Below, piece by piece: positions 1 to 64,000 of a DNA stretch of 64,000 nt. Where the stretch lies: NCBI GenBank assembly GCA_022767285.1, contig JALENY010000032.1, forward strand, positions 1-64,000, read 5' to 3'. This DNA comes from Lachnospiraceae bacterium. GTDB lineage: Bacteria > Bacillota > Clostridia > Lachnospirales > Lachnospiraceae. Under the pieces are notes generated by a model that was not told the DNA's origin, ran no database searches, and worked only from the letters and a program-made list of their open reading frames with translations. The stretch's first letter is position 1, and each line of letters opens with the position of its first letter. Position numbers and translations under genes: made by a program.

Positions 1-136
1 CTCCGGAAAAGAGTAGGTAATCCATATCAAATTCCTAACTTACGTCTTTTTTTGAGAAATAAGCCGTAGGTCTATTAAAGTTACCCTTTTATCTGAAAAT
101 CATTTCAAAATACTTCTTGACTATTTACCAAATTGC
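1..136. other. Left-edge intergenic region
   Basis: This stretch follows the aspartokinase stop codon. No strong hairpin with a T-run is visible, so no terminator is called. On the minus strand an ATG at 25 preceded by AGGAATTTGAT could start a further gene running off the left edge, but only eight codons (MDYLLFSG) are present, too few to judge. Confidence 0.3.
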
Positions 137-1345
137 TTAATCTTCTGCCATGAATGCATCATGTACAGCCTGTATCGCTTTTTCTGAATCCGCTTCATTA
201 ATCAAAACAGTCACACGGATCTCAGAAGTGGAGATCATGTTAATGTTTACACCTGCATTATACAGACTTTCAAACATTTTTGCCGCAACACCCGGGTTGG
301 ACATCATACCGGCACCAACGATGGACAGTTTTGCAACATCTTTTTTCAAACTAATGTCCTGATAATTCAGGCGCGCTTTATTTGCCTGCAATGCTTTCAG
401 GGCTTCATCTGCCTGGGTATCCGCAACGGTAAAGGAAATATCCTTTGTATTATGACGACCGATGGACTGAAGAATCACGTCCACATTAATATGCTTCTTA
501 GCCAATACATCAAACAGCTTAAACGCCATACCCGGCTCATCTTTTAATCCGATTACGGAAATTCTATCTGCCTCACGATCCAGTGCCACACCACTGATTA
601 ACATTCTCTCCACGTTTACATCCTCCTTAACCACTGTTCCTTCATTGTTATTCAAACTTGAACGTACAACCAACTGTACCCCGTATTTTTTCGCCATCTC
701 CACGGAACGATTATGAAGCACGCCGGCTCCCAGCGTTGCCAGATCCAGCATCTCATCATAAGTAATCTCATCCAGCTTTTTTGCATTTTTTACAAGACGG
801 GGATCCGCAGTATATACACCATCAACGTCTGTGTAAATCTCGCATGCATCTGCATGAAGAGCTGCCGCCAGTGCCACTGCAGTGGTATCCGAACCGCCAC
901 GACCAAGTGTTGTGTAATCATCGTATTTGTTTATGCCCTGGAAGCCGGTTACAAGAACAATTTTTCTGTCTTCCAGCTCATGGCGGATACGCTCTGTGTC
1001 GATCCTTTTCAGCCGCGCATTACCATACTGACTGGTTGTGTGCATAGCCACCTGAAACGCATTCAGAGAGATCGCACGGACACCAAGTTTGTCCATAGCC
1101 ATGGCCATCAGTGCAACCGACATCTGCTCGCCGATGGTAAACAGCATGTCCATCTCCCGCTTCGGCGGCTTTTCATTGATTTCTTTTGCCTTGTCAATCA
1201 GTTCATCCGTATATTTCCCCATTGCAGACAAAACAACCACCACATCATTGCCTTTGTTATAATCCTCAATACATCTTCTGGCCACATTGAAAATGCGCTC
1301 AGCATTGCCTACTGAGGTTCCGCCAAACTTCTTAACTATTAACAT
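137..1345 (-). CDS. lysC: Aspartate kinase
   Basis: Aspartokinase phosphorylates L-aspartate with ATP, the first committed step to lysine, threonine and methionine. The 402-residue protein begins with the family signature KKFGGTSVGN. A kinase domain carries GRGGSDTTA and TDVDGVYTADPR at roughly residues 150-185, and two C-terminal ACT domains (about 265-402) should bind regulatory amino acids. I chose the ATG at 1345, not the longer frame from 1420, because GAGGAGG sits just upstream and the homology starts there. It is the last gene of the ACT-hom-PGM-lysC run, and its start lies 64 bases past the stop of the PGM-fold gene. Kinase identity is certain; which end product inhibits it is not readable from sequence. 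Confidence 0.96.
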   Translation of the reverse strand: MLIVKKFGGTSVGNAERIFNVARRCIEDYNKGNDVVVVLSAMGKYTDELIDKAKEINEKPPKREMDMLFTIGEQMSVALMAMAMDKLGVRAISLNAFQVAMHTTSQYGNARLKRIDTERIRHELEDRKIVLVTGFQGINKYDDYTTLGRGGSDTTAVALAAALHADACEIYTDVDGVYTADPRLVKNAKKLDEITYDEMLDLATLGAGVLHNRSVEMAKKYGVQLVVRSSLNNNEGTVVKEDVNVERMLISGVALDREADRISVIGLKDEPGMAFKLFDVLAKKHINVDVILQSIGRHNTKDISFTVADTQADEALKALQANKARLNYQDISLKKDVAKLSIVGAGMMSNPGVAAKMFESLYNAGVNINMISTSEIRVTVLINEADSEKAIQAVHDAFMAED

Positions 1346-1409
1346 AATGTCCTCCTCATGTATGTCGTTTATACAAAATATCCTTTGGATATATCCACAA
1401 AGCCCTGGA

Positions 1410-2612
1410 TTACCGCTCAAAAAGATGCTTTAACAGATCACAGCCTCTTGGAACATCATTTCCGCTGGCAAAGGCTTCTTTTTCATTATATTTCCAGCCG
1501 CGCTCTGTTTGATCCGTGCTGTCATACAGCAGATACGGTACCGGAGCAGCTGTATGCGTGCGCACACGGATTGGTGTGGGGTGATCCGGCAGAACAAGGA
1601 TGCGATACTCCTCCCCTGAAGCGTCCATGGCTTCTTTTACTACTTTGATCACGCGCTGATCCAGATACTCAATGGACTGAATCTTTCGCTCCACACTTCC
1701 CTGGTGTCCCATTTCGTCCGGTGCTTCAACATGAATATACGCAAAATCATAACCTTTTTTCAGCACCGCGTCAACTGCTGCATTAGCTTTTCCTTCATAA
1801 TTTGTGTTCAGACCGCCGTTTGCGCCTTCCACAATAATGTTGTCCATCTCTGCACCGACACCAATGCCTTTAAGAAGATCCACGGCAGAGATCATGACAC
1901 CTTTTTTTCCGTACTTCTCTTCAAAAGAAGACAGCGCCGGTTTTGTGCCTACGCCCCAGAACCAGAAACAATTGGCCGGATTCAGGCCCTGCTTTTTCCG
2001 CTCCAGGTTCAGCGGGTGATCTTTAAGGATTTCATAACTGCGTTTCATCATAGAGAGGAATTTTTCATAAGGCGGAAGGTACTGACCGATCACCTGTCCC
2101 AGAATATCATGGGGCTGGGTCATGGGAAGCACCTCTCCGTTTGCCCAGATCAGGCAGTGTCGATAGCTGGTTCCCACATAAAACCGAAACTCCTCATTTT
2201 CCAGTTCTTCTGTCACCGCTCTCAGCAAAACTTCCGCATCTTTCGTACTGATCTCACTGGAACTGTGATCGATGATCACCTTCTCCTCAAAAGGTTCATC
2301 TCCATCTGAAAGGGTCACAATATTGCAGCGGAAAGCTACATCCGTGCTTTTCATCGGAACTCCGATGCTAAGAGCTTCCAGCGGGGAACGGCCAGTGTAA
2401 TACTCTTTCGGATCATAACCGAGAACCGACAGGTTGGCCGTATCGCTTCCGGGGCTCATGCCTTCGGGAATGGTGTGTACCATTCCAATTTCCGATACAG
2501 CTGAAATTTCATCCATCACCGGTGTTTTCGCGAAGGCAAGCGGCGTCTGTCCATTCAGTTCCTCGATTGGTTCGTCTGCCATTCCGTCCCCAAGTACCAA
2601 AATATATTTCAT
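1410..2612 (-). CDS. apgM: PGM-fold protein, proposed homoserine kinase
   Basis: A 400-residue alkaline-phosphatase-superfamily protein resembling archaeal-type cofactor-independent phosphoglycerate mutase. Visible motifs are the N-terminal metal site LVLGDGMAD, the SPGSDTANLSVLGYDP segment (about residues 53-68), and late metal ligands HVEAPDEMGHQG and LPDHPTP. Annotation pipelines often call it apgM. A subfamily of this fold that clusters with threonine genes has been proposed, and in Bacteroides genetically supported, as an alternative homoserine kinase. Its position between hom and lysC fits that role, and no GHMP-type thrB is present in the window. I infer homoserine phosphorylation as the more likely job, with glycolytic mutase activity as the alternative. 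A 13-bp hairpin precedes the gene. Confidence 0.85.
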   Translation of the reverse strand: MKYILVLGDGMADEPIEELNGQTPLAFAKTPVMDEISAVSEIGMVHTIPEGMSPGSDTANLSVLGYDPKEYYTGRSPLEALSIGVPMKSTDVAFRCNIVTLSDGDEPFEEKVIIDHSSSEISTKDAEVLLRAVTEELENEEFRFYVGTSYRHCLIWANGEVLPMTQPHDILGQVIGQYLPPYEKFLSMMKRSYEILKDHPLNLERKKQGLNPANCFWFWGVGTKPALSSFEEKYGKKGVMISAVDLLKGIGVGAEMDNIIVEGANGGLNTNYEGKANAAVDAVLKKGYDFAYIHVEAPDEMGHQGSVERKIQSIEYLDQRVIKVVKEAMDASGEEYRILVLPDHPTPIRVRTHTAAPVPYLLYDSTDQTERGWKYNEKEAFASGNDVPRGCDLLKHLFER

Positions 2613-2641
2613 AATAATCTCATCCTCTTTTCAAAATTCAG

Positions 2642-2673
2642 CGGTTATTCAGGGGCCACCCCTGTTATAACCG
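2642..2673 (-). other. Intercistronic hairpin between hom and PGM-fold gene
   Basis: An inverted repeat of about 13 bp (CGGTTAT plus CAGGGG against CCCCTG plus ATAACCG, three-base loop) lies in the 87-bp gap between hom and the PGM-fold gene. No T-run follows on the minus strand, so it is not a normal terminator. It may be an mRNA processing or stability hairpin. Confidence 0.55.
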
Positions 2674-2699
2674 AATAGTGCTCACAGTGTTTCCTTCGA

Positions 2700-3917
2700 T
2701 TAAATCCATGCACGGATCCGGCTGATCACCGTACCAAGTTTTTCGGCTTTCTCTGCAAAATCGGCTTCACACATTTCCTGTGTGATAAAAGCGAATTCAT
2801 CCGGGGCATCCGGCAGCGATACCGTCTCAACTTCCCCGAACACGTTTTCCACATCACCGATATCACCGGTCAGAGAGCCTTTCACACGAACGAAGAAACG
2901 ATTCTTCACATGATCCACCGGCATCAATTCCAGAGGCTGACTGCTCCAATTCATCATGATATTGCGGTGCAGATGTTTTGCACAATCCACAACGTCAGCA
3001 ACAACCGCACTGGCTGTGGGCAGTTTTCCCGCTCCGCTTCCGTAGAACATGGCATCACCCAGCACATTTCCATGTACAAAAATCGCATTGAATACGTCAT
3101 TCACACTGTACAGCGGGTTTCGCTCATTGATCATAACCGGACATACCATCGCATAGAATCCGTCCTCAATCTTTTTGCTGGTTGCCAGCAGTTTAATGGA
3201 AGTTCCCAAATGTTTTGCGTATTTAATATCAGTAGCCGAAATCTTCGTGATACCTTCCGTATAAACATCTTTGTAATCAATATGACTGCCATAAGCCAGA
3301 GAAGATAAAATTGCAATTTTCCGACATGCATCATAGCCTTCTACATCCGCTTCCGGATTGCGTTCCGCATATCCTTTCTGCTGGGCGTCCTTCAATACAT
3401 CATCAAAATCGGAGCCTTCCAGAGCCATCTTGGTCAGGATGTAGTTTGTGGTTCCGTTTAAGATACCGGTAACTTCATCAATCTCATCAGCCGTCAGGGA
3501 AGAATTCAGCGGACGGATGATCGGGATACCGCCGCCGCAGCTTGCCTCAAACAGATAGTTAATATCTTTTGATTTGGCAATTTCAAGCAGCTCGGTTCCA
3601 TGCTGTGCCACCAGCTCTTTATTGGAGGTACATACGCTCTTTCCAGCTTCCAGTGCACGTTTTGAAAAAGTATAAGCCGGGTTCACACCGCCCATAACTT
3701 CCACAATAATATCCACTTCCGGGTCATTGATAATGACCTCAAAATCATGAACCAGAACCTTTTCCACCGGATCTCCCGGGAAATCGCGAAGGTCCAGAAC
3801 ATACTTAATGTTGATCTCGTCGCCTGCTTTTTTATTGATGCTTGCATGGTTTTTATTGATTACTTCTACCACTCCGGAACCAACTGTTCCATAACCTAAT
3901 ACTGCAATATTAATCAT
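2700..3917 (-). CDS. hom: Homoserine dehydrogenase
   Basis: Homoserine dehydrogenase reduces aspartate semialdehyde to homoserine with NAD(P)H. The protein (405 residues from the ATG at 3917) opens with the Rossmann motif INIAVLGYGTVGSG. A central catalytic domain contains ASCGGGIPIIRPL, NGTTNYILTKM and the PEADVEGYDACRK segment, and a C-terminal ACT domain starts with FFVRVKGSLTGDIGDVENVF. An alternative GTG start at 3929 overlaps the upstream stop as GTGA, which would give four extra residues and translational coupling. Spacing to the ACT gene shows one operon. The ACT tail suggests threonine feedback, known for the family but not demonstrated here. Confidence 0.96.
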   Translation of the reverse strand: MINIAVLGYGTVGSGVVEVINKNHASINKKAGDEINIKYVLDLRDFPGDPVEKVLVHDFEVIINDPEVDIIVEVMGGVNPAYTFSKRALEAGKSVCTSNKELVAQHGTELLEIAKSKDINYLFEASCGGGIPIIRPLNSSLTADEIDEVTGILNGTTNYILTKMALEGSDFDDVLKDAQQKGYAERNPEADVEGYDACRKIAILSSLAYGSHIDYKDVYTEGITKISATDIKYAKHLGTSIKLLATSKKIEDGFYAMVCPVMINERNPLYSVNDVFNAIFVHGNVLGDAMFYGSGAGKLPTASAVVADVVDCAKHLHRNIMMNWSSQPLELMPVDHVKNRFFVRVKGSLTGDIGDVENVFGEVETVSLPDAPDEFAFITQEMCEADFAEKAEKLGTVISRIRAWI

Positions 3918-3925
3918 CTTACCTG

Positions 3926-4369
3926 TCACTCCCTGCCTAATATTTTAATATAATGTACACCGGCGCGCTCCTCGATTGTATGAACCATAGCCTCTGCATC
4001 ACCTGTATCCGGCAAAATATCCACACTCAGCGTCAGCGTTGCAATCCCGTTAATGGGCACGCTCTGGTGGATTGTCAGAATGTTTCCGTGATACTCCGCA
4101 ATGATTTTCAAAAGCTCCGACAAAAGGCCCGGCCGATCTTCCATCTGAATAATAAAGGTAACGGTTTTTCCCTTTGCATCATCGTGAAAAGGAAAAATAT
4201 CTTCTTTATATTTATAGAAAGAACTCCTGCTGATTCCCACCTGATTAATGGCATCCTGAACCGTACAGCCCTGATTTTGCTCAAGGATCTTCTTTGCTTC
4301 GACCACCTTGATCAGAACTTCCGGGACCGCTTTTTCCTTAACAACGTAATACTTCGTTTTCTTGCTCAT
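3926..4369 (-). CDS. ACT domain protein, UPF0735/PheB-like
   Basis: A 147-residue protein with an N-terminal part likely to form a small helix-turn-helix (VQDAINQVGISRSSFYKYKEDIF, about residues 37-59) followed by one ACT domain (about 68-145; TFIIQMEDRPGLLSELLKIIAE). Firmicute relatives are annotated UPF0735 or PheB and usually sit beside aromatic or threonine biosynthesis genes. It is the promoter-proximal gene of the aspartate-family operon, and its stop overlaps the possible GTG start of hom. Its role is probably to sense an amino acid and modulate expression or activity of the neighbours. No catalytic site is visible, and its ligand is unknown. Confidence 0.88.
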   Translation of the reverse strand: MSKKTKYYVVKEKAVPEVLIKVVEAKKILEQNQGCTVQDAINQVGISRSSFYKYKEDIFPFHDDAKGKTVTFIIQMEDRPGLLSELLKIIAEYHGNILTIHQSVPINGIATLTLSVDILPDTGDAEAMVHTIEERAGVHYIKILGRE

Positions 4370-4420
4370 TTCTTCACCTTTTTTGTTCGTCCAGAAAATA
4401 CATTTGTTTTCACAGTGAAG

Positions 4421-4449
4421 ATACTAACATGAAATTCAGGCAATTGCAA
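4421..4449 (-). promoter_or_regulatory. Sigma-A promoter of ACT-hom-PGM-lysC operon
   Basis: On the minus strand TTGCAA (4444-4449) and TAGTAT (4421-4426) are separated by exactly 17 bp, about 50 bp upstream of the ACT start. The short leader leaves no room for a lysine riboswitch or T-box. Confidence 0.7.
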
Positions 4450-4641
4450 GCATTTTATTATTTATTTAACCGGAATAAAACATTAAAAGTACGGATCTCA
4501 CACCGATAAGACCGTTCTTTCTATATTTTGACCGGGAATTCCACCCTCTCAATTATAATAGAAATTCATAAAAAAGGATTTCTTTCCGCCTGTAAATATG
4601 ATACAGTGGTCAGAGTGTGAAAAAGAAAGCAGGATGAACAA

Positions 4642-6021
4642 ATGAGGGGAAAGATAAACAACACCGGATTTTATAAACAGTTTTTTCGTTTGATGCTGCC
4701 AATCGTAATACAGAATCTGCTAAGTGCAGCGGTCGGTTCAGCAGACGTTGTAATGCTGAATTACGTAGATCAGTCGGCCATCTCCGTCGTATCTCTTGCC
4801 TCCAATTATGCCAATGTACTGTTTATGGTGTATTTTGGGCTGGGCACAGGAGCGACGCTTCTGTGTGCACAGTATTTCGGGAAGAAGGATATGCACGCCA
4901 TTGAAGTGGTAGAGGGTATTGCCCTGCGTATATCTGTACTCATTTCCGTCTGTGTTGCCGGTGTGGCTTTTTTGGCGCCGAATCTGATGATGCGTCTGTT
5001 TACCAACGATGCGCAGTTGATCCTGATCGGTGCAGGTTATCTGCGGATAATGGGAGTGACCTATCTGTGTTGGGGGGTTATCGAAATCTATCTGGCCGTC
5101 CTTCGCAGCATTGGCCGGGTCACAGTCAGTATGACATTGAATGTACTTGCCTTTGGCCTGAATATTCTTCTGAACGCAGCATTTATTTTCGGCCTGTCTG
5201 GCATGCCAAAGCTCGGGGCAACCGGTGTGGCAATTGCAACCGCAGTCTCTCGTGTGGTGGAACTGATCGGCTGTTTTGTTGTCTCTGCTTTCTCCAAAGA
5301 TATTAAACTCAAGCTTTCTCTGATGTTTGTGCGCAACAAGCTGCTGTTCCGGGATTTTGTGCGTCTGGCTTTGCCGGCATTGGCCAATGATTTGATCTGG
5401 GGTGTGGCTTTTTCCATGTATTCTGTAATCCTCGGCCATCTGGGAAACGATGCGGTAGCCGCCAATTCCCTGGTTGTTGTGGTGCGGAATATCAGTACCG
5501 TTTTCTGTTTTGCCGTTGCCAGTGCCGGAGGAATCCTGCTGGGCAGGGTAATGGGTGAGGGCAATCTGGAAAAAGCAAAGCAGTATGCCTCCCATATGAT
5601 GAAGCTTACCGTGATTACGGCACTTTGCGGCGGTGTGCTGATTTTGTGCATCACACCCTTTATGCTGAAATTTGCCTCCCTCAGTGATACAGCCATGCAC
5701 TATCTGAAATACATGCTGTATATTAATTCATACTATATCATGGGGGCTGCGGTAAATACATCGCTGATTGCCGGGGTTTTCCGTGCAGGAGGCGACACAC
5801 GGTTCGGTCTGGTCTGTGATACCATCGACATGTGGTGCTATGCAGTGCCGTTGGGTTTTCTGGCCGCTTTTGTGTTTAAACTGCCGGTAATGTGGGTGTA
5901 TTTTCTTTTGTGTACAGATGAATTTGTCAAATGGCCCTGGGTTATCCGGCATTATAAAAGCGGCAAATGGGCACAGAATATCACCAGAGATAATCTGTTC
6001 GCAGAGGATAACACGAAATAA
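4642..6021 (+). CDS. MATE family multidrug/Na+ antiporter
   Basis: A 459-residue integral membrane protein of the MATE exporter family, which expels drugs or metabolites using a Na+ or H+ gradient. It shows the expected twelve hydrophobic segments in two halves. The first begins FRLMLPIVIQNLLSAAVGSAD, and the second half contains LALPALANDLIWGVAFSMYS. Length is typical. The ATG at 4642 has AGGA eight bases upstream. A possible promoter (TTGACC near 4529, TATAAT near 4555) has a long 20-bp spacer and is uncertain. The gene stands alone on the plus strand, divergent from the aspartate operon and convergent with prfB. The substrate cannot be inferred. Confidence 0.93.
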   Translation: MRGKINNTGFYKQFFRLMLPIVIQNLLSAAVGSADVVMLNYVDQSAISVVSLASNYANVLFMVYFGLGTGATLLCAQYFGKKDMHAIEVVEGIALRISVLISVCVAGVAFLAPNLMMRLFTNDAQLILIGAGYLRIMGVTYLCWGVIEIYLAVLRSIGRVTVSMTLNVLAFGLNILLNAAFIFGLSGMPKLGATGVAIATAVSRVVELIGCFVVSAFSKDIKLKLSLMFVRNKLLFRDFVRLALPALANDLIWGVAFSMYSVILGHLGNDAVAANSLVVVVRNISTVFCFAVASAGGILLGRVMGEGNLEKAKQYASHMMKLTVITALCGGVLILCITPFMLKFASLSDTAMHYLKYMLYINSYYIMGAAVNTSLIAGVFRAGGDTRFGLVCDTIDMWCYAVPLGFLAAFVFKLPVMWVYFLLCTDEFVKWPWVIRHYKSGKWAQNITRDNLFAEDNTK

Positions 6022-6039
6022 CCTCAGAAGCGGATACAT

Positions 6040-6083
6040 AAAGAAGAGCGGCATCATATTTTCATACAAGGCCGCTCTTCTTT
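6040..6083. terminator. Bidirectional terminator between MATE gene and prfB
   Basis: A perfect 13-bp inverted repeat (AAAGAAGAGCGGC at 6040-6052, complement at 6071-6083) with an 18-base loop lies between two convergent genes. The stem ends in T-rich sequence on both strands, as expected of a shared terminator. Confidence 0.75.
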
Positions 6084-6113
6084 ATGCTTTCATAAACGAT
6101 TCTTTGCTCTGAA

Positions 6114-7230
6114 TCAGTTTTTATTTCCCAATGCGATCCATTTCAGATATGCATTGATGAAAATATCAATTCCGCCATCCAGAACCGCATCCACGTTGCC
6201 GGTTTCTTCATTGGTCCGATGGTCTTTTACCATCGTATATGGCTGCAATACATAGGAACGGATCTGGTTGCCCCAACCGATCTCTGTTACTTCACCGCGG
6301 ATGTCACTGAGTTTTTCCATGTTTTCCTGCTGTTTCAACATATAAAGTTTTGCTTTCAGCATCTGCATGGCTTTATCTTTATTCTGGAACTGAGAACGCT
6401 CATTCTGGCACTGCACCACGATTCCGGTAGGGATATGCGTGATACGGATTGCAGATGATGTTTTGTTGATATGCTGTCCGCCCGCGCCCGAGGATCGATA
6501 GGTATCGATTCGAAGATCATCATTATTAATCTCTACATCCACATCCTCGTCAATGTCCGGCATAACATCGCAGGATACAAAAGAAGTCTGGCGTTTTCCT
6601 GCTGCATTAAAAGGTGAAATTCGCACAAGACGATGCACACCTTTTTCCGATTTCAGGTAGCCATAAGCATTTTCACCATTCACCTGAAATGTGACCGATT
6701 TGATCCCCGCTTCGTCTCCGTCCAGATAGTCCAGCACTTCCAAGGAATATCCTTTTTTCTCAGCCCAGCGGGTAAACATGCGATAGAGCATACCACACCA
6801 GTCGCAGGATTCCGTGCCGCCCGCACCTGCATTCAGTTTTATAATGGCATTCTTTCGGTCGTATTCACCGGAAAGAAGCGTTTTGATGCGAATGCTGTCA
6901 AAACTGCTCTGGAACTCATCCAGCATTTCCTGAATCTCCGGTATCAGTTCCGGATCATTTTCCTCATATCCCATCTCAATCATGGTTTCAATATCTTCCT
7001 TCTGGGTAATGAGGCCTTCATACGTTTCTTTATCCGATTTGAGACTGTTCAGTTCCTTCATCATCTCCTGGGCCCGTTCCGGTCTATCCCAAAAGTCTGG
7101 AACCTCCATCTCTCTTTCTAATTCCTGAATTCGCTTTTCCTTGTCAGCGAGGTTAAAGTGAATCCCTCACTTCCACTAATGGTTCTGTGTAGGAATTCAG
7201 GATTGTTTTGAATTGATCCAATTCAACCAT
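6114..7230 (-). CDS. prfB: Peptide chain release factor 2 (programmed +1 frameshift)
   Basis: RF2 terminates translation at UGA and UAA. The continuous frame from 7109 lacks the N-terminus. Reading from ATG 7230 (SD AAGGTG) gives 25 codons ending in Leu (CTT), then TAA at 7155-7153. A +1 shift on CTT resumes as NLADKEKRIQELERE and joins the main frame, giving 371 residues. SPF (205-207), which recognises the stop codon, and GGQ (250-252), which drives peptidyl hydrolysis, fall exactly at the E. coli positions. The shift site therefore sits at codon 26, as in other prfB genes. It is odd that the internal stop is TAA, not the usual TGA, and the internal SD-like AGGG lies somewhat far from CTT. 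Confidence 0.95.
7152..7170 (-). promoter_or_regulatory. prfB +1 frameshift site (CTT TAA C)
   Basis: In the mRNA sense the site reads GTGAGGGATT followed by CACTTTAAC: an SD-like GAGGG, then the slippery codon CTT and the in-frame stop TAA followed by C. Known RF2 sites use CTT TGA C with an AGGGGG three bases upstream. Conservation of CTT, the C after the stop and codon position 26 supports function. The UAA and the longer spacing are departures. Confidence 0.85.
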
Positions 7231-7323
7231 AGCTTCACCTTCTTTCTTTTATTCACAGAGGACCAAGGGAAAATCTCCACTGCAGATTGGATTTCCTTCG
7301 TTTCCCAGCAGTCCCGGAAAATT

Positions 7324-7352
7324 ATTATACCACAGAACCTGACAGAAGTCAC
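7324..7352 (-). promoter_or_regulatory. Promoter of prfB
   Basis: On the minus strand GTGACT (7347-7352) and TATAAT (7324-7329) are 17 bp apart. The -35 box overlaps the addA stop codon, so prfB can be transcribed independently of addBA. The leader is about 90 bases. Confidence 0.6.
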
Positions 7353-10300
7353 TTGAAATCAAATGACAATTGCTCATGATCCTGTGTTTCCACCAATAAC
7401 TCCCGTCCCAACGAAAAAGAATAAATGATCTTTTCCTTCACTTTCCTATGCGTCAGCCGTTCCAGCGCCTCCGCATAATTGTCCAGCTGCACTTTATATT
7501 TCCGCACCAGTTCTGCAGCTCCGCCCGGCCCGATCCGGTCGGTTTTGTAATCCACAAGAATAATCTCATCCTTTTCATAAAAGTACGCGTCAATGATACC
7601 CTGGACCAGTATGGTTTCATCCGCATCCCAGCGTTCCTTCATCTTTTGAGCCGATATGCCGAGCACAAACGGCTGCTCCCGATAAAGATTACCTCGCTTC
7701 TGAGCCTCTGCCATGCGTTTTCCTATTGGAGAAGCGGCAAATTTCACAAAATCCGAAATACAGATACACTCCCGTTCCGGCCCGGTCAGATGATGGTTTT
7801 CCACCGCATGTAAAATCTGACTTTCCACCGCCTGCTCGCTTTCACAGTCAGACAGATTCAGCCGCTCCATCAGAGCGTGGTATGCTGTGCCGCGGCCCGC
7901 CCCTTCCAGTTCCTTCTCTTCTTCCTGCATAAACTGCGGAACCAGCGGAACCACATCCGGCTCATGATAGGGTTCATAGGCTTCTTCATCCGCAATACTG
8001 TGCTTTTTCAGCTCTGACACACTTACTTTTACCGGAATATCGCGTTGGGAACCATATGGATATACGTAGAAAAATCGCTCCCGCAGCATTTTTTCCACTT
8101 TCGGTTCATAGACCTGTTCCAGATTCCAATGCAGCAATTCTTCCCGTCTCAGCAGGCGCCGACTCTGCACTTTCGCCTCATCCGCAACCAGATCTGCCGG
8201 TGAAAACCGCAGCAAGGCAATCGGGGCACGGCCTTCTGCACGTATCAGTGCCGGCAGGATCCATCCCCAGTAATTGCCCGCATTCACCAGAGTGCTGTAC
8301 GGAAGTTTTGCTTCTTCCCGACACTTCAGGTAATCATAAGACTGTAATTTCTTATCAATATCTGTAATCGTTCCGGTAAGAATCAGTTTTTCCTTCGCCC
8401 GTGTCATGGCCACATACAGCACCCGGAGCTCTTCACCCAGATTTTCTTTCAAAAGCTTCTGGCGCAGAACACTGCGCATCAAAGTCGGACATTTTACACG
8501 TCTTTCATAGTCCACAAATACGGAAGCTACCCCAAAATCGGCGTCCATCAAAATCGGGCCATTCAGGTCCTGCTGATTGAACCGCTTGCTCATACCCGAC
8601 ACAAATACAATTGGGAATTCCAGGCCTTTGCTCTTATGAATGCTCATGATACGCACCGTGTCATCATTTTCCCCCACAATATTCACCTCGCCAAAATCCA
8701 CATCGTATTTCTGGAGGTGTTCCATATAACGAATAAAGTGAAACAGACCGCCATAGCTGGTTGCTTCGTAATCGACCGCTTTTTCCACCAGCATTCGGAC
8801 ATTTGCAATTCTCTGCTCTCCGTAAGGAAGTGCGGCAACATAATCACCAAATCCGGATGTCTGCACCAGATACCAGATCAGCTCATGAATCGGGGTATAA
8901 GTCACACGCTCACACACGTCCTCATAAAAGATCAGAAACTGATTCAGTTTTTCTCTCAGCGGCTTAAAATCACCATTTTCCGCATAGAGGCCGGCACAGA
9001 TATAGATCGGTTCCTCCGGACTGATGCATTTGATTCTGGCCAGATCCTCCGGCGTACATCCCACAAAAGCCGAAGTCAGCACAGAGGTATAGGGTATCTC
9101 CTGCATGGGATTATCACATATCTTCAGAAAATTCAGTACTGTCTGCACTTCCTGAGCAGAAAAATAGCCTGTCTTTGAAGTACTGTAAGCAGGGATTCCC
9201 AGACTGTTCAGCACCTGCCCGAATACTTCCGACCAGCCGGCCATGGTTCGGAGCAAAATAACGCAGTCCCGATAACAGGCCGGACGATATTTCTTAAGCT
9301 TATTATCCCAGACCAGTTCCTTTCCTACGATTTCCCGGATGCGTTTGCCCACCAGACGTGCCTCCAGTTCCCGATCCTGCATATTTTTTTTCTCATCTGT
9401 CTCCATCAGGTCGTCTCCATCCAGTTCCAGCGCAAGCACCTCCGCTGATGCAAATGCCGGATTATTTCCCGATTCAAAAGAAGCCCCTGTGTAAAGCGCC
9501 GCATCTCTGTCATATTCTACGCCGCCCAACTCTCTTCGCATGATCTGCTGAAAAAAGAAATTAACACTTCGAAGCACCTCCGAACGGCTTCGGAAGTTTT
9601 TGTGAAGACCGATGCGCTGCGTCTTACTCTCTTCTATGGTATAGGAATCCAGCTTTTCCATAAAGAGCTCCGGCTTTGCCAGCCGGAAACGGTAAATACT
9701 CTGTTTCACATCGCCTACCATGAATACATTATATTTACCCTGGATTCCGCCGCGATTATCTGCATGAACATCTCTTTCCGTTTTCTTATACGGAAGATTT
9801 CCGGCAACCGCATTCAGGATAATCTCCTGAACCATATTGCTGTCCTGATATTCATCAATCAGGATTTCATGGAACCGCCCGGATAATTCCCGGGCAGCAT
9901 CTGTGAGTTCGAAGTATTCTTCCGGTTCGGAATCGCCCTCGGTCTTGTCCGAAACATGCCATTCCTCATTGTCCGGCTCCGGGGCACGCCGCTTCTTTTT
10001 GATCAGAATGTCCAGCGCAAGATGTTCCAGATCCGGGAAATCCAACAGGTTTTTTTCTCTCTTTTTTGAAGCAAAAGCATCCGAAAAATGTTGTGTCAGA
10101 TCAATTAATGCAGATATCGGTTTTTCACAGCGCTGTATGGTTTTCAGTATCTGCTCTGGAGATGCAAAAAAGTACTGCTTTTTCAGATCATTGACCAGAT
10201 CCTTCACCCGGTTCCTGTTTTCTTTCACCGTTTCCCGAAGAATCGGATCTACTCCCGGATCCTTTTTTGAGGACAGCTTCGCCCAGCTGATTACCCGGAT

Positions 10301-11197
10301 TCGTTCATACAATTCCCTGTAGTTCTCCGCTTCCAGCATATAGCTGATTCCTGCAGCATCCTCATCCAGCATGGGAAGATACATGTACGGACCTGCCATG
10401 TCCTGTGCCAACCGGTGATTTTCCTCTGTCAACTCCTTTACTTCCTGTAAAATACAACAAATATCTTTCCAAAGGTATTTCATCCAATCACTGTTTTCCA
10501 CGATCGCCCAAGCCTGCATGGCATCTGTTTCTTTGGTATCCCCTTCCGTGTATGCCGCATCCTGCACCCGGTCAGACTCCCGCAATCTGCAGGACAACAT
10601 ACATTTTTTCCGGCACTCTTCCAGCCACTGGTTCGGCCAGGGCGCACTGCTGGCATAGTCGTAGAGCCTCAAAACCAGCTCGCCGATCCCCTCATCGGTC
10701 TTTCCTGTAGAATAACTCTCAACAAAATTCAGGAAACCATCCTTTTTACCGGCGTATTCCGCTTCCAGCACTTCCTCCAGCACATCTGCCTTCAAAAGCT
10801 TCAGTTCCCCCTCATCTGCCATGCGGAACCCCGGATCCAGATCAATCATGTGAAAATAGTTTCGAATTACAAAGGAGCAAAAGCCGTCAATGGTACTGAT
10901 CTGGGCATGGTGGAGAAGCGTCGTCTGTCTTTGCAGATGCTGATTGTCCGGATCCTCCTGGAGACGTGCTTCCAGCGCAGCCCCGATTCGTTCCCGCATC
11001 TCGCTGGCCGCAGCCTTGGTGAAGGTCACGATCAAAAGGCGGTCAATATCCACAGGATTCTCTTTATCTAAAATTATCGATATGATTCGTTCAACCAGAA
11101 CGGCAGTTTTACCGGAGCCGGCCGCTGCACTGACCAGGACATTGCGGTTTCGGGCATCGATCACTTTTTTCTGCTCACTTGTCCAGTTCATCCCCAT
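7349..11197 (-). CDS. addA: ATP-dependent helicase/nuclease subunit A
   Basis: AddA is the UvrD-like helicase and nuclease subunit of AddAB, the Firmicute counterpart of RecBCD that processes double-strand breaks at Chi sites. The 1282-residue protein has Walker A AAAGSGKTAV near residue 25, helicase motifs DEYQDSN, GDVKQSIYRFR, SIHKSKGLEFPIV and YVAMTRAKEKLIL, and a C-terminal RecB-type nuclease motif ILVDYKTDRIG. The start at 11197 is set by GGAGG nine bases upstream, giving MGMNWTSEQKKVI. A longer frame to 11227 is unlikely. The gene overlaps the end of addB by 23 bp, showing coupled translation. Confidence 0.97.
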   Translation of the reverse strand: MGMNWTSEQKKVIDARNRNVLVSAAAGSGKTAVLVERIISIILDKENPVDIDRLLIVTFTKAAASEMRERIGAALEARLQEDPDNQHLQRQTTLLHHAQISTIDGFCSFVIRNYFHMIDLDPGFRMADEGELKLLKADVLEEVLEAEYAGKKDGFLNFVESYSTGKTDEGIGELVLRLYDYASSAPWPNQWLEECRKKCMLSCRLRESDRVQDAAYTEGDTKETDAMQAWAIVENSDWMKYLWKDICCILQEVKELTEENHRLAQDMAGPYMYLPMLDEDAAGISYMLEAENYRELYERIRVISWAKLSSKKDPGVDPILRETVKENRNRVKDLVNDLKKQYFFASPEQILKTIQRCEKPISALIDLTQHFSDAFASKKREKNLLDFPDLEHLALDILIKKKRRAPEPDNEEWHVSDKTEGDSEPEEYFELTDAARELSGRFHEILIDEYQDSNMVQEIILNAVAGNLPYKKTERDVHADNRGGIQGKYNVFMVGDVKQSIYRFRLAKPELFMEKLDSYTIEESKTQRIGLHKNFRSRSEVLRSVNFFFQQIMRRELGGVEYDRDAALYTGASFESGNNPAFASAEVLALELDGDDLMETDEKKNMQDRELEARLVGKRIREIVGKELVWDNKLKKYRPACYRDCVILLRTMAGWSEVFGQVLNSLGIPAYSTSKTGYFSAQEVQTVLNFLKICDNPMQEIPYTSVLTSAFVGCTPEDLARIKCISPEEPIYICAGLYAENGDFKPLREKLNQFLIFYEDVCERVTYTPIHELIWYLVQTSGFGDYVAALPYGEQRIANVRMLVEKAVDYEATSYGGLFHFIRYMEHLQKYDVDFGEVNIVGENDDTVRIMSIHKSKGLEFPIVFVSGMSKRFNQQDLNGPILMDADFGVASVFVDYERRVKCPTLMRSVLRQKLLKENLGEELRVLYVAMTRAKEKLILTGTITDIDKKLQSYDYLKCREEAKLPYSTLVNAGNYWGWILPALIRAEGRAPIALLRFSPADLVADEAKVQSRRLLRREELLHWNLEQVYEPKVEKMLRERFFYVYPYGSQRDIPVKVSVSELKKHSIADEEAYEPYHEPDVVPLVPQFMQEEEKELEGAGRGTAYHALMERLNLSDCESEQAVESQILHAVENHHLTGPERECICISDFVKFAASPIGKRMAEAQKRGNLYREQPFVLGISAQKMKERWDADETILVQGIIDAYFYEKDEIILVDYKTDRIGPGGAAELVRKYKVQLDNYAEALERLTHRKVKEKIIYSFSLGRELLVETQDHEQLSFDFK

Positions 11198-14100
11198 GAT
11201 TATTTTCCTCCTTTCCTTTTCCTCCATCCTCTTTACTGCCGGTTTTCACCGATATATATTCCGTGTCTTCTTTCTCAGCTCTCGCCCACAGGTTTTTATC
11301 GTTCCATGCATTCTCTCCATCACGGTTTTTTTCTTTCATCAGCTGCCAGATCTCCTCTTTTTTCAGAGAATCCAGCTGCCGGAACTCATACCCCGGTATT
11401 CTGCTGTCAAAACCGCAGATATTCCGGTAGGAACAGTAATCACAGCTGCTTCTGCCCTTTCGCTCATAGGGATTGACGGTCACATTTCCATCTAGTATCT
11501 CTCTCCCGATTCCGCGCACCGTATTTGCGGCATATACCGATAAAGCCGCAAACTGTTCTGCGTTCGCCACACTTGAATTGGCAGACAGGGAACCGTTCTT
11601 ATTATATTTAACCGGAATCACTTTCGATTCCCGCACTTCATCCCCGGCTGAACCTGATTTTTTCCCCGTTCTTGCGTCCATTTTTGATTTTTCATCTATA
11701 TTTTCATTCAAAGTATTCGGTTCATCCGATTTTTTTCTCAGCGTACGATCAAGATGTTCAATAATATTTCTGTCCGCCTGTACCAGACCGTTCAGCTTCA
11801 GATCGTTTAAAATGCGTTCCCGCAGTTCTTCCTCTGTCTCCTTGTCCTTCCATTCTTCCACCGGATCTTTCACATTGTAGTAAAAAATTCCTGCCGGCTG
11901 TGCATCTTTCCCTCTGTGGTTCATGTACTCCAATGCCGCATTCATGTACAGTACAAGCTGAAGCTGAAGGCCGTAGTAAACTGCCACCAGATCAAAACCT
12001 GTGGAACCGGATTTGTAATCAATCACCTTAACATAAATATTTTTCCCGTCATCATAAGTGTCAAGGCGGTCGATCCGTCCCCTTATTTTCATCTTCTCCG
12101 CTTCCGATAAATCGACATTCACCGATTTTAAATTTTCTTCCATACGGAAGGACACCTCAAAGCGTTCCGGCACAAAATCACTGCGCCGGATTTGTTCCTG
12201 CAGCGCCCATACGGTTCGGCTCATGATTCTTTGAACCCGCGCAATCATATATTCATTTCGGGCGGAACTGTGAAGAATGGTATTGCCATAATCATGAATT
12301 ACTTCCTCCACGCACTCCCGTATCAGCGTCTCCCGCAGATCATCCCCCATCCCATGCCATCCAAACGGACTCTCAGCCACTTTTCCGGAAAAGCTTTCCA
12401 GGGCCGCATGAACCAGATTTCCCATATCCATTCCGGTAAATTCATACTGCTGCCGTTCCTTAAGCAAAAGGCCATACTGTAAAAAATGCGCAAAAGCGCA
12501 GGCCGCAAAACGTTCCAGTCTTGTGGCACTGTTTTCCAGCACATTACCGTAAAGGGCTTTTGCCACTGCACGGCCGATCCGATCTTTGGGGCATGTTTTA
12601 AAAGCAGCATTTACCAGAGCATACAGCCGCCCGGCATACTGCTTATTTGAGGCATACCAGCGATAGAGTTCTTTCCACTCCGGAGAGGGTTCCGTTTCCG
12701 CATTTTTACGAAGTCCTTCAATCAGATACTCCATTCCGGACTCCGGCGTTTCCACAAGTTCCTCCAGCTCTTCGGATTCTTCCTCCACCGAAAGATTCGG
12801 AAACAGTTTTCGTACACTGCCGATCAGATAGGCCGGTCCCGCAACCTCTCCCCGGGAATCCGAGCCGGAAAAGGACAGAATCAGTTTCCGGGAAGGTTTC
12901 GTCAGATTCAGATACAGATAAAACTTCTGAATATACATACTTTCCCGGGGTGACGGTTTCAGTTCAAAAGCTTCCGACTCAAGGAATTCCCGGTCAGCCT
13001 CCGACAAGATGCCTCCGCCCGATGCCCCTTTCGGTATCAATCCATCATTTACGCCAAGGAAAAACAGTACTTTAACATCTTTTAACCTGGTTCGTTCTAT
13101 GTCACCGACCAACACCTGATCGGTGGATGGAGGTATGATTCCGATCTTCGTCTCCAGAAATCCTGCTTCCAGAATGGTCTGATAGTCGGAAAATGAAACA
13201 CTCTCATCCCCCAGAACATCGACCAGTTTATCGAGAAAACTCATAACTTTTCCGTATACCTGTGCGTATTCACGCACCAGATCCGGTCGCTTTTTCATCG
13301 CAAAAGCATTTTCTTTTTCTTTAAGTTTTTCCTGTGCGTTTCTCGAGCGCCCCAGTTCATAAATCGCTTTTGTCAGTTGCCGGACGGTTGGACGGACGGA
13401 AGGATTTTTTCCAGAGGGCTCCGCATCCGTTTTCTCCCGTGCGGTCGGCACATCTTCTGATTTTCCAGAGTCGGCGCCTCCACGGATGGCTTCATGAAAC
13501 GGCCGCAGCTCCGCCATCACTTCCTGGCGGAACTGATCCAACTCCTCCACCTCATCCGGCTTTATTCCATCATAATGGCGGATCCACTTTTCATTCCATT
13601 TGCGGAAACCGCGTATTCCCAGTGCCAGTACATAGTTTTCCAGACGGTTCACCTTTTCCGCCGATACATCCGACATACCGCTGCGCAAGTAGCGGAACAC
13701 GCTATTATAACTGTAATTCTCCGCCTCCACAGCCATGGCGCCGCGAAGGAATTCAATGTAGGGATTGTTCAAAACGCATCGTTTTTCATCGATAAAATAT
13801 GGTATCCCCTCCGTCCCGCATATCTGACGGACATAATTTCCGTATAGCTTCAGATCACCGGTCACAATCGCGATCTCCCGATAGCGATATCCTTCCCGGC
13901 GAACCAGCCGGCGAATCGCCGTTGCGGCTGCCTGCACTTCCCTCAGAGGGTTTTTATGCATGCAGATTTGTATTTCCTGCTGTTCCTGCTCAAACTTTTC
14001 TGACCGGTAACGGAACAGATTCTGTTCCAGAAACGCCAGCGCAGGTGCCTGTCGAAACCGGCTGTTCCGATTATGTTCCAGACGAACTTCCGGCAGTATC

Positions 14101-14900
14101 GCAACACCGGCATCCGATGCCATGTTGCACAGCGTCCAGGCCATTTTTTTGCTCATGGCAAAAAGTTCCTGTTCTTTCGGCTTTACATAGACATCTTCTT
14201 TTGCATCGATGGTTATCGTAACATATATCTGTTCACTCAGCTTCAGAAGTCTGCGCAGCAGCTTATTCTGCACTGGCGTAAATCCGGTAAAGCCATCAAA
14301 AGCAAGAACACTGTTTTTTAAAAGCAATGACCGATCAACCAGATCGCAGAGTATTCCCAGGACATCTTCCGCAGTCATATATTTGTCCCGAACATACTCT
14401 GAAAAAGCCCGGCAGATTGTCCGTATATCCTTAAGCTTCCCATTCAGCTGAGGTCGTTTTCCTGCCTGCTTAATCATATCATCCAGCACTTCGATTCCGA
14501 TATCATACTGTTTCAGTTCCGAGATCAGAGATTTCATCTCATAGATATAACCCGGTTTGGCCAGATTTTTTCCAAGAAACGGCAGTTCTTTCTGTCTGTC
14601 AAGGGCAATCTTCTGCAGCACAAAGCTCTTACCGATTTCTTCAAGCATGCTTCCGGTATCGACTCCCACTTCTTCAAAGATACGGTAAGCCAAACGTTCA
14701 AAACTAAGAACATCGATATTCAGAATACCGCCGTCCGGGTGTCTGGTAACCAGTTCTTTCTGCGTCTGCATGGTAAACTGCTCCGGCACGATGACCAGAA
14801 ATCTTTTCTCCGGATATTTTACTGAGTCTTCTATGATTTTCCGAAACAAATAGTGGGATTTGCCCGCACCCGAACCTCCCAGAATGAGTTGAAGCGACAT
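11175..14900 (-). CDS. addB: ATP-dependent nuclease subunit B
   Basis: AddB is the second AddAB subunit, supplying a nuclease domain held by an iron-sulfur cluster and the Chi-recognition scaffold. The 1241-residue protein begins MSLQLILGGSGAGKS, a Walker A motif at residues 8-15. The nuclease region contains the first cluster cysteine (FAACAFAHFLQYG), the catalytic VIDYKSG, and the three C-terminal cysteines in CDYCSYRNIC. ATG 14900 is preceded by GGAGA at good distance; the longer frame to 15041 lacks homology. A hydrophilic Lys/Asp/Ser-rich insert lies between the nuclease motif and the last cysteines, and another (about residues 460-490) lies near the middle. Both look like disordered linkers. 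Confidence 0.96.
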   Translation of the reverse strand: MSLQLILGGSGAGKSHYLFRKIIEDSVKYPEKRFLVIVPEQFTMQTQKELVTRHPDGGILNIDVLSFERLAYRIFEEVGVDTGSMLEEIGKSFVLQKIALDRQKELPFLGKNLAKPGYIYEMKSLISELKQYDIGIEVLDDMIKQAGKRPQLNGKLKDIRTICRAFSEYVRDKYMTAEDVLGILCDLVDRSLLLKNSVLAFDGFTGFTPVQNKLLRRLLKLSEQIYVTITIDAKEDVYVKPKEQELFAMSKKMAWTLCNMASDAGVAILPEVRLEHNRNSRFRQAPALAFLEQNLFRYRSEKFEQEQQEIQICMHKNPLREVQAAATAIRRLVRREGYRYREIAIVTGDLKLYGNYVRQICGTEGIPYFIDEKRCVLNNPYIEFLRGAMAVEAENYSYNSVFRYLRSGMSDVSAEKVNRLENYVLALGIRGFRKWNEKWIRHYDGIKPDEVEELDQFRQEVMAELRPFHEAIRGGADSGKSEDVPTAREKTDAEPSGKNPSVRPTVRQLTKAIYELGRSRNAQEKLKEKENAFAMKKRPDLVREYAQVYGKVMSFLDKLVDVLGDESVSFSDYQTILEAGFLETKIGIIPPSTDQVLVGDIERTRLKDVKVLFFLGVNDGLIPKGASGGGILSEADREFLESEAFELKPSPRESMYIQKFYLYLNLTKPSRKLILSFSGSDSRGEVAGPAYLIGSVRKLFPNLSVEEESEELEELVETPESGMEYLIEGLRKNAETEPSPEWKELYRWYASNKQYAGRLYALVNAAFKTCPKDRIGRAVAKALYGNVLENSATRLERFAACAFAHFLQYGLLLKERQQYEFTGMDMGNLVHAALESFSGKVAESPFGWHGMGDDLRETLIRECVEEVIHDYGNTILHSSARNEYMIARVQRIMSRTVWALQEQIRRSDFVPERFEVSFRMEENLKSVNVDLSEAEKMKIRGRIDRLDTYDDGKNIYVKVIDYKSGSTGFDLVAVYYGLQLQLVLYMNAALEYMNHRGKDAQPAGIFYYNVKDPVEEWKDKETEEELRERILNDLKLNGLVQADRNIIEHLDRTLRKKSDEPNTLNENIDEKSKMDARTGKKSGSAGDEVRESKVIPVKYNKNGSLSANSSVANAEQFAALSVYAANTVRGIGREILDGNVTVNPYERKGRSSCDYCSYRNICGFDSRIPGYEFRQLDSLKKEEIWQLMKEKNRDGENAWNDKNLWARAEKEDTEYISVKTGSKEDGGKGKEENNHGDELDK

Positions 14901-15112
14901 ATGGTTCTCCTTAAGATCAAAAACGTGACAAACTTTGAAGACACGGATTCCGTAATCGATACTGAAAGACCAGTCCGCATCCACAGTGAATTTTATTATA
15001 CTTAAGTCTACCACAGAGGGACCGAATTTGCCACTATACACATGGCGGTTTTTTCATATCCTCTGTCGGCAATCCAGTGTTTTGTCGTGATAAAATATTC
15101 GTACTATCAAAA

Positions 15113-15153
15113 AAGGAAGGCAGAATACAATTCTCACGCTTTCCGCCTTCCTT
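15113..15153 (-). terminator. Intrinsic terminator of GH4 gene
   Basis: AAGGAAGGC (15113-15121) and GCCTTCCTT (15145-15153) form a nine-pair stem, extended inside by GAA/TTC. On the minus strand it is followed by TTTT. It lies 18 bp past the GH4 stop codon. Confidence 0.8.
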
Positions 15154-15170
15154 CCCAATTATATAAATAT

Positions 15171-16490
15171 TTATCGATATTTCGGCAGGTAATCACCATG
15201 TGCCTCAATTAATTCATCTACCATTTTCTTAATGGAATCAATGTCCAGTTCGCTGCCCGTATGCGGATCCAGCATGGCAGCCTGATAAATGTGTTCACGT
15301 TTCAGCGTCCGCGCAGCCTCGATGGTCAAAAGCTGAACATTGATGTTCGTCATATTCATAGCCGCACATTGAACCGGGAGTGCTCCCACATAGCAGGGAT
15401 GGATCCCATGACCATTGACCATACAGGGCACCTCTACGCAGGCTTCCTCCGGAAGATTGGAAATAAGACGACCGGTGTTCAACACATTTCCGCCAATCTG
15501 ATAAGGCACGCCCGTAACACATGCCTCCATAATTCTGGATGCATATTCCAGGGATCTCTCATGCTTTTTCACCCCATTTTTCACAAGCTGTGCATATTCT
15601 TCCTTCCACGCAGCGATCTGGTTCCGGCAGCGTCTCGGATATTCATCCAAAGGAATATTATATCGTTCAATAAGCTCCGGATAATTTCTTTTTATGTAAA
15701 ACATATTATATTCTGCATTGTGCTCGCTGGATTCCGTACAGTAATACCCAAAATGGTTAATATAATCCAGCCTTACTTTATCCGAAAATTCCGAATCATC
15801 CATTTTTGCCGCAACTCTGGCTTTTATTTCCGGGTAAAGATCCACACCGTTTTTATCCCGAATTTCCAAAAGCCATGCCATGTGATTGATTCCTGCAATC
15901 AGCTCTTTTCGTCCTTCCATTTTATCGTCCATGCCAAGTTCCTTCAGAAGGGTTTCCGAACATGTCTGTACGCTGTGACAAAGCCCTACTGTCTTGATCC
16001 CTGTGTATCGCTGCATATACCCGGAAAGCATTGCCATGGGATTGGTATAATTTAAAAAGATGGCATCCGGACAGACTTCCTCCATGTCACAGGCGAAATC
16101 CGTCATAACGGGAATCGTCCGCAGAGCCCGCATTATACCCCCGATTCCAAGGGTATCCGCAATGGTCTGACGCAGGCCGTATTTTTTCGGAATTTCAAAG
16201 TCGATGATCGTACAGGGGTCATAACCGCCCACCTGTATGGCATTTACCACAAAAGCAGCGCCCTTTAATGCCGCTTTGCGATTTTCGACGCCGCAGTAAC
16301 ATTCAATGCTCCCATAACCGCCTAACGTCTGCCGCATGGCTTCCAAAATGACACAGCTTTCTTCCAGTCGTTCCCCATCAATATCATATAAAGCAAACGT
16401 ACTGTCCCGCAGCACTTCGCTGCACATACAGTCACCGATCACGTTTCGGGCAAATATGGTACTTCCTGCACCCATAAATGTAATTTTCAT
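15171..16490 (-). CDS. Glycoside hydrolase family 4, probable alpha-galactosidase
   Basis: GH4 enzymes cleave glycosides by an NAD+- and Mn2+-dependent oxidation/elimination mechanism in the cytosol. The 439-residue protein starts with the dinucleotide-binding motif ITFMGAGSTIFARNV. It contains NYTNPMAM, the metal-binding motif LCHSV (Cys near 171) and GINHMAW (His near 203). In GH4, CHSV is the alpha-galactosidase signature, CHE(V/I) marks alpha-glucosidases, and CNVP marks phospho-glucosidases, so alpha-galactosidase is the best guess. Start 16490 has GGAGG nine bases upstream. It is divergent from an AraC regulator, which probably controls it. No transporter is adjacent. Confidence 0.9.
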   Translation of the reverse strand: MKITFMGAGSTIFARNVIGDCMCSEVLRDSTFALYDIDGERLEESCVILEAMRQTLGGYGSIECYCGVENRKAALKGAAFVVNAIQVGGYDPCTIIDFEIPKKYGLRQTIADTLGIGGIMRALRTIPVMTDFACDMEEVCPDAIFLNYTNPMAMLSGYMQRYTGIKTVGLCHSVQTCSETLLKELGMDDKMEGRKELIAGINHMAWLLEIRDKNGVDLYPEIKARVAAKMDDSEFSDKVRLDYINHFGYYCTESSEHNAEYNMFYIKRNYPELIERYNIPLDEYPRRCRNQIAAWKEEYAQLVKNGVKKHERSLEYASRIMEACVTGVPYQIGGNVLNTGRLISNLPEEACVEVPCMVNGHGIHPCYVGALPVQCAAMNMTNINVQLLTIEAARTLKREHIYQAAMLDPHTGSELDIDSIKKMVDELIEAHGDYLPKYR

Positions 16491-16755
16491 AATTTCTGTC
16501 CTCCGTTTCTTTCTTTTCCCCACTTGAATTTTTTTGTTTAAATTTTTTCAGACTTACCTTTTTCCGGACTTACTCTTTTTTCCGGACTTACTCTTTTTTT
16601 CAGCTTATGTTTCTTCCGGATTTACATTTGTTACAGTTTTTTCATTTGCTGCAGTTTTTTATTTTTTCCTGTGCTTTCTTCTTTTTTGTTATTTTGTTTT
16701 ACATTCTCTTCCTGCCAATTGATTTTATTTTTACAGATAAACAGAAAAAATAAAA
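16491..16755. repeat. Pyrimidine-rich tract with 18-bp tandem repeat
   Basis: The leader of the GH4 gene is almost pure pyrimidine on the plus strand, so the mRNA is purine-rich. An exact 18-bp tandem duplication of TCCGGACTTACTCTTTTT occupies 16563-16580 and 16581-16598, flanked by degenerate copies. Further on, ATTTTATTTTT and its complement form an 11-bp inverted repeat near 16723-16755. Reading frames here are low-complexity Phe/Leu and are not genes. Confidence 0.7.
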
Positions 16756-16803
16756 TTGATTAATGTTATACAAACTTGTTATAATGTTGTATACTATAAC
16801 AAG
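16756..16803 (+). promoter_or_regulatory. AraC-gene promoter with overlapping operator palindrome
   Basis: TTGATT (16756-16761) and TATAAT (16780-16785) are 18 bp apart, upstream of the AraC gene. A perfect nine-bp inverted repeat, CTTGTTATA (16775-16783) and TATAACAAG (16795-16803) with an 11-bp spacer, overlaps the -10 box. Its position suits an operator for autoregulation and for control of the divergent GH4 gene. Confidence 0.6.
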
Positions 16804-16886
16804 CTACTTGATTCTGTTTCAGAAGACTGCAACAGACATCATTGCCATAAAAAAGTCCGTTTTCGAACCATTATTATGAGGTAAAA

Positions 16887-17663
16887 ATGAAAAATGTTCC
16901 TATTGTTACTGACTGCCGCTACAAGGGATTAAATCCGGTTCAGTTTGGCTCTGAAAGCTGCGATCCCTCTCACTCCTTTGGCCCGGCAGTCCGCACCCAT
17001 TGGCTGCTCCACTACATTGTTTCCGGTTTTGGAGAATTCACCCGGGAAGGGGTTACCCATCAACTGGGTCCCGGACAGATTTTTGTCATACCGCCCTATC
17101 TGGAAACCTATTATGAGGCGGATAAAATCAGACCCTGGAACTATATCTGGATTGGTTTTACCACCGATGAGCCGCTGCCGGAAGCATTTTCCCAACCGGT
17201 CATTTCCTGCCCGGAAGCAGGGGAATTGTTTAACGAAATGCTCTCCTGCAGCAGCAGAGATAACGGCCGAAGCGCGTTTCTTACCGGCTGTCTTTGGAAA
17301 TTAATGAGTATATTACTGGAGCAGGGAAAAAGCAGTCCGGATTATATCGACCAGGCCCTTGCCTGTATACATTCCGAATATATGCAGGGCATTACGATCA
17401 AAGAAATAGCCCGGCGTCTCGGACTGGACCGCTGCTATTTTTCCACGCTTTTTTCTAAGCGTCTTGGTATATCGCCCTGCGAGTATCTGGTTAATCTGCG
17501 TCTCTCAAAAGCAGTGGAGCTGATGATTTCCCATGGAGAAAAACCTTCTATCGCTGCAGCATCCGTTGGTTATGAGGATTTGTATCACTTTTCAAAGATT
17601 TTCAAGAAACATTACGGGGCATCACCACGGGCTTATAAAAAAATGCACTCGGGAAGCAGTTAA
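16887..17663 (+). CDS. AraC family transcriptional regulator
   Basis: A 258-residue regulator with an N-terminal AraC-type cupin domain (HWLLHYIVSGFGEFTREG, then QIFVIPPYLETYYEAD, about residues 30-85), which usually binds a sugar. Two C-terminal helix-turn-helix motifs follow (ITIKEIARRLGLDRCYFSTLF and PSIAAASVGYEDLYHFSKIF, about residues 170-240). GAGG lies just before ATG 16887. It is divergent from the GH4 alpha-galactosidase, the classic arrangement for a dedicated activator such as MsmR or RafR. A palindrome overlaps its own promoter. The effector is probably an alpha-galactoside, by inference from context only. Confidence 0.93.
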   Translation: MKNVPIVTDCRYKGLNPVQFGSESCDPSHSFGPAVRTHWLLHYIVSGFGEFTREGVTHQLGPGQIFVIPPYLETYYEADKIRPWNYIWIGFTTDEPLPEAFSQPVISCPEAGELFNEMLSCSSRDNGRSAFLTGCLWKLMSILLEQGKSSPDYIDQALACIHSEYMQGITIKEIARRLGLDRCYFSTLFSKRLGISPCEYLVNLRLSKAVELMISHGEKPSIAAASVGYEDLYHFSKIFKKHYGASPRAYKKMHSGSS

Positions 17664-17691
17664 AATTTGATGTCTTAATCCTTTCTCAGAC

Positions 17692-17732
17692 AAACAGGGA
17701 GTGTCGCAATTTGCAACGCCCCCTGTTTTTTA
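17692..17732 (+). terminator. Terminator after AraC gene
   Basis: AAACAGGG (17692-17699) pairs with CCCTGTTT (17721-17728), followed by further T residues on the plus strand. It lies between the convergent AraC and sdaAA genes. Confidence 0.75.
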
Positions 17733-17744
17733 TTTCTCTTTCTT

Positions 17745-18605
17745 TCATTTTCCTGCAAATTCCCGGGCCCAGGGTGTATTGGCAACGCCGCCTTCCCCTG
17801 TCTCACGAAGGGAGACATGCATAGCTTCACCCACTTCTTTCATAGCATCGATCACCTGATCCGGCGGAATCTGGCACCGGATACCGGCAAGGGCCATATC
17901 CGCAGACGAAAGTGCATTGACCGCTCCGACTACGTTTCTTTTGACACAGGGTACTTCCACCAGTCCGGCCACCGGGTCGCATACAAGCCCAAGCAGATTT
18001 TTCAGGGCCATGCCCGCAGCATGGACGATCTGTTCGGAGTCTCCATTTCTCAGGTGAACCAATGCTCCTGCCGCCATGGCTGAGGCAGTTCCGATCTCTG
18101 CCTGACATCCGCCGGCGGCGCCGGCAATAAACGCCCTTGCTGCGATCACCTGTCCAATGCCGGCTGCCACATACAGAGATTCCACAATTATTTCATCGGG
18201 AATATTCTCTTCCTGATACAAACCGATCAAAACTGCCGGCAGAACACCGCAGGCTCCGGCTGTGGGAGCTGCAACGATCCGTTTCATACAGGCATTGGAT
18301 TCCGCCATCTGAATCGCCAGCATAATTACTTTTGATACAAAATCACCACACAGTGGCTTTCCGCTTTTTCGATATTCTTCCATCTTTGCACCCATGCCGC
18401 CTACCAGTGTACTTCTCGACCGCAGAGCGCCGTCATAATGATCGCTGGCGCTTACCATCGCCTCCCACATTTTATGCATGGTACGCAGGGAATCTTCTTC
18501 CCGGATGGTTCTCTCGTGAATATCGTCCAGAAGGACTGCTTTCCAGAAGGGCACGCCCTCTTCGATTCCGCAATTGATAATTTCCTGTAATGACTGATAT
18601 GCCAT
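17745..18605 (-). CDS. sdaAA: L-serine dehydratase, iron-sulfur-dependent, alpha subunit
   Basis: Converts L-serine to pyruvate and ammonia with the beta subunit, using a [4Fe-4S] cluster. The 286-residue protein carries the conserved cysteines that can hold the cluster, in PTAGACGVLPAVL, LVCDPVAGLVEVPCVKRN, plus the glycine-rich IAGAAGGCQAEIGTASAMAAGA. Length and motifs match the Firmicute alpha chain. Its start overlaps the beta stop by one base (TAATG), so translation is coupled. Serine deamination is a common energy and nitrogen route in gut Clostridia. A convergent terminator with the AraC gene marks the end of the operon. Confidence 0.96.
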   Translation of the reverse strand: MAYQSLQEIINCGIEEGVPFWKAVLLDDIHERTIREEDSLRTMHKMWEAMVSASDHYDGALRSRSTLVGGMGAKMEEYRKSGKPLCGDFVSKVIMLAIQMAESNACMKRIVAAPTAGACGVLPAVLIGLYQEENIPDEIIVESLYVAAGIGQVIAARAFIAGAAGGCQAEIGTASAMAAGALVHLRNGDSEQIVHAAGMALKNLLGLVCDPVAGLVEVPCVKRNVVGAVNALSSADMALAGIRCQIPPDQVIDAMKEVGEAMHVSLRETGEGGVANTPWAREFAGK

Positions 18606-19270
18606 TATATCTGTTCTCCTCTCAGATAAGTCACTTTGATAATGCCCGGCATAGCTGCAATCTGATCGATCATCTCCCGGGATATCTCCTGATCCGATTC
18701 AATCACCATAACTGCCTGTCCGCCCCGTTTTTCCCGATACAACTTCAACGTAGCAATATTCACGAAATTTTGTGCCAATGCTGTGGTTACTCCGGAGACA
18801 TATCCCGGCTGATCATAATTTCGCACAATCAGTGTCGGATTTTCACCGGTGCAGTCCACCGTAATTCCATCTAATTTGCTGATGTTGATCCGTCCGCCGC
18901 CCAGAGAAGAGGCCTGTACTTCCAACGTCTTTCCGCTGTCTCCTTTTACTTTCAGATAAGCTGTGTTGGGATGGGCACCTGATATCTGTGTTGCCTGAAT
19001 ACAGAATTTCATACCTTGTTTTTGGGCCTCGGCAAAACTCTCCGGAATCCGCATATCATCCGGTTTCATTCCAAGAAGTCCTGCCACCAGCGCCCGATCC
19101 GTTCCATGACCCTGCCCGGTGGCCGCGAAAGATCCGTGCAGACCTATTTCAGCCTCCCGAACCGGTTCTCCCAGCAAGACTCTGGTTGTATAGCCGATTC
19201 GAACCGCCCCAGCCGTATGGGAACTGGAAGGACCGACCATGATCGGGCCCAAAATGTCAAAAATATTCAT
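18605..19270 (-). CDS. sdaAB: L-serine dehydratase, iron-sulfur-dependent, beta subunit
   Basis: Beta subunit of the two-chain serine dehydratase. The 221-residue protein opens MNIFDILGPIMVGPSSSHTAGA, the PSSSHT motif being typical. It ends with an ACT domain (about residues 148-221) beginning PTLIVRNYDQPGYVSGVTTAL, which probably senses serine. ATG 19270 is favoured over the GTG at 19282 because GGAG sits six bases before it. It is first in the operon, with a good promoter 75 bp upstream, and is followed by sdaAA with a one-base overlap. Confidence 0.95.
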   Translation of the reverse strand: MNIFDILGPIMVGPSSSHTAGAVRIGYTTRVLLGEPVREAEIGLHGSFAATGQGHGTDRALVAGLLGMKPDDMRIPESFAEAQKQGMKFCIQATQISGAHPNTAYLKVKGDSGKTLEVQASSLGGGRINISKLDGITVDCTGENPTLIVRNYDQPGYVSGVTTALAQNFVNIATLKLYREKRGGQAVMVIESDQEISREMIDQIAAMPGIIKVTYLRGEQI

Positions 19271-19342
19271 AGTCTTCTCCACTCCGCCACTAAAAAAGCA
19301 GCATAATTATCCTATAGTATCTCCAATGTTTCACATATTATC

Positions 19343-19371
19343 ATTATACCTTTTATCAGCAGCGGAAACAA
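19343..19371 (-). promoter_or_regulatory. Promoter of sdaAB-sdaAA
   Basis: On the minus strand TTGTTT (19366-19371) and TATAAT (19343-19348) have a 17-bp spacer. The start codon is about 75 bp downstream. Confidence 0.65.
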
Positions 19372-19405
19372 TGCAGTTCTGAGAATCACCGGGAAATTTC
19401 ATAAT

Positions 19406-19693
19406 TTAAAAAGTCGGAAAGTTGATGATTACCGCCTTTCTGCTTCTGTTTTTTTCCTTCCTGTCCACGGCCCGCAGAATGCGATCAATTCCGTCATATA
19501 ATTTACAGAAAAAAGATCCGAACAATGCTGCTGTCCCTGCAAATACGCAGAACAGACTGGTTTGATTCCACTCCGAAAGATTCCATCCCATAAGTTCCCT
19601 GAAAAAATGAATCGTTACTGCCGCTAAAACAAAAGATAATACGGTGTAAACAACCGCCTCCACGCAGCGAACGGTCTGATATTTATGATTCAT
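19406..19693 (-). CDS. Small membrane protein of unknown function
   Basis: A 95-residue protein I do not recognise. Two hydrophobic helices are visible, about residues 13-30 (AVVYTVLSFVLAAVTIHF) and 45-62 (SLFCVFAGTAALFGSFFC). A charged tail rich in Lys and Arg follows, so both ends probably face the cytosol. GGGAGGG seven bases before ATG 19693 is a strong ribosome binding site. That site is unusual because it lies inside the 3' arm of a 22-bp helix (19699-19831), so folding of the leader would hide it. No partner genes: sdaAB is downstream and a glucosidase upstream. Confidence 0.7.
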   Translation of the reverse strand: MNHKYQTVRCVEAVVYTVLSFVLAAVTIHFFRELMGWNLSEWNQTSLFCVFAGTAALFGSFFCKLYDGIDRILRAVDRKEKNRSRKAVIINFPTF

Positions 19694-19698
19694 AAAAA

Positions 19699-19831
19699 AG
19701 CCCTCCCGTTATACATTATGGTGCGAACGATTTCCACCCGAAGGGCATGCATTGCGGTATGCCCTATGGGTATTATTTCCGATTCATTCGCAGTTACTTG
19801 TTTTCTTAACCATAAGTATAACGGGAAGGCT
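19699..19831 (-). other. Nested long hairpin (element A), possible regulatory RNA
   Basis: In minus-strand RNA the first 22 and last 23 bases of this 133-base segment pair over 22 bp with one G-U and one bulge. Inside are TGCGAA/TTCGCA, ACCC/GGGT and GGGCAT/ATGCCC, giving one long branched-free hairpin. The outer helix is followed directly by TTTTTT and then the ATG of the small membrane protein, whose SD lies in the 3' arm. It could be a terminator of the upstream glucosidase gene, a riboswitch-like control of the small gene, or a small RNA. It matches no RNA family I recognise. Confidence 0.6.
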
Positions 19832-19919
19832 GTCCAATATGCAGGACTCTGCTTATTATTTTCTAATTTTATTTTGATCTTTTACGATACTGTTTTATAT
19901 CCCAGTATTCACTCATTTC

Positions 19920-21590
19920 TCATCCGATCACCATACATTCATATGGCTTCAGCACCATCTTTTTGTCGGCTTTCTCACGCTTATAGTTTCCGATCCAGAT
20001 GGTCCTCTCCTCTCCGGAGAATTCCTCCGGCAGTTCAAACGCAACTTCTTTTTCCGCATAATTGCAGATTACAAGAATCTTCCGGTCGTCCAGTGTTCTT
20101 GTGTATACATACAATTCCTCACTATCCGGAAGGAGCAGTTTATAAGTGCCATATACAATAATCGGATTCTGTTTTCGCAGGGAAATCAGCTTTTTATAGT
20201 AATTAAATACAGAATCCTCGCGGGTGTATTGTTCTTTTGCGTTTACCTTAACATAATTCGGATTCACCGGAATCCAGGGAGTCCCTGTGGTAAAACCGCC
20301 ATTTTTGCTGTCATCCCATTGTATGGGAGTTCTGGCGTTATCCCGCCCCTTATAACTGATGTAATCAAACATTGCATCCGGCTCTATGATTCCCTTTTCC
20401 GTCAGCTCTTTATATGCATTGATACTCTCAATATCGCGGAATTCGGACAGGGAAGTAAAGGGATAATTCGTCATACCCAGTTCTTCTCCCTGATATACAT
20501 AAGGAGTTCCCTGCATCATGTGGAGACAGGTAGCCAGCATTTTTGCAGAAATTTCACGGTATTCGTCGCTGTCATTTCCCATGCGGGACAGCATTCTGGG
20601 CTGATCGTGATTGCACCAGTAGAGACTGTTCCATGCCTTGCCTTCAAGCTCCGTCTGCCATTTTGACATAATCTTTTTTAACTCGGTCAGTTTGATCTTA
20701 TTGTGATTCCACTTGAAGCTTTCGCCGCTATCCAGATCCATATGTTCAAACTGAAATACCATGTTCAGTTCTTTTCCACTGGAAGATGCATATTTTTTCG
20801 CTTCATCCACAGTAACACCGGAACATTCACCGACTGTAATCAGGTCATACCTGGAAAGCACTTCCCGGTTCATTTCCTGAAGATATTCGTGAACATGAGG
20901 TCCGTTCACGGAATAAGGTCCAAAAGAGCCATATCCGCTGGCACCAACCGGGCCGTCCGGAAGCCCCGGAACTTTGGAGATCATACTGATCACATCCATT
21001 CGGAAACCATCAATACCTTTTTCACACCACCAGTTCATCATATCAAATACTTCTCTGCGCACTTTCGGATTGTCCCAGTTCAGATCCGGCTGCTTTTTGG
21101 AGAAAAGGTGCAGATAATACTGATCTGTGGACTCATCGTAGTTCCATGCGCTGCCGCTGAAACAGGAGCCCCAATTATTTGGCTCTTTTCCTTCCTTTCC
21201 ATCTCTCCAGATATAATAGTCACGGTACGGATTGTCCTTTGATTTCCGGCTTTCCACAAACCATGGATGCTCATCGGAAGTGTGATTTACCACAAGATCC
21301 ATCATAATCTTAAGGCCCAGAGAATGAGCTTTTTCCAGCATACGGTCAAAATCTTCTATGGTCCCGAATTCTTTCATGATGCCGCGATAGTTGCTGATGT
21401 CATAGCCATTATCGTCGTTGGGTGATTCATACACCGGAGATAGCCAGATCACATTCGCGCCCAGTTCTTTTATATGTTCCAATTTATTTGTAATTCCTTT
21501 TAAATCGCCAATTCCGTCTCCATTGCTGTCACAGAAGCTTCTCGGATAAATCTGATAGACAACGCTTTCTTTCCACCATGCTTTTTCCAT
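19920..21590 (-). CDS. malL: Oligo-1,6-glucosidase (GH13_31)
   Basis: A 556-residue cytosolic alpha-glucosidase of GH13 that releases glucose from the non-reducing ends of isomaltose-type oligosaccharides. The nucleophile Asp199 (GFRMDVIS), acid/base Glu255 (TVGECSG) and transition-state Asp329 (NHDQPR) fall at the same numbers as in the Bacillus cereus enzyme. Val200 after the nucleophile is the residue linked to alpha-1,6 preference; alpha-1,4 enzymes usually have Thr or Ala. A perfect GGAGGT precedes the ATG. The gene appears to be monocistronic. Trehalose- or sucrose-type specificity cannot be excluded. Confidence 0.93.
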   Translation of the reverse strand: MEKAWWKESVVYQIYPRSFCDSNGDGIGDLKGITNKLEHIKELGANVIWLSPVYESPNDDNGYDISNYRGIMKEFGTIEDFDRMLEKAHSLGLKIMMDLVVNHTSDEHPWFVESRKSKDNPYRDYYIWRDGKEGKEPNNWGSCFSGSAWNYDESTDQYYLHLFSKKQPDLNWDNPKVRREVFDMMNWWCEKGIDGFRMDVISMISKVPGLPDGPVGASGYGSFGPYSVNGPHVHEYLQEMNREVLSRYDLITVGECSGVTVDEAKKYASSSGKELNMVFQFEHMDLDSGESFKWNHNKIKLTELKKIMSKWQTELEGKAWNSLYWCNHDQPRMLSRMGNDSDEYREISAKMLATCLHMMQGTPYVYQGEELGMTNYPFTSLSEFRDIESINAYKELTEKGIIEPDAMFDYISYKGRDNARTPIQWDDSKNGGFTTGTPWIPVNPNYVKVNAKEQYTREDSVFNYYKKLISLRKQNPIIVYGTYKLLLPDSEELYVYTRTLDDRKILVICNYAEKEVAFELPEEFSGEERTIWIGNYKREKADKKMVLKPYECMVIG

Positions 21591-21825
21591 TTTTGTACCT
21601 CCTTTTTTCTATCAAGATACTACGGATTTTGCTTTTTTTCTTTCCATATTTTGATTTTAAATTACGTTATTTTGACTTTTAATACAGATGTCCTGCCACC
21701 GGCAGCTCACCTTGCATGCCAGATAATAAATGATGCCAGTTTGCAGGAACTGGCATCATACTTAACAATATTTCATTTACTTTCCGATCATCTCTTCGCA
21801 ATTTCACTCCCGGGGGAAATTATTC
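21591..21825. other. Intergenic leader upstream of malL
   Basis: This gap between malL and the epimerase gene holds the epimerase terminator at 21730-21759 and an AT-rich malL leader. I see no convincing -35/-10 pair and no clear cre or LacI-type operator. Confidence 0.4.
21730..21759 (-). terminator. Terminator of the L-xylulose-type operon
   Basis: A perfect 12-bp hairpin, ATGATGCCAGTT (21730-21741) and its complement (21748-21759) with a six-base loop, is followed on the minus strand by TTTATTAT. It lies about 65 bp past the epimerase stop. Confidence 0.75.
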
Positions 21826-22668
21826 TCACTCTTTCCCGTCCAGAATTCCGCTCATCCGGTCATGGGCCGCCCGAATATCTTCCTTCCAGTTTTCCTGACC
21901 CACATACCACATCTCTGTCACATACAGGCGAACACCCATCTCCCATGCAGTTTGAATCATCCCTTCGAAATCCACATGACCCGTTCCGAATGGTATCTCG
22001 CGGAATTTTCCCGGCACGGTCTCCTTCAGATGCAGAGCAACCACGTGCCCTTTACCGGAATTCAGGTCTTCATACACGTCCGTTCCATAGGTGACCGAAG
22101 CATTCTTCAGATTTCCGGAATCGGGATAAACGCCAAGATAAGGAGAATTTACCAGATTCACATATTTCATGGCTTTTCCCACGGTATTCATGAATTCGGT
22201 CTCCATGGTTTCAAAGCCGAGCATAATACCGGATTTTGCCGCCATGAGGGTCGCTTTTTCCAGATTCTCACCAAAACGTTTTACCGTTTCCGGCGTAGAC
22301 TCCTCATAGTAAACATCATATCCCGCAAGCTGTATGATTCTAATGCCCAGATCAGATGCCAGTTTGACTGCCTTTTCCATAATTTCCATACCACGGGCAC
22401 AAGTTGCCGGATCCGCGCTTCCGAGGGGATATTTTCGATGACCGCTCAGGCACATGCTGCGGACGTTCATGCCGGCTGTTTTCATGGTATTCACCAATTC
22501 CATTCGTTCTTCCTGCGTCCATTCCAGACGTGCCAGTTTTGCGTCTGTCTCATCCACGCTGATTTCAATATAATCGTAACCCAGGCTTTTCGCCGTTTCG
22601 AATTTTTCTGCCCAAGTCAGATTGGAAGGCATTGCTTTTTCATACAGGCCGATCTCATACTTTTTCAT
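21826..22668 (-). CDS. L-xylulose-5-phosphate 3-epimerase (UlaE family)
   Basis: A 280-residue TIM-barrel epimerase that interconverts L-xylulose 5-phosphate and L-ribulose 5-phosphate. Family features are the opening YEIGLYEKAMP, metal ligands in LGFETMETEF, VYPDSGNL, VALHLKE and YVTEMW, and the usual length. The internal ATG at 22668 matches the family N-terminus; its ribosome site (GGAATGGAAAA) is weak. The upstream FGGY kinase would supply the phosphorylated ketose. A 4-epimerase needed to reach D-xylulose 5-phosphate is not in the window. Confidence 0.9.
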   Translation of the reverse strand: MKKYEIGLYEKAMPSNLTWAEKFETAKSLGYDYIEISVDETDAKLARLEWTQEERMELVNTMKTAGMNVRSMCLSGHRKYPLGSADPATCARGMEIMEKAVKLASDLGIRIIQLAGYDVYYEESTPETVKRFGENLEKATLMAAKSGIMLGFETMETEFMNTVGKAMKYVNLVNSPYLGVYPDSGNLKNASVTYGTDVYEDLNSGKGHVVALHLKETVPGKFREIPFGTGHVDFEGMIQTAWEMGVRLYVTEMWYVGQENWKEDIRAAHDRMSGILDGKE

Positions 22669-22792
22669 TGTTTTCCATTCCTTTCTCTCATGCCGCAAAC
22701 CGGTATACAGATTGATCACACAAGTATTCTGTCTGAAAATGATCCGGTATGGTTATTCGTAAACAGTTGTACAGATTCCGACGCCAAACCCT

Positions 22793-24313
22793 TCAGTTTT
22801 TAAAGTGTTTCCATGCACCGCCCTGTCCAAGTGCGTCAATAACCGCACGATAGGTTGCGTATTTTTCCTCATAAATTTCCTTATATTCCGGCCGCGGATC
22901 AATGGTCTTTGTAATTTTTACAGTCCTTTTTACCGCCTCTTCATAATCGTGGTAAATACCCGCTGCAATACCGGCCGCAATAGCAGCACCCTGAGCACCG
23001 ATTTCTTTATCCTCAATCACATCAATGGGAATCTGCAGTGCATCTGCGAAAATCTGTACCCAGACATCCGAATTGGCCGCACCGCCGGAGAGCCGGATAC
23101 TTTTGGGTACCTCACGGTTCCGAAGCAATTTTTTCACATGAGTCAAATGAGAGAACACAATGCCTTCATATACGGCGCGAAGCATATGCTTTTTATTGTG
23201 ATATGCCGTCAAACCAATAAAGGTTGCCTTCGCCAGTGCATCTTCATTGGATCCGTTAAGGAATGGCAGGAAAATGACATTGCTGTCCTGAGGCTCGATG
23301 GATTCCACCCAGGTATTTGTGATGTCATATACGGACTCACCCTGCTCTTTGGCTTCCTCTTTTTCATAATTCATCAGATTCCGAATAAACCATTCCATAT
23401 TGCCTGCGGAAGTGGGGCTGCTCTCCTCCACCAGGAAATACCCCGGCATGCAGAACATCGAGTTCAGATCGACCGTTCCGTTTGCAATGGGTTCCTTTGC
23501 GATAAATTCATTGATGCTCCAGGTACCGGCGATCATGCACATCTGATCTTCATCAATCAGGCCGGAAGCAACACCGCAGGCATCCACATCAAACATACCG
23601 GCTGCTGCCGGAATGCCCGCCGGAAGTCCTGTCTTTTTACTTGCCTCTTCGGTCACGTAACCGCATATATCCGCGGAGTATCTAAGCGGCGGCAGTTTAT
23701 CTATGATCATTCCCAGCCCAAAGCAGTCCAAAAGTTCTTTGTCATACTGTTTGGTATTCAGATTTACCAGATTGCCTCCGGTGGAATCCGTGTATTCCGC
23801 ATAGGCTTCACCGGTCAGCATATAGCGCACATAATCTTTTACATGAAAAATATATTTTGTATTATCCAGAACCTCCGGTTCATGGTCACGCAGCCATGCC
23901 AGCAGTGCCACCGGCTGACATGCAAGGATTTTCTGATAAGACAGGGGATAGATTTTTTCCCTTGTGCCGTCTGCTTCCCATTTTTCTATGTATTCCCAGG
24001 CTCTGGCATCGGTAGAGACGATGCCGTTATAGCTGGGCTTTCCATCATATCCCACAAGATACAGTCCCTTTCCATGGCCGGAGAAAGAAACGCCCGCAAT
24101 ATCTTTGGGATCAATCCCGCTCTTCTCAATGGATTTTTTGATAGCCTGAGCGTTTACTTCCCACAATTCTGTCATGTCACGCTCCGTATAACCGGGTTTT
24201 GGAGTGATGGTCACCGTCGGTACGCTTGCCACGGAAATCTGTGTTCCGTTCTCATCAAAAATCGCTGCTTTTGAAAAAGTACCTCCATTGTCAATTCCCA
24301 TTAAATATTTCAT
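22793..24313 (-). CDS. FGGY carbohydrate kinase, L-xylulokinase-like
   Basis: A 506-residue FGGY-family kinase, probably phosphorylating L-xylulose or a related ketose. It shows the ATP-fold start YLMGIDNGGTFSKAAIFD, substrate-domain segment GVSFSGHGKGLYLVGYDG, MFDVDACGVASGLID, AGTWSINEF and the C-terminal phosphate loop IRLSGGAANSDVWVQIFAD. Closest recognisable type is LyxK. GGGAG lies seven bases before ATG 24313. It pairs with the UlaE-family epimerase downstream (gap 124 bp), so the two form a short pentose or pentulose route. No transporter or regulator is next to it. Confidence 0.9.
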   Translation of the reverse strand: MKYLMGIDNGGTFSKAAIFDENGTQISVASVPTVTITPKPGYTERDMTELWEVNAQAIKKSIEKSGIDPKDIAGVSFSGHGKGLYLVGYDGKPSYNGIVSTDARAWEYIEKWEADGTREKIYPLSYQKILACQPVALLAWLRDHEPEVLDNTKYIFHVKDYVRYMLTGEAYAEYTDSTGGNLVNLNTKQYDKELLDCFGLGMIIDKLPPLRYSADICGYVTEEASKKTGLPAGIPAAAGMFDVDACGVASGLIDEDQMCMIAGTWSINEFIAKEPIANGTVDLNSMFCMPGYFLVEESSPTSAGNMEWFIRNLMNYEKEEAKEQGESVYDITNTWVESIEPQDSNVIFLPFLNGSNEDALAKATFIGLTAYHNKKHMLRAVYEGIVFSHLTHVKKLLRNREVPKSIRLSGGAANSDVWVQIFADALQIPIDVIEDKEIGAQGAAIAAGIAAGIYHDYEEAVKRTVKITKTIDPRPEYKEIYEEKYATYRAVIDALGQGGAWKHFKN

Positions 24314-24381
24314 AACGTTCTCCCTTCCTTCCCGCATACCCTATCGGTTTACGCACTTTTGTTTCTGATTATCCTGTCTCT

Positions 24382-24409
24382 ATTTTACTATATTTTACAG
24401 AAAGGTCAA
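24382..24409 (-). promoter_or_regulatory. Promoter of FGGY kinase-epimerase operon
   Basis: On the minus strand TTGACC (24404-24409) and TAAAAT (24382-24387) are 16 bp apart, about 70 bp before the kinase ATG. Confidence 0.55.
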
Positions 24410-24494
24410 ACCATTTCGATGTTTTATGGGAAAAATGCACAATTTTCGCATTATCTCTGCAGAATTTTCACCGCAGTCTGTCTTTCCGGGTATT

Positions 24495-26144
24495 TCACAT
24501 CTGTACTCTATGAAAGGGAATCCCAAGCTTTCGCAAAATTTCCTCTTCTCTCTTATGGCAGGTAAAAATCAGTACCTGACGTTTCTGCCCATCCAGCCAT
24601 TTCAGGCTGCGCCCAAGTCGCTCCTCGTCATACATGGCAAAGACATCATCCAGAATCACCGGCAGATCTTCTTCCTGACAGAGTATCTCGCCCGCAGCCA
24701 TGCGAAGAGAAAAATATACCTGCTCCATGGTTCCCCGGCTCAGCTGTTCCAACGGAATATATCGCTCTGAGCTGTGTACACCCGGCTGAAAATTCTCATC
24801 CAGTTCCACTGAAGTGTACTTTCCTTCCGTCAATTCAGACAGGATTTCCGAAGTTCGCATTTTCAGCTGTTTTCCCACATAAACCTGCATATCTTTAACG
24901 GTCTCCGTAATGTAGGCAGCTGCCAGAGCAATGGCTTCCAGATTCTTCTGCATGCTCCGGTCATCCCCATCCGTTATTGCACGGATTTCTTCCCGCAGGT
25001 TCTCAATCTGAAGTTCTTTTTCATGAATTTCTTTTTCCAGACGGCCCATGCTCCATCGGATATATTCCGGGTTTTGGTCCTGTTCTTTCTCTCCGCCGGC
25101 AATTTCCTCTTTTTTCACATTTCCATCGCACTTGTCTGCCGTATTTTGTTTCTCTTTTCCGTATCGGCCCTTCCTATCTCCGTTTTCTGCTCTTTTTTCC
25201 CAAAAACGATACACCAGAATTCCTGCAGCCGCAAGCAACAGCACTATCCCGGCAACCGACAGGGACATTGAGGCGGTCGCTTCCCGCTGAAAATTGAACC
25301 ACAAAACCCCGGCACCTGCAGCCGCCGGAATCAGCACAGACAACACCCTCTTTTTCCGGGAACCCTTGCCCGGAGGATCCGTCTTCTGTCTTTCGTCTTC
25401 ATCGACCTTTTTCCCCTGATCCGCTATCTTTTTGTCATCGGACCGGAATTTTTTATTTTCCAATTCACGGCATCGGAGCTCCAGGCCTTTCCACTCATCC
25501 TGATTTTTTTTGATTTCCTCCTGAGCGTACTGAATACGGGAATATAGTTTTCCTTTTTGCTCTTCCCGGCTCTTCTGAGCCTCCAATCGTTTCTTTTCCA
25601 GCTCCTTCTTCCGGATTTTCAAAAGCTGCAGGCTTTCCTGCACATCCACCGAGCTATCGCCATCCCGATAATTGGCGATATAATTTTTTAATTCCGCAGC
25701 AAGGCCCTCATCCGTCCTGCTCTGTAATTGACGGATATAAACGGTATTTTCAAAAACCACCTCACCGGTGCCTCCCAGAAGCATGTCCAGATCACCATCT
25801 TCCAGAGACATCCGTTCGCCGTCCGTCTCACAAATCAGTTCGCCGTCCTTTTTCTGGTTCCGAAAATCCCTCTCCAGTCGAAATACTTTATTGCCGCACC
25901 GGAAACGAATATTTCCCGCATAATAGCCCGGATTGTCCCAAGGTTCATAACGGCTGAAAACATCTTTTCCGGATGCCCGCCCGCGCATGCGCTTCAGTCC
26001 GTAAAAGACACTTTTAATAAACGTATGAAGTGTGGTTTTCCCGCTCTCATTTTCTCCATAGATCAGGTTGATACCCGGCTCAAAAGAAAATGTCCGGCTG
26101 GTAAATTTTCCAAAATTTTTAATATATAGTTCTTTGATTTGCAT
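24495..26144 (-). CDS. SbcC/YhaN-like ATPase with central membrane segments
   Basis: A 549-residue SMC-like ATPase. The N-terminal half has ELYIKNFGKF and Walker A YGENESGKTTLHTF. The C-terminal half has the ABC signature LSRGTMEQVYFSLRMAAGE and Walker B DLPVILDDVFAMYDEERL. The coiled coil between them is short and contains two hydrophobic helices, about residues 270-285 and 293-312, so the protein is probably membrane-tethered through the middle. This matches the Bacillus YhaN type but is much shorter than the roughly 960 residues there. The metallophosphoesterase just upstream is its SbcD/YhaO-like partner. A role in DNA end processing is likely but not certain. Confidence 0.85.
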   Translation of the reverse strand: MQIKELYIKNFGKFTSRTFSFEPGINLIYGENESGKTTLHTFIKSVFYGLKRMRGRASGKDVFSRYEPWDNPGYYAGNIRFRCGNKVFRLERDFRNQKKDGELICETDGERMSLEDGDLDMLLGGTGEVVFENTVYIRQLQSRTDEGLAAELKNYIANYRDGDSSVDVQESLQLLKIRKKELEKKRLEAQKSREEQKGKLYSRIQYAQEEIKKNQDEWKGLELRCRELENKKFRSDDKKIADQGKKVDEDERQKTDPPGKGSRKKRVLSVLIPAAAGAGVLWFNFQREATASMSLSVAGIVLLLAAAGILVYRFWEKRAENGDRKGRYGKEKQNTADKCDGNVKKEEIAGGEKEQDQNPEYIRWSMGRLEKEIHEKELQIENLREEIRAITDGDDRSMQKNLEAIALAAAYITETVKDMQVYVGKQLKMRTSEILSELTEGKYTSVELDENFQPGVHSSERYIPLEQLSRGTMEQVYFSLRMAAGEILCQEEDLPVILDDVFAMYDEERLGRSLKWLDGQKRQVLIFTCHKREEEILRKLGIPFHRVQM

Positions 26145-26227
26145 TCCTTCTTAGCCTAAGCTTCCTCTCTGCTCCATCCTTCGCTTTGTTCTGCACTTTT
26201 TCTCTGTTTCTGTCCTGCTCAAATTCC

Positions 26228-27403
26228 TTACTTCTGCGCTTCCAGCAGCGCCTGCAATCCATAATAAAGCGCCTTTTTCTGCACTTCTGTCATCAGTTCC
26301 GGCACATCCAGCGGAAATTTTTCCAGAAAACCGCCGATCACCGTTCCCGCATATTTTCTCTTCATCTGTTCCAGATCATATGCCGGCTCTGTTTCGTCGA
26401 GAACCTCGATTACATTTCCCACAGACGAAAAGTCAAGATTGGTAAAGATCATATCAGGATCGCGAAATCCCTCCAGCGAAATCCGATAAATATGACTGTT
26501 TCCGTTTTCCCGGATAAACTTTGCTGCCTGATCAAGCAGCCCGCTCCTGGTACTGTGCGGATTCACATGCAGCACCAGGTTTTTATATTCTCTTTTCGAA
26601 GCCGGTACAAAAACGATTTCCGTACTGTTTTTTCCGGTATAATCGCTAAAATCAAACTGCCATGTACCCTCTGCGCGTTCCCCGATACTATTTTCGTATG
26701 CTCTCACACTGCGGTTCGTCTCACCGATAGTGCCTTTCACATACCCATGGGGCCCTGTTTCTTTTTTATCTATAGGCTCCGGTGAACCGGCATAAGCCAT
26801 TTTCCCCGGCACCAGGATCTCCGGTTTATGGATATGTCCCAGTGCAATATAGTCAAAATCCGCACCGGCAAGTTGTGAAAAATGTATAGGAATATGTTTT
26901 TCGTCCCCGCCGTGAGCCAGGAGAATATGAAAGGCATCCGGATGTTCTGTCCGAAAATTAATCCGGTTTCCCGGAAAGGTCTGATTATACACCGGCTCCC
27001 GATTCTCCCTTTCCTTGTAGCTCAATCCATAGACATAGGTATTCAGTTTTTCCAGATAGCAGGACTGTATATGATCGCTCCACAGGCACGTCACATTCTC
27101 CGGCCACGGAAAAGCAAGATAGTTGGAGTCTTTCCTCAGATGATCGTGGTTTCCTGCCGTCAGAACAATCTGCGTATCCGGTATCTGTGAAAAATAATAG
27201 GCAGTCTCTTTCAGTTCCCGCATCAGCGGCTGGCCGTGAAAAAAATCCCCTGCAATCAGCAGCAGATCCGTTTTTTCCTGCTTCACGGTTTCAATAATTC
27301 CGGCAAATGTCTCCCAGATTTCTTTTTCTCTTGCCGCCCCCCAGGGATAATCGCGGTCCGGAACCGCTCCCAGATGGACATCCGCAATATGTATAAATTT
27401 CAT
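26228..27403 (-). CDS. SbcD/YhaO-like metallophosphoesterase
   Basis: A 391-residue calcineurin-type phosphoesterase of the DNA repair exonuclease group. The metal-binding motifs are all present: FIHIADVHLG, LLIAGDFFHG, LTAGNHDH, LLAHGGDE and ALGHIHKPE. A C-terminal capping region (about residues 260-391) is likely to contact the ATPase partner. It lies 15 bp after crcB and 83 bp before the SMC-like gene, giving a probable three-gene transcript. Nuclease activity on DNA ends is the family expectation. Confidence 0.9.
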   Translation of the reverse strand: MKFIHIADVHLGAVPDRDYPWGAAREKEIWETFAGIIETVKQEKTDLLLIAGDFFHGQPLMRELKETAYYFSQIPDTQIVLTAGNHDHLRKDSNYLAFPWPENVTCLWSDHIQSCYLEKLNTYVYGLSYKERENREPVYNQTFPGNRINFRTEHPDAFHILLAHGGDEKHIPIHFSQLAGADFDYIALGHIHKPEILVPGKMAYAGSPEPIDKKETGPHGYVKGTIGETNRSVRAYENSIGERAEGTWQFDFSDYTGKNSTEIVFVPASKREYKNLVLHVNPHSTRSGLLDQAAKFIRENGNSHIYRISLEGFRDPDMIFTNLDFSSVGNVIEVLDETEPAYDLEQMKRKYAGTVIGGFLEKFPLDVPELMTEVQKKALYYGLQALLEAQK

Positions 27404-27418
27404 TATGTCTTGTTCCCT

Positions 27419-27790
27419 CTACTTTACAATCGCTTTACTCAGATACATTCCCAGAACAACACCAGCTATACACAGAAGCACACTAAGCCCCATGTAAATT
27501 GCCCCCATTCCGTATTTCCCCAGTTCCAGAAGTTTCCACGCTTCCAGTGAGAACGTGGAAAAGGTGGTAAACCCTCCGCACACTCCGGTTTTCCAGAACA
27601 GCATCTTATTCTGAGACCAGCCCTGAGCGCTTCCATATCCAACCACAAAGCCAATTAATATTGCACCAAACAGATTTGTTGCGAGTGTCAGGAATGGAAA
27701 ATCTCCTTTTACCGGCAGCAAACTGATCAGAAATCTGCATACAGCCCCAAAACCGCCCCCAAGTGCTACAAAAATCAGATTTAAAAGCAT
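27419..27790 (-). CDS. crcB: Fluoride efflux transporter CrcB (Fluc)
   Basis: A 123-residue Fluc-type fluoride channel that lowers cytosolic fluoride. Family motifs are GGGFGAVCRF, NLFGAILIGF and GFTTFSTFSLE, the last holding the central Na+ and Phe-box residues, with four hydrophobic helices. Start 27790 has GGGAGAGAG upstream; the longer frame to 27829 lacks homology. Fluc works as an antiparallel dimer, so one gene is enough if it inserts both ways. No fluoride riboswitch is visible upstream. Instead a palindrome overlaps the promoter. Confidence 0.94.
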   Translation of the reverse strand: MLLNLIFVALGGGFGAVCRFLISLLPVKGDFPFLTLATNLFGAILIGFVVGYGSAQGWSQNKMLFWKTGVCGGFTTFSTFSLEAWKLLELGKYGMGAIYMGLSVLLCIAGVVLGMYLSKAIVK

Positions 27791-27817
27791 AATTGTTCTC
27801 TCTCCCAAAACATAAAA

Positions 27818-27859
27818 ATATGTGTTCACATATTATAGCATATATCCTCCTGATCTGAA
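27818..27859 (-). promoter_or_regulatory. crcB promoter with overlapping palindrome
   Basis: On the minus strand TTCAGA (27854-27859) and TATAAT (27832-27837) are 16 bp apart. A perfect inverted repeat, ATATGTG TT CACATAT (27818-27833), overlaps the -10 box and start point and is a good operator candidate for an unknown repressor. Confidence 0.55.
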
Positions 27860-27866
27860 ACTGTTC

Positions 27867-27922
27867 GAAAAAAGAAAACCGCAGAGCCGAGGCCTCTTTT
27901 CTTGCCCCTTCCCTGCAGTTTT
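27867..27922 (-). terminator. Terminator of sigma/beta-propeller operon
   Basis: AAAACTGCAG pairs with CTGCGGTTTT (plus-strand 27875-27884 and 27913-27922), with a small inner GC hairpin. On the minus strand it is followed by CTTTTTTC. It separates the propeller gene from crcB. Confidence 0.75.
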
Positions 27923-27959
27923 TTGTTTCCGATGTGTTAGTATATATAGTGTTTGTAAT

Positions 27960-30056
27960 TCAGAATGCTGCCTCGCCGACTTTGGCATATTCCTGCGTCA
28001 TATCGTATATTTCCAATGTATTATCCTGCACCTTTATCAAATAGAACATATCCCCGATATAAACACCTCTTGTTCCATAAGCTCTGGCACTGTCCGTATC
28101 CTCCACAAGCTCCGAAAACAGTTGCACAAATCCCAGCTCCGGATCATATTGATATACGAAATAACTGGTAGGATTTCCTCCCTTCTCACCACAGTCCGGT
28201 CCCAGGACTTCTCCCAGGAATCCAATCAGGTTTTTATTCGGATCGATCAAAAGAGATTTGTAATTCCATAAAGCTGCAGCATAATCCAGATCCAGCACCA
28301 GCTTATGCATTTCCTGTACATTTGCCGGATCGGAAATGTCATACATGGAAAGTTTTATGCCTAAAGTCTCTCCCGTGTACGGGTCGGACTCATACCCCAG
28401 GCCAAACAGCAGATTATCGCCGTAGAAATGCAGATAGCCGGAAAAACCTGTTATCTTTAATTCACCCAGTATTTCAGGATGATAGGGATCTGACAGATCA
28501 ACTGAGAACAGTGGATCCATGTTCCGGTATGTGACAAAATAGCCCATGTCACCCATGAACCGCGCAGACTGAATGGTCTCACCCTGTGCCAGATTTCCAA
28601 TCACACCGGTAATATTCATTTGTTCATCCAATACATACAGATGATTGTACGTTGTGCTGTCATTCCACGAAGTGGTAACTACCCGCAGATATCCGCCGTA
28701 CTCATTCATGGAAAAACTGTCATTGATATGGCCCATCACTATGCCGGCCGCTTTCGGTATAATTTCCCCTTTCTTAAAATCCATCTTTACAATTGCTGTG
28801 ACATCCCCTTCACTGCGCCATTCCTGCTGTGTGAGGTAAATACTGCTCGTGCTCACATAATACTGATATGACATGGACATAACCGCTTTTTTGTCTTTTA
28901 CTTTATTTGGGTTTTCCAGATCAACAGAGCTGAATATCATATAATTAGTATTCTGCAGTTTTTCCGGAATATAGATCTCATCTGCTGTGAGCAGTTGTCC
29001 GGCAACTGAAGGGAAATAGGACTCTTTTTCATATCCTGCCGCAGGAGCGGCTCCCCTGTCATCCCAAATGCCCGATTTGTAACAGTCCGTATAGAGATAG
29101 AGATATCCGTCCACCAGGCGGGACCCTTTATAATCGCCTTCCTGCTCTACACTGCCTAGACACTTCGGTTTATTTCGATCCGAAATATCATAGATGTAAG
29201 CTTTTACTCCGGAGCAATAATCAACGCAGCTTATATCTTCTGCAACCATATCCAGTTCTGCCGCAGCAAAGCTTGCAAGCAAAATCAGGCGATCACCGGA
29301 TACATACATTTCTTCTGCCTGTTCCGCGCCTGTCTGCGGGTTGGATATATGCCCTTTTATTCTTACAGTTGAACCCCTTGCCTCCAAAATCTGAACAGAA
29401 GAATCTTCTTTTAAAATATAAATATAGTTCCCGTCGGTTTTTACAATATCACCTTCATCCACGCCAAGTTCCTGAACATTCGTGGTGGAGTATCCCGCAC
29501 CGATACCGGCTTCATGTTCAACGGCGGTTTCCTCTTTCCCAATGTTATCCTGAGCACTGCCTGTACTTCCTCCTGCCGACCACGTTCCTTCGGTGTCATC
29601 TGCTTCCCCATATCCGGTATCACACTCTGCATAATACGTTTCCAACCGTTCAATAATCTGATCATAGGATTTTGCAGCTGCAAGGACGCCGTCCAGATTA
29701 ACTGCCCCCTCCATGACACCGGCATCACTTTTGGCATCCGCGATTGCAACATCGTCACAATCCGCAGCGTCCTCCGTCACCATTGCTGATTCTTCTGCTG
29801 CCTCGGCCGACGCTGTATCCTGAGCCATTTCCACGCCTGCACTTTTATTTCCCCATCCGATGTTTCTTATCAGCGCCGTACCGCCCAGGATCACCAGGCA
29901 GATCGCTGCAGCCATACGCAAGATGTAATAGCGATACCTGCTGCCCGTTTTCTTTTCTTCCAGTCTGTCTTTTATAAATTCCGGTTCCAATTTTACAGAT
30001 GGTTCAACATTTCGGGCAGAATTCCTGATTCTTTCTAATAATTTTTCTTCATTCAT
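27960..30056 (-). CDS. Membrane-anchored beta-propeller domain protein
   Basis: A 698-residue protein with a short cytosolic N-terminus, one membrane helix (about residues 44-64, YILRMAAAICLVILGGTALI), an acidic Ala/Glu/Asp linker, and a large extracytoplasmic domain from about residue 195. The segment ELGVDEGDIVKTDGNYIYIL is the hallmark of the Pfam beta-propeller family PF09826. Repeated YVSGDRLILLA and GDMGYFVTYR-type strands follow. It starts 12 bp after a sigma-factor gene. The N-terminal tail could act as an anti-sigma contact, but no known anti-sigma fold is recognisable. The true function is unknown. Confidence 0.85.
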   Translation of the reverse strand: MNEEKLLERIRNSARNVEPSVKLEPEFIKDRLEEKKTGSRYRYYILRMAAAICLVILGGTALIRNIGWGNKSAGVEMAQDTASAEAAEESAMVTEDAADCDDVAIADAKSDAGVMEGAVNLDGVLAAAKSYDQIIERLETYYAECDTGYGEADDTEGTWSAGGSTGSAQDNIGKEETAVEHEAGIGAGYSTTNVQELGVDEGDIVKTDGNYIYILKEDSSVQILEARGSTVRIKGHISNPQTGAEQAEEMYVSGDRLILLASFAAAELDMVAEDISCVDYCSGVKAYIYDISDRNKPKCLGSVEQEGDYKGSRLVDGYLYLYTDCYKSGIWDDRGAAPAAGYEKESYFPSVAGQLLTADEIYIPEKLQNTNYMIFSSVDLENPNKVKDKKAVMSMSYQYYVSTSSIYLTQQEWRSEGDVTAIVKMDFKKGEIIPKAAGIVMGHINDSFSMNEYGGYLRVVTTSWNDSTTYNHLYVLDEQMNITGVIGNLAQGETIQSARFMGDMGYFVTYRNMDPLFSVDLSDPYHPEILGELKITGFSGYLHFYGDNLLFGLGYESDPYTGETLGIKLSMYDISDPANVQEMHKLVLDLDYAAALWNYKSLLIDPNKNLIGFLGEVLGPDCGEKGGNPTSYFVYQYDPELGFVQLFSELVEDTDSARAYGTRGVYIGDMFYLIKVQDNTLEIYDMTQEYAKVGEAAF

Positions 30057-30068
30057 TTAATCATCCTC

Positions 30069-30569
30069 CTATTCTGCCATAAACTGCTCCATTTTTTTCA
30101 AAGCACGGTTTTCTTTCGAGCGCACCGTGTTGTCATTCATATGAAGGATTTTTCCGATTTCCCTGCTGGTATAACCGGCGAAAATGTGCATGGAAATAAT
30201 AAACCGCTCTTCTTCGGATAAACGTGCAAATGCAGCGCGTACCTGCGTATCCTCAGAAAGATCCCCGGCGGATGCCGAAAGATCATCGGGCAGTTCCTCT
30301 GTCTTATTTATGTATTCCTTCAGCTTGCGCTTACATATATTGCTGCATATTTTAAAAATCCATCCCCGAAAAGCGTCTTCGCTGCGCAGCCTTCGGATTT
30401 GCTCATAAGCCGCCATAACCGTATCCGCCACCACATCTTCCGCATCGTGACGGTTTTTCAGCGTATACAGAGCAAATCGGTATAAATCCTGATAAATCTG
30501 CGCGTATAATTCGGCAAATGCGTCGCGATCTCCCTGACGGGCGCGAGCGATCAAATTTTTTCCTTCCAT
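30069..30569 (-). CDS. ECF-type sigma-70 family sigma factor
   Basis: A 166-residue alternative sigma factor. Region 2 spans about residues 15-70 (LYRFALYTLKNRHDAEDVVADT, FRGWIFKICSNICKR). Region 4 spans about 110-160 (LSEEERFIISMHIFAGYTSREIG, then NDNTVRSKENRALKKM). The start at 30569 is fixed by GGAGGT nine bases upstream; a longer frame to 30680 lacks sigma homology. It is co-transcribed with the membrane beta-propeller protein, the usual genetic layout of an ECF sigma factor and its membrane regulator. Its target promoter motif was not identified. Confidence 0.92.
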   Translation of the reverse strand: MEGKNLIARARQGDRDAFAELYAQIYQDLYRFALYTLKNRHDAEDVVADTVMAAYEQIRRLRSEDAFRGWIFKICSNICKRKLKEYINKTEELPDDLSASAGDLSEDTQVRAAFARLSEEERFIISMHIFAGYTSREIGKILHMNDNTVRSKENRALKKMEQFMAE

Positions 30570-30739
30570 ACCATTTTCACCTCCAAGAACCGGTTCATAT
30601 GTATAGTGCACTTCCCTGGCGCATTTGTTGCACGGAAAATTATTTTTACACTGGACATGAGAAAATAGGCGAAAAACCAAAAATGAATTTGCCCCTTTTG
30701 TACAGCAAGCAATGATTCTCCTCTTCCCCGAAAAATGTA

Positions 30740-30847
30740 AGTGCCGGGCATCTTCAGACTCTGACTTTGGTTAATTAAGCAAGCACGTCTGCAAATAGCC
30801 GCGGCAAGCAGAATGCTACCAAAACAGAGCCGGAAATCCCCGGCACT
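30740..30847. other. Nested long hairpin (element B)
   Basis: The 360-bp gap between the aminopeptidase and sigma genes contains a nested inverted repeat. AGTGCCGGG (30740-30748) pairs with CCCGGCACT (30839-30847). Inside, CTCTG/CAGAG, TTTGGT/ACCAAA and TCTGC/GCAGA pair in order around a GCCGCGGC palindrome. On the minus strand it is followed by TTACATTTTT, so it may end the aminopeptidase transcript. It could equally be a leader structure of the sigma gene. No riboswitch consensus that I know fits. The rest of the gap shows nothing clear. Confidence 0.5.
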
Positions 30848-30929
30848 GAAAATTCATTCAAATAAAGTTTTACCTCTTATCAAGCCATTTTAAAAACTCT
30901 TCGGCAGGCATCACAAAAGCACCTCAATA

Positions 30930-32045
30930 TTACTTCAGGCTCTCCGGATTCAGGCACTCCAGTTCCGGCACTACGAATATTCCATCCTTGCGCACAAGCA
31001 CATCGTCAAAGTAAATCTCTCCCCCTCCGTACTCCGGTCTCTGGATCCACACCAAATCCCAGTGCAGAGAAGAGTGATTTCCATTTGGCGCTTCATCATA
31101 ACAATTGCCCGGTGTAAAATGAATGGAACCGGAAATCTTTTCGTCAAAAAGAATATCCTTCATCGGTTTCAGGATATACGGGTTGACACCGATGGCAAAT
31201 TCCCCGATGTATCTGGCCCCTTCATCGGTATCAAAAATCTCGTTGATACGTTCCGTATCATTTGCCGCAGCTTTGACAATTTTTCCATTTTCAAAAGTCA
31301 GGCTGACATTTTCAAAAGTAAAGCCCTGCTGAATGGACGGCGCATTGTAAGTGATGGTTCCGTTTATGGAATCACGTACCGGTGCTGTATAGACTTCTCC
31401 GTCCGGAATATTTCTATGACCGGCACAGGGTACAGCCGGAATATCTTTAATGGAAAACGTAATATCTGTACCCGGTCCGACCATGCGAACCTTATCTGTG
31501 CGATTCATATATGCAATCAATGATTCCATAGCTTTTGCCATCTTGGAATAGTCCAGGGTGCAGACGTCAAAATAGAACTTTTCAAAAGCCTCCACACTGG
31601 TTCCTGACAGCTGCGCCATGGCTGCGTTCGGGTAACGGAGTACAACCCATTTTGTTTTCGGCACTCGGATTCCATGATGAACCGGTGTCTGATAATACTG
31701 CTCGTACAATCTCATGCGATCCGAGGGTACGTCCGACAATTCAGAAACATTTTCTGCTCCGCGAATTCCAATATAGCAGTCCATATTGGACATCTCCAGG
31801 CAATCAACTTCTGCCATCAGTTCCATCTGCTCTTTTGTTGCATGCAAAAGCACTTCACGCTGTACCTGGGTGTCCGTATAATGTACAAAAGGAAGGCCTC
31901 CTGCCGCATACACTTCTTTTACCAGCTGACGGGCAAGCTGCTTTGTATCTGCACCGATATAGTGAATATATACTTTTTCACCTGGCTGCACATCGCAGGA
32001 ATAATTCACAAGACCTTTGGCCAGTTTTGCAATTCTTTCATCCAT
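30930..32045 (-). CDS. M29 family aminopeptidase
   Basis: A 371-residue metallo-aminopeptidase of family M29 (AmpS/PepS/aminopeptidase T type), which trims N-terminal residues from peptides in the cytosol. Recognisable segments are the N-terminal LAKGLVNYSCDVQPGEKVYI, GTDITFSI, and the metal-site region containing GEFAIGVNP, IHFTPGNCYD, and NHSSLHWDLV. GGAGGAG precedes the ATG. It begins two bases after the stop of the large exported protein, making it the last gene of a three-gene operon. Confidence 0.94.
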   Translation of the reverse strand: MDERIAKLAKGLVNYSCDVQPGEKVYIHYIGADTKQLARQLVKEVYAAGGLPFVHYTDTQVQREVLLHATKEQMELMAEVDCLEMSNMDCYIGIRGAENVSELSDVPSDRMRLYEQYYQTPVHHGIRVPKTKWVVLRYPNAAMAQLSGTSVEAFEKFYFDVCTLDYSKMAKAMESLIAYMNRTDKVRMVGPGTDITFSIKDIPAVPCAGHRNIPDGEVYTAPVRDSINGTITYNAPSIQQGFTFENVSLTFENGKIVKAAANDTERINEIFDTDEGARYIGEFAIGVNPYILKPMKDILFDEKISGSIHFTPGNCYDEAPNGNHSSLHWDLVWIQRPEYGGGEIYFDDVLVRKDGIFVVPELECLNPESLK

Positions 32046-32047
32046 TT

Positions 32048-34516
32048 TTATTCTCCTCCTGTTTTCGGTATTTCCACATAACTGATAAAAACATTCCCCC
32101 CCTGTTCAAACAGAGCAGTACTGTCATCCATCGCATAATAATAGTGTTCCCCGGTATCAAACTTATATAACCGCGTATTGTAGCGATCATAGCCCACGAT
32201 CACCGCAGCGGTGCCATCCGGCTGCCGTGCGATTACAGCCCGGTCAGAGCTCAGCTGATACAAAATCTCTTCCAGCGTACATCCGGTCAGATTCATGACT
32301 TCAGCCGAATCACCCAGACTTTCCTGAATCGCCTGTTCATCCAGGGTCCCGGACAAAACTAATTCAGGAATATCCGCATTATTCAGATCCTTCTCCGTCG
32401 CATTGTTGCCTCGCTCCCAGACATATTGCTGTCTGCGGTTCAGCACCACACCTACCTGGCTGTCAGCATAGACAACAGCCTCCGCCGGCTTCGAATAAAT
32501 GCCGGCCAGCTTGCCTTTTGCATAGACATAGTATTCCGGATTATATTCCGTTTCCTGCTGATTTAATTCTACCGTCCGCATCTCCTCGGTAATTCTTATT
32601 TTCGCAGATGCATACAGCGGTTTCAGGCTGCTGATCGCTTTGGGGAATACCAGCGTAATAACGGTTCCTTTCCGGCTGCTGTCAGTCGCACGAATTTCAA
32701 CCGCTGCATCATTGTTTTGCTGGTTGTTCATAATATTATCCGTCGTCGTCTCAACATATTCGCTGCCGGACCACGCCACACGTTCCAGTTCGATCAGCCC
32801 TTCTTTGATGTTGACATTGGATATCCAAACGCCGTTCACCTGATAATCTTTGATCAGCTCGCCGGCAAAATTCTCAATTTTCATGTGGGATATGGCAAAT
32901 GTCGTATTTCCCGCAACATCTGAGATTATATCTTCATCCCGCGCAATACCGTAAATAAAGTCTTCATTGATAAAGCCCAGGACCTTCAGCTTCTGTCCGT
33001 CACCTGCCCCTATCTTCCGGGTTTCCTCTTTATCCAGATCCATCAATGTGATATGGGAGGAAGCATATTCCTTCATCTCATCCATCCAGGCAATCTGATT
33101 CTGGTTTTTCGATGCGATCAGGCAGTCCGGATTGACCTGATCCAGCACAGTCTCCCAGGTCATATCATCCAAATTCAACATATAAATTGTTGAATTCAGA
33201 TATAAATACAGGTGGTCATTCTGATTTACATAGCACAGTTCCTTCAGATCCTCATTCAGATATTCATAGGATTCGGTGCTTGGCAGAAAAACCTTTTCTT
33301 CTACCGTATTTCGCTCACTGCTGTAATGATATACCGCTACACCGGATTTTCCTTCGTGAATATCCCGGTTAAAATAACCATAAACTACAAAATCAATGTC
33401 ACCGGATTCTTCCACACGGATAATCTTAATGTCGTTTTCCCGGTGATCGTCACGCACATCACCGTCTCCCTTGTTGCGCATGGAAAAAATCTGAACCAGT
33501 TTGTCCGCACTGTTGTTATAGGACCACAATTCACCGGCCTGTACAAACGCTACAATATTTGCATTTGTATTGGTTTTGTATGAAACCGTTTTGCTGGCAA
33601 TCCCAAGTTCGATTCCTTTTGCACTGATTCCCGGCGGATCCCCGCTGAAAACCTGCTGGGCATTGCGGTAAAAATCAAGCAGCATGACCTCCGACTGAAA
33701 ATAGCGCATACGGAAAAAATCAGTTACGTAATACAGCTCCGTATTGCCCGATTCATCCTGAGAAGAAATCATATACTCCAGAACAATGCTGCCTGTGTTT
33801 TCATTGATTTCCTTTATCCTGGCAACCGGTTTGCGGTAAATCTGAGGTTTCAGATCACCCCAGGTCACCTGATTAAAGGTTGAGTTAATGCTGATATTCG
33901 TATAACTGCTGTTTACCACAGACTCGGATGTTTCCAGATATGCATTCAATCCGTTGGCGCCATCGCGATTCATGCATTTTTCGTAAAAACTATATGCAAA
34001 TTCCACATACTGATCCGTACTCAAAGAAGCTCTTTGGACCAGACGAGTATAATAGTAGACTTCTTTTTCCCCGATACTCACAGTAAACTTCAGTCCGTAC
34101 TCCTGACCCATCAGAATCGGTTCCTGCAGGGAAAATGTCGCAGTCCTGTACTCGCCGTCTTCCTTAAAGTTCCCCACCTTGGCATTCTCCACAACCGTTC
34201 CATTCATCAGATTTGTTACCTCATAGGTAACGCTGTCAATGGAATTGCCAAAGTCATTGCAGGATACGCTGATTTCACGGTTCGTTGTCAACGGTACGAT
34301 TCCATCCCGGATGGTTGTCTGATCCATCTCCTGGGTGTATCCAAACATCTGGTTTATCTTATAACCATTTTCATCTATACATAAAACAGGCAATGTGGGA
34401 TTTTCCATCTCTCTGGAACTTTCCATAGTCTCCTGATTCATCAACTCACTGAATCCAAAAACACCACCCACAAATACCGCAAGCAATACAATTATTTTAA
34501 GAACAGCTCTCTTCAT
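32048..34516 (-). CDS. Large exported protein with degenerate C39-like C-terminus
   Basis: An 822-residue protein without a firm family assignment. Residues 5-22 form a signal anchor (VLKIIVLLAVFVGGVFGF), so the bulk is probably outside the membrane. Residues about 300-560 contain repeated beta-rich stretches (IVAFVQAGELWSYN, HLYLYLNSTIYMLNLDD, IAWMDEMKEYASSHITLMDLD) that suggest a propeller. The last 110 residues, with LSSDRAVIARQPDG and AVIVGYDRYNTRLYKFDTG, resemble a C39-like papain fold, but the expected catalytic Cys and His are not evident. It overlaps the methyltransferase gene by 20 bp and almost abuts the M29 peptidase. Possibly a cell-surface or sporulation-linked scaffold. Confidence 0.75.
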   Translation of the reverse strand: MKRAVLKIIVLLAVFVGGVFGFSELMNQETMESSREMENPTLPVLCIDENGYKINQMFGYTQEMDQTTIRDGIVPLTTNREISVSCNDFGNSIDSVTYEVTNLMNGTVVENAKVGNFKEDGEYRTATFSLQEPILMGQEYGLKFTVSIGEKEVYYYTRLVQRASLSTDQYVEFAYSFYEKCMNRDGANGLNAYLETSESVVNSSYTNISINSTFNQVTWGDLKPQIYRKPVARIKEINENTGSIVLEYMISSQDESGNTELYYVTDFFRMRYFQSEVMLLDFYRNAQQVFSGDPPGISAKGIELGIASKTVSYKTNTNANIVAFVQAGELWSYNNSADKLVQIFSMRNKGDGDVRDDHRENDIKIIRVEESGDIDFVVYGYFNRDIHEGKSGVAVYHYSSERNTVEEKVFLPSTESYEYLNEDLKELCYVNQNDHLYLYLNSTIYMLNLDDMTWETVLDQVNPDCLIASKNQNQIAWMDEMKEYASSHITLMDLDKEETRKIGAGDGQKLKVLGFINEDFIYGIARDEDIISDVAGNTTFAISHMKIENFAGELIKDYQVNGVWISNVNIKEGLIELERVAWSGSEYVETTTDNIMNNQQNNDAAVEIRATDSSRKGTVITLVFPKAISSLKPLYASAKIRITEEMRTVELNQQETEYNPEYYVYAKGKLAGIYSKPAEAVVYADSQVGVVLNRRQQYVWERGNNATEKDLNNADIPELVLSGTLDEQAIQESLGDSAEVMNLTGCTLEEILYQLSSDRAVIARQPDGTAAVIVGYDRYNTRLYKFDTGEHYYYAMDDSTALFEQGGNVFISYVEIPKTGGE

Positions 34517-35741
34517 GTTCTTTTGCCTCCCGGTGATACAGTAATCCTTCTAATGTGGGCTTTGCATGGAAAAATTCCATGCATGCCGATATCGATTCCG
34601 ACGGTAGTTTGTCCGGCTTTTCATTTCGTTTTCCATCCGGTTTTTTGTCTGATTTCGATTCTTCCCGCTTTATGGCACGAATAAGAAGATTTTTCGGCGT
34701 ATGCTCCATATCGATGAATTCCAATATATCAACCTTATAGCCCATATCTTTCAGCATCTCCGCCCGCAGTCCATCCGTCAGAATTGCCTCCATACGTTCT
34801 CTCAGGATACCATACTCCATCACAGGTCTTAATATATCGTTCGAAATCTGCCGATTTAACTCATGCTGGCAGCACGGAACAGACAAGATCACTTCCGCAC
34901 CCCAGGACACTGCTTTTGCCAGCGCATAGTCCGTCGCCGTATCGCAGGCGTGCAGCGTCACCACCATGTCCACATGATTCACGCCCTCATAAGATGCGAT
35001 ATCGCCCTGGTAAAAATGAAGTTTGTCAAATCCATAACGTTTTGCCAGTTCATTACAGTGCTCAATCACATCTGTTTTCAAATCAAGGCCAATGATATTT
35101 ACATCATAGCCTTTCTGTTCATAAAGGTAATAATACATGGCAAAGGTCAGATACGATTTGCCGCATCCAAAATCTATGATCGTAATCTCCCGATCCTTCG
35201 GCAGTTTCGGTAAAATATCTTCTATAAATTCCAGATATCGGTTCATCTGACGGAATTTATCGTACTTTGCATGAATGATTTTTCCGGAACTGCTCATGAC
35301 ACCTAAATCTACAAGATACGGTATCGGTTGGTCGGTCTCAAGAATATATTTCTTCTTCCGGTTATGCTGCAGCCGCTCCCGGACTTCCTCGCTGATTTTC
35401 TCATCAATTGCAGCCGATGTTTTTTTCCTGCACTTCACGGTCATTTTCCCTTTTTTGCTTACCAGAACAGTAGCCTCAGCCTCTTCCGCTTCCAGCTGCA
35501 TCTGTCGGAAATCCTCTTTCAGGGCAGCACAAATATAGGAAATAATCCCCTCTTTTCCATAATTTCTATGGATTTCCTTTGGTCCATGAGTCTCCGTACA
35601 CTGATACATGACCTCATTTTTCAACAGAATCGGCCGTATACGGACTTTGGAGATTCTTTCCTTAGAAACCGCATTACTCAGGATAATGCGATGTAAATTC
35701 TCATTTATATAAATGGTTAATAATTCCTCTATATTCATCAT
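34497..35741 (-). CDS. Class I SAM-dependent methyltransferase
   Basis: A 414-residue protein with a C-terminal Rossmann methyltransferase domain of the METTL25/Methyltransf_32 type. The SAM-binding motif is ITIIDFGCGKSYLTFAMYYYL (about residues 186-206), followed by NIIGLDLK, a VTLHACDTATDYAL segment and SVPCCQHEL. The N-terminal 150 residues are a family-specific domain. Relatives are annotated only as methyltransferases; an rRNA or tRNA substrate is plausible but unproven. A Lys/Ser-rich linker precedes the last 30 residues. It is the first gene of an operon with the exported protein and the M29 peptidase. Confidence 0.85.
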   Translation of the reverse strand: MMNIEELLTIYINENLHRIILSNAVSKERISKVRIRPILLKNEVMYQCTETHGPKEIHRNYGKEGIISYICAALKEDFRQMQLEAEEAEATVLVSKKGKMTVKCRKKTSAAIDEKISEEVRERLQHNRKKKYILETDQPIPYLVDLGVMSSSGKIIHAKYDKFRQMNRYLEFIEDILPKLPKDREITIIDFGCGKSYLTFAMYYYLYEQKGYDVNIIGLDLKTDVIEHCNELAKRYGFDKLHFYQGDIASYEGVNHVDMVVTLHACDTATDYALAKAVSWGAEVILSVPCCQHELNRQISNDILRPVMEYGILRERMEAILTDGLRAEMLKDMGYKVDILEFIDMEHTPKNLLIRAIKREESKSDKKPDGKRNEKPDKLPSESISACMEFFHAKPTLEGLLYHREAKEHEESCS

Positions 35742-35850
35742 TTTCAGTCTAAATATTTCCCTTCAAAGCTCTTCTTTTTTCTTGTGGCGATACTCCCTCA
35801 AAATATATCTTTTCCTGTGATTATTCTCTCCCCCAATTTATTATTCTTTT

Positions 35851-35879
35851 ATTGTAAATGTTTTCCGTAAAAACCTCAA
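35851..35879 (-). promoter_or_regulatory. Promoter of methyltransferase operon
   Basis: On the minus strand TTGAGG (35874-35879) and TACAAT (35851-35856) are separated by 17 bp. The leader is about 105 bases with no evident structure. Confidence 0.65.
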
Positions 35880-35956
35880 GAGTATTTTAATACCGGATTT
35901 TCATCTCCGTGATCTTTGTCTTTTCTTTCTGACACGGAACATTCGTCTTGTTACAC

Positions 35957-35997
35957 GGAAAAACAGAGCCAACTCCTTTGGAGAGTTGTTGGCTCTG
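35957..35997 (-). terminator. Terminator of ATP synthase operon
   Basis: A ten-bp stem, CAGAGCCAAC (35964-35973) and GTTGGCTCTG (35988-35997), with further pairing inside, is followed by TTTTT on the minus strand. It ends the atp transcript after the small downstream gene. Confidence 0.9.
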
Positions 35998-36063
35998 CAT
36001 CTGCTCATTCTCAATCCTGCTGCAAATGTTCTATTTTTACCGTTTATGGTTTTTGTTCCGACA

Positions 36064-36462
36064 TCAAAAATACCGCCGCGCCCTTCTTCTCCTGCATCGT
36101 CTTTCAAACATCTCGTGGCAAAAGAGAATTCGCACCAGATCGTCTATAGGTGTGGAATGGGCCCGGTAATTTTCCTGCATTTCCAGCAGCTCAGGCTCAA
36201 TCCCGCTCTCCTCTCGCACTTTGTCGCTGATCCGTCTGCAAATCTGGGTTACCATAAGATGATCCGGATATTCATCGTACATCATACTGCCGTCATATTC
36301 CATACGATCGCACTCCCGTTCCACCATCTGCTGTATCTTTATACTGGCTTTCGGATAGTAGGACTTCATCATTTCCAAGTCCTTCCGGGCGGTCATTTCA
36401 TCATCATAAAAGCTGGTAAACGGATATGCCACATAGAAAGGCACCGGATGCTCAAAATACAT
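36064..36462 (-). CDS. Conserved small protein of unknown function
   Basis: A 132-residue soluble protein that I do not assign to a characterised family. It begins MYFEHPVPFYVAYPF, is rich in Asp, Glu, Met and Tyr, and ends in a cluster of nine arginines (CRRRRARRYF). That basic tail could bind nucleic acid or membrane lipid. AGGAG six bases before the ATG shows it is translated. It follows atpC by 60 bp and precedes the operon terminator, so it is carried on the ATP synthase message. No signal peptide or membrane helix is visible. Confidence 0.7.
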   Translation of the reverse strand: MYFEHPVPFYVAYPFTSFYDDEMTARKDLEMMKSYYPKASIKIQQMVERECDRMEYDGSMMYDEYPDHLMVTQICRRISDKVREESGIEPELLEMQENYRAHSTPIDDLVRILFCHEMFERRCRRRRARRYF

Positions 36463-36522
36463 AAAAGGCTCCTTACCTATACCATTCTAAAACAGTATAT
36501 GTAAAAAGCCTTAAAAATGTCC

Positions 36523-36942
36523 CTATTTCTTTGCCCTACCGGACAATTCCTGACGGATCAGAGCTTTACGCAGTGCAAACTCTGCCCGCGCCTGATTGAT
36601 TGTGGAATCCTTGGCAGCCAGCCGGCGTTCTGCACGGATCTGTGCCTCATGGGCGCGGTTAAAATCGATTTCCTCCGGCCATTCCGCAATCTCCGCCATA
36701 ACCGTCACACGGTTTTTCAGGATTTCCACAAATCCACCGTGAACCGCTGCTATTTTCTTTTCTCCCTGGTCATCTGTGATACGCATGATACCAGGTACCA
36801 GCACCACGGTTGTCGGCACATGCTGGGCGTAAATACCCATCTCGCCTTCTGTGCTGCAGAATTCCAGCATATATGCATCCTGCTCATAAAAGATTCTGGT
36901 AGGACTGATGATTTTTAAATGAAAATTCCTGTTATCTGCCAT
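36523..36942 (-). CDS. atpC: ATP synthase epsilon subunit
   Basis: Epsilon is part of the F1 central stalk and can inhibit ATP hydrolysis. The 139-residue protein has the N-terminal beta-sandwich (FHLKIISPTRIFYEQDAYMLEF, GEMGIYAQHVPTTVVLVPG) and the C-terminal two-helix domain (about residues 90-139). AGGAG lies seven bases before the ATG. It is the last F1 gene, after atpD, from which it is separated by 183 bp of tandem repeats. That is an unusually long gap within this operon. Confidence 0.96.
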   Translation of the reverse strand: MADNRNFHLKIISPTRIFYEQDAYMLEFCSTEGEMGIYAQHVPTTVVLVPGIMRITDDQGEKKIAAVHGGFVEILKNRVTVMAEIAEWPEEIDFNRAHEAQIRAERRLAAKDSTINQARAEFALRKALIRQELSGRAKK

Positions 36943-36967
36943 AATAAACTCCTATAGAAACAATCCC

Positions 36968-37125
36968 TCGCCTATCCTGACCGGCTCCATGTAAAACAGT
37001 TCTTATATTTTCACATGCCTTTCCGGCCTCATAATAAAGCATTCCCTTTTCGCATACCTGTCCGGTTTCGCGATAACGTATTCTTTTTTCGCATGCCTCT
37101 CCGGCTTCGTGACCAATGGTTCCTT

Positions 37126-37126
<1 letters not shown>
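36968..37126. repeat. 39-bp tandem repeats between atpD and atpC
   Basis: Three clear units of exactly 39 bp occupy 37010-37048, 37049-37087 and 37088-37126, and a decayed fourth lies at about 36968-37009. The shared core in mRNA sense is GCCGGANAGGCATGCGAA. Unit identity is roughly 70 percent. The frame of atpD continues open through all three units after its TAG stop, encoding thirteen-residue repeats with a KPERHAKK-like core. The repeats abut, so this is not a CRISPR array. Confidence 0.85.
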
Positions 37127-38584
<1,458 letters not shown>

Positions 38585-38605
38585 TAATTCTGCCGTGCGC
38601 AACTA

Positions 38606-39493
38606 TCAAGTCAGCGCCTCAGCCCCCGCTATAATTTCCGTCAATTCCTGCGTAATAGAGCCCTGACGTGCACGGTTATACTGAAGTGACAATTTATCGA
38701 TCATTTCCTGCGCATTGCTGGTTGCCGAATCCATAGCCTGCATTCTGGCCCCGTTTTCACTGGCTGCCGCCTGCATCAGCGCACCATAAAAAATACTTGT
38801 TATATATTTCGGAATGATCATATTTAACGCCTCTTCTTCAGAAGGCTCATAATTCATCGGTGTCAGCTTTGCATACGGATCTTCTTCCGTTTCATCCTCC
38901 GCAGCATTTTTTTCCACTGCATCCTCCTCGCTGATGGGGAGCAGCTTCAGCAGCGTCGGCTGATGAGAAACCGTATTTTTAAAGAATGTATATGCTACAT
39001 AAATTTCCCCGATTTCGCCTGTCTGGAATTTTTCCATAAGTTCATTGCACACGGAAATCGCATCGGAATAAAGAGGATGGTTCATGATTTCGGAAGATTC
39101 TTTCATAATCTGATAACCACGGCGTTCTACGTATTCGCGCCCTTTTTTCCCAATACAGTAAACCAATGTGTTCTCCGGGTCAAAATCACCGTCCGTGACC
39201 AGTTTTGCCACATTGGAGTTGTAGCCGCCCGCCAGTCCGCGGTTAGAACTGATCAAAACGACTGCCTTCTTCCCCTGCGGATTGCCATCAAGATACGGAT
39301 GGTTGATTTTTCCGGTCCGTTCCAGAATCGACTGAACAGTCTGAAACATGGTGAGAAAATAAGGGGACGCTTCTTCCGCCTGAGTCTTGGATTTCTGCAG
39401 TTTTACCGTGGCAACCAGCTTCATGGCCTTGGTAATCTGCTGGGTACTGGTAATACTGCCTTTTCTTCTTTTTATATCTCTCATCGAGGCCAT
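38606..39493 (-). CDS. atpG: ATP synthase gamma subunit
   Basis: Gamma is the rotating central shaft of F1. The 295-residue protein has the conserved N-terminal helix MASMRDIKRRKGSITSTQQ with ITKAMKLVATVKLQKS and the C-terminal helix AMDSATSNAQEMIDKLSLQYNRARQGSITQELTEI. A Firmicute-type acidic insertion (DAVEKNAAEDETEEDPYAK, about residues 190-210) is present. GAGGTG lies seven bases before the ATG. It sits between atpA (18 bp upstream) and atpD. Confidence 0.97.
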   Translation of the reverse strand: MASMRDIKRRKGSITSTQQITKAMKLVATVKLQKSKTQAEEASPYFLTMFQTVQSILERTGKINHPYLDGNPQGKKAVVLISSNRGLAGGYNSNVAKLVTDGDFDPENTLVYCIGKKGREYVERRGYQIMKESSEIMNHPLYSDAISVCNELMEKFQTGEIGEIYVAYTFFKNTVSHQPTLLKLLPISEEDAVEKNAAEDETEEDPYAKLTPMNYEPSEEEALNMIIPKYITSIFYGALMQAAASENGARMQAMDSATSNAQEMIDKLSLQYNRARQGSITQELTEIIAGAEALT

Positions 39494-39511
39494 GACGGTT
39501 CACCTCACTTC

Positions 39512-41044
<1,533 letters not shown>

Positions 41045-41051
41045 TTAAAAG

Positions 41052-41105
41052 TTTCCTTATTATTGCTGTTTTTCAGCATCATGGTACACCTGTAGGGTGT
41101 TTCCT
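41052..41105 (-). repeat. ATP operon two-hairpin element before atpA, inside atpH end
   Basis: A 48-bp unit framed by TTTCCT (41052 and 41100). Its mRNA form pairs ACACC with GGTGT and TGCTG with CAGCA. Relative to the copies before atpD and atpF both arms have changed together, which indicates a conserved RNA structure. It also encodes the last residues of atpH (NTLQVYHDAEKQQ), so it has been absorbed into coding sequence. Confidence 0.75.
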
Positions 41106-41647
41106 AATTGCAAATGCAAAAGATCTTTTGACATGTGCTCCAGCTGCGTCTTCAGACTGCTGTCCACCACCCGATCCTTAATGCGGATCACCATACCGCC
41201 CATTAACTCCGGCTCCACGCTGTAATGACACTCCAGCGTCTCGTAGGGAGAGGTTGCAAGAATCTTTTCCTCAATTTGCTTTTTTTGTATTTCTTTCACT
41301 TTCATCGGAGTGCTTATGTAGACCACTCCAATTTTCTTATAATCTTTTACTCTGGCCTCAAAATAATCCAGCATGGCTTTCGTTTCCGAATACCGGTCTT
41401 TCTCCAGTATAATTCTCAGAAAGCCCACCATCTCTTTTGATACCCTGCCATCCAGAATCTTTACCATCATTTCAGTCTTATCCTGACGGTTGATTCCGGG
41501 ATGGGCCATAACCTGATTCAGGTTCTCGTTTCCCAGCAGCAATTTTTTCACTGCACCGGATTCTTCGTACAGCTGATCTGTCATCTGATGCTCCACAGCC
41601 AGCTCAAACAGGGCATCTCCGTATACTTTAGCTGCTAACTTTGCCAT
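41060..41647 (-). CDS. atpH: ATP synthase delta subunit
   Basis: Delta joins F1 to the b-subunit stalk. The 195-residue protein has the typical N-terminal helical domain (AKLAAKVYGDALFELAVEHQ) and C-terminal GGMVIRIKDRVVDSSLKTQLEHM. It overlaps atpF by 13 bp. Its final 15 or so codons lie within a repeated two-hairpin element. The C-terminal NTLQVYHDAEKQQ therefore looks like an added tail, and the protein is slightly longer than the usual 175-180 residues. Confidence 0.96.
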   Translation of the reverse strand: MAKLAAKVYGDALFELAVEHQMTDQLYEESGAVKKLLLGNENLNQVMAHPGINRQDKTEMMVKILDGRVSKEMVGFLRIILEKDRYSETKAMLDYFEARVKDYKKIGVVYISTPMKVKEIQKKQIEEKILATSPYETLECHYSVEPELMGGMVIRIKDRVVDSSLKTQLEHMSKDLLHLQLGNTLQVYHDAEKQQ

Positions 41648-42150
41648 ACGTTATCACCCATTTCCTTTAAGGTTTCCTGAATCAGTTCATCCTGTTTCTT
41701 TTCATCTACCGATGCTCCGACCACCTTGCCGGCCATCTGGGTTGCCACCAGTATGATCTGCTGTTTCATCTCATCCTGAGCTTTGTCTTTTTCAAGCTGA
41801 ATCTCAGCTTCCGCTCTCTGGCGAATGCGGACTGCCTCTTCCTGGGCCTCCATAACAATCTGCTTTTCGTTAAGCATTGCCTTTTTCCGTGCTTCTGAAA
41901 GAAGTGCTTCCGTCTCTTTCTGAACATCATTCAGCTTGCTCTCATACTCTGCTTTTAACTGTGCGGCATCAGCCTTATCTCTGGCAGCCTCATCCAGCTG
42001 ATTTTTGATCCGATCCTGCCGGTCACGCAGCAATTTTTTAACCGGTTCAAACAGCAGATAGGACAACAGTAAAAACAGCACAAAAATGTTAAATGCGTTG
42101 ATTACCACGTCGAACAGCAGTTGGGCGTCCAGATTAAATAATCGTTCCAA
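41635..42150 (-). CDS. atpF: ATP synthase b subunit
   Basis: The b subunit forms the peripheral stalk as a dimer. The 171-residue protein has one N-terminal membrane helix (about residues 12-34, FDVVINAFNIFVLFLLLSYLLF) followed by a long charged coiled coil to the end. The start codon is TTG at 42150, supported by GGAGG seven bases upstream. It overlaps atpH by 13 bp. The 86-bp gap to atpE contains the clearest copy of the two-hairpin repeat. Confidence 0.96.
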   Translation of the reverse strand: MERLFNLDAQLLFDVVINAFNIFVLFLLLSYLLFEPVKKLLRDRQDRIKNQLDEAARDKADAAQLKAEYESKLNDVQKETEALLSEARKKAMLNEKQIVMEAQEEAVRIRQRAEAEIQLEKDKAQDEMKQQIILVATQMAGKVVGASVDEKKQDELIQETLKEMGDNVWQS

Positions 42151-42162
42151 GGTTATGCCTCC

Positions 42163-42218
42163 TTTCCTCTATCTTGCCATGCCTTTTGGCATAATGGTAT
42201 ACCCGCAGGGTATTTCCT
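42163..42218 (-). repeat. ATP operon two-hairpin element before atpF
   Basis: A 50-bp unit framed by TTTCCT (42163 and 42213). Its first hairpin is perfect, ATACCC-TGC-GGGTAT in mRNA sense, and the second is TGCC-AAAA-GGCA. It is nearly identical to the atpD copy over the central 28 bp and lies directly before the atpF ribosome site. Confidence 0.8.
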
Positions 42219-42236
42219 GCCTTTCGATTCCGTCAA

Positions 42237-42503
<267 letters not shown>

Positions 42504-42536
42504 TCATTCCTCCTAATTATCTTTAAATTTTTCTTT

Positions 42537-43274
42537 TTATGCATCTCCGATTTTATCCTGTGTATATACCATCGTCAGCATACAAAATACGTATGTTTGT
42601 ATTGCTCCGGCGAACACATCCATATAGGCGTGTAAGAATGCCGGAACGCCCAGCTTCACCAGAAGCGGTACCAGTCCATAGATCAATGCCATAATAACGG
42701 TTCCCGATAAAATATTACCGAAGAGACGCAGCGCCAGTGAAAACGGTGTGGCAATTTCTCCGATTAAATTAATGGGGAACAACAGCGGCAATGGCTGGAA
42801 CAGCCCTGTAAATGCACCGGCTTTGTTATACTTGACGTTATTGTACTGTACAATACAAAACGTCATAAGGCCCAGCGGAAGTGTCACGCCAAAATCCGCC
42901 GTGGGCGGCCGCAGACCAAACAATCCCGAAATATTTGATATCAGGATAAAAATAAATATGGAACCGACATAGTTGACAAATTTGAAACCCTGTTTTCCCA
43001 TGGTTCCTCTCACCATTTTGTCGAGCATCTCTACAATCAGCTCCGCCACATTCTGAAGCCCGTCAGGCACTTCTTTCGGATGCAGGATCCTGCGCCGCAT
43101 CACCAGCGCCATAATTACGATAAACGCGGTGATGATCCACATGGCCAGATGTGTTGTCGTGATCCACAGTTCCTGCCCCAACAGGGTAAACTTGTGAACC
43201 CCCTTTATCATGAAATCAAATTCCTTTTCGTCTGTCTGAGCGGCGGCAATGAGCAGCATATTCATTCCCGGCAC
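42537..43274 (-). CDS. atpB: ATP synthase a subunit
   Basis: The a subunit forms the ion half-channels beside the c ring. The protein has several membrane helices and the essential arginine in SLALRLFGNILSG. The conserved C-terminal helix HAYMDVFAGAIQTYVFCMLTMVY follows. I place the start at GTG 43274 (245 residues) because GGTGAGG is five bases before it. ATG 43265 or a further upstream GTG (43301) are alternatives. It begins a few bases after the AtpI-like gene. Confidence 0.93.
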   Translation of the reverse strand: MPGMNMLLIAAAQTDEKEFDFMIKGVHKFTLLGQELWITTTHLAMWIITAFIVIMALVMRRRILHPKEVPDGLQNVAELIVEMLDKMVRGTMGKQGFKFVNYVGSIFIFILISNISGLFGLRPPTADFGVTLPLGLMTFCIVQYNNVKYNKAGAFTGLFQPLPLLFPINLIGEIATPFSLALRLFGNILSGTVIMALIYGLVPLLVKLGVPAFLHAYMDVFAGAIQTYVFCMLTMVYTQDKIGDA

Positions 43275-43281
43275 TTTTGCC

Positions 43282-43680
43282 TCACCTTCCTTTCCCGGCA
43301 CGTTTCATCAGAAAGCTGTGTAGCGACGGCTGCAGATATGCTGCCGGTTTGAGCCCGAACATGCCGATAAATGTCATAATAATATTTCCAATCTTAAGAT
43401 ATAACATGAACAAAATCACCGCACAGATAACCAACAGTCTGAGACTGTACATCTTCATACTTTTTTTCTGTGCCCCACTCGGATCCAGATCCAGTGCCTT
43501 CGACAGTCCCAGATGCATATGCCAGATCATAAAAAATGCCAGGCCAACTCCTACCCAAAGGCCAATGGCAAATCCGGTTTTGTCTATCACAAACCACATG
43601 CCGATCAGTTGCACCAGTGCCCCGTAAATCAGAAGCATCCCCCAGATTTCGCGGATAATCGGCTCAATCCTCTTCATCAT
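43282..43680 (-). CDS. ATP synthase subunit I (AtpI-like)
   Basis: A 132-residue membrane protein with four hydrophobic helices (EIWGMLLIYGALVQLIGMWFV, FAIGLWVGVGLAFFMIWHM, LRLLVICAVILFMLYLKIG, and a shorter one). Position between the AtpZ-like gene and atpB and the helix pattern fit AtpI, which helps assemble the c ring. AAAGGAG seven bases before ATG 43680 sets the start. It overlaps the AtpZ-like gene by 17 bp. Sequence is poorly conserved in this family, so assignment relies partly on context. Confidence 0.8.
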   Translation of the reverse strand: MMKRIEPIIREIWGMLLIYGALVQLIGMWFVIDKTGFAIGLWVGVGLAFFMIWHMHLGLSKALDLDPSGAQKKSMKMYSLRLLVICAVILFMLYLKIGNIIMTFIGMFGLKPAAYLQPSLHSFLMKRAGKGR

Positions 43681-43933
43681 GTGATTTCTCCTTTTCCAAA
43701 TCCGATTTTCTGTCATCGCTGTCACGTTCCGGAATCGCATTTTTTACCAGAATATACGCATTTCGAATACCGGAGACAAATCCAAGCACCATCAGCGGTA
43801 TCAATGTATGCCAGCCAAATTTACCATCCAGAAACCAGCCAATAAAGACACATAAAAAAACAGGCGTCAGCATACCGATTCCCAGCTGTGTGACAAGTGC
43901 CAGGGTACGCCAGACGCTATTATTATAGTTCAA
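43664..43933 (-). CDS. AtpZ/AtpI-family protein
   Basis: An 89-residue protein with two membrane helices (LALVTQLGIGMLTPVFLCVFIG and LIPLMVLGFVSGIRNAYILV) and a charged Asp/Glu/Lys tail. It matches the ATPase_gene1 (AtpZ) family, found first in many F-ATPase operons and linked to Mg2+ or Ca2+ uptake or complex assembly. No ATG suits; a TTG at 43933 follows GGAG by seven bases, giving MNYNNSVWRTLAL. The in-frame ATT before it could also serve. It is the promoter-proximal gene of the operon. Confidence 0.8.
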   Translation of the reverse strand: MNYNNSVWRTLALVTQLGIGMLTPVFLCVFIGWFLDGKFGWHTLIPLMVLGFVSGIRNAYILVKNAIPERDSDDRKSDLEKEKSHDEED

Positions 43934-44057
43934 AATGCTTCTCCTTTCCCGCCTATCCAGGATACCTGCAGAATACAGAAAGCATATGCTCCTGCATCCC
44001 TGTTTTACAATGAGCAGGCGCGAACAGATGTCCGTCAGGCATCCGCGCTCTGGTATC

Positions 44058-44086
44058 ATAATATAATATTTTCAGAAAAAAGTCCA
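44058..44086 (-). promoter_or_regulatory. Candidate promoter of ATP synthase operon
   Basis: On the minus strand TGGACT (44081-44086) and TATTAT (44058-44063) are 17 bp apart in a very AT-rich region, about 125 bp before the first gene. The -35 box is weak, so this is tentative. Confidence 0.45.
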
Positions 44087-44191
44087 GTTAATCCCGGTTC
44101 TTTTGCACAAAAAAATATTAAAATATTATAAAAAACTACTATTTTTTCTATAAAGTGGCCATGATCAACAAAGTTCCTCCGTTCTGCAATT

Positions 44192-44923
44192 CTAATACAG
44201 GAACGTCATTTTTTTGCCCGTTTTCGGATGCCGGAACTCCAGACGATATGCACAAAGCTGAAGCCGGCTCTCCTTTCCCGGGTTCGGATTGTATTTTCCG
44301 TCTCCTGCAATAGGCATTCCGGCATGAGAAAGCTGTACACGAATCTGGTGATGCCGCCCGGTAACCAGCTCAATTTCCAGATGGGTATCATCTTTCTTCC
44401 TATAATGAAGTGTAGCTTCTTTTGCTCCCGGCGTTCCTTTCGGCACCACCCGGGAAGTATTTGTTTTGGCATCTTTTAAAAGGTAATCCGTCAGCGTATC
44501 CGTCTCCTTGGGAATCACGCCATCCACCTCTGCCAGGTAGTATTTCCCCATCGTGTGGTTTGTAATCTGTTTATTCAGTTCTTTTGCTGCAAAAGCAGTT
44601 TTCGCAAAAACCAGGACACCGCTGACCGGCTGATCCAGACGATGAATAACGGCCAGATAAGGCTGATTAATGTTTCTATGGTTTTCTCCGGGCTTTACAG
44701 CGGACATATTTTTCCTGCCTGATGCGGAGTGTCCCGTAACAAAACTGCCCGTCACATGGCCTTCACCTTTTTGTTCCTTCCTTTTTTCTTCTGCCAGATA
44801 ATTTTTCAGCAGGCTTTCCATGTCCATCTGCGCGATCCGTGCAGTCTGAACTGCAATCCCTGCCGGCTTTCTGCAGACTAATAATTCATTGTCTTCATAT
44901 AATATATTCTCCTGAATGTTCAT
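44192..44923 (-). CDS. RluA-family pseudouridine synthase
   Basis: A 243-residue RNA pseudouridine synthase. The catalytic Asp sits in VIHRLDQPVSGVLVFAK (about residues 92-108), followed by KYYLAEVDG and the C-terminal VTGRHHQIRVQLSHAGMPIAGD, all typical of the RluA family. There is no S4 domain, and a hydrophilic insert (EEKRKEQKGEGHVTGS, about residues 45-60) is present. AAGGAT precedes the ATG. Target site in rRNA or tRNA cannot be told from sequence. Confidence 0.93.
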   Translation of the reverse strand: MNIQENILYEDNELLVCRKPAGIAVQTARIAQMDMESLLKNYLAEEKRKEQKGEGHVTGSFVTGHSASGRKNMSAVKPGENHRNINQPYLAVIHRLDQPVSGVLVFAKTAFAAKELNKQITNHTMGKYYLAEVDGVIPKETDTLTDYLLKDAKTNTSRVVPKGTPGAKEATLHYRKKDDTHLEIELVTGRHHQIRVQLSHAGMPIAGDGKYNPNPGKESRLQLCAYRLEFRHPKTGKKMTFLY

Positions 44924-45300
44924 CGGTTATCCTTTTCCGCCTCTTATTTTCCGGTATCATCATCGATATACCGAAGTAATTTTCCAGTTCCCTGAGGCTA
45001 TTTTTCAAAGTATTGTGTTTTCTTTTAACAATACTTGGCTTCCCGGTAAAGTGCAAGTGGTTTTTTCAGCCAGCGCCCGACCGAATGTTTTCAGGTCCTG
45101 TCTTTGTTTCAAATCTATTCTCTTTCTCTGCCGGATACAGGACAGGCATCTGCTTTTCAAGCCTTTACATTTTCTTATTTTCTATCTATAATAACATTCA
45201 ATAGTTGTTTGTATCCATACACAGAGAACGTACATTCTGTTTTCCTGGATTACTTTTTGAAAAAAATTTATAAAGAACATTACCTGGAGGAATCAATAAA
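44924..45300. other. Intergenic region between divergent genes
   Basis: This 377-bp gap separates the divergently transcribed pseudouridine synthase and phosphatase genes. It is T-rich on the plus strand, with short Phe-rich frames that I reject as genes. GTCCTGTC near 45094 and ACAGGACAGG near 45137 form an imperfect inverted repeat. I see no convincing promoter. Confidence 0.4.
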
Positions 45301-46074
45301 ATGAGAATCTTATTTGTCCGTCACGGAGACCCCGACTACGCAAACGACACTTTAACAGAAAAAGGCCACCGTGAAGCCGCTTGCCTGGCTGAAACCGCAC
45401 CGGATCTGAATATGGGAGACTGCTACGTGTCGCCTCTTGGCCGTGCAAAAGATACGGCTGCCTACTGTTTAAAAAAGCTGGGAAAAACTGCAGAAACCAT
45501 GGAGTGGCTGCGTGAATTCTCCGATACCGTCGATATCAATGGAAGTGAAGAATTGCTTCGCTGTTACCCGAACACCAGGATTATCGATGGGCGTTACAAA
45601 ACACGTATTCCCTGGGATATGGTTCCGGGCTACTTTACCGAGCACCCGGAATATATCGATCGTTTCGCATGGCGCAATTCCGAAGTTGCGAAACACAGCC
45701 GGATTGTGGAAGACTATGATGCAGTCATCGCCGGCATGGATCGCCTTTTGGAAAAATACGGATACGTCCGCGAAGGCGATCATTATCGCGTGGAAAAAGG
45801 ATGCAGCCAGACCATCACGCTCTTCTGCCATTTTGGCGTTACCTGCGTGCTGCTTTCTCACCTGTGGAACATGTCACCGTTCATTTTATGGCACAGTCTT
45901 GGCCTTCTGCCCACTTCCGTAAGCGAACTGGTAACTGAAGAACGGGAAAAAGGAATTGCTTATTTCCGTGGCCTGCGCCTGGGTGATCAGAGTCACCTGT
46001 ATGCCGGAAAAGAGGAACCGTCTTTTGCATGTCGGTTTTGTGAGTTGTATGGGAATGAGAATGAGAGGCACTGA
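45301..46074 (+). CDS. Histidine phosphatase superfamily protein
   Basis: A 257-residue branch-1 histidine phosphatase (phosphoglycerate-mutase-like). The catalytic histidine is in LFVRHGDPDYA (residues 4-14), the second arginine in SPLGRAKDTA, and the distal histidine in LFCHFGVTCVLLSHL. GGAGG lies nine bases before the ATG. It stands alone between a pseudouridine synthase gene (divergent) and the sugar cluster (convergent). The substrate is unknown; relatives dephosphorylate sugar phosphates, nucleotides or cobalamin precursors. Confidence 0.92.
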   Translation: MRILFVRHGDPDYANDTLTEKGHREAACLAETAPDLNMGDCYVSPLGRAKDTAAYCLKKLGKTAETMEWLREFSDTVDINGSEELLRCYPNTRIIDGRYKTRIPWDMVPGYFTEHPEYIDRFAWRNSEVAKHSRIVEDYDAVIAGMDRLLEKYGYVREGDHYRVEKGCSQTITLFCHFGVTCVLLSHLWNMSPFILWHSLGLLPTSVSELVTEEREKGIAYFRGLRLGDQSHLYAGKEEPSFACRFCELYGNENERH

Positions 46075-46134
46075 ATAAACGATCCACGTAAACATTTCAT
46101 CCGGAACGCTTTTCTGTCCAAGGTATTTTGGAGT

Positions 46135-46214
46135 ATAAAGGACCTGACTCCTGCCACGAACTTTCTGTATAATTAGCAGAATTTTTTGTTCGAAGACAGA
46201 AGTCAGGCCTTTAT
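46135..46214. other. Nested hairpin (element C) between convergent genes
   Basis: ATAAAGG, CCTGACT and CTG (46135-46153) pair with CAG, AGTCAGG and CCTTTAT (46197-46214), with only single-base mismatches. Inside are CGAAC/GTTCG and TTCTG/CAGAA. It lies between the convergent phosphatase and GH65 genes, so it may end both transcripts, although no long T-run follows on either strand. Confidence 0.55.
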
Positions 46215-46285
46215 CTATATCGCATCATCAGAAAAAACGCTATTTTTTATTTGTTTCTTAATTTACTCTGAATCTGATGTTTTTC

Positions 46286-48586
46286 TTAAAAACTATAACA
46301 TACAATCAAACTTTCTTTCAGTTCATACATCCGGTCTTTCACCCATACCTTGATCGGATCAGGTCGGCTGCTGACAAGGGAAACCCTATTGTGGTCTATC
46401 GAGATACGAACCTCCTTTTCACAAACAACCACACCGAATTCTACTCCGCTGATTTCATCCGGCAGACACGGTGTAATATGCACGCCATTTTCATCCATCC
46501 GAAATCCGGCAAAACCACGTACCACAGCCATCCAGATACCGCCCATGGCAGCCGCATGAATTCCTTCGTTAGAAGAATAGGGATTTGGCCCCATATCAAT
46601 ATCAATTGCCCCCAGAAAGCTTTCATAAGCCGCTTCTTTTTTCTGATTATCACTTGCCACGATCGAATAAACCGCATGGCTTAAAGAAGAATCATGAATC
46701 GTCTTCGGCTCGTAATAATTCCAGGTAGCTTCTTTTATCTCCTTATCAAACAGCTCCGGCATAAGAGCAAGCAGCATAACCGTATCAGCCTGTTTCAGCA
46801 CCTGCATTTCATTGACCTGTTTTCTGCTATATTTTTTCAGGATCATCTGTTTCACATCATCCTGCCTGTATTTCAGCACATCAATAATCTCTTTCGTCAT
46901 GAACGTGTCGTCCTGAGGCAGAACCCCATCTTCCCGTGGCTGCGGCAAATACAGATATTCAAGATAATGAACAAGTTTTTCACGGATGTTTTCTTCCGCA
47001 AAGCTCTCACTTATCCTCTGAATTTCTTCCGGGGAACATCCATTCAGAATTTCAAGTGCTTTTTTCACCACAAAACAAGCCATGTAGTTGGTATATGTAT
47101 TATTATCGATGTGCTCCGTATATTCATCAGGCCCAATAATATCCAGAATCTCATAGCGGTTTTTCTCTTCTTTGAACACACTTCGACTGAGCCAGAACAG
47201 AGCGCTTCCAATAATAATATCATTTCCGCCCTTTTCCATAAACTGCTTATCCAGTGTTGCCAGATAATATAGCCATACGGCATATGCAATATCTGCTGTG
47301 ATATGATGCTCCTTAATTCCTGCCCATACATGCGCAGCCTTTCCGGTCATAATATCCATGCTTGCAAAAAGCGGGGTTTCCTCCTCGCCGGTTATGGCAC
47401 TTTCCCATGGAAACATCAGACCTTTATAACCTTTCTTTCTCGCATTCTTTTTTGCCTGTTTGATGCGTTGTACACGATACTCCAAAAGATTTCTGGCTTT
47501 TTTGGGATCGGTATACTGGAAATAGGGAAGCATGAAAATCTCTGTATCCCAGAATACGTGCCCTTTGTAACCTTCACCGCTCAATCCTTTTGCTGCGATG
47601 GAACTGTGATTGTCTGTCGGCACCATAGCACTCAGATGATACTGGGCAAAACGGATTGCCAACTGAAGTTTTTCATTTTCCGTCTTAATCAAAATGTCAT
47701 TTTTATCCCAGAATTTTTTCATAGATCCGGCGCTTTCCTCAAAAAGTTTTTCATATCCCTTTTCGAGTGAGTTTTGTGCGGCACTAACCACCATTTCCTG
47801 TGCGATTTCGTCGTCCATCTGATATAGATCATGGCTGGTATACAAGACAGCCAGTTTTTCATAAACTGCGCTTTTGCTTTTTTCCACACGAAAACTGCGC
47901 TTTTCATGAAGTTTTCTGCGTTCCATTCCGAAACTTCTTGTGTCTTCTTTCACATGTTCCACACGAGTCCCGCTGCAATGGTACATCGTAATCCCGCTGT
48001 CTGTAGTTTTCTGGTCTAAATACAGCAATTTGTAATTCAGAACCTTCTTATTTCCATCCACAAAATGCTGTACACCGGAGTTGGTCATTCTTGCATTAAT
48101 TCCGGTCTCGACACTCACCAGGGTTTCTTCATCCAGCGGCGTGATTTCCACCCGACTTCCGTACAGATGTCTTTTAGCCCTGGAAACACATCTGCGGAAA
48201 ACAAGCTGATACCGTTTTCCCATCGGCGACTCCCACAAAACTTCTCTACGAAGTTCCGCCGTATACATATTCAAATATCTTGAATAATTCAACAGCTTCC
48301 CATGCAGCATAGAAAAGATTTCTCCATTTAGAATAATTTTCATTTCACAGGAATCAGCCAGATTGGGAAGTTCGATGGTCTCTCCCTGGCAGCTGTTAAA
48401 ACAGCCTGCGGCAAACATACCGCGTGTCTGGAAAGGGTACACTTCCTCAAGCGCAGAGCGGATTCCCATATATCCATTCGCAAGGTAGAGGATGCTTTCC
48501 GCCTTTCCTTGGTACTGCATGAGGAACTCATCTTCACCGATCAGCCAGTTTCTCAGCTTTCCCGTTCCTTTGCCATATGTAATCAT
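46286..48586 (-). CDS. GH65 disaccharide phosphorylase (YcjT/kojibiose phosphorylase-like)
   Basis: A 766-residue inverting phosphorylase of GH65 that splits an alpha-glucosyl disaccharide with phosphate into beta-glucose 1-phosphate and a sugar. The (alpha/alpha)6 barrel contains HVFWDTEIFMLPYF and the catalytic-acid motif IIGPDEYTEHIDNN. Length matches kojibiose-type members. Start 48586 has GGAGG six bases upstream. The neighbouring YcjS-, YcjR-, YcjQ- and YcjM-like genes and a beta-phosphoglucomutase make YcjT (kojibiose phosphorylase of E. coli) the best comparison. Nigerose, trehalose or maltose specificity cannot be excluded. Confidence 0.9.
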   Translation of the reverse strand: MITYGKGTGKLRNWLIGEDEFLMQYQGKAESILYLANGYMGIRSALEEVYPFQTRGMFAAGCFNSCQGETIELPNLADSCEMKIILNGEIFSMLHGKLLNYSRYLNMYTAELRREVLWESPMGKRYQLVFRRCVSRAKRHLYGSRVEITPLDEETLVSVETGINARMTNSGVQHFVDGNKKVLNYKLLYLDQKTTDSGITMYHCSGTRVEHVKEDTRSFGMERRKLHEKRSFRVEKSKSAVYEKLAVLYTSHDLYQMDDEIAQEMVVSAAQNSLEKGYEKLFEESAGSMKKFWDKNDILIKTENEKLQLAIRFAQYHLSAMVPTDNHSSIAAKGLSGEGYKGHVFWDTEIFMLPYFQYTDPKKARNLLEYRVQRIKQAKKNARKKGYKGLMFPWESAITGEEETPLFASMDIMTGKAAHVWAGIKEHHITADIAYAVWLYYLATLDKQFMEKGGNDIIIGSALFWLSRSVFKEEKNRYEILDIIGPDEYTEHIDNNTYTNYMACFVVKKALEILNGCSPEEIQRISESFAEENIREKLVHYLEYLYLPQPREDGVLPQDDTFMTKEIIDVLKYRQDDVKQMILKKYSRKQVNEMQVLKQADTVMLLALMPELFDKEIKEATWNYYEPKTIHDSSLSHAVYSIVASDNQKKEAAYESFLGAIDIDMGPNPYSSNEGIHAAAMGGIWMAVVRGFAGFRMDENGVHITPCLPDEISGVEFGVVVCEKEVRISIDHNRVSLVSSRPDPIKVWVKDRMYELKESLIVCYSF

Positions 48587-48605
48587 CTTCTGCCTCCTGC
48601 TATTA

Positions 48606-49652
48606 TTATTTTTCAAATTCAACAACTTGATGTGTTGCCGCAGATTCATACAGGGCATCAATGATCTGCATTAAGGTCACGCCCTGGTCTGCCGTAATCA
48701 GCGGGGTATCATTTTCTGCACAGCATCGGATGAAATTGCTGATACTGATATTTCGTTTATCCAGTTCCTGAACAAACGGAAGCTTCATATCCACCAGATT
48801 GCCATTCTTTTCCGTGTAAACTTCTCCGTCAAAAACAGACGCACCCGACAGGTCGCCATATATTTCCACATTCATTCTCTGCTTTTCTTTGCAGTTCAAC
48901 GCAAATGCAGTCTCAATCTGTAAAGAAAGACCGTTGCCAAACTGTACATAGCCAAAAAGTCCATCCTCTACCGTGAAACGTTCCGGATTCCAGACGCCCA
49001 TCAGACCCACACCGCCTCGTTTTCCAATTCGGTCAGAACTGTTGGCCATAGCATACAGGGGTTGGGGATACCCCAAAAGATACAGAGCCGTATCCAGCAT
49101 ATGAACGCCGATATCCACCAGCGGGCCTCCTCCCTGCATATTTTTGTTGGTAAAATTTCCCCAACCCGGAATACCACGCCTTCTGACTGCCTGTACCCGT
49201 GCCTGATACAGTTCCCCAAACTCACCGTTGTCAATCATCGTTTTTACCATCTGCACTTCTGGTGCATAGCGGTAATGAAGATTATAAGTCAGCAGTTTCC
49301 CTGCTTTTTTGGCCTCATCTGCCATATGCTTTGCCTGTTTCGCATTTAGCGCCGGGGGTTTTTCACAGAGTACATGGCAGCCTGCGCGGAGTGCGTCGAT
49401 CGTCAGGCTCTCGTGAAATTTGTTGGTAACACATACGGTCACCAAATCCAGGTCCTCTTTTTCCAGCATTTCCTGATGGCTTGTATACCAGGCCGGAACC
49501 CCAAACTGTTCCGCCGCATTTCTTGCACTTTCGCCATTTACATCGCACACTGCTGCAATCTCAGCAAGGTGGTTGTTCTTCATACAATTCGGGAAATGCG
49601 AATGCAGAGCTTCCTGACCTGCCCCGATAATTCCAATCTTTAATTTCCCCAT
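48606..49652 (-). CDS. Gfo/Idh/MocA dehydrogenase (YcjS-like)
   Basis: A 348-residue NAD-dependent sugar dehydrogenase. It has the Rossmann motif KIGIIGAGQEALHSHFPN, the catalytic-lysine motif VLCEKPPALN (about residues 92-101) and DIGVHMLDTALYLLG with the catalytic Asp/His. E. coli YcjS oxidises glucosides at C3 to 3-keto-glucosides; conserved order beside YcjR-, YcjQ-, YcjT-like genes makes the same reaction likely here. ATG 49652 follows GGAGGGAG. The gene lies 19 bp upstream of the GH65 gene. Confidence 0.9.
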   Translation of the reverse strand: MGKLKIGIIGAGQEALHSHFPNCMKNNHLAEIAAVCDVNGESARNAAEQFGVPAWYTSHQEMLEKEDLDLVTVCVTNKFHESLTIDALRAGCHVLCEKPPALNAKQAKHMADEAKKAGKLLTYNLHYRYAPEVQMVKTMIDNGEFGELYQARVQAVRRRGIPGWGNFTNKNMQGGGPLVDIGVHMLDTALYLLGYPQPLYAMANSSDRIGKRGGVGLMGVWNPERFTVEDGLFGYVQFGNGLSLQIETAFALNCKEKQRMNVEIYGDLSGASVFDGEVYTEKNGNLVDMKLPFVQELDKRNISISNFIRCCAENDTPLITADQGVTLMQIIDALYESAATHQVVEFEK

Positions 49653-49735
49653 TCTACTCTCCCTCCTAACCAATATGTTTCGCCTTTATCATTAGAAATC
49701 ATACATTATATCAATATGCTGCATCCAATTTTGCC

Positions 49736-51421
49736 TTAAACCAGCCAGACGATCTGATATGGTTTCAACGTGGTAATCTCTGTCTCTCTTCCGTTCTGAA
49801 GCAGATCTTTTCCGTAAAATGTTTTTTCAAGGCACGCCTCTTTCGCAGTAATATTAATCAAAACTGTAATTTTCTGTCCCGACTCTTTATTCTCACGTTC
49901 CAATGCAAAAATTTCACTCCCCAGATCAAGAATTATCTGTCCTGCAAAAGGTGAGAAAGCACTTTGTTCTCCTCTTATTTTCAGCATGCGGCAATAACCG
50001 TCAAATACTGTCTTTCTCAGGCTGCCCTCTTTCGAAAGCTCACCAAGAAGCTTTGTAACCTCCAGCTTCTCCCGGTTGATCCTGCGAGGAATACCGGACT
50101 CTTCCACACCCTGAATCCAATTTCCGGAGCCTAAAAGGCTATGATAATATATACCCGGTATGCCTTGGAGAGACAGCATGACCGCCTGAGAAGCCAAGAA
50201 ACAATCCGCCCGCTTCTTCTCATCTTTTTCATGTATGTCCGTCACAGCTTCCAGATAATTGATATTTAATTCGTAGGGACTCTGACTTCCATCGGAGTTC
50301 GTTTTATAACTAATCCTGCCTCCATGTTCCAAAACGCAGTCAAAGAGCAGCTGCTTTTCTTTCTCATTTAAGATACCATCCACCGGCCGCACACCGATGC
50401 CGTCATGGGATGCCAGGAAATTAAAGAATGTCGTTCCTTTCGGAAGAGGGGTTTGATCCAGGCTTTTTGCCCATGCAGTCAGTTTTCCAGAATTTCCGGA
50501 CAACATGGTATATAGCGTAAGAGGCGGCAGCGGGAACTGGTAAACGAGCTGCGCCTCATCTCCGTCGCCAAAATAACTGATATTTTCCAGATGCGGGACA
50601 TTTGTCTCAGTGATAATCATGGTTCCCGGATAAAATTCCTGAATCACACAGCGCAGAAGTTTAATCAGTGTATGGGTCTCCTTCAAATGCATACAAGTTG
50701 TACCCAGCTTTTTCCAGGCAAATCCGATAGCATCCAGCCGAATAAACCTGGCCCCTTTTGACGCATACAGGAGCAGGACTTCCAGGATCTCTTTCAGAAG
50801 ATATGGAGACTCAAAATTCACATCGATCTGATCATCCGAAAAGGTAGTCCAGAACCATTTTTTCCCATCTTTTGTATCAAATTCCGTCAGAAGAGGTAGC
50901 GCACGCGGTCGGGTGACTGTTGAATAATCCGCGTCTTTATCGCATTCAATATAATACCCTGTATAGGGAGCTTCACCTTCACAGCATTTTCGGAACCACT
51001 CATGAGATTTTGAGGTATGATTGATCACCCCATCCATCATAACACCGACCCAGCTTCCCAGATTTTCCACATCTTCCCAGCTTCCCATGACCGGATTGAT
51101 GGAGTTATAATCGGAAACAGAAAAACCGTCATCTGATGTATAGGGAAAAACCGGAAGCAGATGCACATTGGTAATAACTCCTTCACAGTTTTCACGCAAA
51201 AATTCATCCAGCGTATGAAGGGGTTTCTCCCCATCCCGGTACATACAGTCACCGTAAGCAATCAGGATACAGTCTTTTTGGGACAGCTCCTTCACCTGGT
51301 CATTCGCCTCCGGCATCCATTTTTCATATAATTCATCCAGGAGGCGGATCGCCAGATCCTTTTTCTCCCCCCGGTAAAGCATATCGAGATATTTGTTTCT
51401 TATTGCTCTATGGCCTTTCAT
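49736..51421 (-). CDS. GH13_18 glycoside phosphorylase (YcjM-like)
   Basis: A 561-residue member of the sucrose phosphorylase subfamily, which releases alpha-glucose 1-phosphate with retention. Nucleophile Asp230 (IRLDAIGFAWKK), acid/base Glu272 (ITETNVPH) and Asp340 (ASHDGIGVRP) are all present. The HDGIGVRP segment resembles glucosylglycerate phosphorylases such as E. coli YcjM rather than true sucrose phosphorylases, so glucosylglycerate is the leading substrate. GGAAG lies just before the ATG. It sits between the YcjS- and YcjR-like genes; in E. coli ycjM is first, so the order is changed. Confidence 0.88.
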   Translation of the reverse strand: MKGHRAIRNKYLDMLYRGEKKDLAIRLLDELYEKWMPEANDQVKELSQKDCILIAYGDCMYRDGEKPLHTLDEFLRENCEGVITNVHLLPVFPYTSDDGFSVSDYNSINPVMGSWEDVENLGSWVGVMMDGVINHTSKSHEWFRKCCEGEAPYTGYYIECDKDADYSTVTRPRALPLLTEFDTKDGKKWFWTTFSDDQIDVNFESPYLLKEILEVLLLYASKGARFIRLDAIGFAWKKLGTTCMHLKETHTLIKLLRCVIQEFYPGTMIITETNVPHLENISYFGDGDEAQLVYQFPLPPLTLYTMLSGNSGKLTAWAKSLDQTPLPKGTTFFNFLASHDGIGVRPVDGILNEKEKQLLFDCVLEHGGRISYKTNSDGSQSPYELNINYLEAVTDIHEKDEKKRADCFLASQAVMLSLQGIPGIYYHSLLGSGNWIQGVEESGIPRRINREKLEVTKLLGELSKEGSLRKTVFDGYCRMLKIRGEQSAFSPFAGQIILDLGSEIFALERENKESGQKITVLINITAKEACLEKTFYGKDLLQNGRETEITTLKPYQIVWLV

Positions 51422-51479
51422 TTATCTTCCAACTTTCTGTTTTTCTTTCAGCTTCCGCATACCTTTTGTATTCCTTCTA

Positions 51480-52289
51480 TTACAGCCGGGCCTTTTTCAT
51501 ACAGTCTCTGATATATCCTACAGACTGCTTATACAGGTTTTCCTGGTCTTCACCCAGAACGCGGCACTCAAAAGCCATAATTCCGTCAAAACCAATTTCC
51601 TTCAACCCTTCGAAACCGTGTACGAAATCGGTATGGCCATCACCCGGCTGATAACGATGGCTGTCTGCAATGTGCACATGACCTATCAAATCAGCCCATT
51701 TAATCAAACTCTTCTTGATATCCTGCTCTTCGATACTCATATGGAAGAAATCAGCCATGATCTTTACATGTTCCAAATGCCCATCCTGAATTACCGTTGC
51801 TGCTGCATCAAGAGTATTCAGCATATGATCTTCGTAACGATTCAGCGGTTCCAAATATACAACCGTACCGGACTTTTTGCAGACATCCTCAAACTGCGAC
51901 AAGGAATCAATCAGTACGCCCTTGTCCGCCTCAACAGGTCTCGGTGGGGTCATCGGCGGCAAGCGCAGGGAAAACATCCCCCATGCAGCCGGTACCACGA
52001 TACCTTTTGCCCCAAGTTCACCGGCACGTTCCAGAATAATCTTAATATCCTCAATAGCCGTCTGTCTTCTGTATTCAATAAAGTCACCAATCCATCCCCG
52101 GTATCCGCCGCATACGCTGGTTACCGGAACCCCGGTTTCTTTTACAGCAGCTTTCAATTCATCAAATTGATTCAGCAGCATAGCACCGTCTGCTTCAAAT
52201 CCATCAAATCCCGTTTCCTTAATCTGAAGCAATTTTGTCTTAAAATCGCTGGAATAAAAAGGTTTATCCTGTGTTGCTAAACGAATCAT
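51480..52289 (-). CDS. TIM-barrel sugar epimerase (YcjR-like)
   Basis: A 269-residue xylose-isomerase-like TIM barrel. Expected metal ligands are the Glu in VYLEPLNRYEDH, the Asp in IMADFFHMS, the His in GHVHIADSHR and the Glu in MAFECRVLG. E. coli YcjR epimerises C4 of 3-keto-glycosides, linking glucosides with gulosides. Gene order next to YcjQ- and YcjS-like genes supports the same chemistry. It starts 12 bp after the YcjQ-like gene, clearly in one operon. Confidence 0.88.
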   Translation of the reverse strand: MIRLATQDKPFYSSDFKTKLLQIKETGFDGFEADGAMLLNQFDELKAAVKETGVPVTSVCGGYRGWIGDFIEYRRQTAIEDIKIILERAGELGAKGIVVPAAWGMFSLRLPPMTPPRPVEADKGVLIDSLSQFEDVCKKSGTVVYLEPLNRYEDHMLNTLDAAATVIQDGHLEHVKIMADFFHMSIEEQDIKKSLIKWADLIGHVHIADSHRYQPGDGHTDFVHGFEGLKEIGFDGIMAFECRVLGEDQENLYKQSVGYIRDCMKKARL

Positions 52290-52301
52290 GTCATCTACCT
52301 C

Positions 52302-53351
52302 CTAAAATTTTACGCCCATCTTGATACTTGATTGCGGTTCCTGATCCACATATTTCATGTATGCTTTGTCAGATTCCTCAAAATCAACAACCGGAAAGAT
52401 AATATCTTCGCAGTTTAAGTAACCGTTTGTAAGCATATCCCAGCATACATCCTCAATTCTGTGTCTGTTCCATCTGGGATAATCCGGAAGCGGCTCGGAA
52501 CATGCTCTTGAAAACACGATTTTTGCATTGTTAAAATGAGCCTCTCTTCCAAGCTCCAGCATGGGGAATGGTTTTGCAAATGCCACGAAGGAAATGGTTC
52601 CACCGTAAGCCAATCCGCGAAGGCCGCTCTGCAGAGCAGTTACGTGGCCACTGGTTTCAATGATCACATCCACTCCTCTTTTATCGGTCAGTTCTTTTAA
52701 TTTGAATCCTACATCAACAATGCCCGGATCCAGTCCATAATCTGCACCATTTTTCACTGCAATCTCCCGCCTGTGTTCAAGCGGATCAATAACGATAACC
52801 GGTGATGCACCCAGTTTTTTACAAATCTGTGCGGCAATCTGACCGATTGCTCCCATTCCGTAAATAGCCACCGCATCACCCGGACGTACATGACCGTCTC
52901 GCACACCGCCAAGCGCAAACTGTGCAGGATCGTAACATACAGCATTTTTCCAGAGACTTAAATCGTTCAGCTTACGGCAGCGATAATTACCCACAGCTTT
53001 GATAATGTGAGTCTCTCGAATTCCACCGTATGAACATATATAATCACCAAGATCGAATTCCGTTACCAGGTCACCTTTTTCGATTACTTCTCCGACCCAC
53101 TGGTTGCCGAGGTTCCACTCGCCGAAAACAACTCCTTTCTCCTCTTCCTTTCTCGGAAGAAACAACTGCCATTCATCATCATATTTTTCTTTAACATGAA
53201 CACTCATCTGGCGGAAATCCGTCAGCTCAGTGCCATGCTTTGGAGCCGCAAACAGCACTTTACAGCGCACCTCGTCCGCAGCAATAGGTCTGTCCTCATA
53301 TTCTTTAAAACCTGCTACTCTCGGTTCTGTTGCAACTAACATTTTGCTCAT
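52302..53351 (-). CDS. MDR-family oxidoreductase (YcjQ-like)
   Basis: A 349-residue medium-chain dehydrogenase with the nucleotide-binding motif AVAIYGMGAIGQIAAQICKK (about residues 160-180). E. coli YcjQ reduces or oxidises the C3 position of gulosides, completing the YcjQRS route. The catalytic-zinc segment reads AAPKHGTELTDFR, without the usual Cys, so zinc coordination must differ from alcohol dehydrogenase. It lies 12 bp before the YcjR-like gene and 28 bp after the ADP-ribosylglycohydrolase-fold gene. Confidence 0.88.
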   Translation of the reverse strand: MSKMLVATEPRVAGFKEYEDRPIAADEVRCKVLFAAPKHGTELTDFRQMSVHVKEKYDDEWQLFLPRKEEEKGVVFGEWNLGNQWVGEVIEKGDLVTEFDLGDYICSYGGIRETHIIKAVGNYRCRKLNDLSLWKNAVCYDPAQFALGGVRDGHVRPGDAVAIYGMGAIGQIAAQICKKLGASPVIVIDPLEHRREIAVKNGADYGLDPGIVDVGFKLKELTDKRGVDVIIETSGHVTALQSGLRGLAYGGTISFVAFAKPFPMLELGREAHFNNAKIVFSRACSEPLPDYPRWNRHRIEDVCWDMLTNGYLNCEDIIFPVVDFEESDKAYMKYVDQEPQSSIKMGVKF

Positions 53352-53379
53352 AATCTTGTGCCTCCTGCCTTTTGTAAAA

Positions 53380-54732
53380 TTATATGATCTGCCGGATACA
53401 CCGGTCAGTCAATTCTTTAAAACTTACGATTCCGCCGGAGCCAATCCGGGTAATCAATTTTCCGTTTAAAGGCTTTTTCCATTTTTCCGGAACCGCTTCA
53501 ATTCCATACATCATACCGAATGCGGACCCTGCGGTTGCACCGTTGCAGTCCGTATCAAATCCTGCTTCAATTGCCACATTCATAACCCTGTCAAAATCTT
53601 TTCCTCCGGCCAAAAGTGCCAGACAGATAATCATATCGTTCGGAATCACATGGCACCAATCGTGAAGATTAGTCTCATCGTACTGTTTATGGATTTCTTC
53701 AATCATCTGCTGCACATCTTTGGTCTCATTCCATTTTACCAGGAATCCGGTCAATGCGGCATGCAATCTGGACTGTTTCGGGATATAGTCCATAGCATGC
53801 ATAATGGCATCTTTCGGACTGTCACAAACCGCACTTTCTGAAATCAATGCCGCACAAAATGCGGATGCATAAATACCATTTTTCGTATGTGTAACCACTG
53901 CGTCGCGAACCGCCATAGAAGCAGCGGCATGCGGATCTCCCGGATTTATGTACGCGTATCCGTCCACGCGGATCTGTCCGCCCAGCCATTCCCGGTAAGG
54001 ATTGCCATAATCCGCACTTCGGGGCGGCAAAATTCCATTTACAATGTTTTTGTAAGCCATGCGTTCTGCCGTACAAGCCATAAAAACCGGAATATTCGTT
54101 GTGAAAAATTCCGCTACATCCATGGGAACAAAATCACGCCCATACTTCTCCACAATGGAAAGCCCCATCACTGTATAGTTTGTATCATCATCTTCCGGCA
54201 TACAGGATACATTATTGATCCAGCTCTTTTTCTCATTTCCATATGCCCCTGGGTAGTCGGACACATTGTACCGTTCTTTGATCTCCTGAGGCACATCTGA
54301 GGACATATATTGTCCGACCGGGTAATTGTTTGTGTCTTTCAAAAAACCGACAATACGTTCTCGCGTCCAGCCTTCCACCGGCTGTCCCAACAGACATCCC
54401 GCAGCCCGGGCAGTCCACGCACCCAACAGCCTTTCTCTCAGATTTTCCGCTTTTCTTTTCTTATTTAGGGGAAAGCATGCAAGAATTTCTTCCTCTGTCT
54501 CCGGCTCAACATAAGGGAAATCCGGTCGTACCGGCATAGCCCGGAACTTCTCGTACAGTTCCAGTGCCCTTTTTTCCCCTTCTACAGGATCCGAAAGATT
54601 TACAATCTCTTTTACCAACGATTCATATTCATCTACCGGTTTTCCCTCTTCTCTGCTCTGTCTCAATTCTGTTTCCAGGTAATTCTTCCGGCTGATATAG
54701 GCCAACCGGACATGTTCCAGAATATTCTCCAT
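53380..54732 (-). CDS. ADP-ribosylglycohydrolase-fold protein
   Basis: A 450-residue protein of the DraG/ADPRH family (PF03747), with an added N-terminal helical region of about 100 residues. Binuclear metal motifs are visible: EDDDTNYTVMGLSI in the first half and AIEAGFDTDCNGATAGSAFGMM near the C-terminus. Family members cleave N- or O-ribosyl bonds. In sugar operons their substrate is mostly unknown; in E. coli yegU sits beside a PfkB kinase, and here a ribokinase lies in the divergent operon. No counterpart exists in the E. coli ycj cluster. Confidence 0.87.
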   Translation of the reverse strand: MENILEHVRLAYISRKNYLETELRQSREEGKPVDEYESLVKEIVNLSDPVEGEKRALELYEKFRAMPVRPDFPYVEPETEEEILACFPLNKKRKAENLRERLLGAWTARAAGCLLGQPVEGWTRERIVGFLKDTNNYPVGQYMSSDVPQEIKERYNVSDYPGAYGNEKKSWINNVSCMPEDDDTNYTVMGLSIVEKYGRDFVPMDVAEFFTTNIPVFMACTAERMAYKNIVNGILPPRSADYGNPYREWLGGQIRVDGYAYINPGDPHAAASMAVRDAVVTHTKNGIYASAFCAALISESAVCDSPKDAIMHAMDYIPKQSRLHAALTGFLVKWNETKDVQQMIEEIHKQYDETNLHDWCHVIPNDMIICLALLAGGKDFDRVMNVAIEAGFDTDCNGATAGSAFGMMYGIEAVPEKWKKPLNGKLITRIGSGGIVSFKELTDRCIRQII

Positions 54733-54813
54733 AAACTGTCACCTCTTATAACATCTAAATACGGATTCTTTCAAGTTTTCAAATCTGACCGTCCACAGTT
54801 AAAGCACACAAAA

Positions 54814-55653
54814 TCAACCCTTTTCGCCTCCGGCTGTCAGCCCGCCGGAAATAAATTTTTCTACTGCAGAAAAAGTAATAATTACCGGTATCGCTGTCAA
54901 CAGGGAAGCTGCCATCATACGTCCCCACACGTAATCCATAGAACCAAAAAGCTGCTTCAAGCCAACGGAAAGTGTCAGTTTTTCCTGTGATGACAGGAAT
55001 GTAAAGGAAAACAGGAAATCATTCCAGGCAATCATAAACACATAGATAAAAGCGGAAGAAATGGCTGGAACGGAAAGTGGAAGCACAATTTTGTAAATAA
55101 CCTGGACGCGGTTCAAACCATCAATCATCGCCGCCTCTTCCAGTGAAGACGGAATTGTCTCAAAATATCCGGAAAGCATATAAATAGCTGCCGGTAAGGT
55201 AGAAACCAGATTAGCCACTACAACAGCCCACATATTATCATTCAATCCAATGGAGCTCATAATCTTAAACAACGGTACTACAAGAAGAATTCCAGAAAAC
55301 ATATATACAACAAGAGTAGACTCTTTAAAAACGATTCTTCCCGGGAAAGTCAGCCTCGCCAAACTATATGCAGCAAGTCCACCTACAACAATCGCAATCG
55401 TAGCAGTTGAAAAAGCAATTTTAAAACTGTTCAGGAAATATCTTCCAAACGGAAAAATTTGCGGATTCAGCACATCCTTAAAATGCTTTAAAGTTACGTC
55501 TTTCGGAATAATCTGAGGAGGAAATGCAACAGCTGCTTCCGAAGTTTTAAATGCAGTTGTAATCATAATGTAAAAAGGAAACAGTGCAATCACGAGCACA
55601 AGAATTACTGCCAAATAATGCAGTATAGATTTTATAATTTTTTTCTGTTTCAT
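54814..55653 (-). CDS. ABC sugar transporter permease, MalG type (YcjP-like)
   Basis: A 279-residue permease with six hydrophobic helices. The cytosolic EAA loop reads LEEAAMIDGLNRVQVIYKIVLPLSVPA (about residues 175-202), which docks the ATPase. It overlaps the upstream permease gene by four bases. No ATPase gene is in the window, so a shared MsmK-type ATPase elsewhere is likely. Confidence 0.95.
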   Translation of the reverse strand: MKQKKIIKSILHYLAVILVLVIALFPFYIMITTAFKTSEAAVAFPPQIIPKDVTLKHFKDVLNPQIFPFGRYFLNSFKIAFSTATIAIVVGGLAAYSLARLTFPGRIVFKESTLVVYMFSGILLVVPLFKIMSSIGLNDNMWAVVVANLVSTLPAAIYMLSGYFETIPSSLEEAAMIDGLNRVQVIYKIVLPLSVPAISSAFIYVFMIAWNDFLFSFTFLSSQEKLTLSVGLKQLFGSMDYVWGRMMAASLLTAIPVIITFSAVEKFISGGLTAGGEKG

Positions 55654-56540
55654 TTTCGCACCGCCTTCCTTCCAAATAGTACAACAAACGAGAATACAAT
55701 AACAAACAAGACAATTGTGATTGCTGCCGCACCCCCGTTATCATGAATTGCAAATGCTGTCTGATACAGATATACTCCGAGTACGGGTACCTGTTTCGTA
55801 AATAGATATATATCATCAAATTTATAAAAATTCCAAATCGTTCTCAGAGAAACAATCGCCGCAATGGATGGTAAAATTTCCGGGAATGTAATTGCCCAGA
55901 AACGCTGCCATGCATTAGCGCCGTCCACTTGTGCTGCCTCATAAAGGCTCATATCAATTGCCTGTAAAGCCGCCAGAATCATCAGAAAACTATACGGAAA
56001 AACGCGCCAGATATCATAAATCACAACCAATGCCACTGACCATACCGGATGATCCATCCACATGGGAGCTGTTTCAAATATATGCAAAACATCCACCAGC
56101 AAATAATTTACGACTCCATACAAGCCATTGAACATATATTTCCATACATAAACGGTTGCCACCATCGGAGCTACGTAGGACAAAAGAATCAGACTTCGGG
56201 CAATTCTTCTCCCTTTAAATTCTTTGTTCATAAGAAGGGCTACCAGAAGTCCTACTACCGTAGACCCTACTACTGTCACCAGTACATAGACAACCGTCAC
56301 AAGAAGAGCCTTATAAAAATCCCCATCCGAGAACAGCTTCGCATAATTGCTCCATCCAACAAACTTGCTTGGCCTGTTTGGATTTAATGCTACTTTTTGA
56401 AAACTGAGTACAATATTGTAAAAAATCGGATAAATGATAACAGCGCCAATCAGAATAAGCGTGGGCAATATCAGCAATATACCGAGCGTACGTTCCTTTC
56501 TCTGTATTGATCCGTATTTTTTCTTACCTTGTTTACTCAT
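55650..56540 (-). CDS. ABC sugar transporter permease, MalF type (YcjO-like)
   Basis: A 296-residue permease with six membrane helices. It has a short cytosolic N-terminus (KKYGSIQRKERT) and the EAA loop SLYEAAQVDGANAWQRFWAITFPEI (about residues 200-225). It forms the heterodimeric channel with the MalG-type partner, whose gene overlaps by four bases. It follows the binding-protein gene after a 129-bp gap holding a terminator-like hairpin. Confidence 0.95.
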   Translation of the reverse strand: MSKQGKKKYGSIQRKERTLGILLILPTLILIGAVIIYPIFYNIVLSFQKVALNPNRPSKFVGWSNYAKLFSDGDFYKALLVTVVYVLVTVVGSTVVGLLVALLMNKEFKGRRIARSLILLSYVAPMVATVYVWKYMFNGLYGVVNYLLVDVLHIFETAPMWMDHPVWSVALVVIYDIWRVFPYSFLMILAALQAIDMSLYEAAQVDGANAWQRFWAITFPEILPSIAAIVSLRTIWNFYKFDDIYLFTKQVPVLGVYLYQTAFAIHDNGGAAAITIVLFVIVFSFVVLFGRKAVRK

Positions 56541-56583
56541 CGTTTCCTCCTTTCCATTCTAAACGGACATGTCTCTTTTTTGA

Positions 56584-56627
56584 TAAAAATGGCGGTCTGA
56601 GTGGTATTTCACCAGTCATACCGCCAT
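56584..56627 (-). terminator. Partial terminator between binding protein and permeases
   Basis: ATGGCGGT (56589-56596) pairs with ACCGCCAT (56620-56627), with TGA/TCA and TGG/CCA continuing the stem. On the minus strand TTTTT follows. It is probably leaky, since the permeases have no other clear promoter, and would make the binding protein more abundant than the permeases. Confidence 0.8.
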
Positions 56628-56669
56628 CCTTTAGTCAGTTTTTAAAGTCTTTCTGTTTTTCGGAATCAG

Positions 56670-58049
56670 TTATTCAATTGCAGCTACTTCCTCTTCCAAT
56701 TCTGCCTGACAAGCAGCCATAGCCGCATCAATATCTTCTCCCTGTACTAAAATAGAGTTGATACATCTCGGAATGATAAACTTACCGGAGATATTACCCA
56801 TAGCCGGATGAACTTCACCATCTTTTACGCCGAGCATCTGAAGATTTTCAAATGCATCCGGAATTGTTGCTGCTGTTTCACCAAAGGCTTTTAATACTTC
56901 GTTATCAAGATATGCCGGATCATCTGCCACGTCTTTTAATACCGGATTCGATCCGCCTGCAGACATATGACACCATTTGATGTTCTCCTCTGCTTCGCCC
57001 ATAAATGCTACGAATTTAATTGCAGCTTCTCTTTCTTCTTCAGAAATCATGTTAGAGATAGTCATGGTAGATGTCATACCAAAGCTTCCTACCTCATCTT
57101 TCTCCGGAACTGCAAATCCGATATCATCTGCAATACCCTGTTCAACCAATGCACCCATGATGTAAGTGGAATACATAGCCATAGCAGCATGTCCGCCTAC
57201 GAAAGCATCTTTCACTTCCTCAACACCGTTAGAGCCCGGCATTGTGTACTGATACATCTGCTGATAGAACTCAAGAATCTCTTTCATTTCCGGAGTGTTA
57301 AACTGCGGGTTACCATCTGCATCAAACAGATCAAATCCTACGGAACCGGTGAAGTGATTCAAAATCTGCTCTGTAAAGTCAGATTCTTCTGTCGGAAATA
57401 TAATACCATATTGTTTGTTTGCCGGATCATTCAGAGCTTCTGCTGCTGCCAGAATATTTTCCCATGTAGTCGGAGCTTCCAGACCTTTTTCTTCAAACAA
57501 AGATTTGCGATACCAGATGCCGGATACCCAACCAGAAACCGGGGTACCAAGGTAATCATCTACGCCCGGAGCTTTTACCATCTCAAGAACACCACTGTAA
57601 AATCTGTCTTTACCGATCAATTCAATTACTTCTGTATTTGCTTCCAGATCGATTGCTTCTTCAGCATTCATAAGTCTCAGCTGATCCACACCACCCTCAA
57701 CGATCGCCGGAAGTTCGCCGGTTCCCATCAAAGTAGTAATCTTTGTCCAGAATCCATCCTCCGGTATCGGCATCTGAGTAACTACGATACCCGGGTTCTC
57801 AGCCATAAAGTCATCGATAATGCTCTGAATAACCTGAACACGCTCTTCTTCTGGCTGTCCATGGAGAAACTGAATTTCAACCACATCACCATCTGCTGCA
57901 CCGCTTTCTGATGTGTCGCCCTCTGAATCAACGCTATCCTCTGCTGCATCGTTTTTTGATTCAGAATCTTCTTTTTTTTCGCCGCAGCCCGCAAAAGCTA
58001 CAACTGCCATAACTGCGATCATCATCATTGCTACAATTCTTTTTTTCAT
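56670..58049 (-). CDS. ABC sugar-binding lipoprotein (YcjN-like)
   Basis: A 459-residue extracellular solute-binding protein. It begins MKKRIVAMMMIAVMAVVAFAG then Cys22, a signal peptide with lipobox FAGC, followed by an acidic Ser/Glu/Asp linker. The mature part (IQFLHGQPEEERVQVIQSI, then FVGGHAAMAMYSTYIMGAL) matches the family 1 sugar-binding fold. ATG 58049 has GGAGGG upstream; the longer frame from 58163 is not used. It is the first gene of the main operon, behind a promoter with two LacI-type operators. The ligand is probably an oligosaccharide glucoside. Confidence 0.94.
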   Translation of the reverse strand: MKKRIVAMMMIAVMAVVAFAGCGEKKEDSESKNDAAEDSVDSEGDTSESGAADGDVVEIQFLHGQPEEERVQVIQSIIDDFMAENPGIVVTQMPIPEDGFWTKITTLMGTGELPAIVEGGVDQLRLMNAEEAIDLEANTEVIELIGKDRFYSGVLEMVKAPGVDDYLGTPVSGWVSGIWYRKSLFEEKGLEAPTTWENILAAAEALNDPANKQYGIIFPTEESDFTEQILNHFTGSVGFDLFDADGNPQFNTPEMKEILEFYQQMYQYTMPGSNGVEEVKDAFVGGHAAMAMYSTYIMGALVEQGIADDIGFAVPEKDEVGSFGMTSTMTISNMISEEEREAAIKFVAFMGEAEENIKWCHMSAGGSNPVLKDVADDPAYLDNEVLKAFGETAATIPDAFENLQMLGVKDGEVHPAMGNISGKFIIPRCINSILVQGEDIDAAMAACQAELEEEVAAIE

Positions 58050-58081
58050 TAAAAACCCTCCTTTTGATAAAGTCCCTATAT

Positions 58082-58095
58082 CCAAAACGTTTTCG
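58082..58095. promoter_or_regulatory. LacI-type operator O1
   Basis: CCAAAACGTTTTCG, an almost perfect 14-bp palindrome, lies in the leader of the binding-protein gene, 33 bp before its ATG. It may act as a second site or roadblock for the cluster regulator. Confidence 0.75.
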
Positions 58096-58199
58096 ATAAT
58101 TTGTAAAAAATAAAATGAAATAAACCATGTTTCAATATCACAACCGCTGATTTTTGTAGACATTGATTCCTGTGTATTTCACTTTGTATTTATACCCGC

Positions 58200-58249
58200 C
58201 GAAAGCGTTTTCATATTTTTATAATAATCGAAAATCTGAAATTTGTAAA
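58200..58249 (-). promoter_or_regulatory. Main operon promoter with operator O2
   Basis: On the minus strand TTTACA (58244-58249) and TATTAT (58221-58226) are 17 bp apart. Operator CGAAAGCGTTTTCA (58200-58213) lies at the start point, so repressor binding would block initiation. O2 also resembles a catabolite-repression cre site. Confidence 0.75.
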
Positions 58250-58307
58250 TGCTTTTTTCGCACTTTTTTACTTTCTATCAGATTTGCACAAATATATTTT
58301 TAAATTT

Positions 58308-59300
58308 TTAAACACTTTGCCTTTCAATCAGATGGTGCGGCACATACTCTATGTAATTCACCGTTTCTCCGTTCTGCATCTTTATGGCAAGCTCGGTCGC
58401 CTTATACCCCATCGCTTTAAAATCCTGACAAACCGTTGTGAGTGTCGGCTTAATATAAGCGCCCACCTGGACACCGTCAATGCCGGAAACCGCTATATCC
58501 TGCGGTATTTTTTTTCCCATGTCTTTCAAAGCCCGTATCACACCGATTGCCATAAGATCCGATGCTGCAAGAATTGCATCCAGGCCTTTCCGTTCCTGCA
58601 CCAGAATTTTTGTTTCCTCATATGCCCGTTCTTCAAAGAAATCCGCATATCGCACACTTTTCTGCGGAAGTTCCAGACCAACTGCCCGCATAGCCCGGAT
58701 AAAAGCAGTCTCACGCACACGGCTGATATCCGAGTCAAAAGAACCGTTTATCATGCCGATATTTCGTTTCCCTTTTTTGTAAAAAAGGCGGACAATTTCT
58801 TCAATTGCCTGGTCGTTGTTTGTGGCAACAGTAACCGGTGTTTTGTCCACATCGATTCCCACACACGGAATATCCATAGTATCAAGTTCTCTATAATATT
58901 CATCTGTGGATTTCAGCCCATATAAGACGATGCCCCCGACATTTTTTTCCTTGCACAGCATCTTCAGCGATTTGTGTTTTTGCTTTTCCATGTTTGTAAA
59001 GAGCACCATCAGCTCATATCCCATCTTATCGCAGCAGGACTGTGCACCTTTGAGCAGGCGGAAAATAATGTTGCCGTTCATATCCGTCTCTTTTACGTCA
59101 GAAAACAGCAGCGCAATCACCTTTGACTGTTTTAATGCCAAATTTCTGGCCGATGAATTTGGTGTATATTTTAACTCCGCGCACACTCCCAGAATCCGTT
59201 CTTTTGTCACCGGACTCACATCACTGTAATTATTCAGAGCTCTCGAAACCGTAGTGATACTCACGCCCGCCGCTTTCGCCACATCTTTAATTGATGCCAT
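58308..59300 (-). CDS. LacI family transcriptional regulator (YcjW-like)
   Basis: A 330-residue LacI/GalR repressor. The N-terminal helix-turn-helix is ASIKDVAKAAGVSITTVSRALNNYSDVSP, followed by the hinge PNSSARNLALKQ and a sugar-binding core (VIALLFSDVKETDMNG to LDAILAASDLMAIGVIRALKDMG). GGAGGAG precedes the ATG. It is placed between the two operons it probably controls. Five matching palindromes surround it, one in its own leader, so autoregulation is likely. The effector is probably the transported sugar or a 3-keto product. Confidence 0.94.
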   Translation of the reverse strand: MASIKDVAKAAGVSITTVSRALNNYSDVSPVTKERILGVCAELKYTPNSSARNLALKQSKVIALLFSDVKETDMNGNIIFRLLKGAQSCCDKMGYELMVLFTNMEKQKHKSLKMLCKEKNVGGIVLYGLKSTDEYYRELDTMDIPCVGIDVDKTPVTVATNNDQAIEEIVRLFYKKGKRNIGMINGSFDSDISRVRETAFIRAMRAVGLELPQKSVRYADFFEERAYEETKILVQERKGLDAILAASDLMAIGVIRALKDMGKKIPQDIAVSGIDGVQVGAYIKPTLTTVCQDFKAMGYKATELAIKMQNGETVNYIEYVPHHLIERQSV

Positions 59301-59352
59301 AGCTCTCCTCCTAAAATAAGTATTTCACGTACAAATTCGTCAAACGCTTTAC

Positions 59353-59366
59353 CGAAAACGTTTTGC
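59353..59366. promoter_or_regulatory. LacI-type operator O3 (regulator gene)
   Basis: CGAAAACGTTTTGC lies between the regulator promoter and its start codon, about 55 bp before the ATG. A half-like TCAAACGCTTTA is adjacent at about 59340. Confidence 0.7.
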
Positions 59367-59389
59367 ATTTAGCTATTCCCTATAAATAA

Positions 59390-59418
59390 AATATAAACCA
59401 AAATGAATTTGTTTTCAA
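59390..59418 (-). promoter_or_regulatory. Promoter of LacI-family regulator gene
   Basis: On the minus strand TTGAAA (59413-59418) and TATATT (59390-59395) are 17 bp apart, upstream of operator O3. Confidence 0.65.
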
Positions 59419-59562
59419 TCATTTTATCAGTCTCTGAGCGACGAAAAATGATAATTTGTGAAAGTTTATATGGATTTATAAGCAAACACATCTGACTTTT
59501 CATTGGTTGGACAGATTTGTCCTATTCTCCCTCTCTCTACTAAAATTATCGCTAAATACCTC

Positions 59563-59591
59563 TTGACGAAAACGTTTTTGTAATTTATAAC
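59563..59591 (+). promoter_or_regulatory. Right operon promoter with operator O4
   Basis: TTGACG (59563-59568) and TATAAC (59586-59591) are 17 bp apart. Operator CGAAAACGTTTTTG (59567-59580) fills the spacer, a textbook repressor position. The transcript would then run through the MITE-like element into the ribokinase gene. Confidence 0.75.
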
Positions 59592-59632
59592 TAAATAAAA
59601 GCAACCTACAGTTATTATGGCAAGTAACATAA

Positions 59633-59827
59633 TGATGCCAGGGTCAAAAGGTCATGATTTTCATGCTTGCATGAAAAATCATGACTTTGGGACCCGCTAA
59701 ACATGAGAAAGCAGCCATTTTTCAAAGAAAAATGAGCGGATTTCGAATGTTTTTCGGATTTTGGGAGCGCAAAGCGCAGAAAAATCCAAAGGCATCATGG
59801 GGTCAAATGCTTTTGACCCCAACATCA
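59633..59827. mobile_element. MITE-like element of 195 bp
   Basis: Imperfect inverted ends TGATGCCAGGGTCAAAAG (59633-59650) and CTTTTGACCCCAACATCA (59810-59827) bound the element. CATAA occurs immediately outside both ends (59628-59632 and 59828-59832), consistent with a 5-bp target duplication. Inside are two strong hairpins: one around GTCATGAT...ATCATGAC within GGGTC/GACCC, the other GGATTTT...AAAATCC. No protein is encoded. It lies just before the ribokinase ribosome site, so it forms part of that mRNA leader. Confidence 0.7.
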
Positions 59828-59846
59828 CATAATAGGAGAATATCGC

Positions 59847-60779
59847 ATGAAAAGTGGAAAAATACTGATTCTAGGCAGTTCAAACATGGATGTGGTTGTA
59901 GAGGTGGATCACATGCCCTCAGCAGGTGAAACCATTATGGCATCTTCAAAAGTTCTGATTCCGGGAGGAAAAGGTGCTAATCAGGCATACGCTGCCGCTA
60001 TTCTCGGCGGTGATGCCATCTTTCTCGGAATGATTGGGTCCGATGACGACGGAAAAGCTCTCATTGAAAATCTGAAAAATGTCGGCGTAGACACTTCACA
60101 CATGGATGTGACCGGACTCCTGCCGAGTGGAAGTACGTTTTTAATGGTAAACAAAGAAGGAAATAATAGTATTATCGTCATTCCGGGAGCCAATACCCTC
60201 TGTACGGAGGACTATATCATGCGCCATGAACAGGCACTGTCCGATTGTGACATCTTCATGACTCAAATGGAAATACCGGAAACATGCGTACACAGCACAA
60301 TCATCCGCGCAAAAAAAGCCGGAAAAATCACGATTTTGGATCCGGCACCCGCACCGGAATCCATACCAGACAAAGTGTTGAAAGCAGTGGATTATCTTAC
60401 ACCTAATGAAACAGAACTGGAACATTTGACCAATATACCTGCCAATAGTATAGAGGCCATAAAACGCGGTGCAAAGATTTTGCTGGAAAAAGGAGTCGGA
60501 AATGTACTGGTTACAATGGGAGCAAATGGATCTCTTCTGGTCAATTCCGAAGGGATCCGGCACTTCCCCTCACCAAAGGTGAACGCCGTGGACAGCACCG
60601 CAGCCGGAGATACCTTCAATGCTGCATTTGCCGTATCACTCAGCGAAGGAAACAGCGTAGAAGACAGTATTTCATTTGCAAGCCATGCAGCTGCTCTATC
60701 TGTCTGCAAAAAGGGGGCTCAGATATCTATCCCGACCCGGGAAGAAACAGAAACTTTTATCAATAAAATAAACTACTGA
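59847..60779 (+). CDS. rbsK: Ribokinase (PfkB family)
   Basis: A 310-residue PfkB kinase that phosphorylates ribose or a similar sugar at O5. Typical motifs are the opening ILILGSSNMDVVVEVDHMP, GGKGANQAYAAA (residues about 38-49) and the ATP/anion-hole motif VDSTAAGDTFNAAFAV. AGGAGAA before the ATG comes right after the MITE-like element. It is first in the right-hand operon under operator O4. A ribokinase is not part of the E. coli ycj cluster; it suggests that ribose or a similar sugar is released here, perhaps by the ADP-ribosylglycohydrolase-fold protein. Confidence 0.92.
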   Translation: MKSGKILILGSSNMDVVVEVDHMPSAGETIMASSKVLIPGGKGANQAYAAAILGGDAIFLGMIGSDDDGKALIENLKNVGVDTSHMDVTGLLPSGSTFLMVNKEGNNSIIVIPGANTLCTEDYIMRHEQALSDCDIFMTQMEIPETCVHSTIIRAKKAGKITILDPAPAPESIPDKVLKAVDYLTPNETELEHLTNIPANSIEAIKRGAKILLEKGVGNVLVTMGANGSLLVNSEGIRHFPSPKVNAVDSTAAGDTFNAAFAVSLSEGNSVEDSISFASHAAALSVCKKGAQISIPTREETETFINKINY

Positions 60780-60805
60780 TTTTATATTTAAGGAGGCGTA
60801 AAAGA

Positions 60806-61927
60806 ATGACGAATCGGCAACGTTTAAAAGCAGTTTTACATTATGAGAGCTATGACCGTATCCCTGTTGTAAGCTTCGGTTTCTGGACGGAAACCCTTCA
60901 GAAATGGTGCCAGGAGGGGCACATTCCCAAAGATCAGGTATATGACCGTCCCATGGCTGATGGAGAATATGAACAGATCAACCGGACTCTGGGCTTCGAT
61001 TTTAACTGGCACTCACTGATCGGCCTTCCTATGGGACTTCTGGATCCTGTTTTTGAAGAGACTGTACTGGAAAAATATCCGGACGGGAAACAAAAAATCC
61101 GCAACAAAGAAGGTTCCATCGTTATCGTTTCCCCAAATATTGTATCTATTCCAAAGGAGGTAGGCCATACACTGGTTGACCGGAAAAGCTGGGAAGAACA
61201 CTATATTCCACGTCTTTCTTACGGGAAAGAGGCACTGGATCTCAACATGTACGAATCTCTTAAAAAAGAAAATGAGACACGCGAAGAACCTCTGGGCATT
61301 TTCTGCGGTTCTCTTCTGGGACGCTTGCGAAACTGGTTGGGTCTAATGGATTTCAGCTTCTTGTGGTATGATGACCCAGAATTATTTACAGACATCGTAA
61401 ACACCATCGGCGATACGATGTATCGTCAGACGAAAAATATTCTGGAAACCGGTGTGCAATTTGATTTTGCCCATTTCTGGGAAGATGTCTGCGGCAACGA
61501 TGGGCCCTTGGTACTTCCGGAAGTTGTTCGGGATGTGGCCGGACCGCATTATAAAAAAATCACGAACCTGCTAAAAGAATACAATATCGATATTGTATCC
61601 CTGGACTGTGACGGATGCATTGACCAATTGGTCCCGATCTGGCTGGAGAACGGTGTAAACACCATGTTCCCCATTGAAGTCGGCCGCTGGAACGCAAGCA
61701 TAGGTCCCTGGAGAGAAAAATACGGAAAATCTCTGCTTGGTGTAGGAGGCATGAATAAAAAGGTATTTGCACAGGATTATGCTGCCATCGACAAAGAAAT
61801 CGAACGCATGAAGCCGTTTATTGAAATGGGCGGATTCATCCCCTGTCCGGATCATAGGATTGCGCCAGATGCAAAATGGGAAAATGTTCAGTATTACTGT
61901 GATAAAATGCATGAACTGAATTTTTAA
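60806..61927 (+). CDS. UroD-fold protein 1 (MtaA/CmuA-like)
   Basis: A 373-residue protein of the uroporphyrinogen decarboxylase superfamily, starting TNRQRLKAVLHYESYDRIPVVSFG. It lacks the arginine-rich porphyrin site of true UroD at its N-terminus, and groups better with methyltransferase-type members. The expected zinc motif HxC is replaced by LDCDGCID (Cys-rich, Asp for His), and a later GVGGMNKKVFAQD follows. AGGAGG precedes the ATG, 26 bp after rbsK. No corrinoid protein lies in the window. The function is unknown; it is a divergent paralogue of the protein encoded at 62733-63758. Confidence 0.8.
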   Translation: MTNRQRLKAVLHYESYDRIPVVSFGFWTETLQKWCQEGHIPKDQVYDRPMADGEYEQINRTLGFDFNWHSLIGLPMGLLDPVFEETVLEKYPDGKQKIRNKEGSIVIVSPNIVSIPKEVGHTLVDRKSWEEHYIPRLSYGKEALDLNMYESLKKENETREEPLGIFCGSLLGRLRNWLGLMDFSFLWYDDPELFTDIVNTIGDTMYRQTKNILETGVQFDFAHFWEDVCGNDGPLVLPEVVRDVAGPHYKKITNLLKEYNIDIVSLDCDGCIDQLVPIWLENGVNTMFPIEVGRWNASIGPWREKYGKSLLGVGGMNKKVFAQDYAAIDKEIERMKPFIEMGGFIPCPDHRIAPDAKWENVQYYCDKMHELNF

Positions 61928-61937
61928 TCCGCATTTT

Positions 61938-61951
61938 CGAAAACCTTTTCG
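61938..61951. promoter_or_regulatory. LacI-like operator O5 before pgmB
   Basis: CGAAAACCTTTTCG is a palindrome except at its CC centre, otherwise identical to the other operators. It lies between the first UroD-fold gene and pgmB. An internal promoter or roadblock is possible. Confidence 0.5.
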
Positions 61952-61998
61952 CAAAATACTATATCAAGCCCCAAATATGGATTCAAAAGGAGATCATT

Positions 61999-62640
61999 AT
62001 GCAAAAAATCAAAGCAGCACTTTTCGATTTAGACGGCGTGCTTGTTGACACCGCAAAATATCATTATTTGGCCTGGAAACGCCTGGCCCGGGAACTGGGA
62101 TTTGAATTTACAAAGGAAGACAATGAAGCATTAAAAGGTGTCAGCAGAATGAAGTCTCTGGATATTCTTTTATCCGTAGGCGGACTTACTTTTGACGAAG
62201 AGACAAAAAAGCAGCTTGCCACGAAAAAAAATGCCTGGTACGTTGAATATCTGGAAGGTATCGATGAGAGCGAATTACTCAAAAACGTAGAGAACACACT
62301 GAAACATCTTCGCGCATGCGGCATCCGCACTGCCATCGGATCTGCCAGCAAAAATACCCCTCTCATTCTGAAAAAGACCGGGCTGGATCAATATTTTGAC
62401 GCAGTTGTGGACGGAAATGACGTATCAAAAGCCAAACCGGATCCCGAAGTCTTCCTTCTTGGGGCACAAAGATTAGGCTGTGCTCCCAAAGAATGCATGG
62501 TTTTTGAAGATTCTCTTGCGGGAATCCAGGCAGCAAACACCGCCGGTATGTTCAGTATATATCTCGGAAGTACCGATGCAGGTTCAAACGCGGACATGGT
62601 CATTCGTGATATGACTGAATTTCATTTTCCGTTTGAGTAA
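61999..62640 (+). CDS. pgmB: Beta-phosphoglucomutase (YcjU-like)
   Basis: A 213-residue HAD-family mutase converting beta-glucose 1-phosphate to glucose 6-phosphate. The catalytic pair of aspartates is in ALFDLDGVLVDTAKYHYLAW (residues 9 and 11), the cap has GVSRMKSLDILL, and the core motifs IGSASKN, SKAKPDPEVFLL and FEDSLAGIQAAN are complete. It should process the beta-Glc1P made by the GH65 phosphorylase in the opposite operon, as YcjU does for YcjT in E. coli. AAGGAG is six bases before the ATG. Confidence 0.95.
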   Translation: MQKIKAALFDLDGVLVDTAKYHYLAWKRLARELGFEFTKEDNEALKGVSRMKSLDILLSVGGLTFDEETKKQLATKKNAWYVEYLEGIDESELLKNVENTLKHLRACGIRTAIGSASKNTPLILKKTGLDQYFDAVVDGNDVSKAKPDPEVFLLGAQRLGCAPKECMVFEDSLAGIQAANTAGMFSIYLGSTDAGSNADMVIRDMTEFHFPFE

Positions 62641-62732
62641 CGGCTATTAGAATCATACACCAGTATTGTATATAACCGGCAACACACTTTACTCTTTGTG
62701 TACCAATTCTATCACAAAAGGAGGCTGTTTTT

Positions 62733-63758
62733 ATGAGCCCCAAGCAATCCGTCATAGATGCATTTTTACATAAAGAACACGATGTAATCCCTTATCATTT
62801 CAATTTCACTCAGAGAGCTCTGGACCGTATGATCGAGTACACCAAAGATGTCGAAATTGAACGCAAATTAAAAATTAACACCTGCATGAATTACATGCAG
62901 TATCAGGGGCGTCCAACCGAACTTGCCGATCACCCTGGATTCTTTCTGGACGAGTTCGGTGTCATCTGGAATCGAAGCGGAGTTGACAAAGACATTGGCG
63001 TCATTGACCATCCCACTATCGAAGATCTGGAAGAAAGCGATTACCATCTTCCGCCTATGGACGAGGAAAAACTTCGCCGGGAATATGAGTTTCTCACGTC
63101 CCAAAACAAAGATAAATTTACCATGGCAGGTTTCGGACTTTTCTTTTTTGAGCGTTCCTGGAGCCTTATGAGTATGGAAAATCTTCTTGCAAACATGATT
63201 CTCTGTCCAAAAGAACTGGATGCCTTTCTGGACAAGCTTTGCGATTATTATATGTCTATGCTGGATATCGCACTGGAATATGATATTGATGGCGTCTACT
63301 TCGGTGATGACTGGGGCCAGCAAAGAGGTCTGATTATGGGGCCGAGCCACTGGCGCCGTTTTATTAAGCCACATATCAGCCGGTTATACAGCCGTGTCAA
63401 ATCCGCCGGGAAATTCATCGTTCAGCATTCCTGCGGCGACTGCCTCGAAATCTTCCCTGATTTGATCGAAATGGGCCTTGATTGCTATCAGACCTTCCAA
63501 CCGGAAATCTATGATATTAAAAAGGTAAAAGAGACCTATGGTCAAGATCTTTCCTTCTGGGGCGGTATTTCTACTCAGCGGTGTCTGCCTTTTATGACAC
63601 CGGAAGAAGTACAGCAGGAAACCATCCGCATTATGCGCACTATGAAACCAGGCGGCGGATATATTGCGGCTCCTACCCACGCCATGCCTTATGATATTCC
63701 ATCGGAAAATATTCTGGCAATGGTTGATGTCTTCCAAAATCAGAATAAATATCTTTGA
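62733..63758 (+). CDS. UroD-fold protein 2 (MtaA/CmuA-like)
   Basis: A 341-residue UroD-superfamily protein with the metal motif of cobamide methyltransferases: QHSCGDCLEIFPDLIEMG (His-x-Cys, about residues 229-246) and a later Cys in STQRCLPFMTPEEV. Other conserved parts are GVYFGDDWGQQRGLIMGPSHWRRF and the C-terminal GGGYIAAPTHAMPYDIPSENI. It is therefore closer to MtaA/CmuA than to heme-synthesis UroD. AGGAGG precedes the ATG, 92 bp after pgmB. No methyl donor or corrinoid partner is in the window. A role in demethylating or rearranging a sugar substrate is possible but unproven. Confidence 0.85.
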   Translation: MSPKQSVIDAFLHKEHDVIPYHFNFTQRALDRMIEYTKDVEIERKLKINTCMNYMQYQGRPTELADHPGFFLDEFGVIWNRSGVDKDIGVIDHPTIEDLEESDYHLPPMDEEKLRREYEFLTSQNKDKFTMAGFGLFFFERSWSLMSMENLLANMILCPKELDAFLDKLCDYYMSMLDIALEYDIDGVYFGDDWGQQRGLIMGPSHWRRFIKPHISRLYSRVKSAGKFIVQHSCGDCLEIFPDLIEMGLDCYQTFQPEIYDIKKVKETYGQDLSFWGGISTQRCLPFMTPEEVQQETIRIMRTMKPGGGYIAAPTHAMPYDIPSENILAMVDVFQNQNKYL

Positions 63759-63795
63759 GCATCTCAGGATTTTGAAAATCGCCACAACTAAAAAG

Positions 63796-63847
63796 CCCCA
63801 TAAGAATCAATGGTTGCAATAATATCAGCTATTGATTCTTAATGGGG
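63796..63847. terminator. Terminator hairpin after right operon
   Basis: CCCCATAAGAATCAAT (63796-63811) pairs with ATTGATTCTTAATGGGG (63831-63847) over about 16 bp with one bulge and a 19-base loop. It lies between the second UroD-fold gene and a convergent gene, so it may serve both. Confidence 0.7.
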
Positions 63848-63854
63848 TATTGTA

Positions 63855-64000
63855 TTATACGGAACTTTCTAAAAATCTTTTCTGGTTTTCCACTATGTCT
63901 TCCGGCGGAAGCCGGAAACAGTCTCCTGTATTCTCAATCCATTTCTGCAATTTTGCACGAATTTTATTGCGCAATTCTCTGTAACGATTATTATGTACCA
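63855..64000 (-). CDS. Sulfatase-like protein, C-terminal fragment
   Basis: An open frame on the minus strand runs from the right edge to TAA at 63857-63855 and gives 47 residues. The segment YRELRNKIRAKLQKWIENTGD, then CFRLPPED, looks like the usual C-terminal tail of sulfatases (a helix ending in W-x-x-x-TGD followed by proline-rich residues). The gene is cut by the window end, so the catalytic Cys or Ser motif cannot be seen. It is convergent with the right-hand sugar operon and shares its terminator region. Confidence 0.5.
   Translation of the reverse strand, partial: VHNNRYRELRNKIRAKLQKWIENTGDCFRLPPEDIVENQKRFLESSV

Follow-up and report, generated by a model that had tools for sequence, protein, structure and literature searches.

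Two divergent UroD-superfamily proteins in a bacterial sugar regulon and their possible role in corrinoid-dependent sugar O-demethylation

The uroporphyrinogen decarboxylase (UroD) superfamily is best known for heme synthesis and for vitamin-B12-linked methyl transfer, and the locus described here, from an acetogen-type anaerobe, raises the question of what two of its members do among sugar genes. The window (the whole stretch of DNA that was analysed, 64,000 nt long) covers the beginning of contig C32 in a Lachnospiraceae genome of 2.67 Mb (G000). In it, two UroD-superfamily proteins, here called A and B, flank pgmB, as a first-pass annotation made from the sequence had proposed and as the coordinates, open reading frames and PF01208 scores bear out. 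The features concerned are the following:

46286..53351, minus strand: ycj-like glucoside arm (GH65, Gfo/Idh/MocA, GH13 sucrose-phosphorylase-like, AP_endonuc_2 isomerase, Zn-ADH)
53380..54732, minus strand: ADP-ribosylglycohydrolase-family protein of the sugar arm (PF03747)
54814..56540, minus strand: two sugar ABC permeases (by sequence; they group with other ABC permeases)
56670..58163, minus strand: sugar ABC substrate-binding protein (true start probably near 58049)
58084..58095, minus strand: operator core CGAAAACGTTTT, upstream of the probable true start of the substrate-binding protein
58200..58211, plus strand: operator core CGAAAGCGTTTT, upstream of the substrate-binding-protein arm
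58308..59300, minus strand: LacI-family regulator between the two arms
59353..59364, plus strand: LacI-type operator core CGAAAACGTTTT
59563..59591, plus strand: probable operon promoter, TTGACG-17-TATAAC, read directly from the sequence
59567..59578, plus strand: LacI-type operator core CGAAAACGTTTT, overlapping the -35 end and the spacer of the operon promoter
59633..59797, plus strand: Clostridiales-1 RNA (RF01699), full-length, in the operon leader (125.9 bits against 48)
59847..60779, plus strand: ribokinase (PfkB), which opens the operon and ends 26 bp short of A (TIGR02152, above cut-off)
60806..61927, plus strand: A, UroD-superfamily protein of 373 aa, DxD..H class (PF01208, AlphaFold model, alignment)
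61999..62640, plus strand: pgmB, beta-phosphoglucomutase (TIGR01990, 230.6 bits against a cut-off of 189.4)
62733..63758, plus strand: B, UroD-superfamily protein of 341 aa, HxC..H class (PF01208, AlphaFold model, alignment)

Based on the ORF coordinates, ribokinase, A, pgmB and B form a compact plus-strand operon (gaps of 26, 71 and 92 bp), divergent from the minus-strand sugar arm. The established comparison system is the E. coli ycj glucoside cluster, which the present one resembles in its substrate-binding protein and permeases, GH65 and GH13 phosphorylase-like enzymes, sugar dehydrogenases, isomerase, pgmB and LacI regulator, and to which it adds A, B, the ribokinase and the ADP-ribosylglycohydrolase-family protein. 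The last of these (53380-54732, minus strand), encoded beside the ABC permeases, may have a sugar-linked substrate instead of a protein.

The tie between the two arms can be read from their operators. The 12-mer core of a LacI-type palindrome, CGAAARCGTTTT, has four copies in the 2.67 Mb genome, all within C32:58084-59578 (two precede the substrate-binding protein, the other two the ribokinase-A-pgmB-B operon); the same pattern reversed but not complemented, used as a control, has 14 matches genome-wide. With up to one mismatch allowed, there are 10 matches in the window versus 1 in shuffled sequences. Four genome-unique cores spread over both arms would place the operon under common regulation with the transporter, phosphorylase and dehydrogenase genes, and the simplest reading is that the regulator encoded at 58308-59300 controls both arms. 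The assignment of A and B to a sugar cluster is thereby strengthened. A promoter scan gave no excess over shuffles; the proposed promoter is based on direct reading and on the position of the operator. The Clostridiales-1 RNA starts just after this promoter, in a leader with a fold z of -9.3, and it was not found in six other A loci or in the C24 locus of the same genome, hence is not a common property of A loci. An imperfect copy of the operator palindrome, CGAAAACCTTTTCG, lies at 61938-61951, in the gap between A and pgmB.

Membership of the superfamily is clear for both proteins, which pass the PF01208 gathering cut-off of 23.9 (27.8 bits for A, 88.6 bits for B). Structure prediction, one of the checks suggested at the outset, gave a UroD barrel in each case (AlphaFold pLDDT of 91.9 for A and 89.9 for B), with HemE and MtaA structures as the best structural matches (for A, Z 24.1 to 2inf and Z 21.1 to 4ay7). 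MetE, lyases and glycosidases rank below these among the fold matches of the A model, which we read as common barrel similarity, and a sequence search of solved structures with A alone returned chance matches only. The fold is thus the one found in the methylcobamide:CoM methyltransferases MtaA/MtbA (4ay7) and in the Mlp proteins (Kountz and Balskus, PMC10418091). No curated NCBIfam cut-off is reached by either protein: on the HemE model (TIGR01464, cut-off 302.95) B scores 23.3 bits and A has no match, and on the MtaA/CmuA model (TIGR01463, cut-off 235.4) B scores 50.7 bits and A again has none, in agreement with the earlier view that both diverge from HemE and MtaA. A HemE function is rejected for A and B on these scores; A resembles HemE in its fold and in the histidine at the third position, but neither protein has a HemE-level score and no heme genes were seen nearby.

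How the two proteins differ from their characterised relatives is best seen in the active site. In the alignment of the collected UroD proteins there are three main classes: HxC..C (MtaA-type), HxC..H and DxD..H. In A, D267 and D269 occupy the HxC columns of MtaA and H350 its third-ligand column, so that the DCDG segment reported to replace HxC falls with its two aspartates exactly in both columns. This DxD..H arrangement is fixed in 40 of 40 distinct full-length A relatives from several phyla, and W225-E226-D227 and E291 are likewise invariant in the A set. In B, the HxC pair (H232, C234) that had been described is present, but the third cysteine assigned to its zinc motif is not upheld: C284 (in STQRCLPF) lies in a column where orthologues have C, V, L, I or F, and it is not aligned with the third zinc ligand of MtaA, a position taken by H316. 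The HxC..H pattern is found in B and in 5/5 B orthologues, and the class also includes three other UroD proteins of the same genome and relatives. The HxC..C zinc ligands of MtaA-type proteins are thus absent from A and B, although the putative ligands sit at the same barrel positions, in the models at the C-terminal ends of the strands.

The main rival to the reading of A that we prefer is a corrinoid-free, metal-dependent sugar enzyme, in which DxD..H and E291 would hold a divalent metal for an isomerisation, epimerisation, elimination or C-C cleavage of a glucoside intermediate. The replacement of HxC..C by an invariant Asp/Asp/His set, the placing of these residues at strand ends and the position of A in a sugar regulon with no corrinoid gene at the locus all speak for it; the genomic patterns described below speak against it, and we regard it as rather unlikely. 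To our preferred reading, that A is a sugar-ether:corrinoid methyltransferase (an O-demethylase, or "MT I") whose corrinoid protein is encoded elsewhere in the genome, we give about an even chance.

The UroD superfamily and anaerobic ether cleavage by some of its members are already known: CdmB (PDB 9rui), MtvB, VdmB, OdmB and MtoB are anaerobic MT I enzymes of this superfamily, acting on methoxylated aromatics or haloalkanes, some of them without zinc, in three-component systems with a corrinoid protein and an MT II (PMC13222342). The likeness of A to CdmB and the other ether-cleaving MT I enzymes lies in the UroD fold and in the proposed role, transfer of an ether methyl to a corrinoid protein. 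In profile comparison with CdmB, the A-set profile has no match to its structure (a point against an O-demethylase) and the B-set profile reaches it weakly (E 0.0065). In the open-licence literature searched, we found nothing relevant on sugar O-demethylation by corrinoid or UroD enzymes, nor any mention of the DxD..H class, of a link between it and sugar loci or of a sugar O-demethylase role for it.

In the proposed mechanism, the ABC transporter would import an O-methylated sugar or glycoside, and A would take its methyl group and pass it to the Co(I) of a corrinoid protein from elsewhere in the genome, while the kinase, the phosphorylases and pgmB would process the freed sugar. Where MtaA has its thiol-binding HxC..C zinc site, A would use DxD..H to hold a metal or the hydroxyls of the sugar, not a thiol. 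For B, a probable role is that of another methyltransferase in this regulon, differing from A in acceptor or substrate. Methyl transfer from an O-methylated sugar, as first suggested for this pair, is accordingly worded here as the best available reading, with the zinc triad of B removed from it. The fold, the site classes, the operon, the operators common to both arms and the corrinoid co-occurrence and adjacency in relatives are observed; the methyl transfer, its methylated sugar, the partner and the role of B are inferred from them.

Such a mechanism requires a partner, and the A-B locus has no corrinoid protein, activase or H4folate methyltransferase, which counts against A as an O-demethylase. 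The first-pass annotation was right that no heme or corrinoid genes lie near, but this does not hold genome-wide: the search for partners that it called for found two stand-alone corrinoid proteins, on contigs C29 and C10. The former stands with an activase (AcsV/RACo-like), an MtaA-type protein and a CobW-like protein, in a layout resembling the mlp clusters of PMC10418091. Either of the two (mlp-type on C29, MtaC-type on C10) could receive the methyl group. An acetyl-CoA synthase is also present, offering a Wood-Ljungdahl methyl sink. Apart from AcsE, no H4folate:corrinoid methyltransferase was found in the genome, a further point against the O-demethylase. The C10 genes (C10:15321-18085, or L079:7322-10086), encoding MtaB and an MtaC-like corrinoid protein together with a CobW-like GTPase, are probably a methanol methyltransferase system.

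Across genomes, A and corrinoid proteins go together. Of 397 family genomes, 11 have a close A orthologue (E below 1e-100), and a stand-alone corrinoid protein is encoded in 11/11 of these (our own included) versus 20/98 sampled family genomes that lack A (counted on frames under 400 aa; Fisher p=2e-7); among genomes of at least 3 Mb the counts are 9/9 versus 9/37 (p=4e-5). Outside the family, 10/10 A-bearing genomes have such a protein, making 21/21 overall, although these statistics ignore relatedness and general methyl metabolism and are therefore support, not proof. Shared ancestry and a generalist, methyl-metabolising way of life may lie behind the co-occurrence. Additionally, in UroD-rich relatives UroD proteins far outnumber corrinoid proteins (in first-look counts, about 40-49 versus a few in G214 and G179), so not every UroD can own a partner; this excess also weighs against an O-demethylase.

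A and B share genomes above chance (A is found in 5/6 B-bearing genomes, p=3e-8), and they lie at different loci in G204, G214, G338 and G179. An obligate A-B pair or complex, which we had considered, was set aside on account of these separate loci. The separation, together with the nine UroD-superfamily proteins of our genome alone, could also mean that A and B are incidental here, paralogues of a large promiscuous family with no step in the glucoside pathway. We consider this improbable, given the compactness of the four-gene operon, the genome-unique operators common with the transporter arm and the intact, conserved active-site residues.

The neighbourhoods of the relatives bring corrinoid genes closer to A. 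An A relative stands beside a corrinoid protein, an MtaA-type protein and DUF2284-like proteins (by sequence reading) in L071, where the corrinoid gene is 49 bp away, and in L072, where the MtaA-type gene lies in between; in L100, A-type, corrinoid and MtaA-type genes follow in a row within a sugar ABC locus (corrinoid gene 185 bp away). In a sugar transporter operon of G694 and G716, an MtaA-type gene overlaps an A-type gene (L091) or makes up a single 725-aa ORF with it (L092), and the only PF02607 protein of these genomes, which adjoins a GH106-like enzyme and a class II aldolase, shares one sugar locus with A at a distance of 13 kb. Members that immediately adjoin corrinoid and MtaA-type genes retain DxD..H, which, with the 21/21 co-occurrence, argues against the corrinoid-free metal enzyme and weakens the view of A and B as working without corrinoid partners.

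HxC..H proteins related to B also lie near corrinoid genes (31 bp in L110, 2.7 kb in L107). None of the corrinoid-adjacent UroDs seen in three corrinoid-rich genomes belongs to the DxD..H class, which counts against A as an O-demethylase, as do the mostly housekeeping neighbours of A relatives in L015, L016 and L017. In the tree, corrinoid-adjacent members are scattered over the UroD rows with at least four label changes, so adjacency marks no single clade. Corrinoid-gene linkage is found in a minority of loci, and none of the annotated neighbours of A and B relatives showed linkage to heme genes, so that the clustering with heme genes that would have made the present location incidental was not encountered.

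Sugar genes recur around both proteins. A is found beside GH78 and an oligopeptide/oligosaccharide-type ABC system (L063), GH95 (L065), GH4 (L066) and GH106 (L067), with fucosidase-like GHL6 proteins nearby in L019, L069, L073 and L096; the loci of B orthologues carry GH2, GH43, a sulfatase or sugar ABC transporters. The rhamnosidase- and fucosidase-type neighbours hint at methylated deoxysugars in those relatives, and the ycj-like arm points to a glucoside here, so the substrate probably differs between loci. Taken with the genome-wide patterns, the relatives suggest that at least one of A and B demethylates sugars without oxygen. The wider proposal, that A represents a cross-phylum DxD..H subfamily (Bacillota, Armatimonadota, Hydrogenedentota, Planctomycetota, Lentisphaerota and Chloroflexota) of corrinoid-dependent sugar O-demethylases feeding methyl groups to acetogenesis or thiols, we hold tentatively, at somewhat less than an even chance.

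A Cys/Met PLP enzyme is encoded beside a second DxD..H UroD protein in three genomes (L069:15440-16615, L070:4243-5406, L073:16859-18037), each with a sugar ABC transporter and a GH106-like gene also beside the pair, and a similar gene adjoins A itself in L067. These enzymes would fit a role of A and B in methyl-sulfur or methyl-selenium metabolism (mlp-like, with a thiol acceptor), the sugar regulon being linked through carbon supply only, and so would the mlp-type corrinoid and activase cluster (PMC10418091) in our genome and in most of the A-bearing family relatives examined. We nevertheless think this role improbable, since A has no thiol-binding HxC..C, B has no third cysteine and neither reaches the MtaA-family cut-offs.

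O-methyl sugars occur in plant and microbial glycans, and methyl ethers are chemically difficult to remove when no oxygen is available. A sugar-specific branch of the superfamily, if true, would explain many "uroporphyrinogen decarboxylase" annotations in anaerobes that have no heme context, and would tie the use of glycans to B12 and acetogenesis. Should the methyl reading prove wrong, an invariant DxD..H on a UroD barrel still points to an uncharacterised activity, and the genome-unique operators provide a handle for the substrate search. In our own genome, the UroD paralogues on C24 (L010), on C28 (L011) and at C32:70076-71341 (L009:10077-11342) also lie beside regulators or sugar ABC genes, the neighbours being, by sequence, of LacI, RbsA/C and rhamnose-mutarotase-like types.
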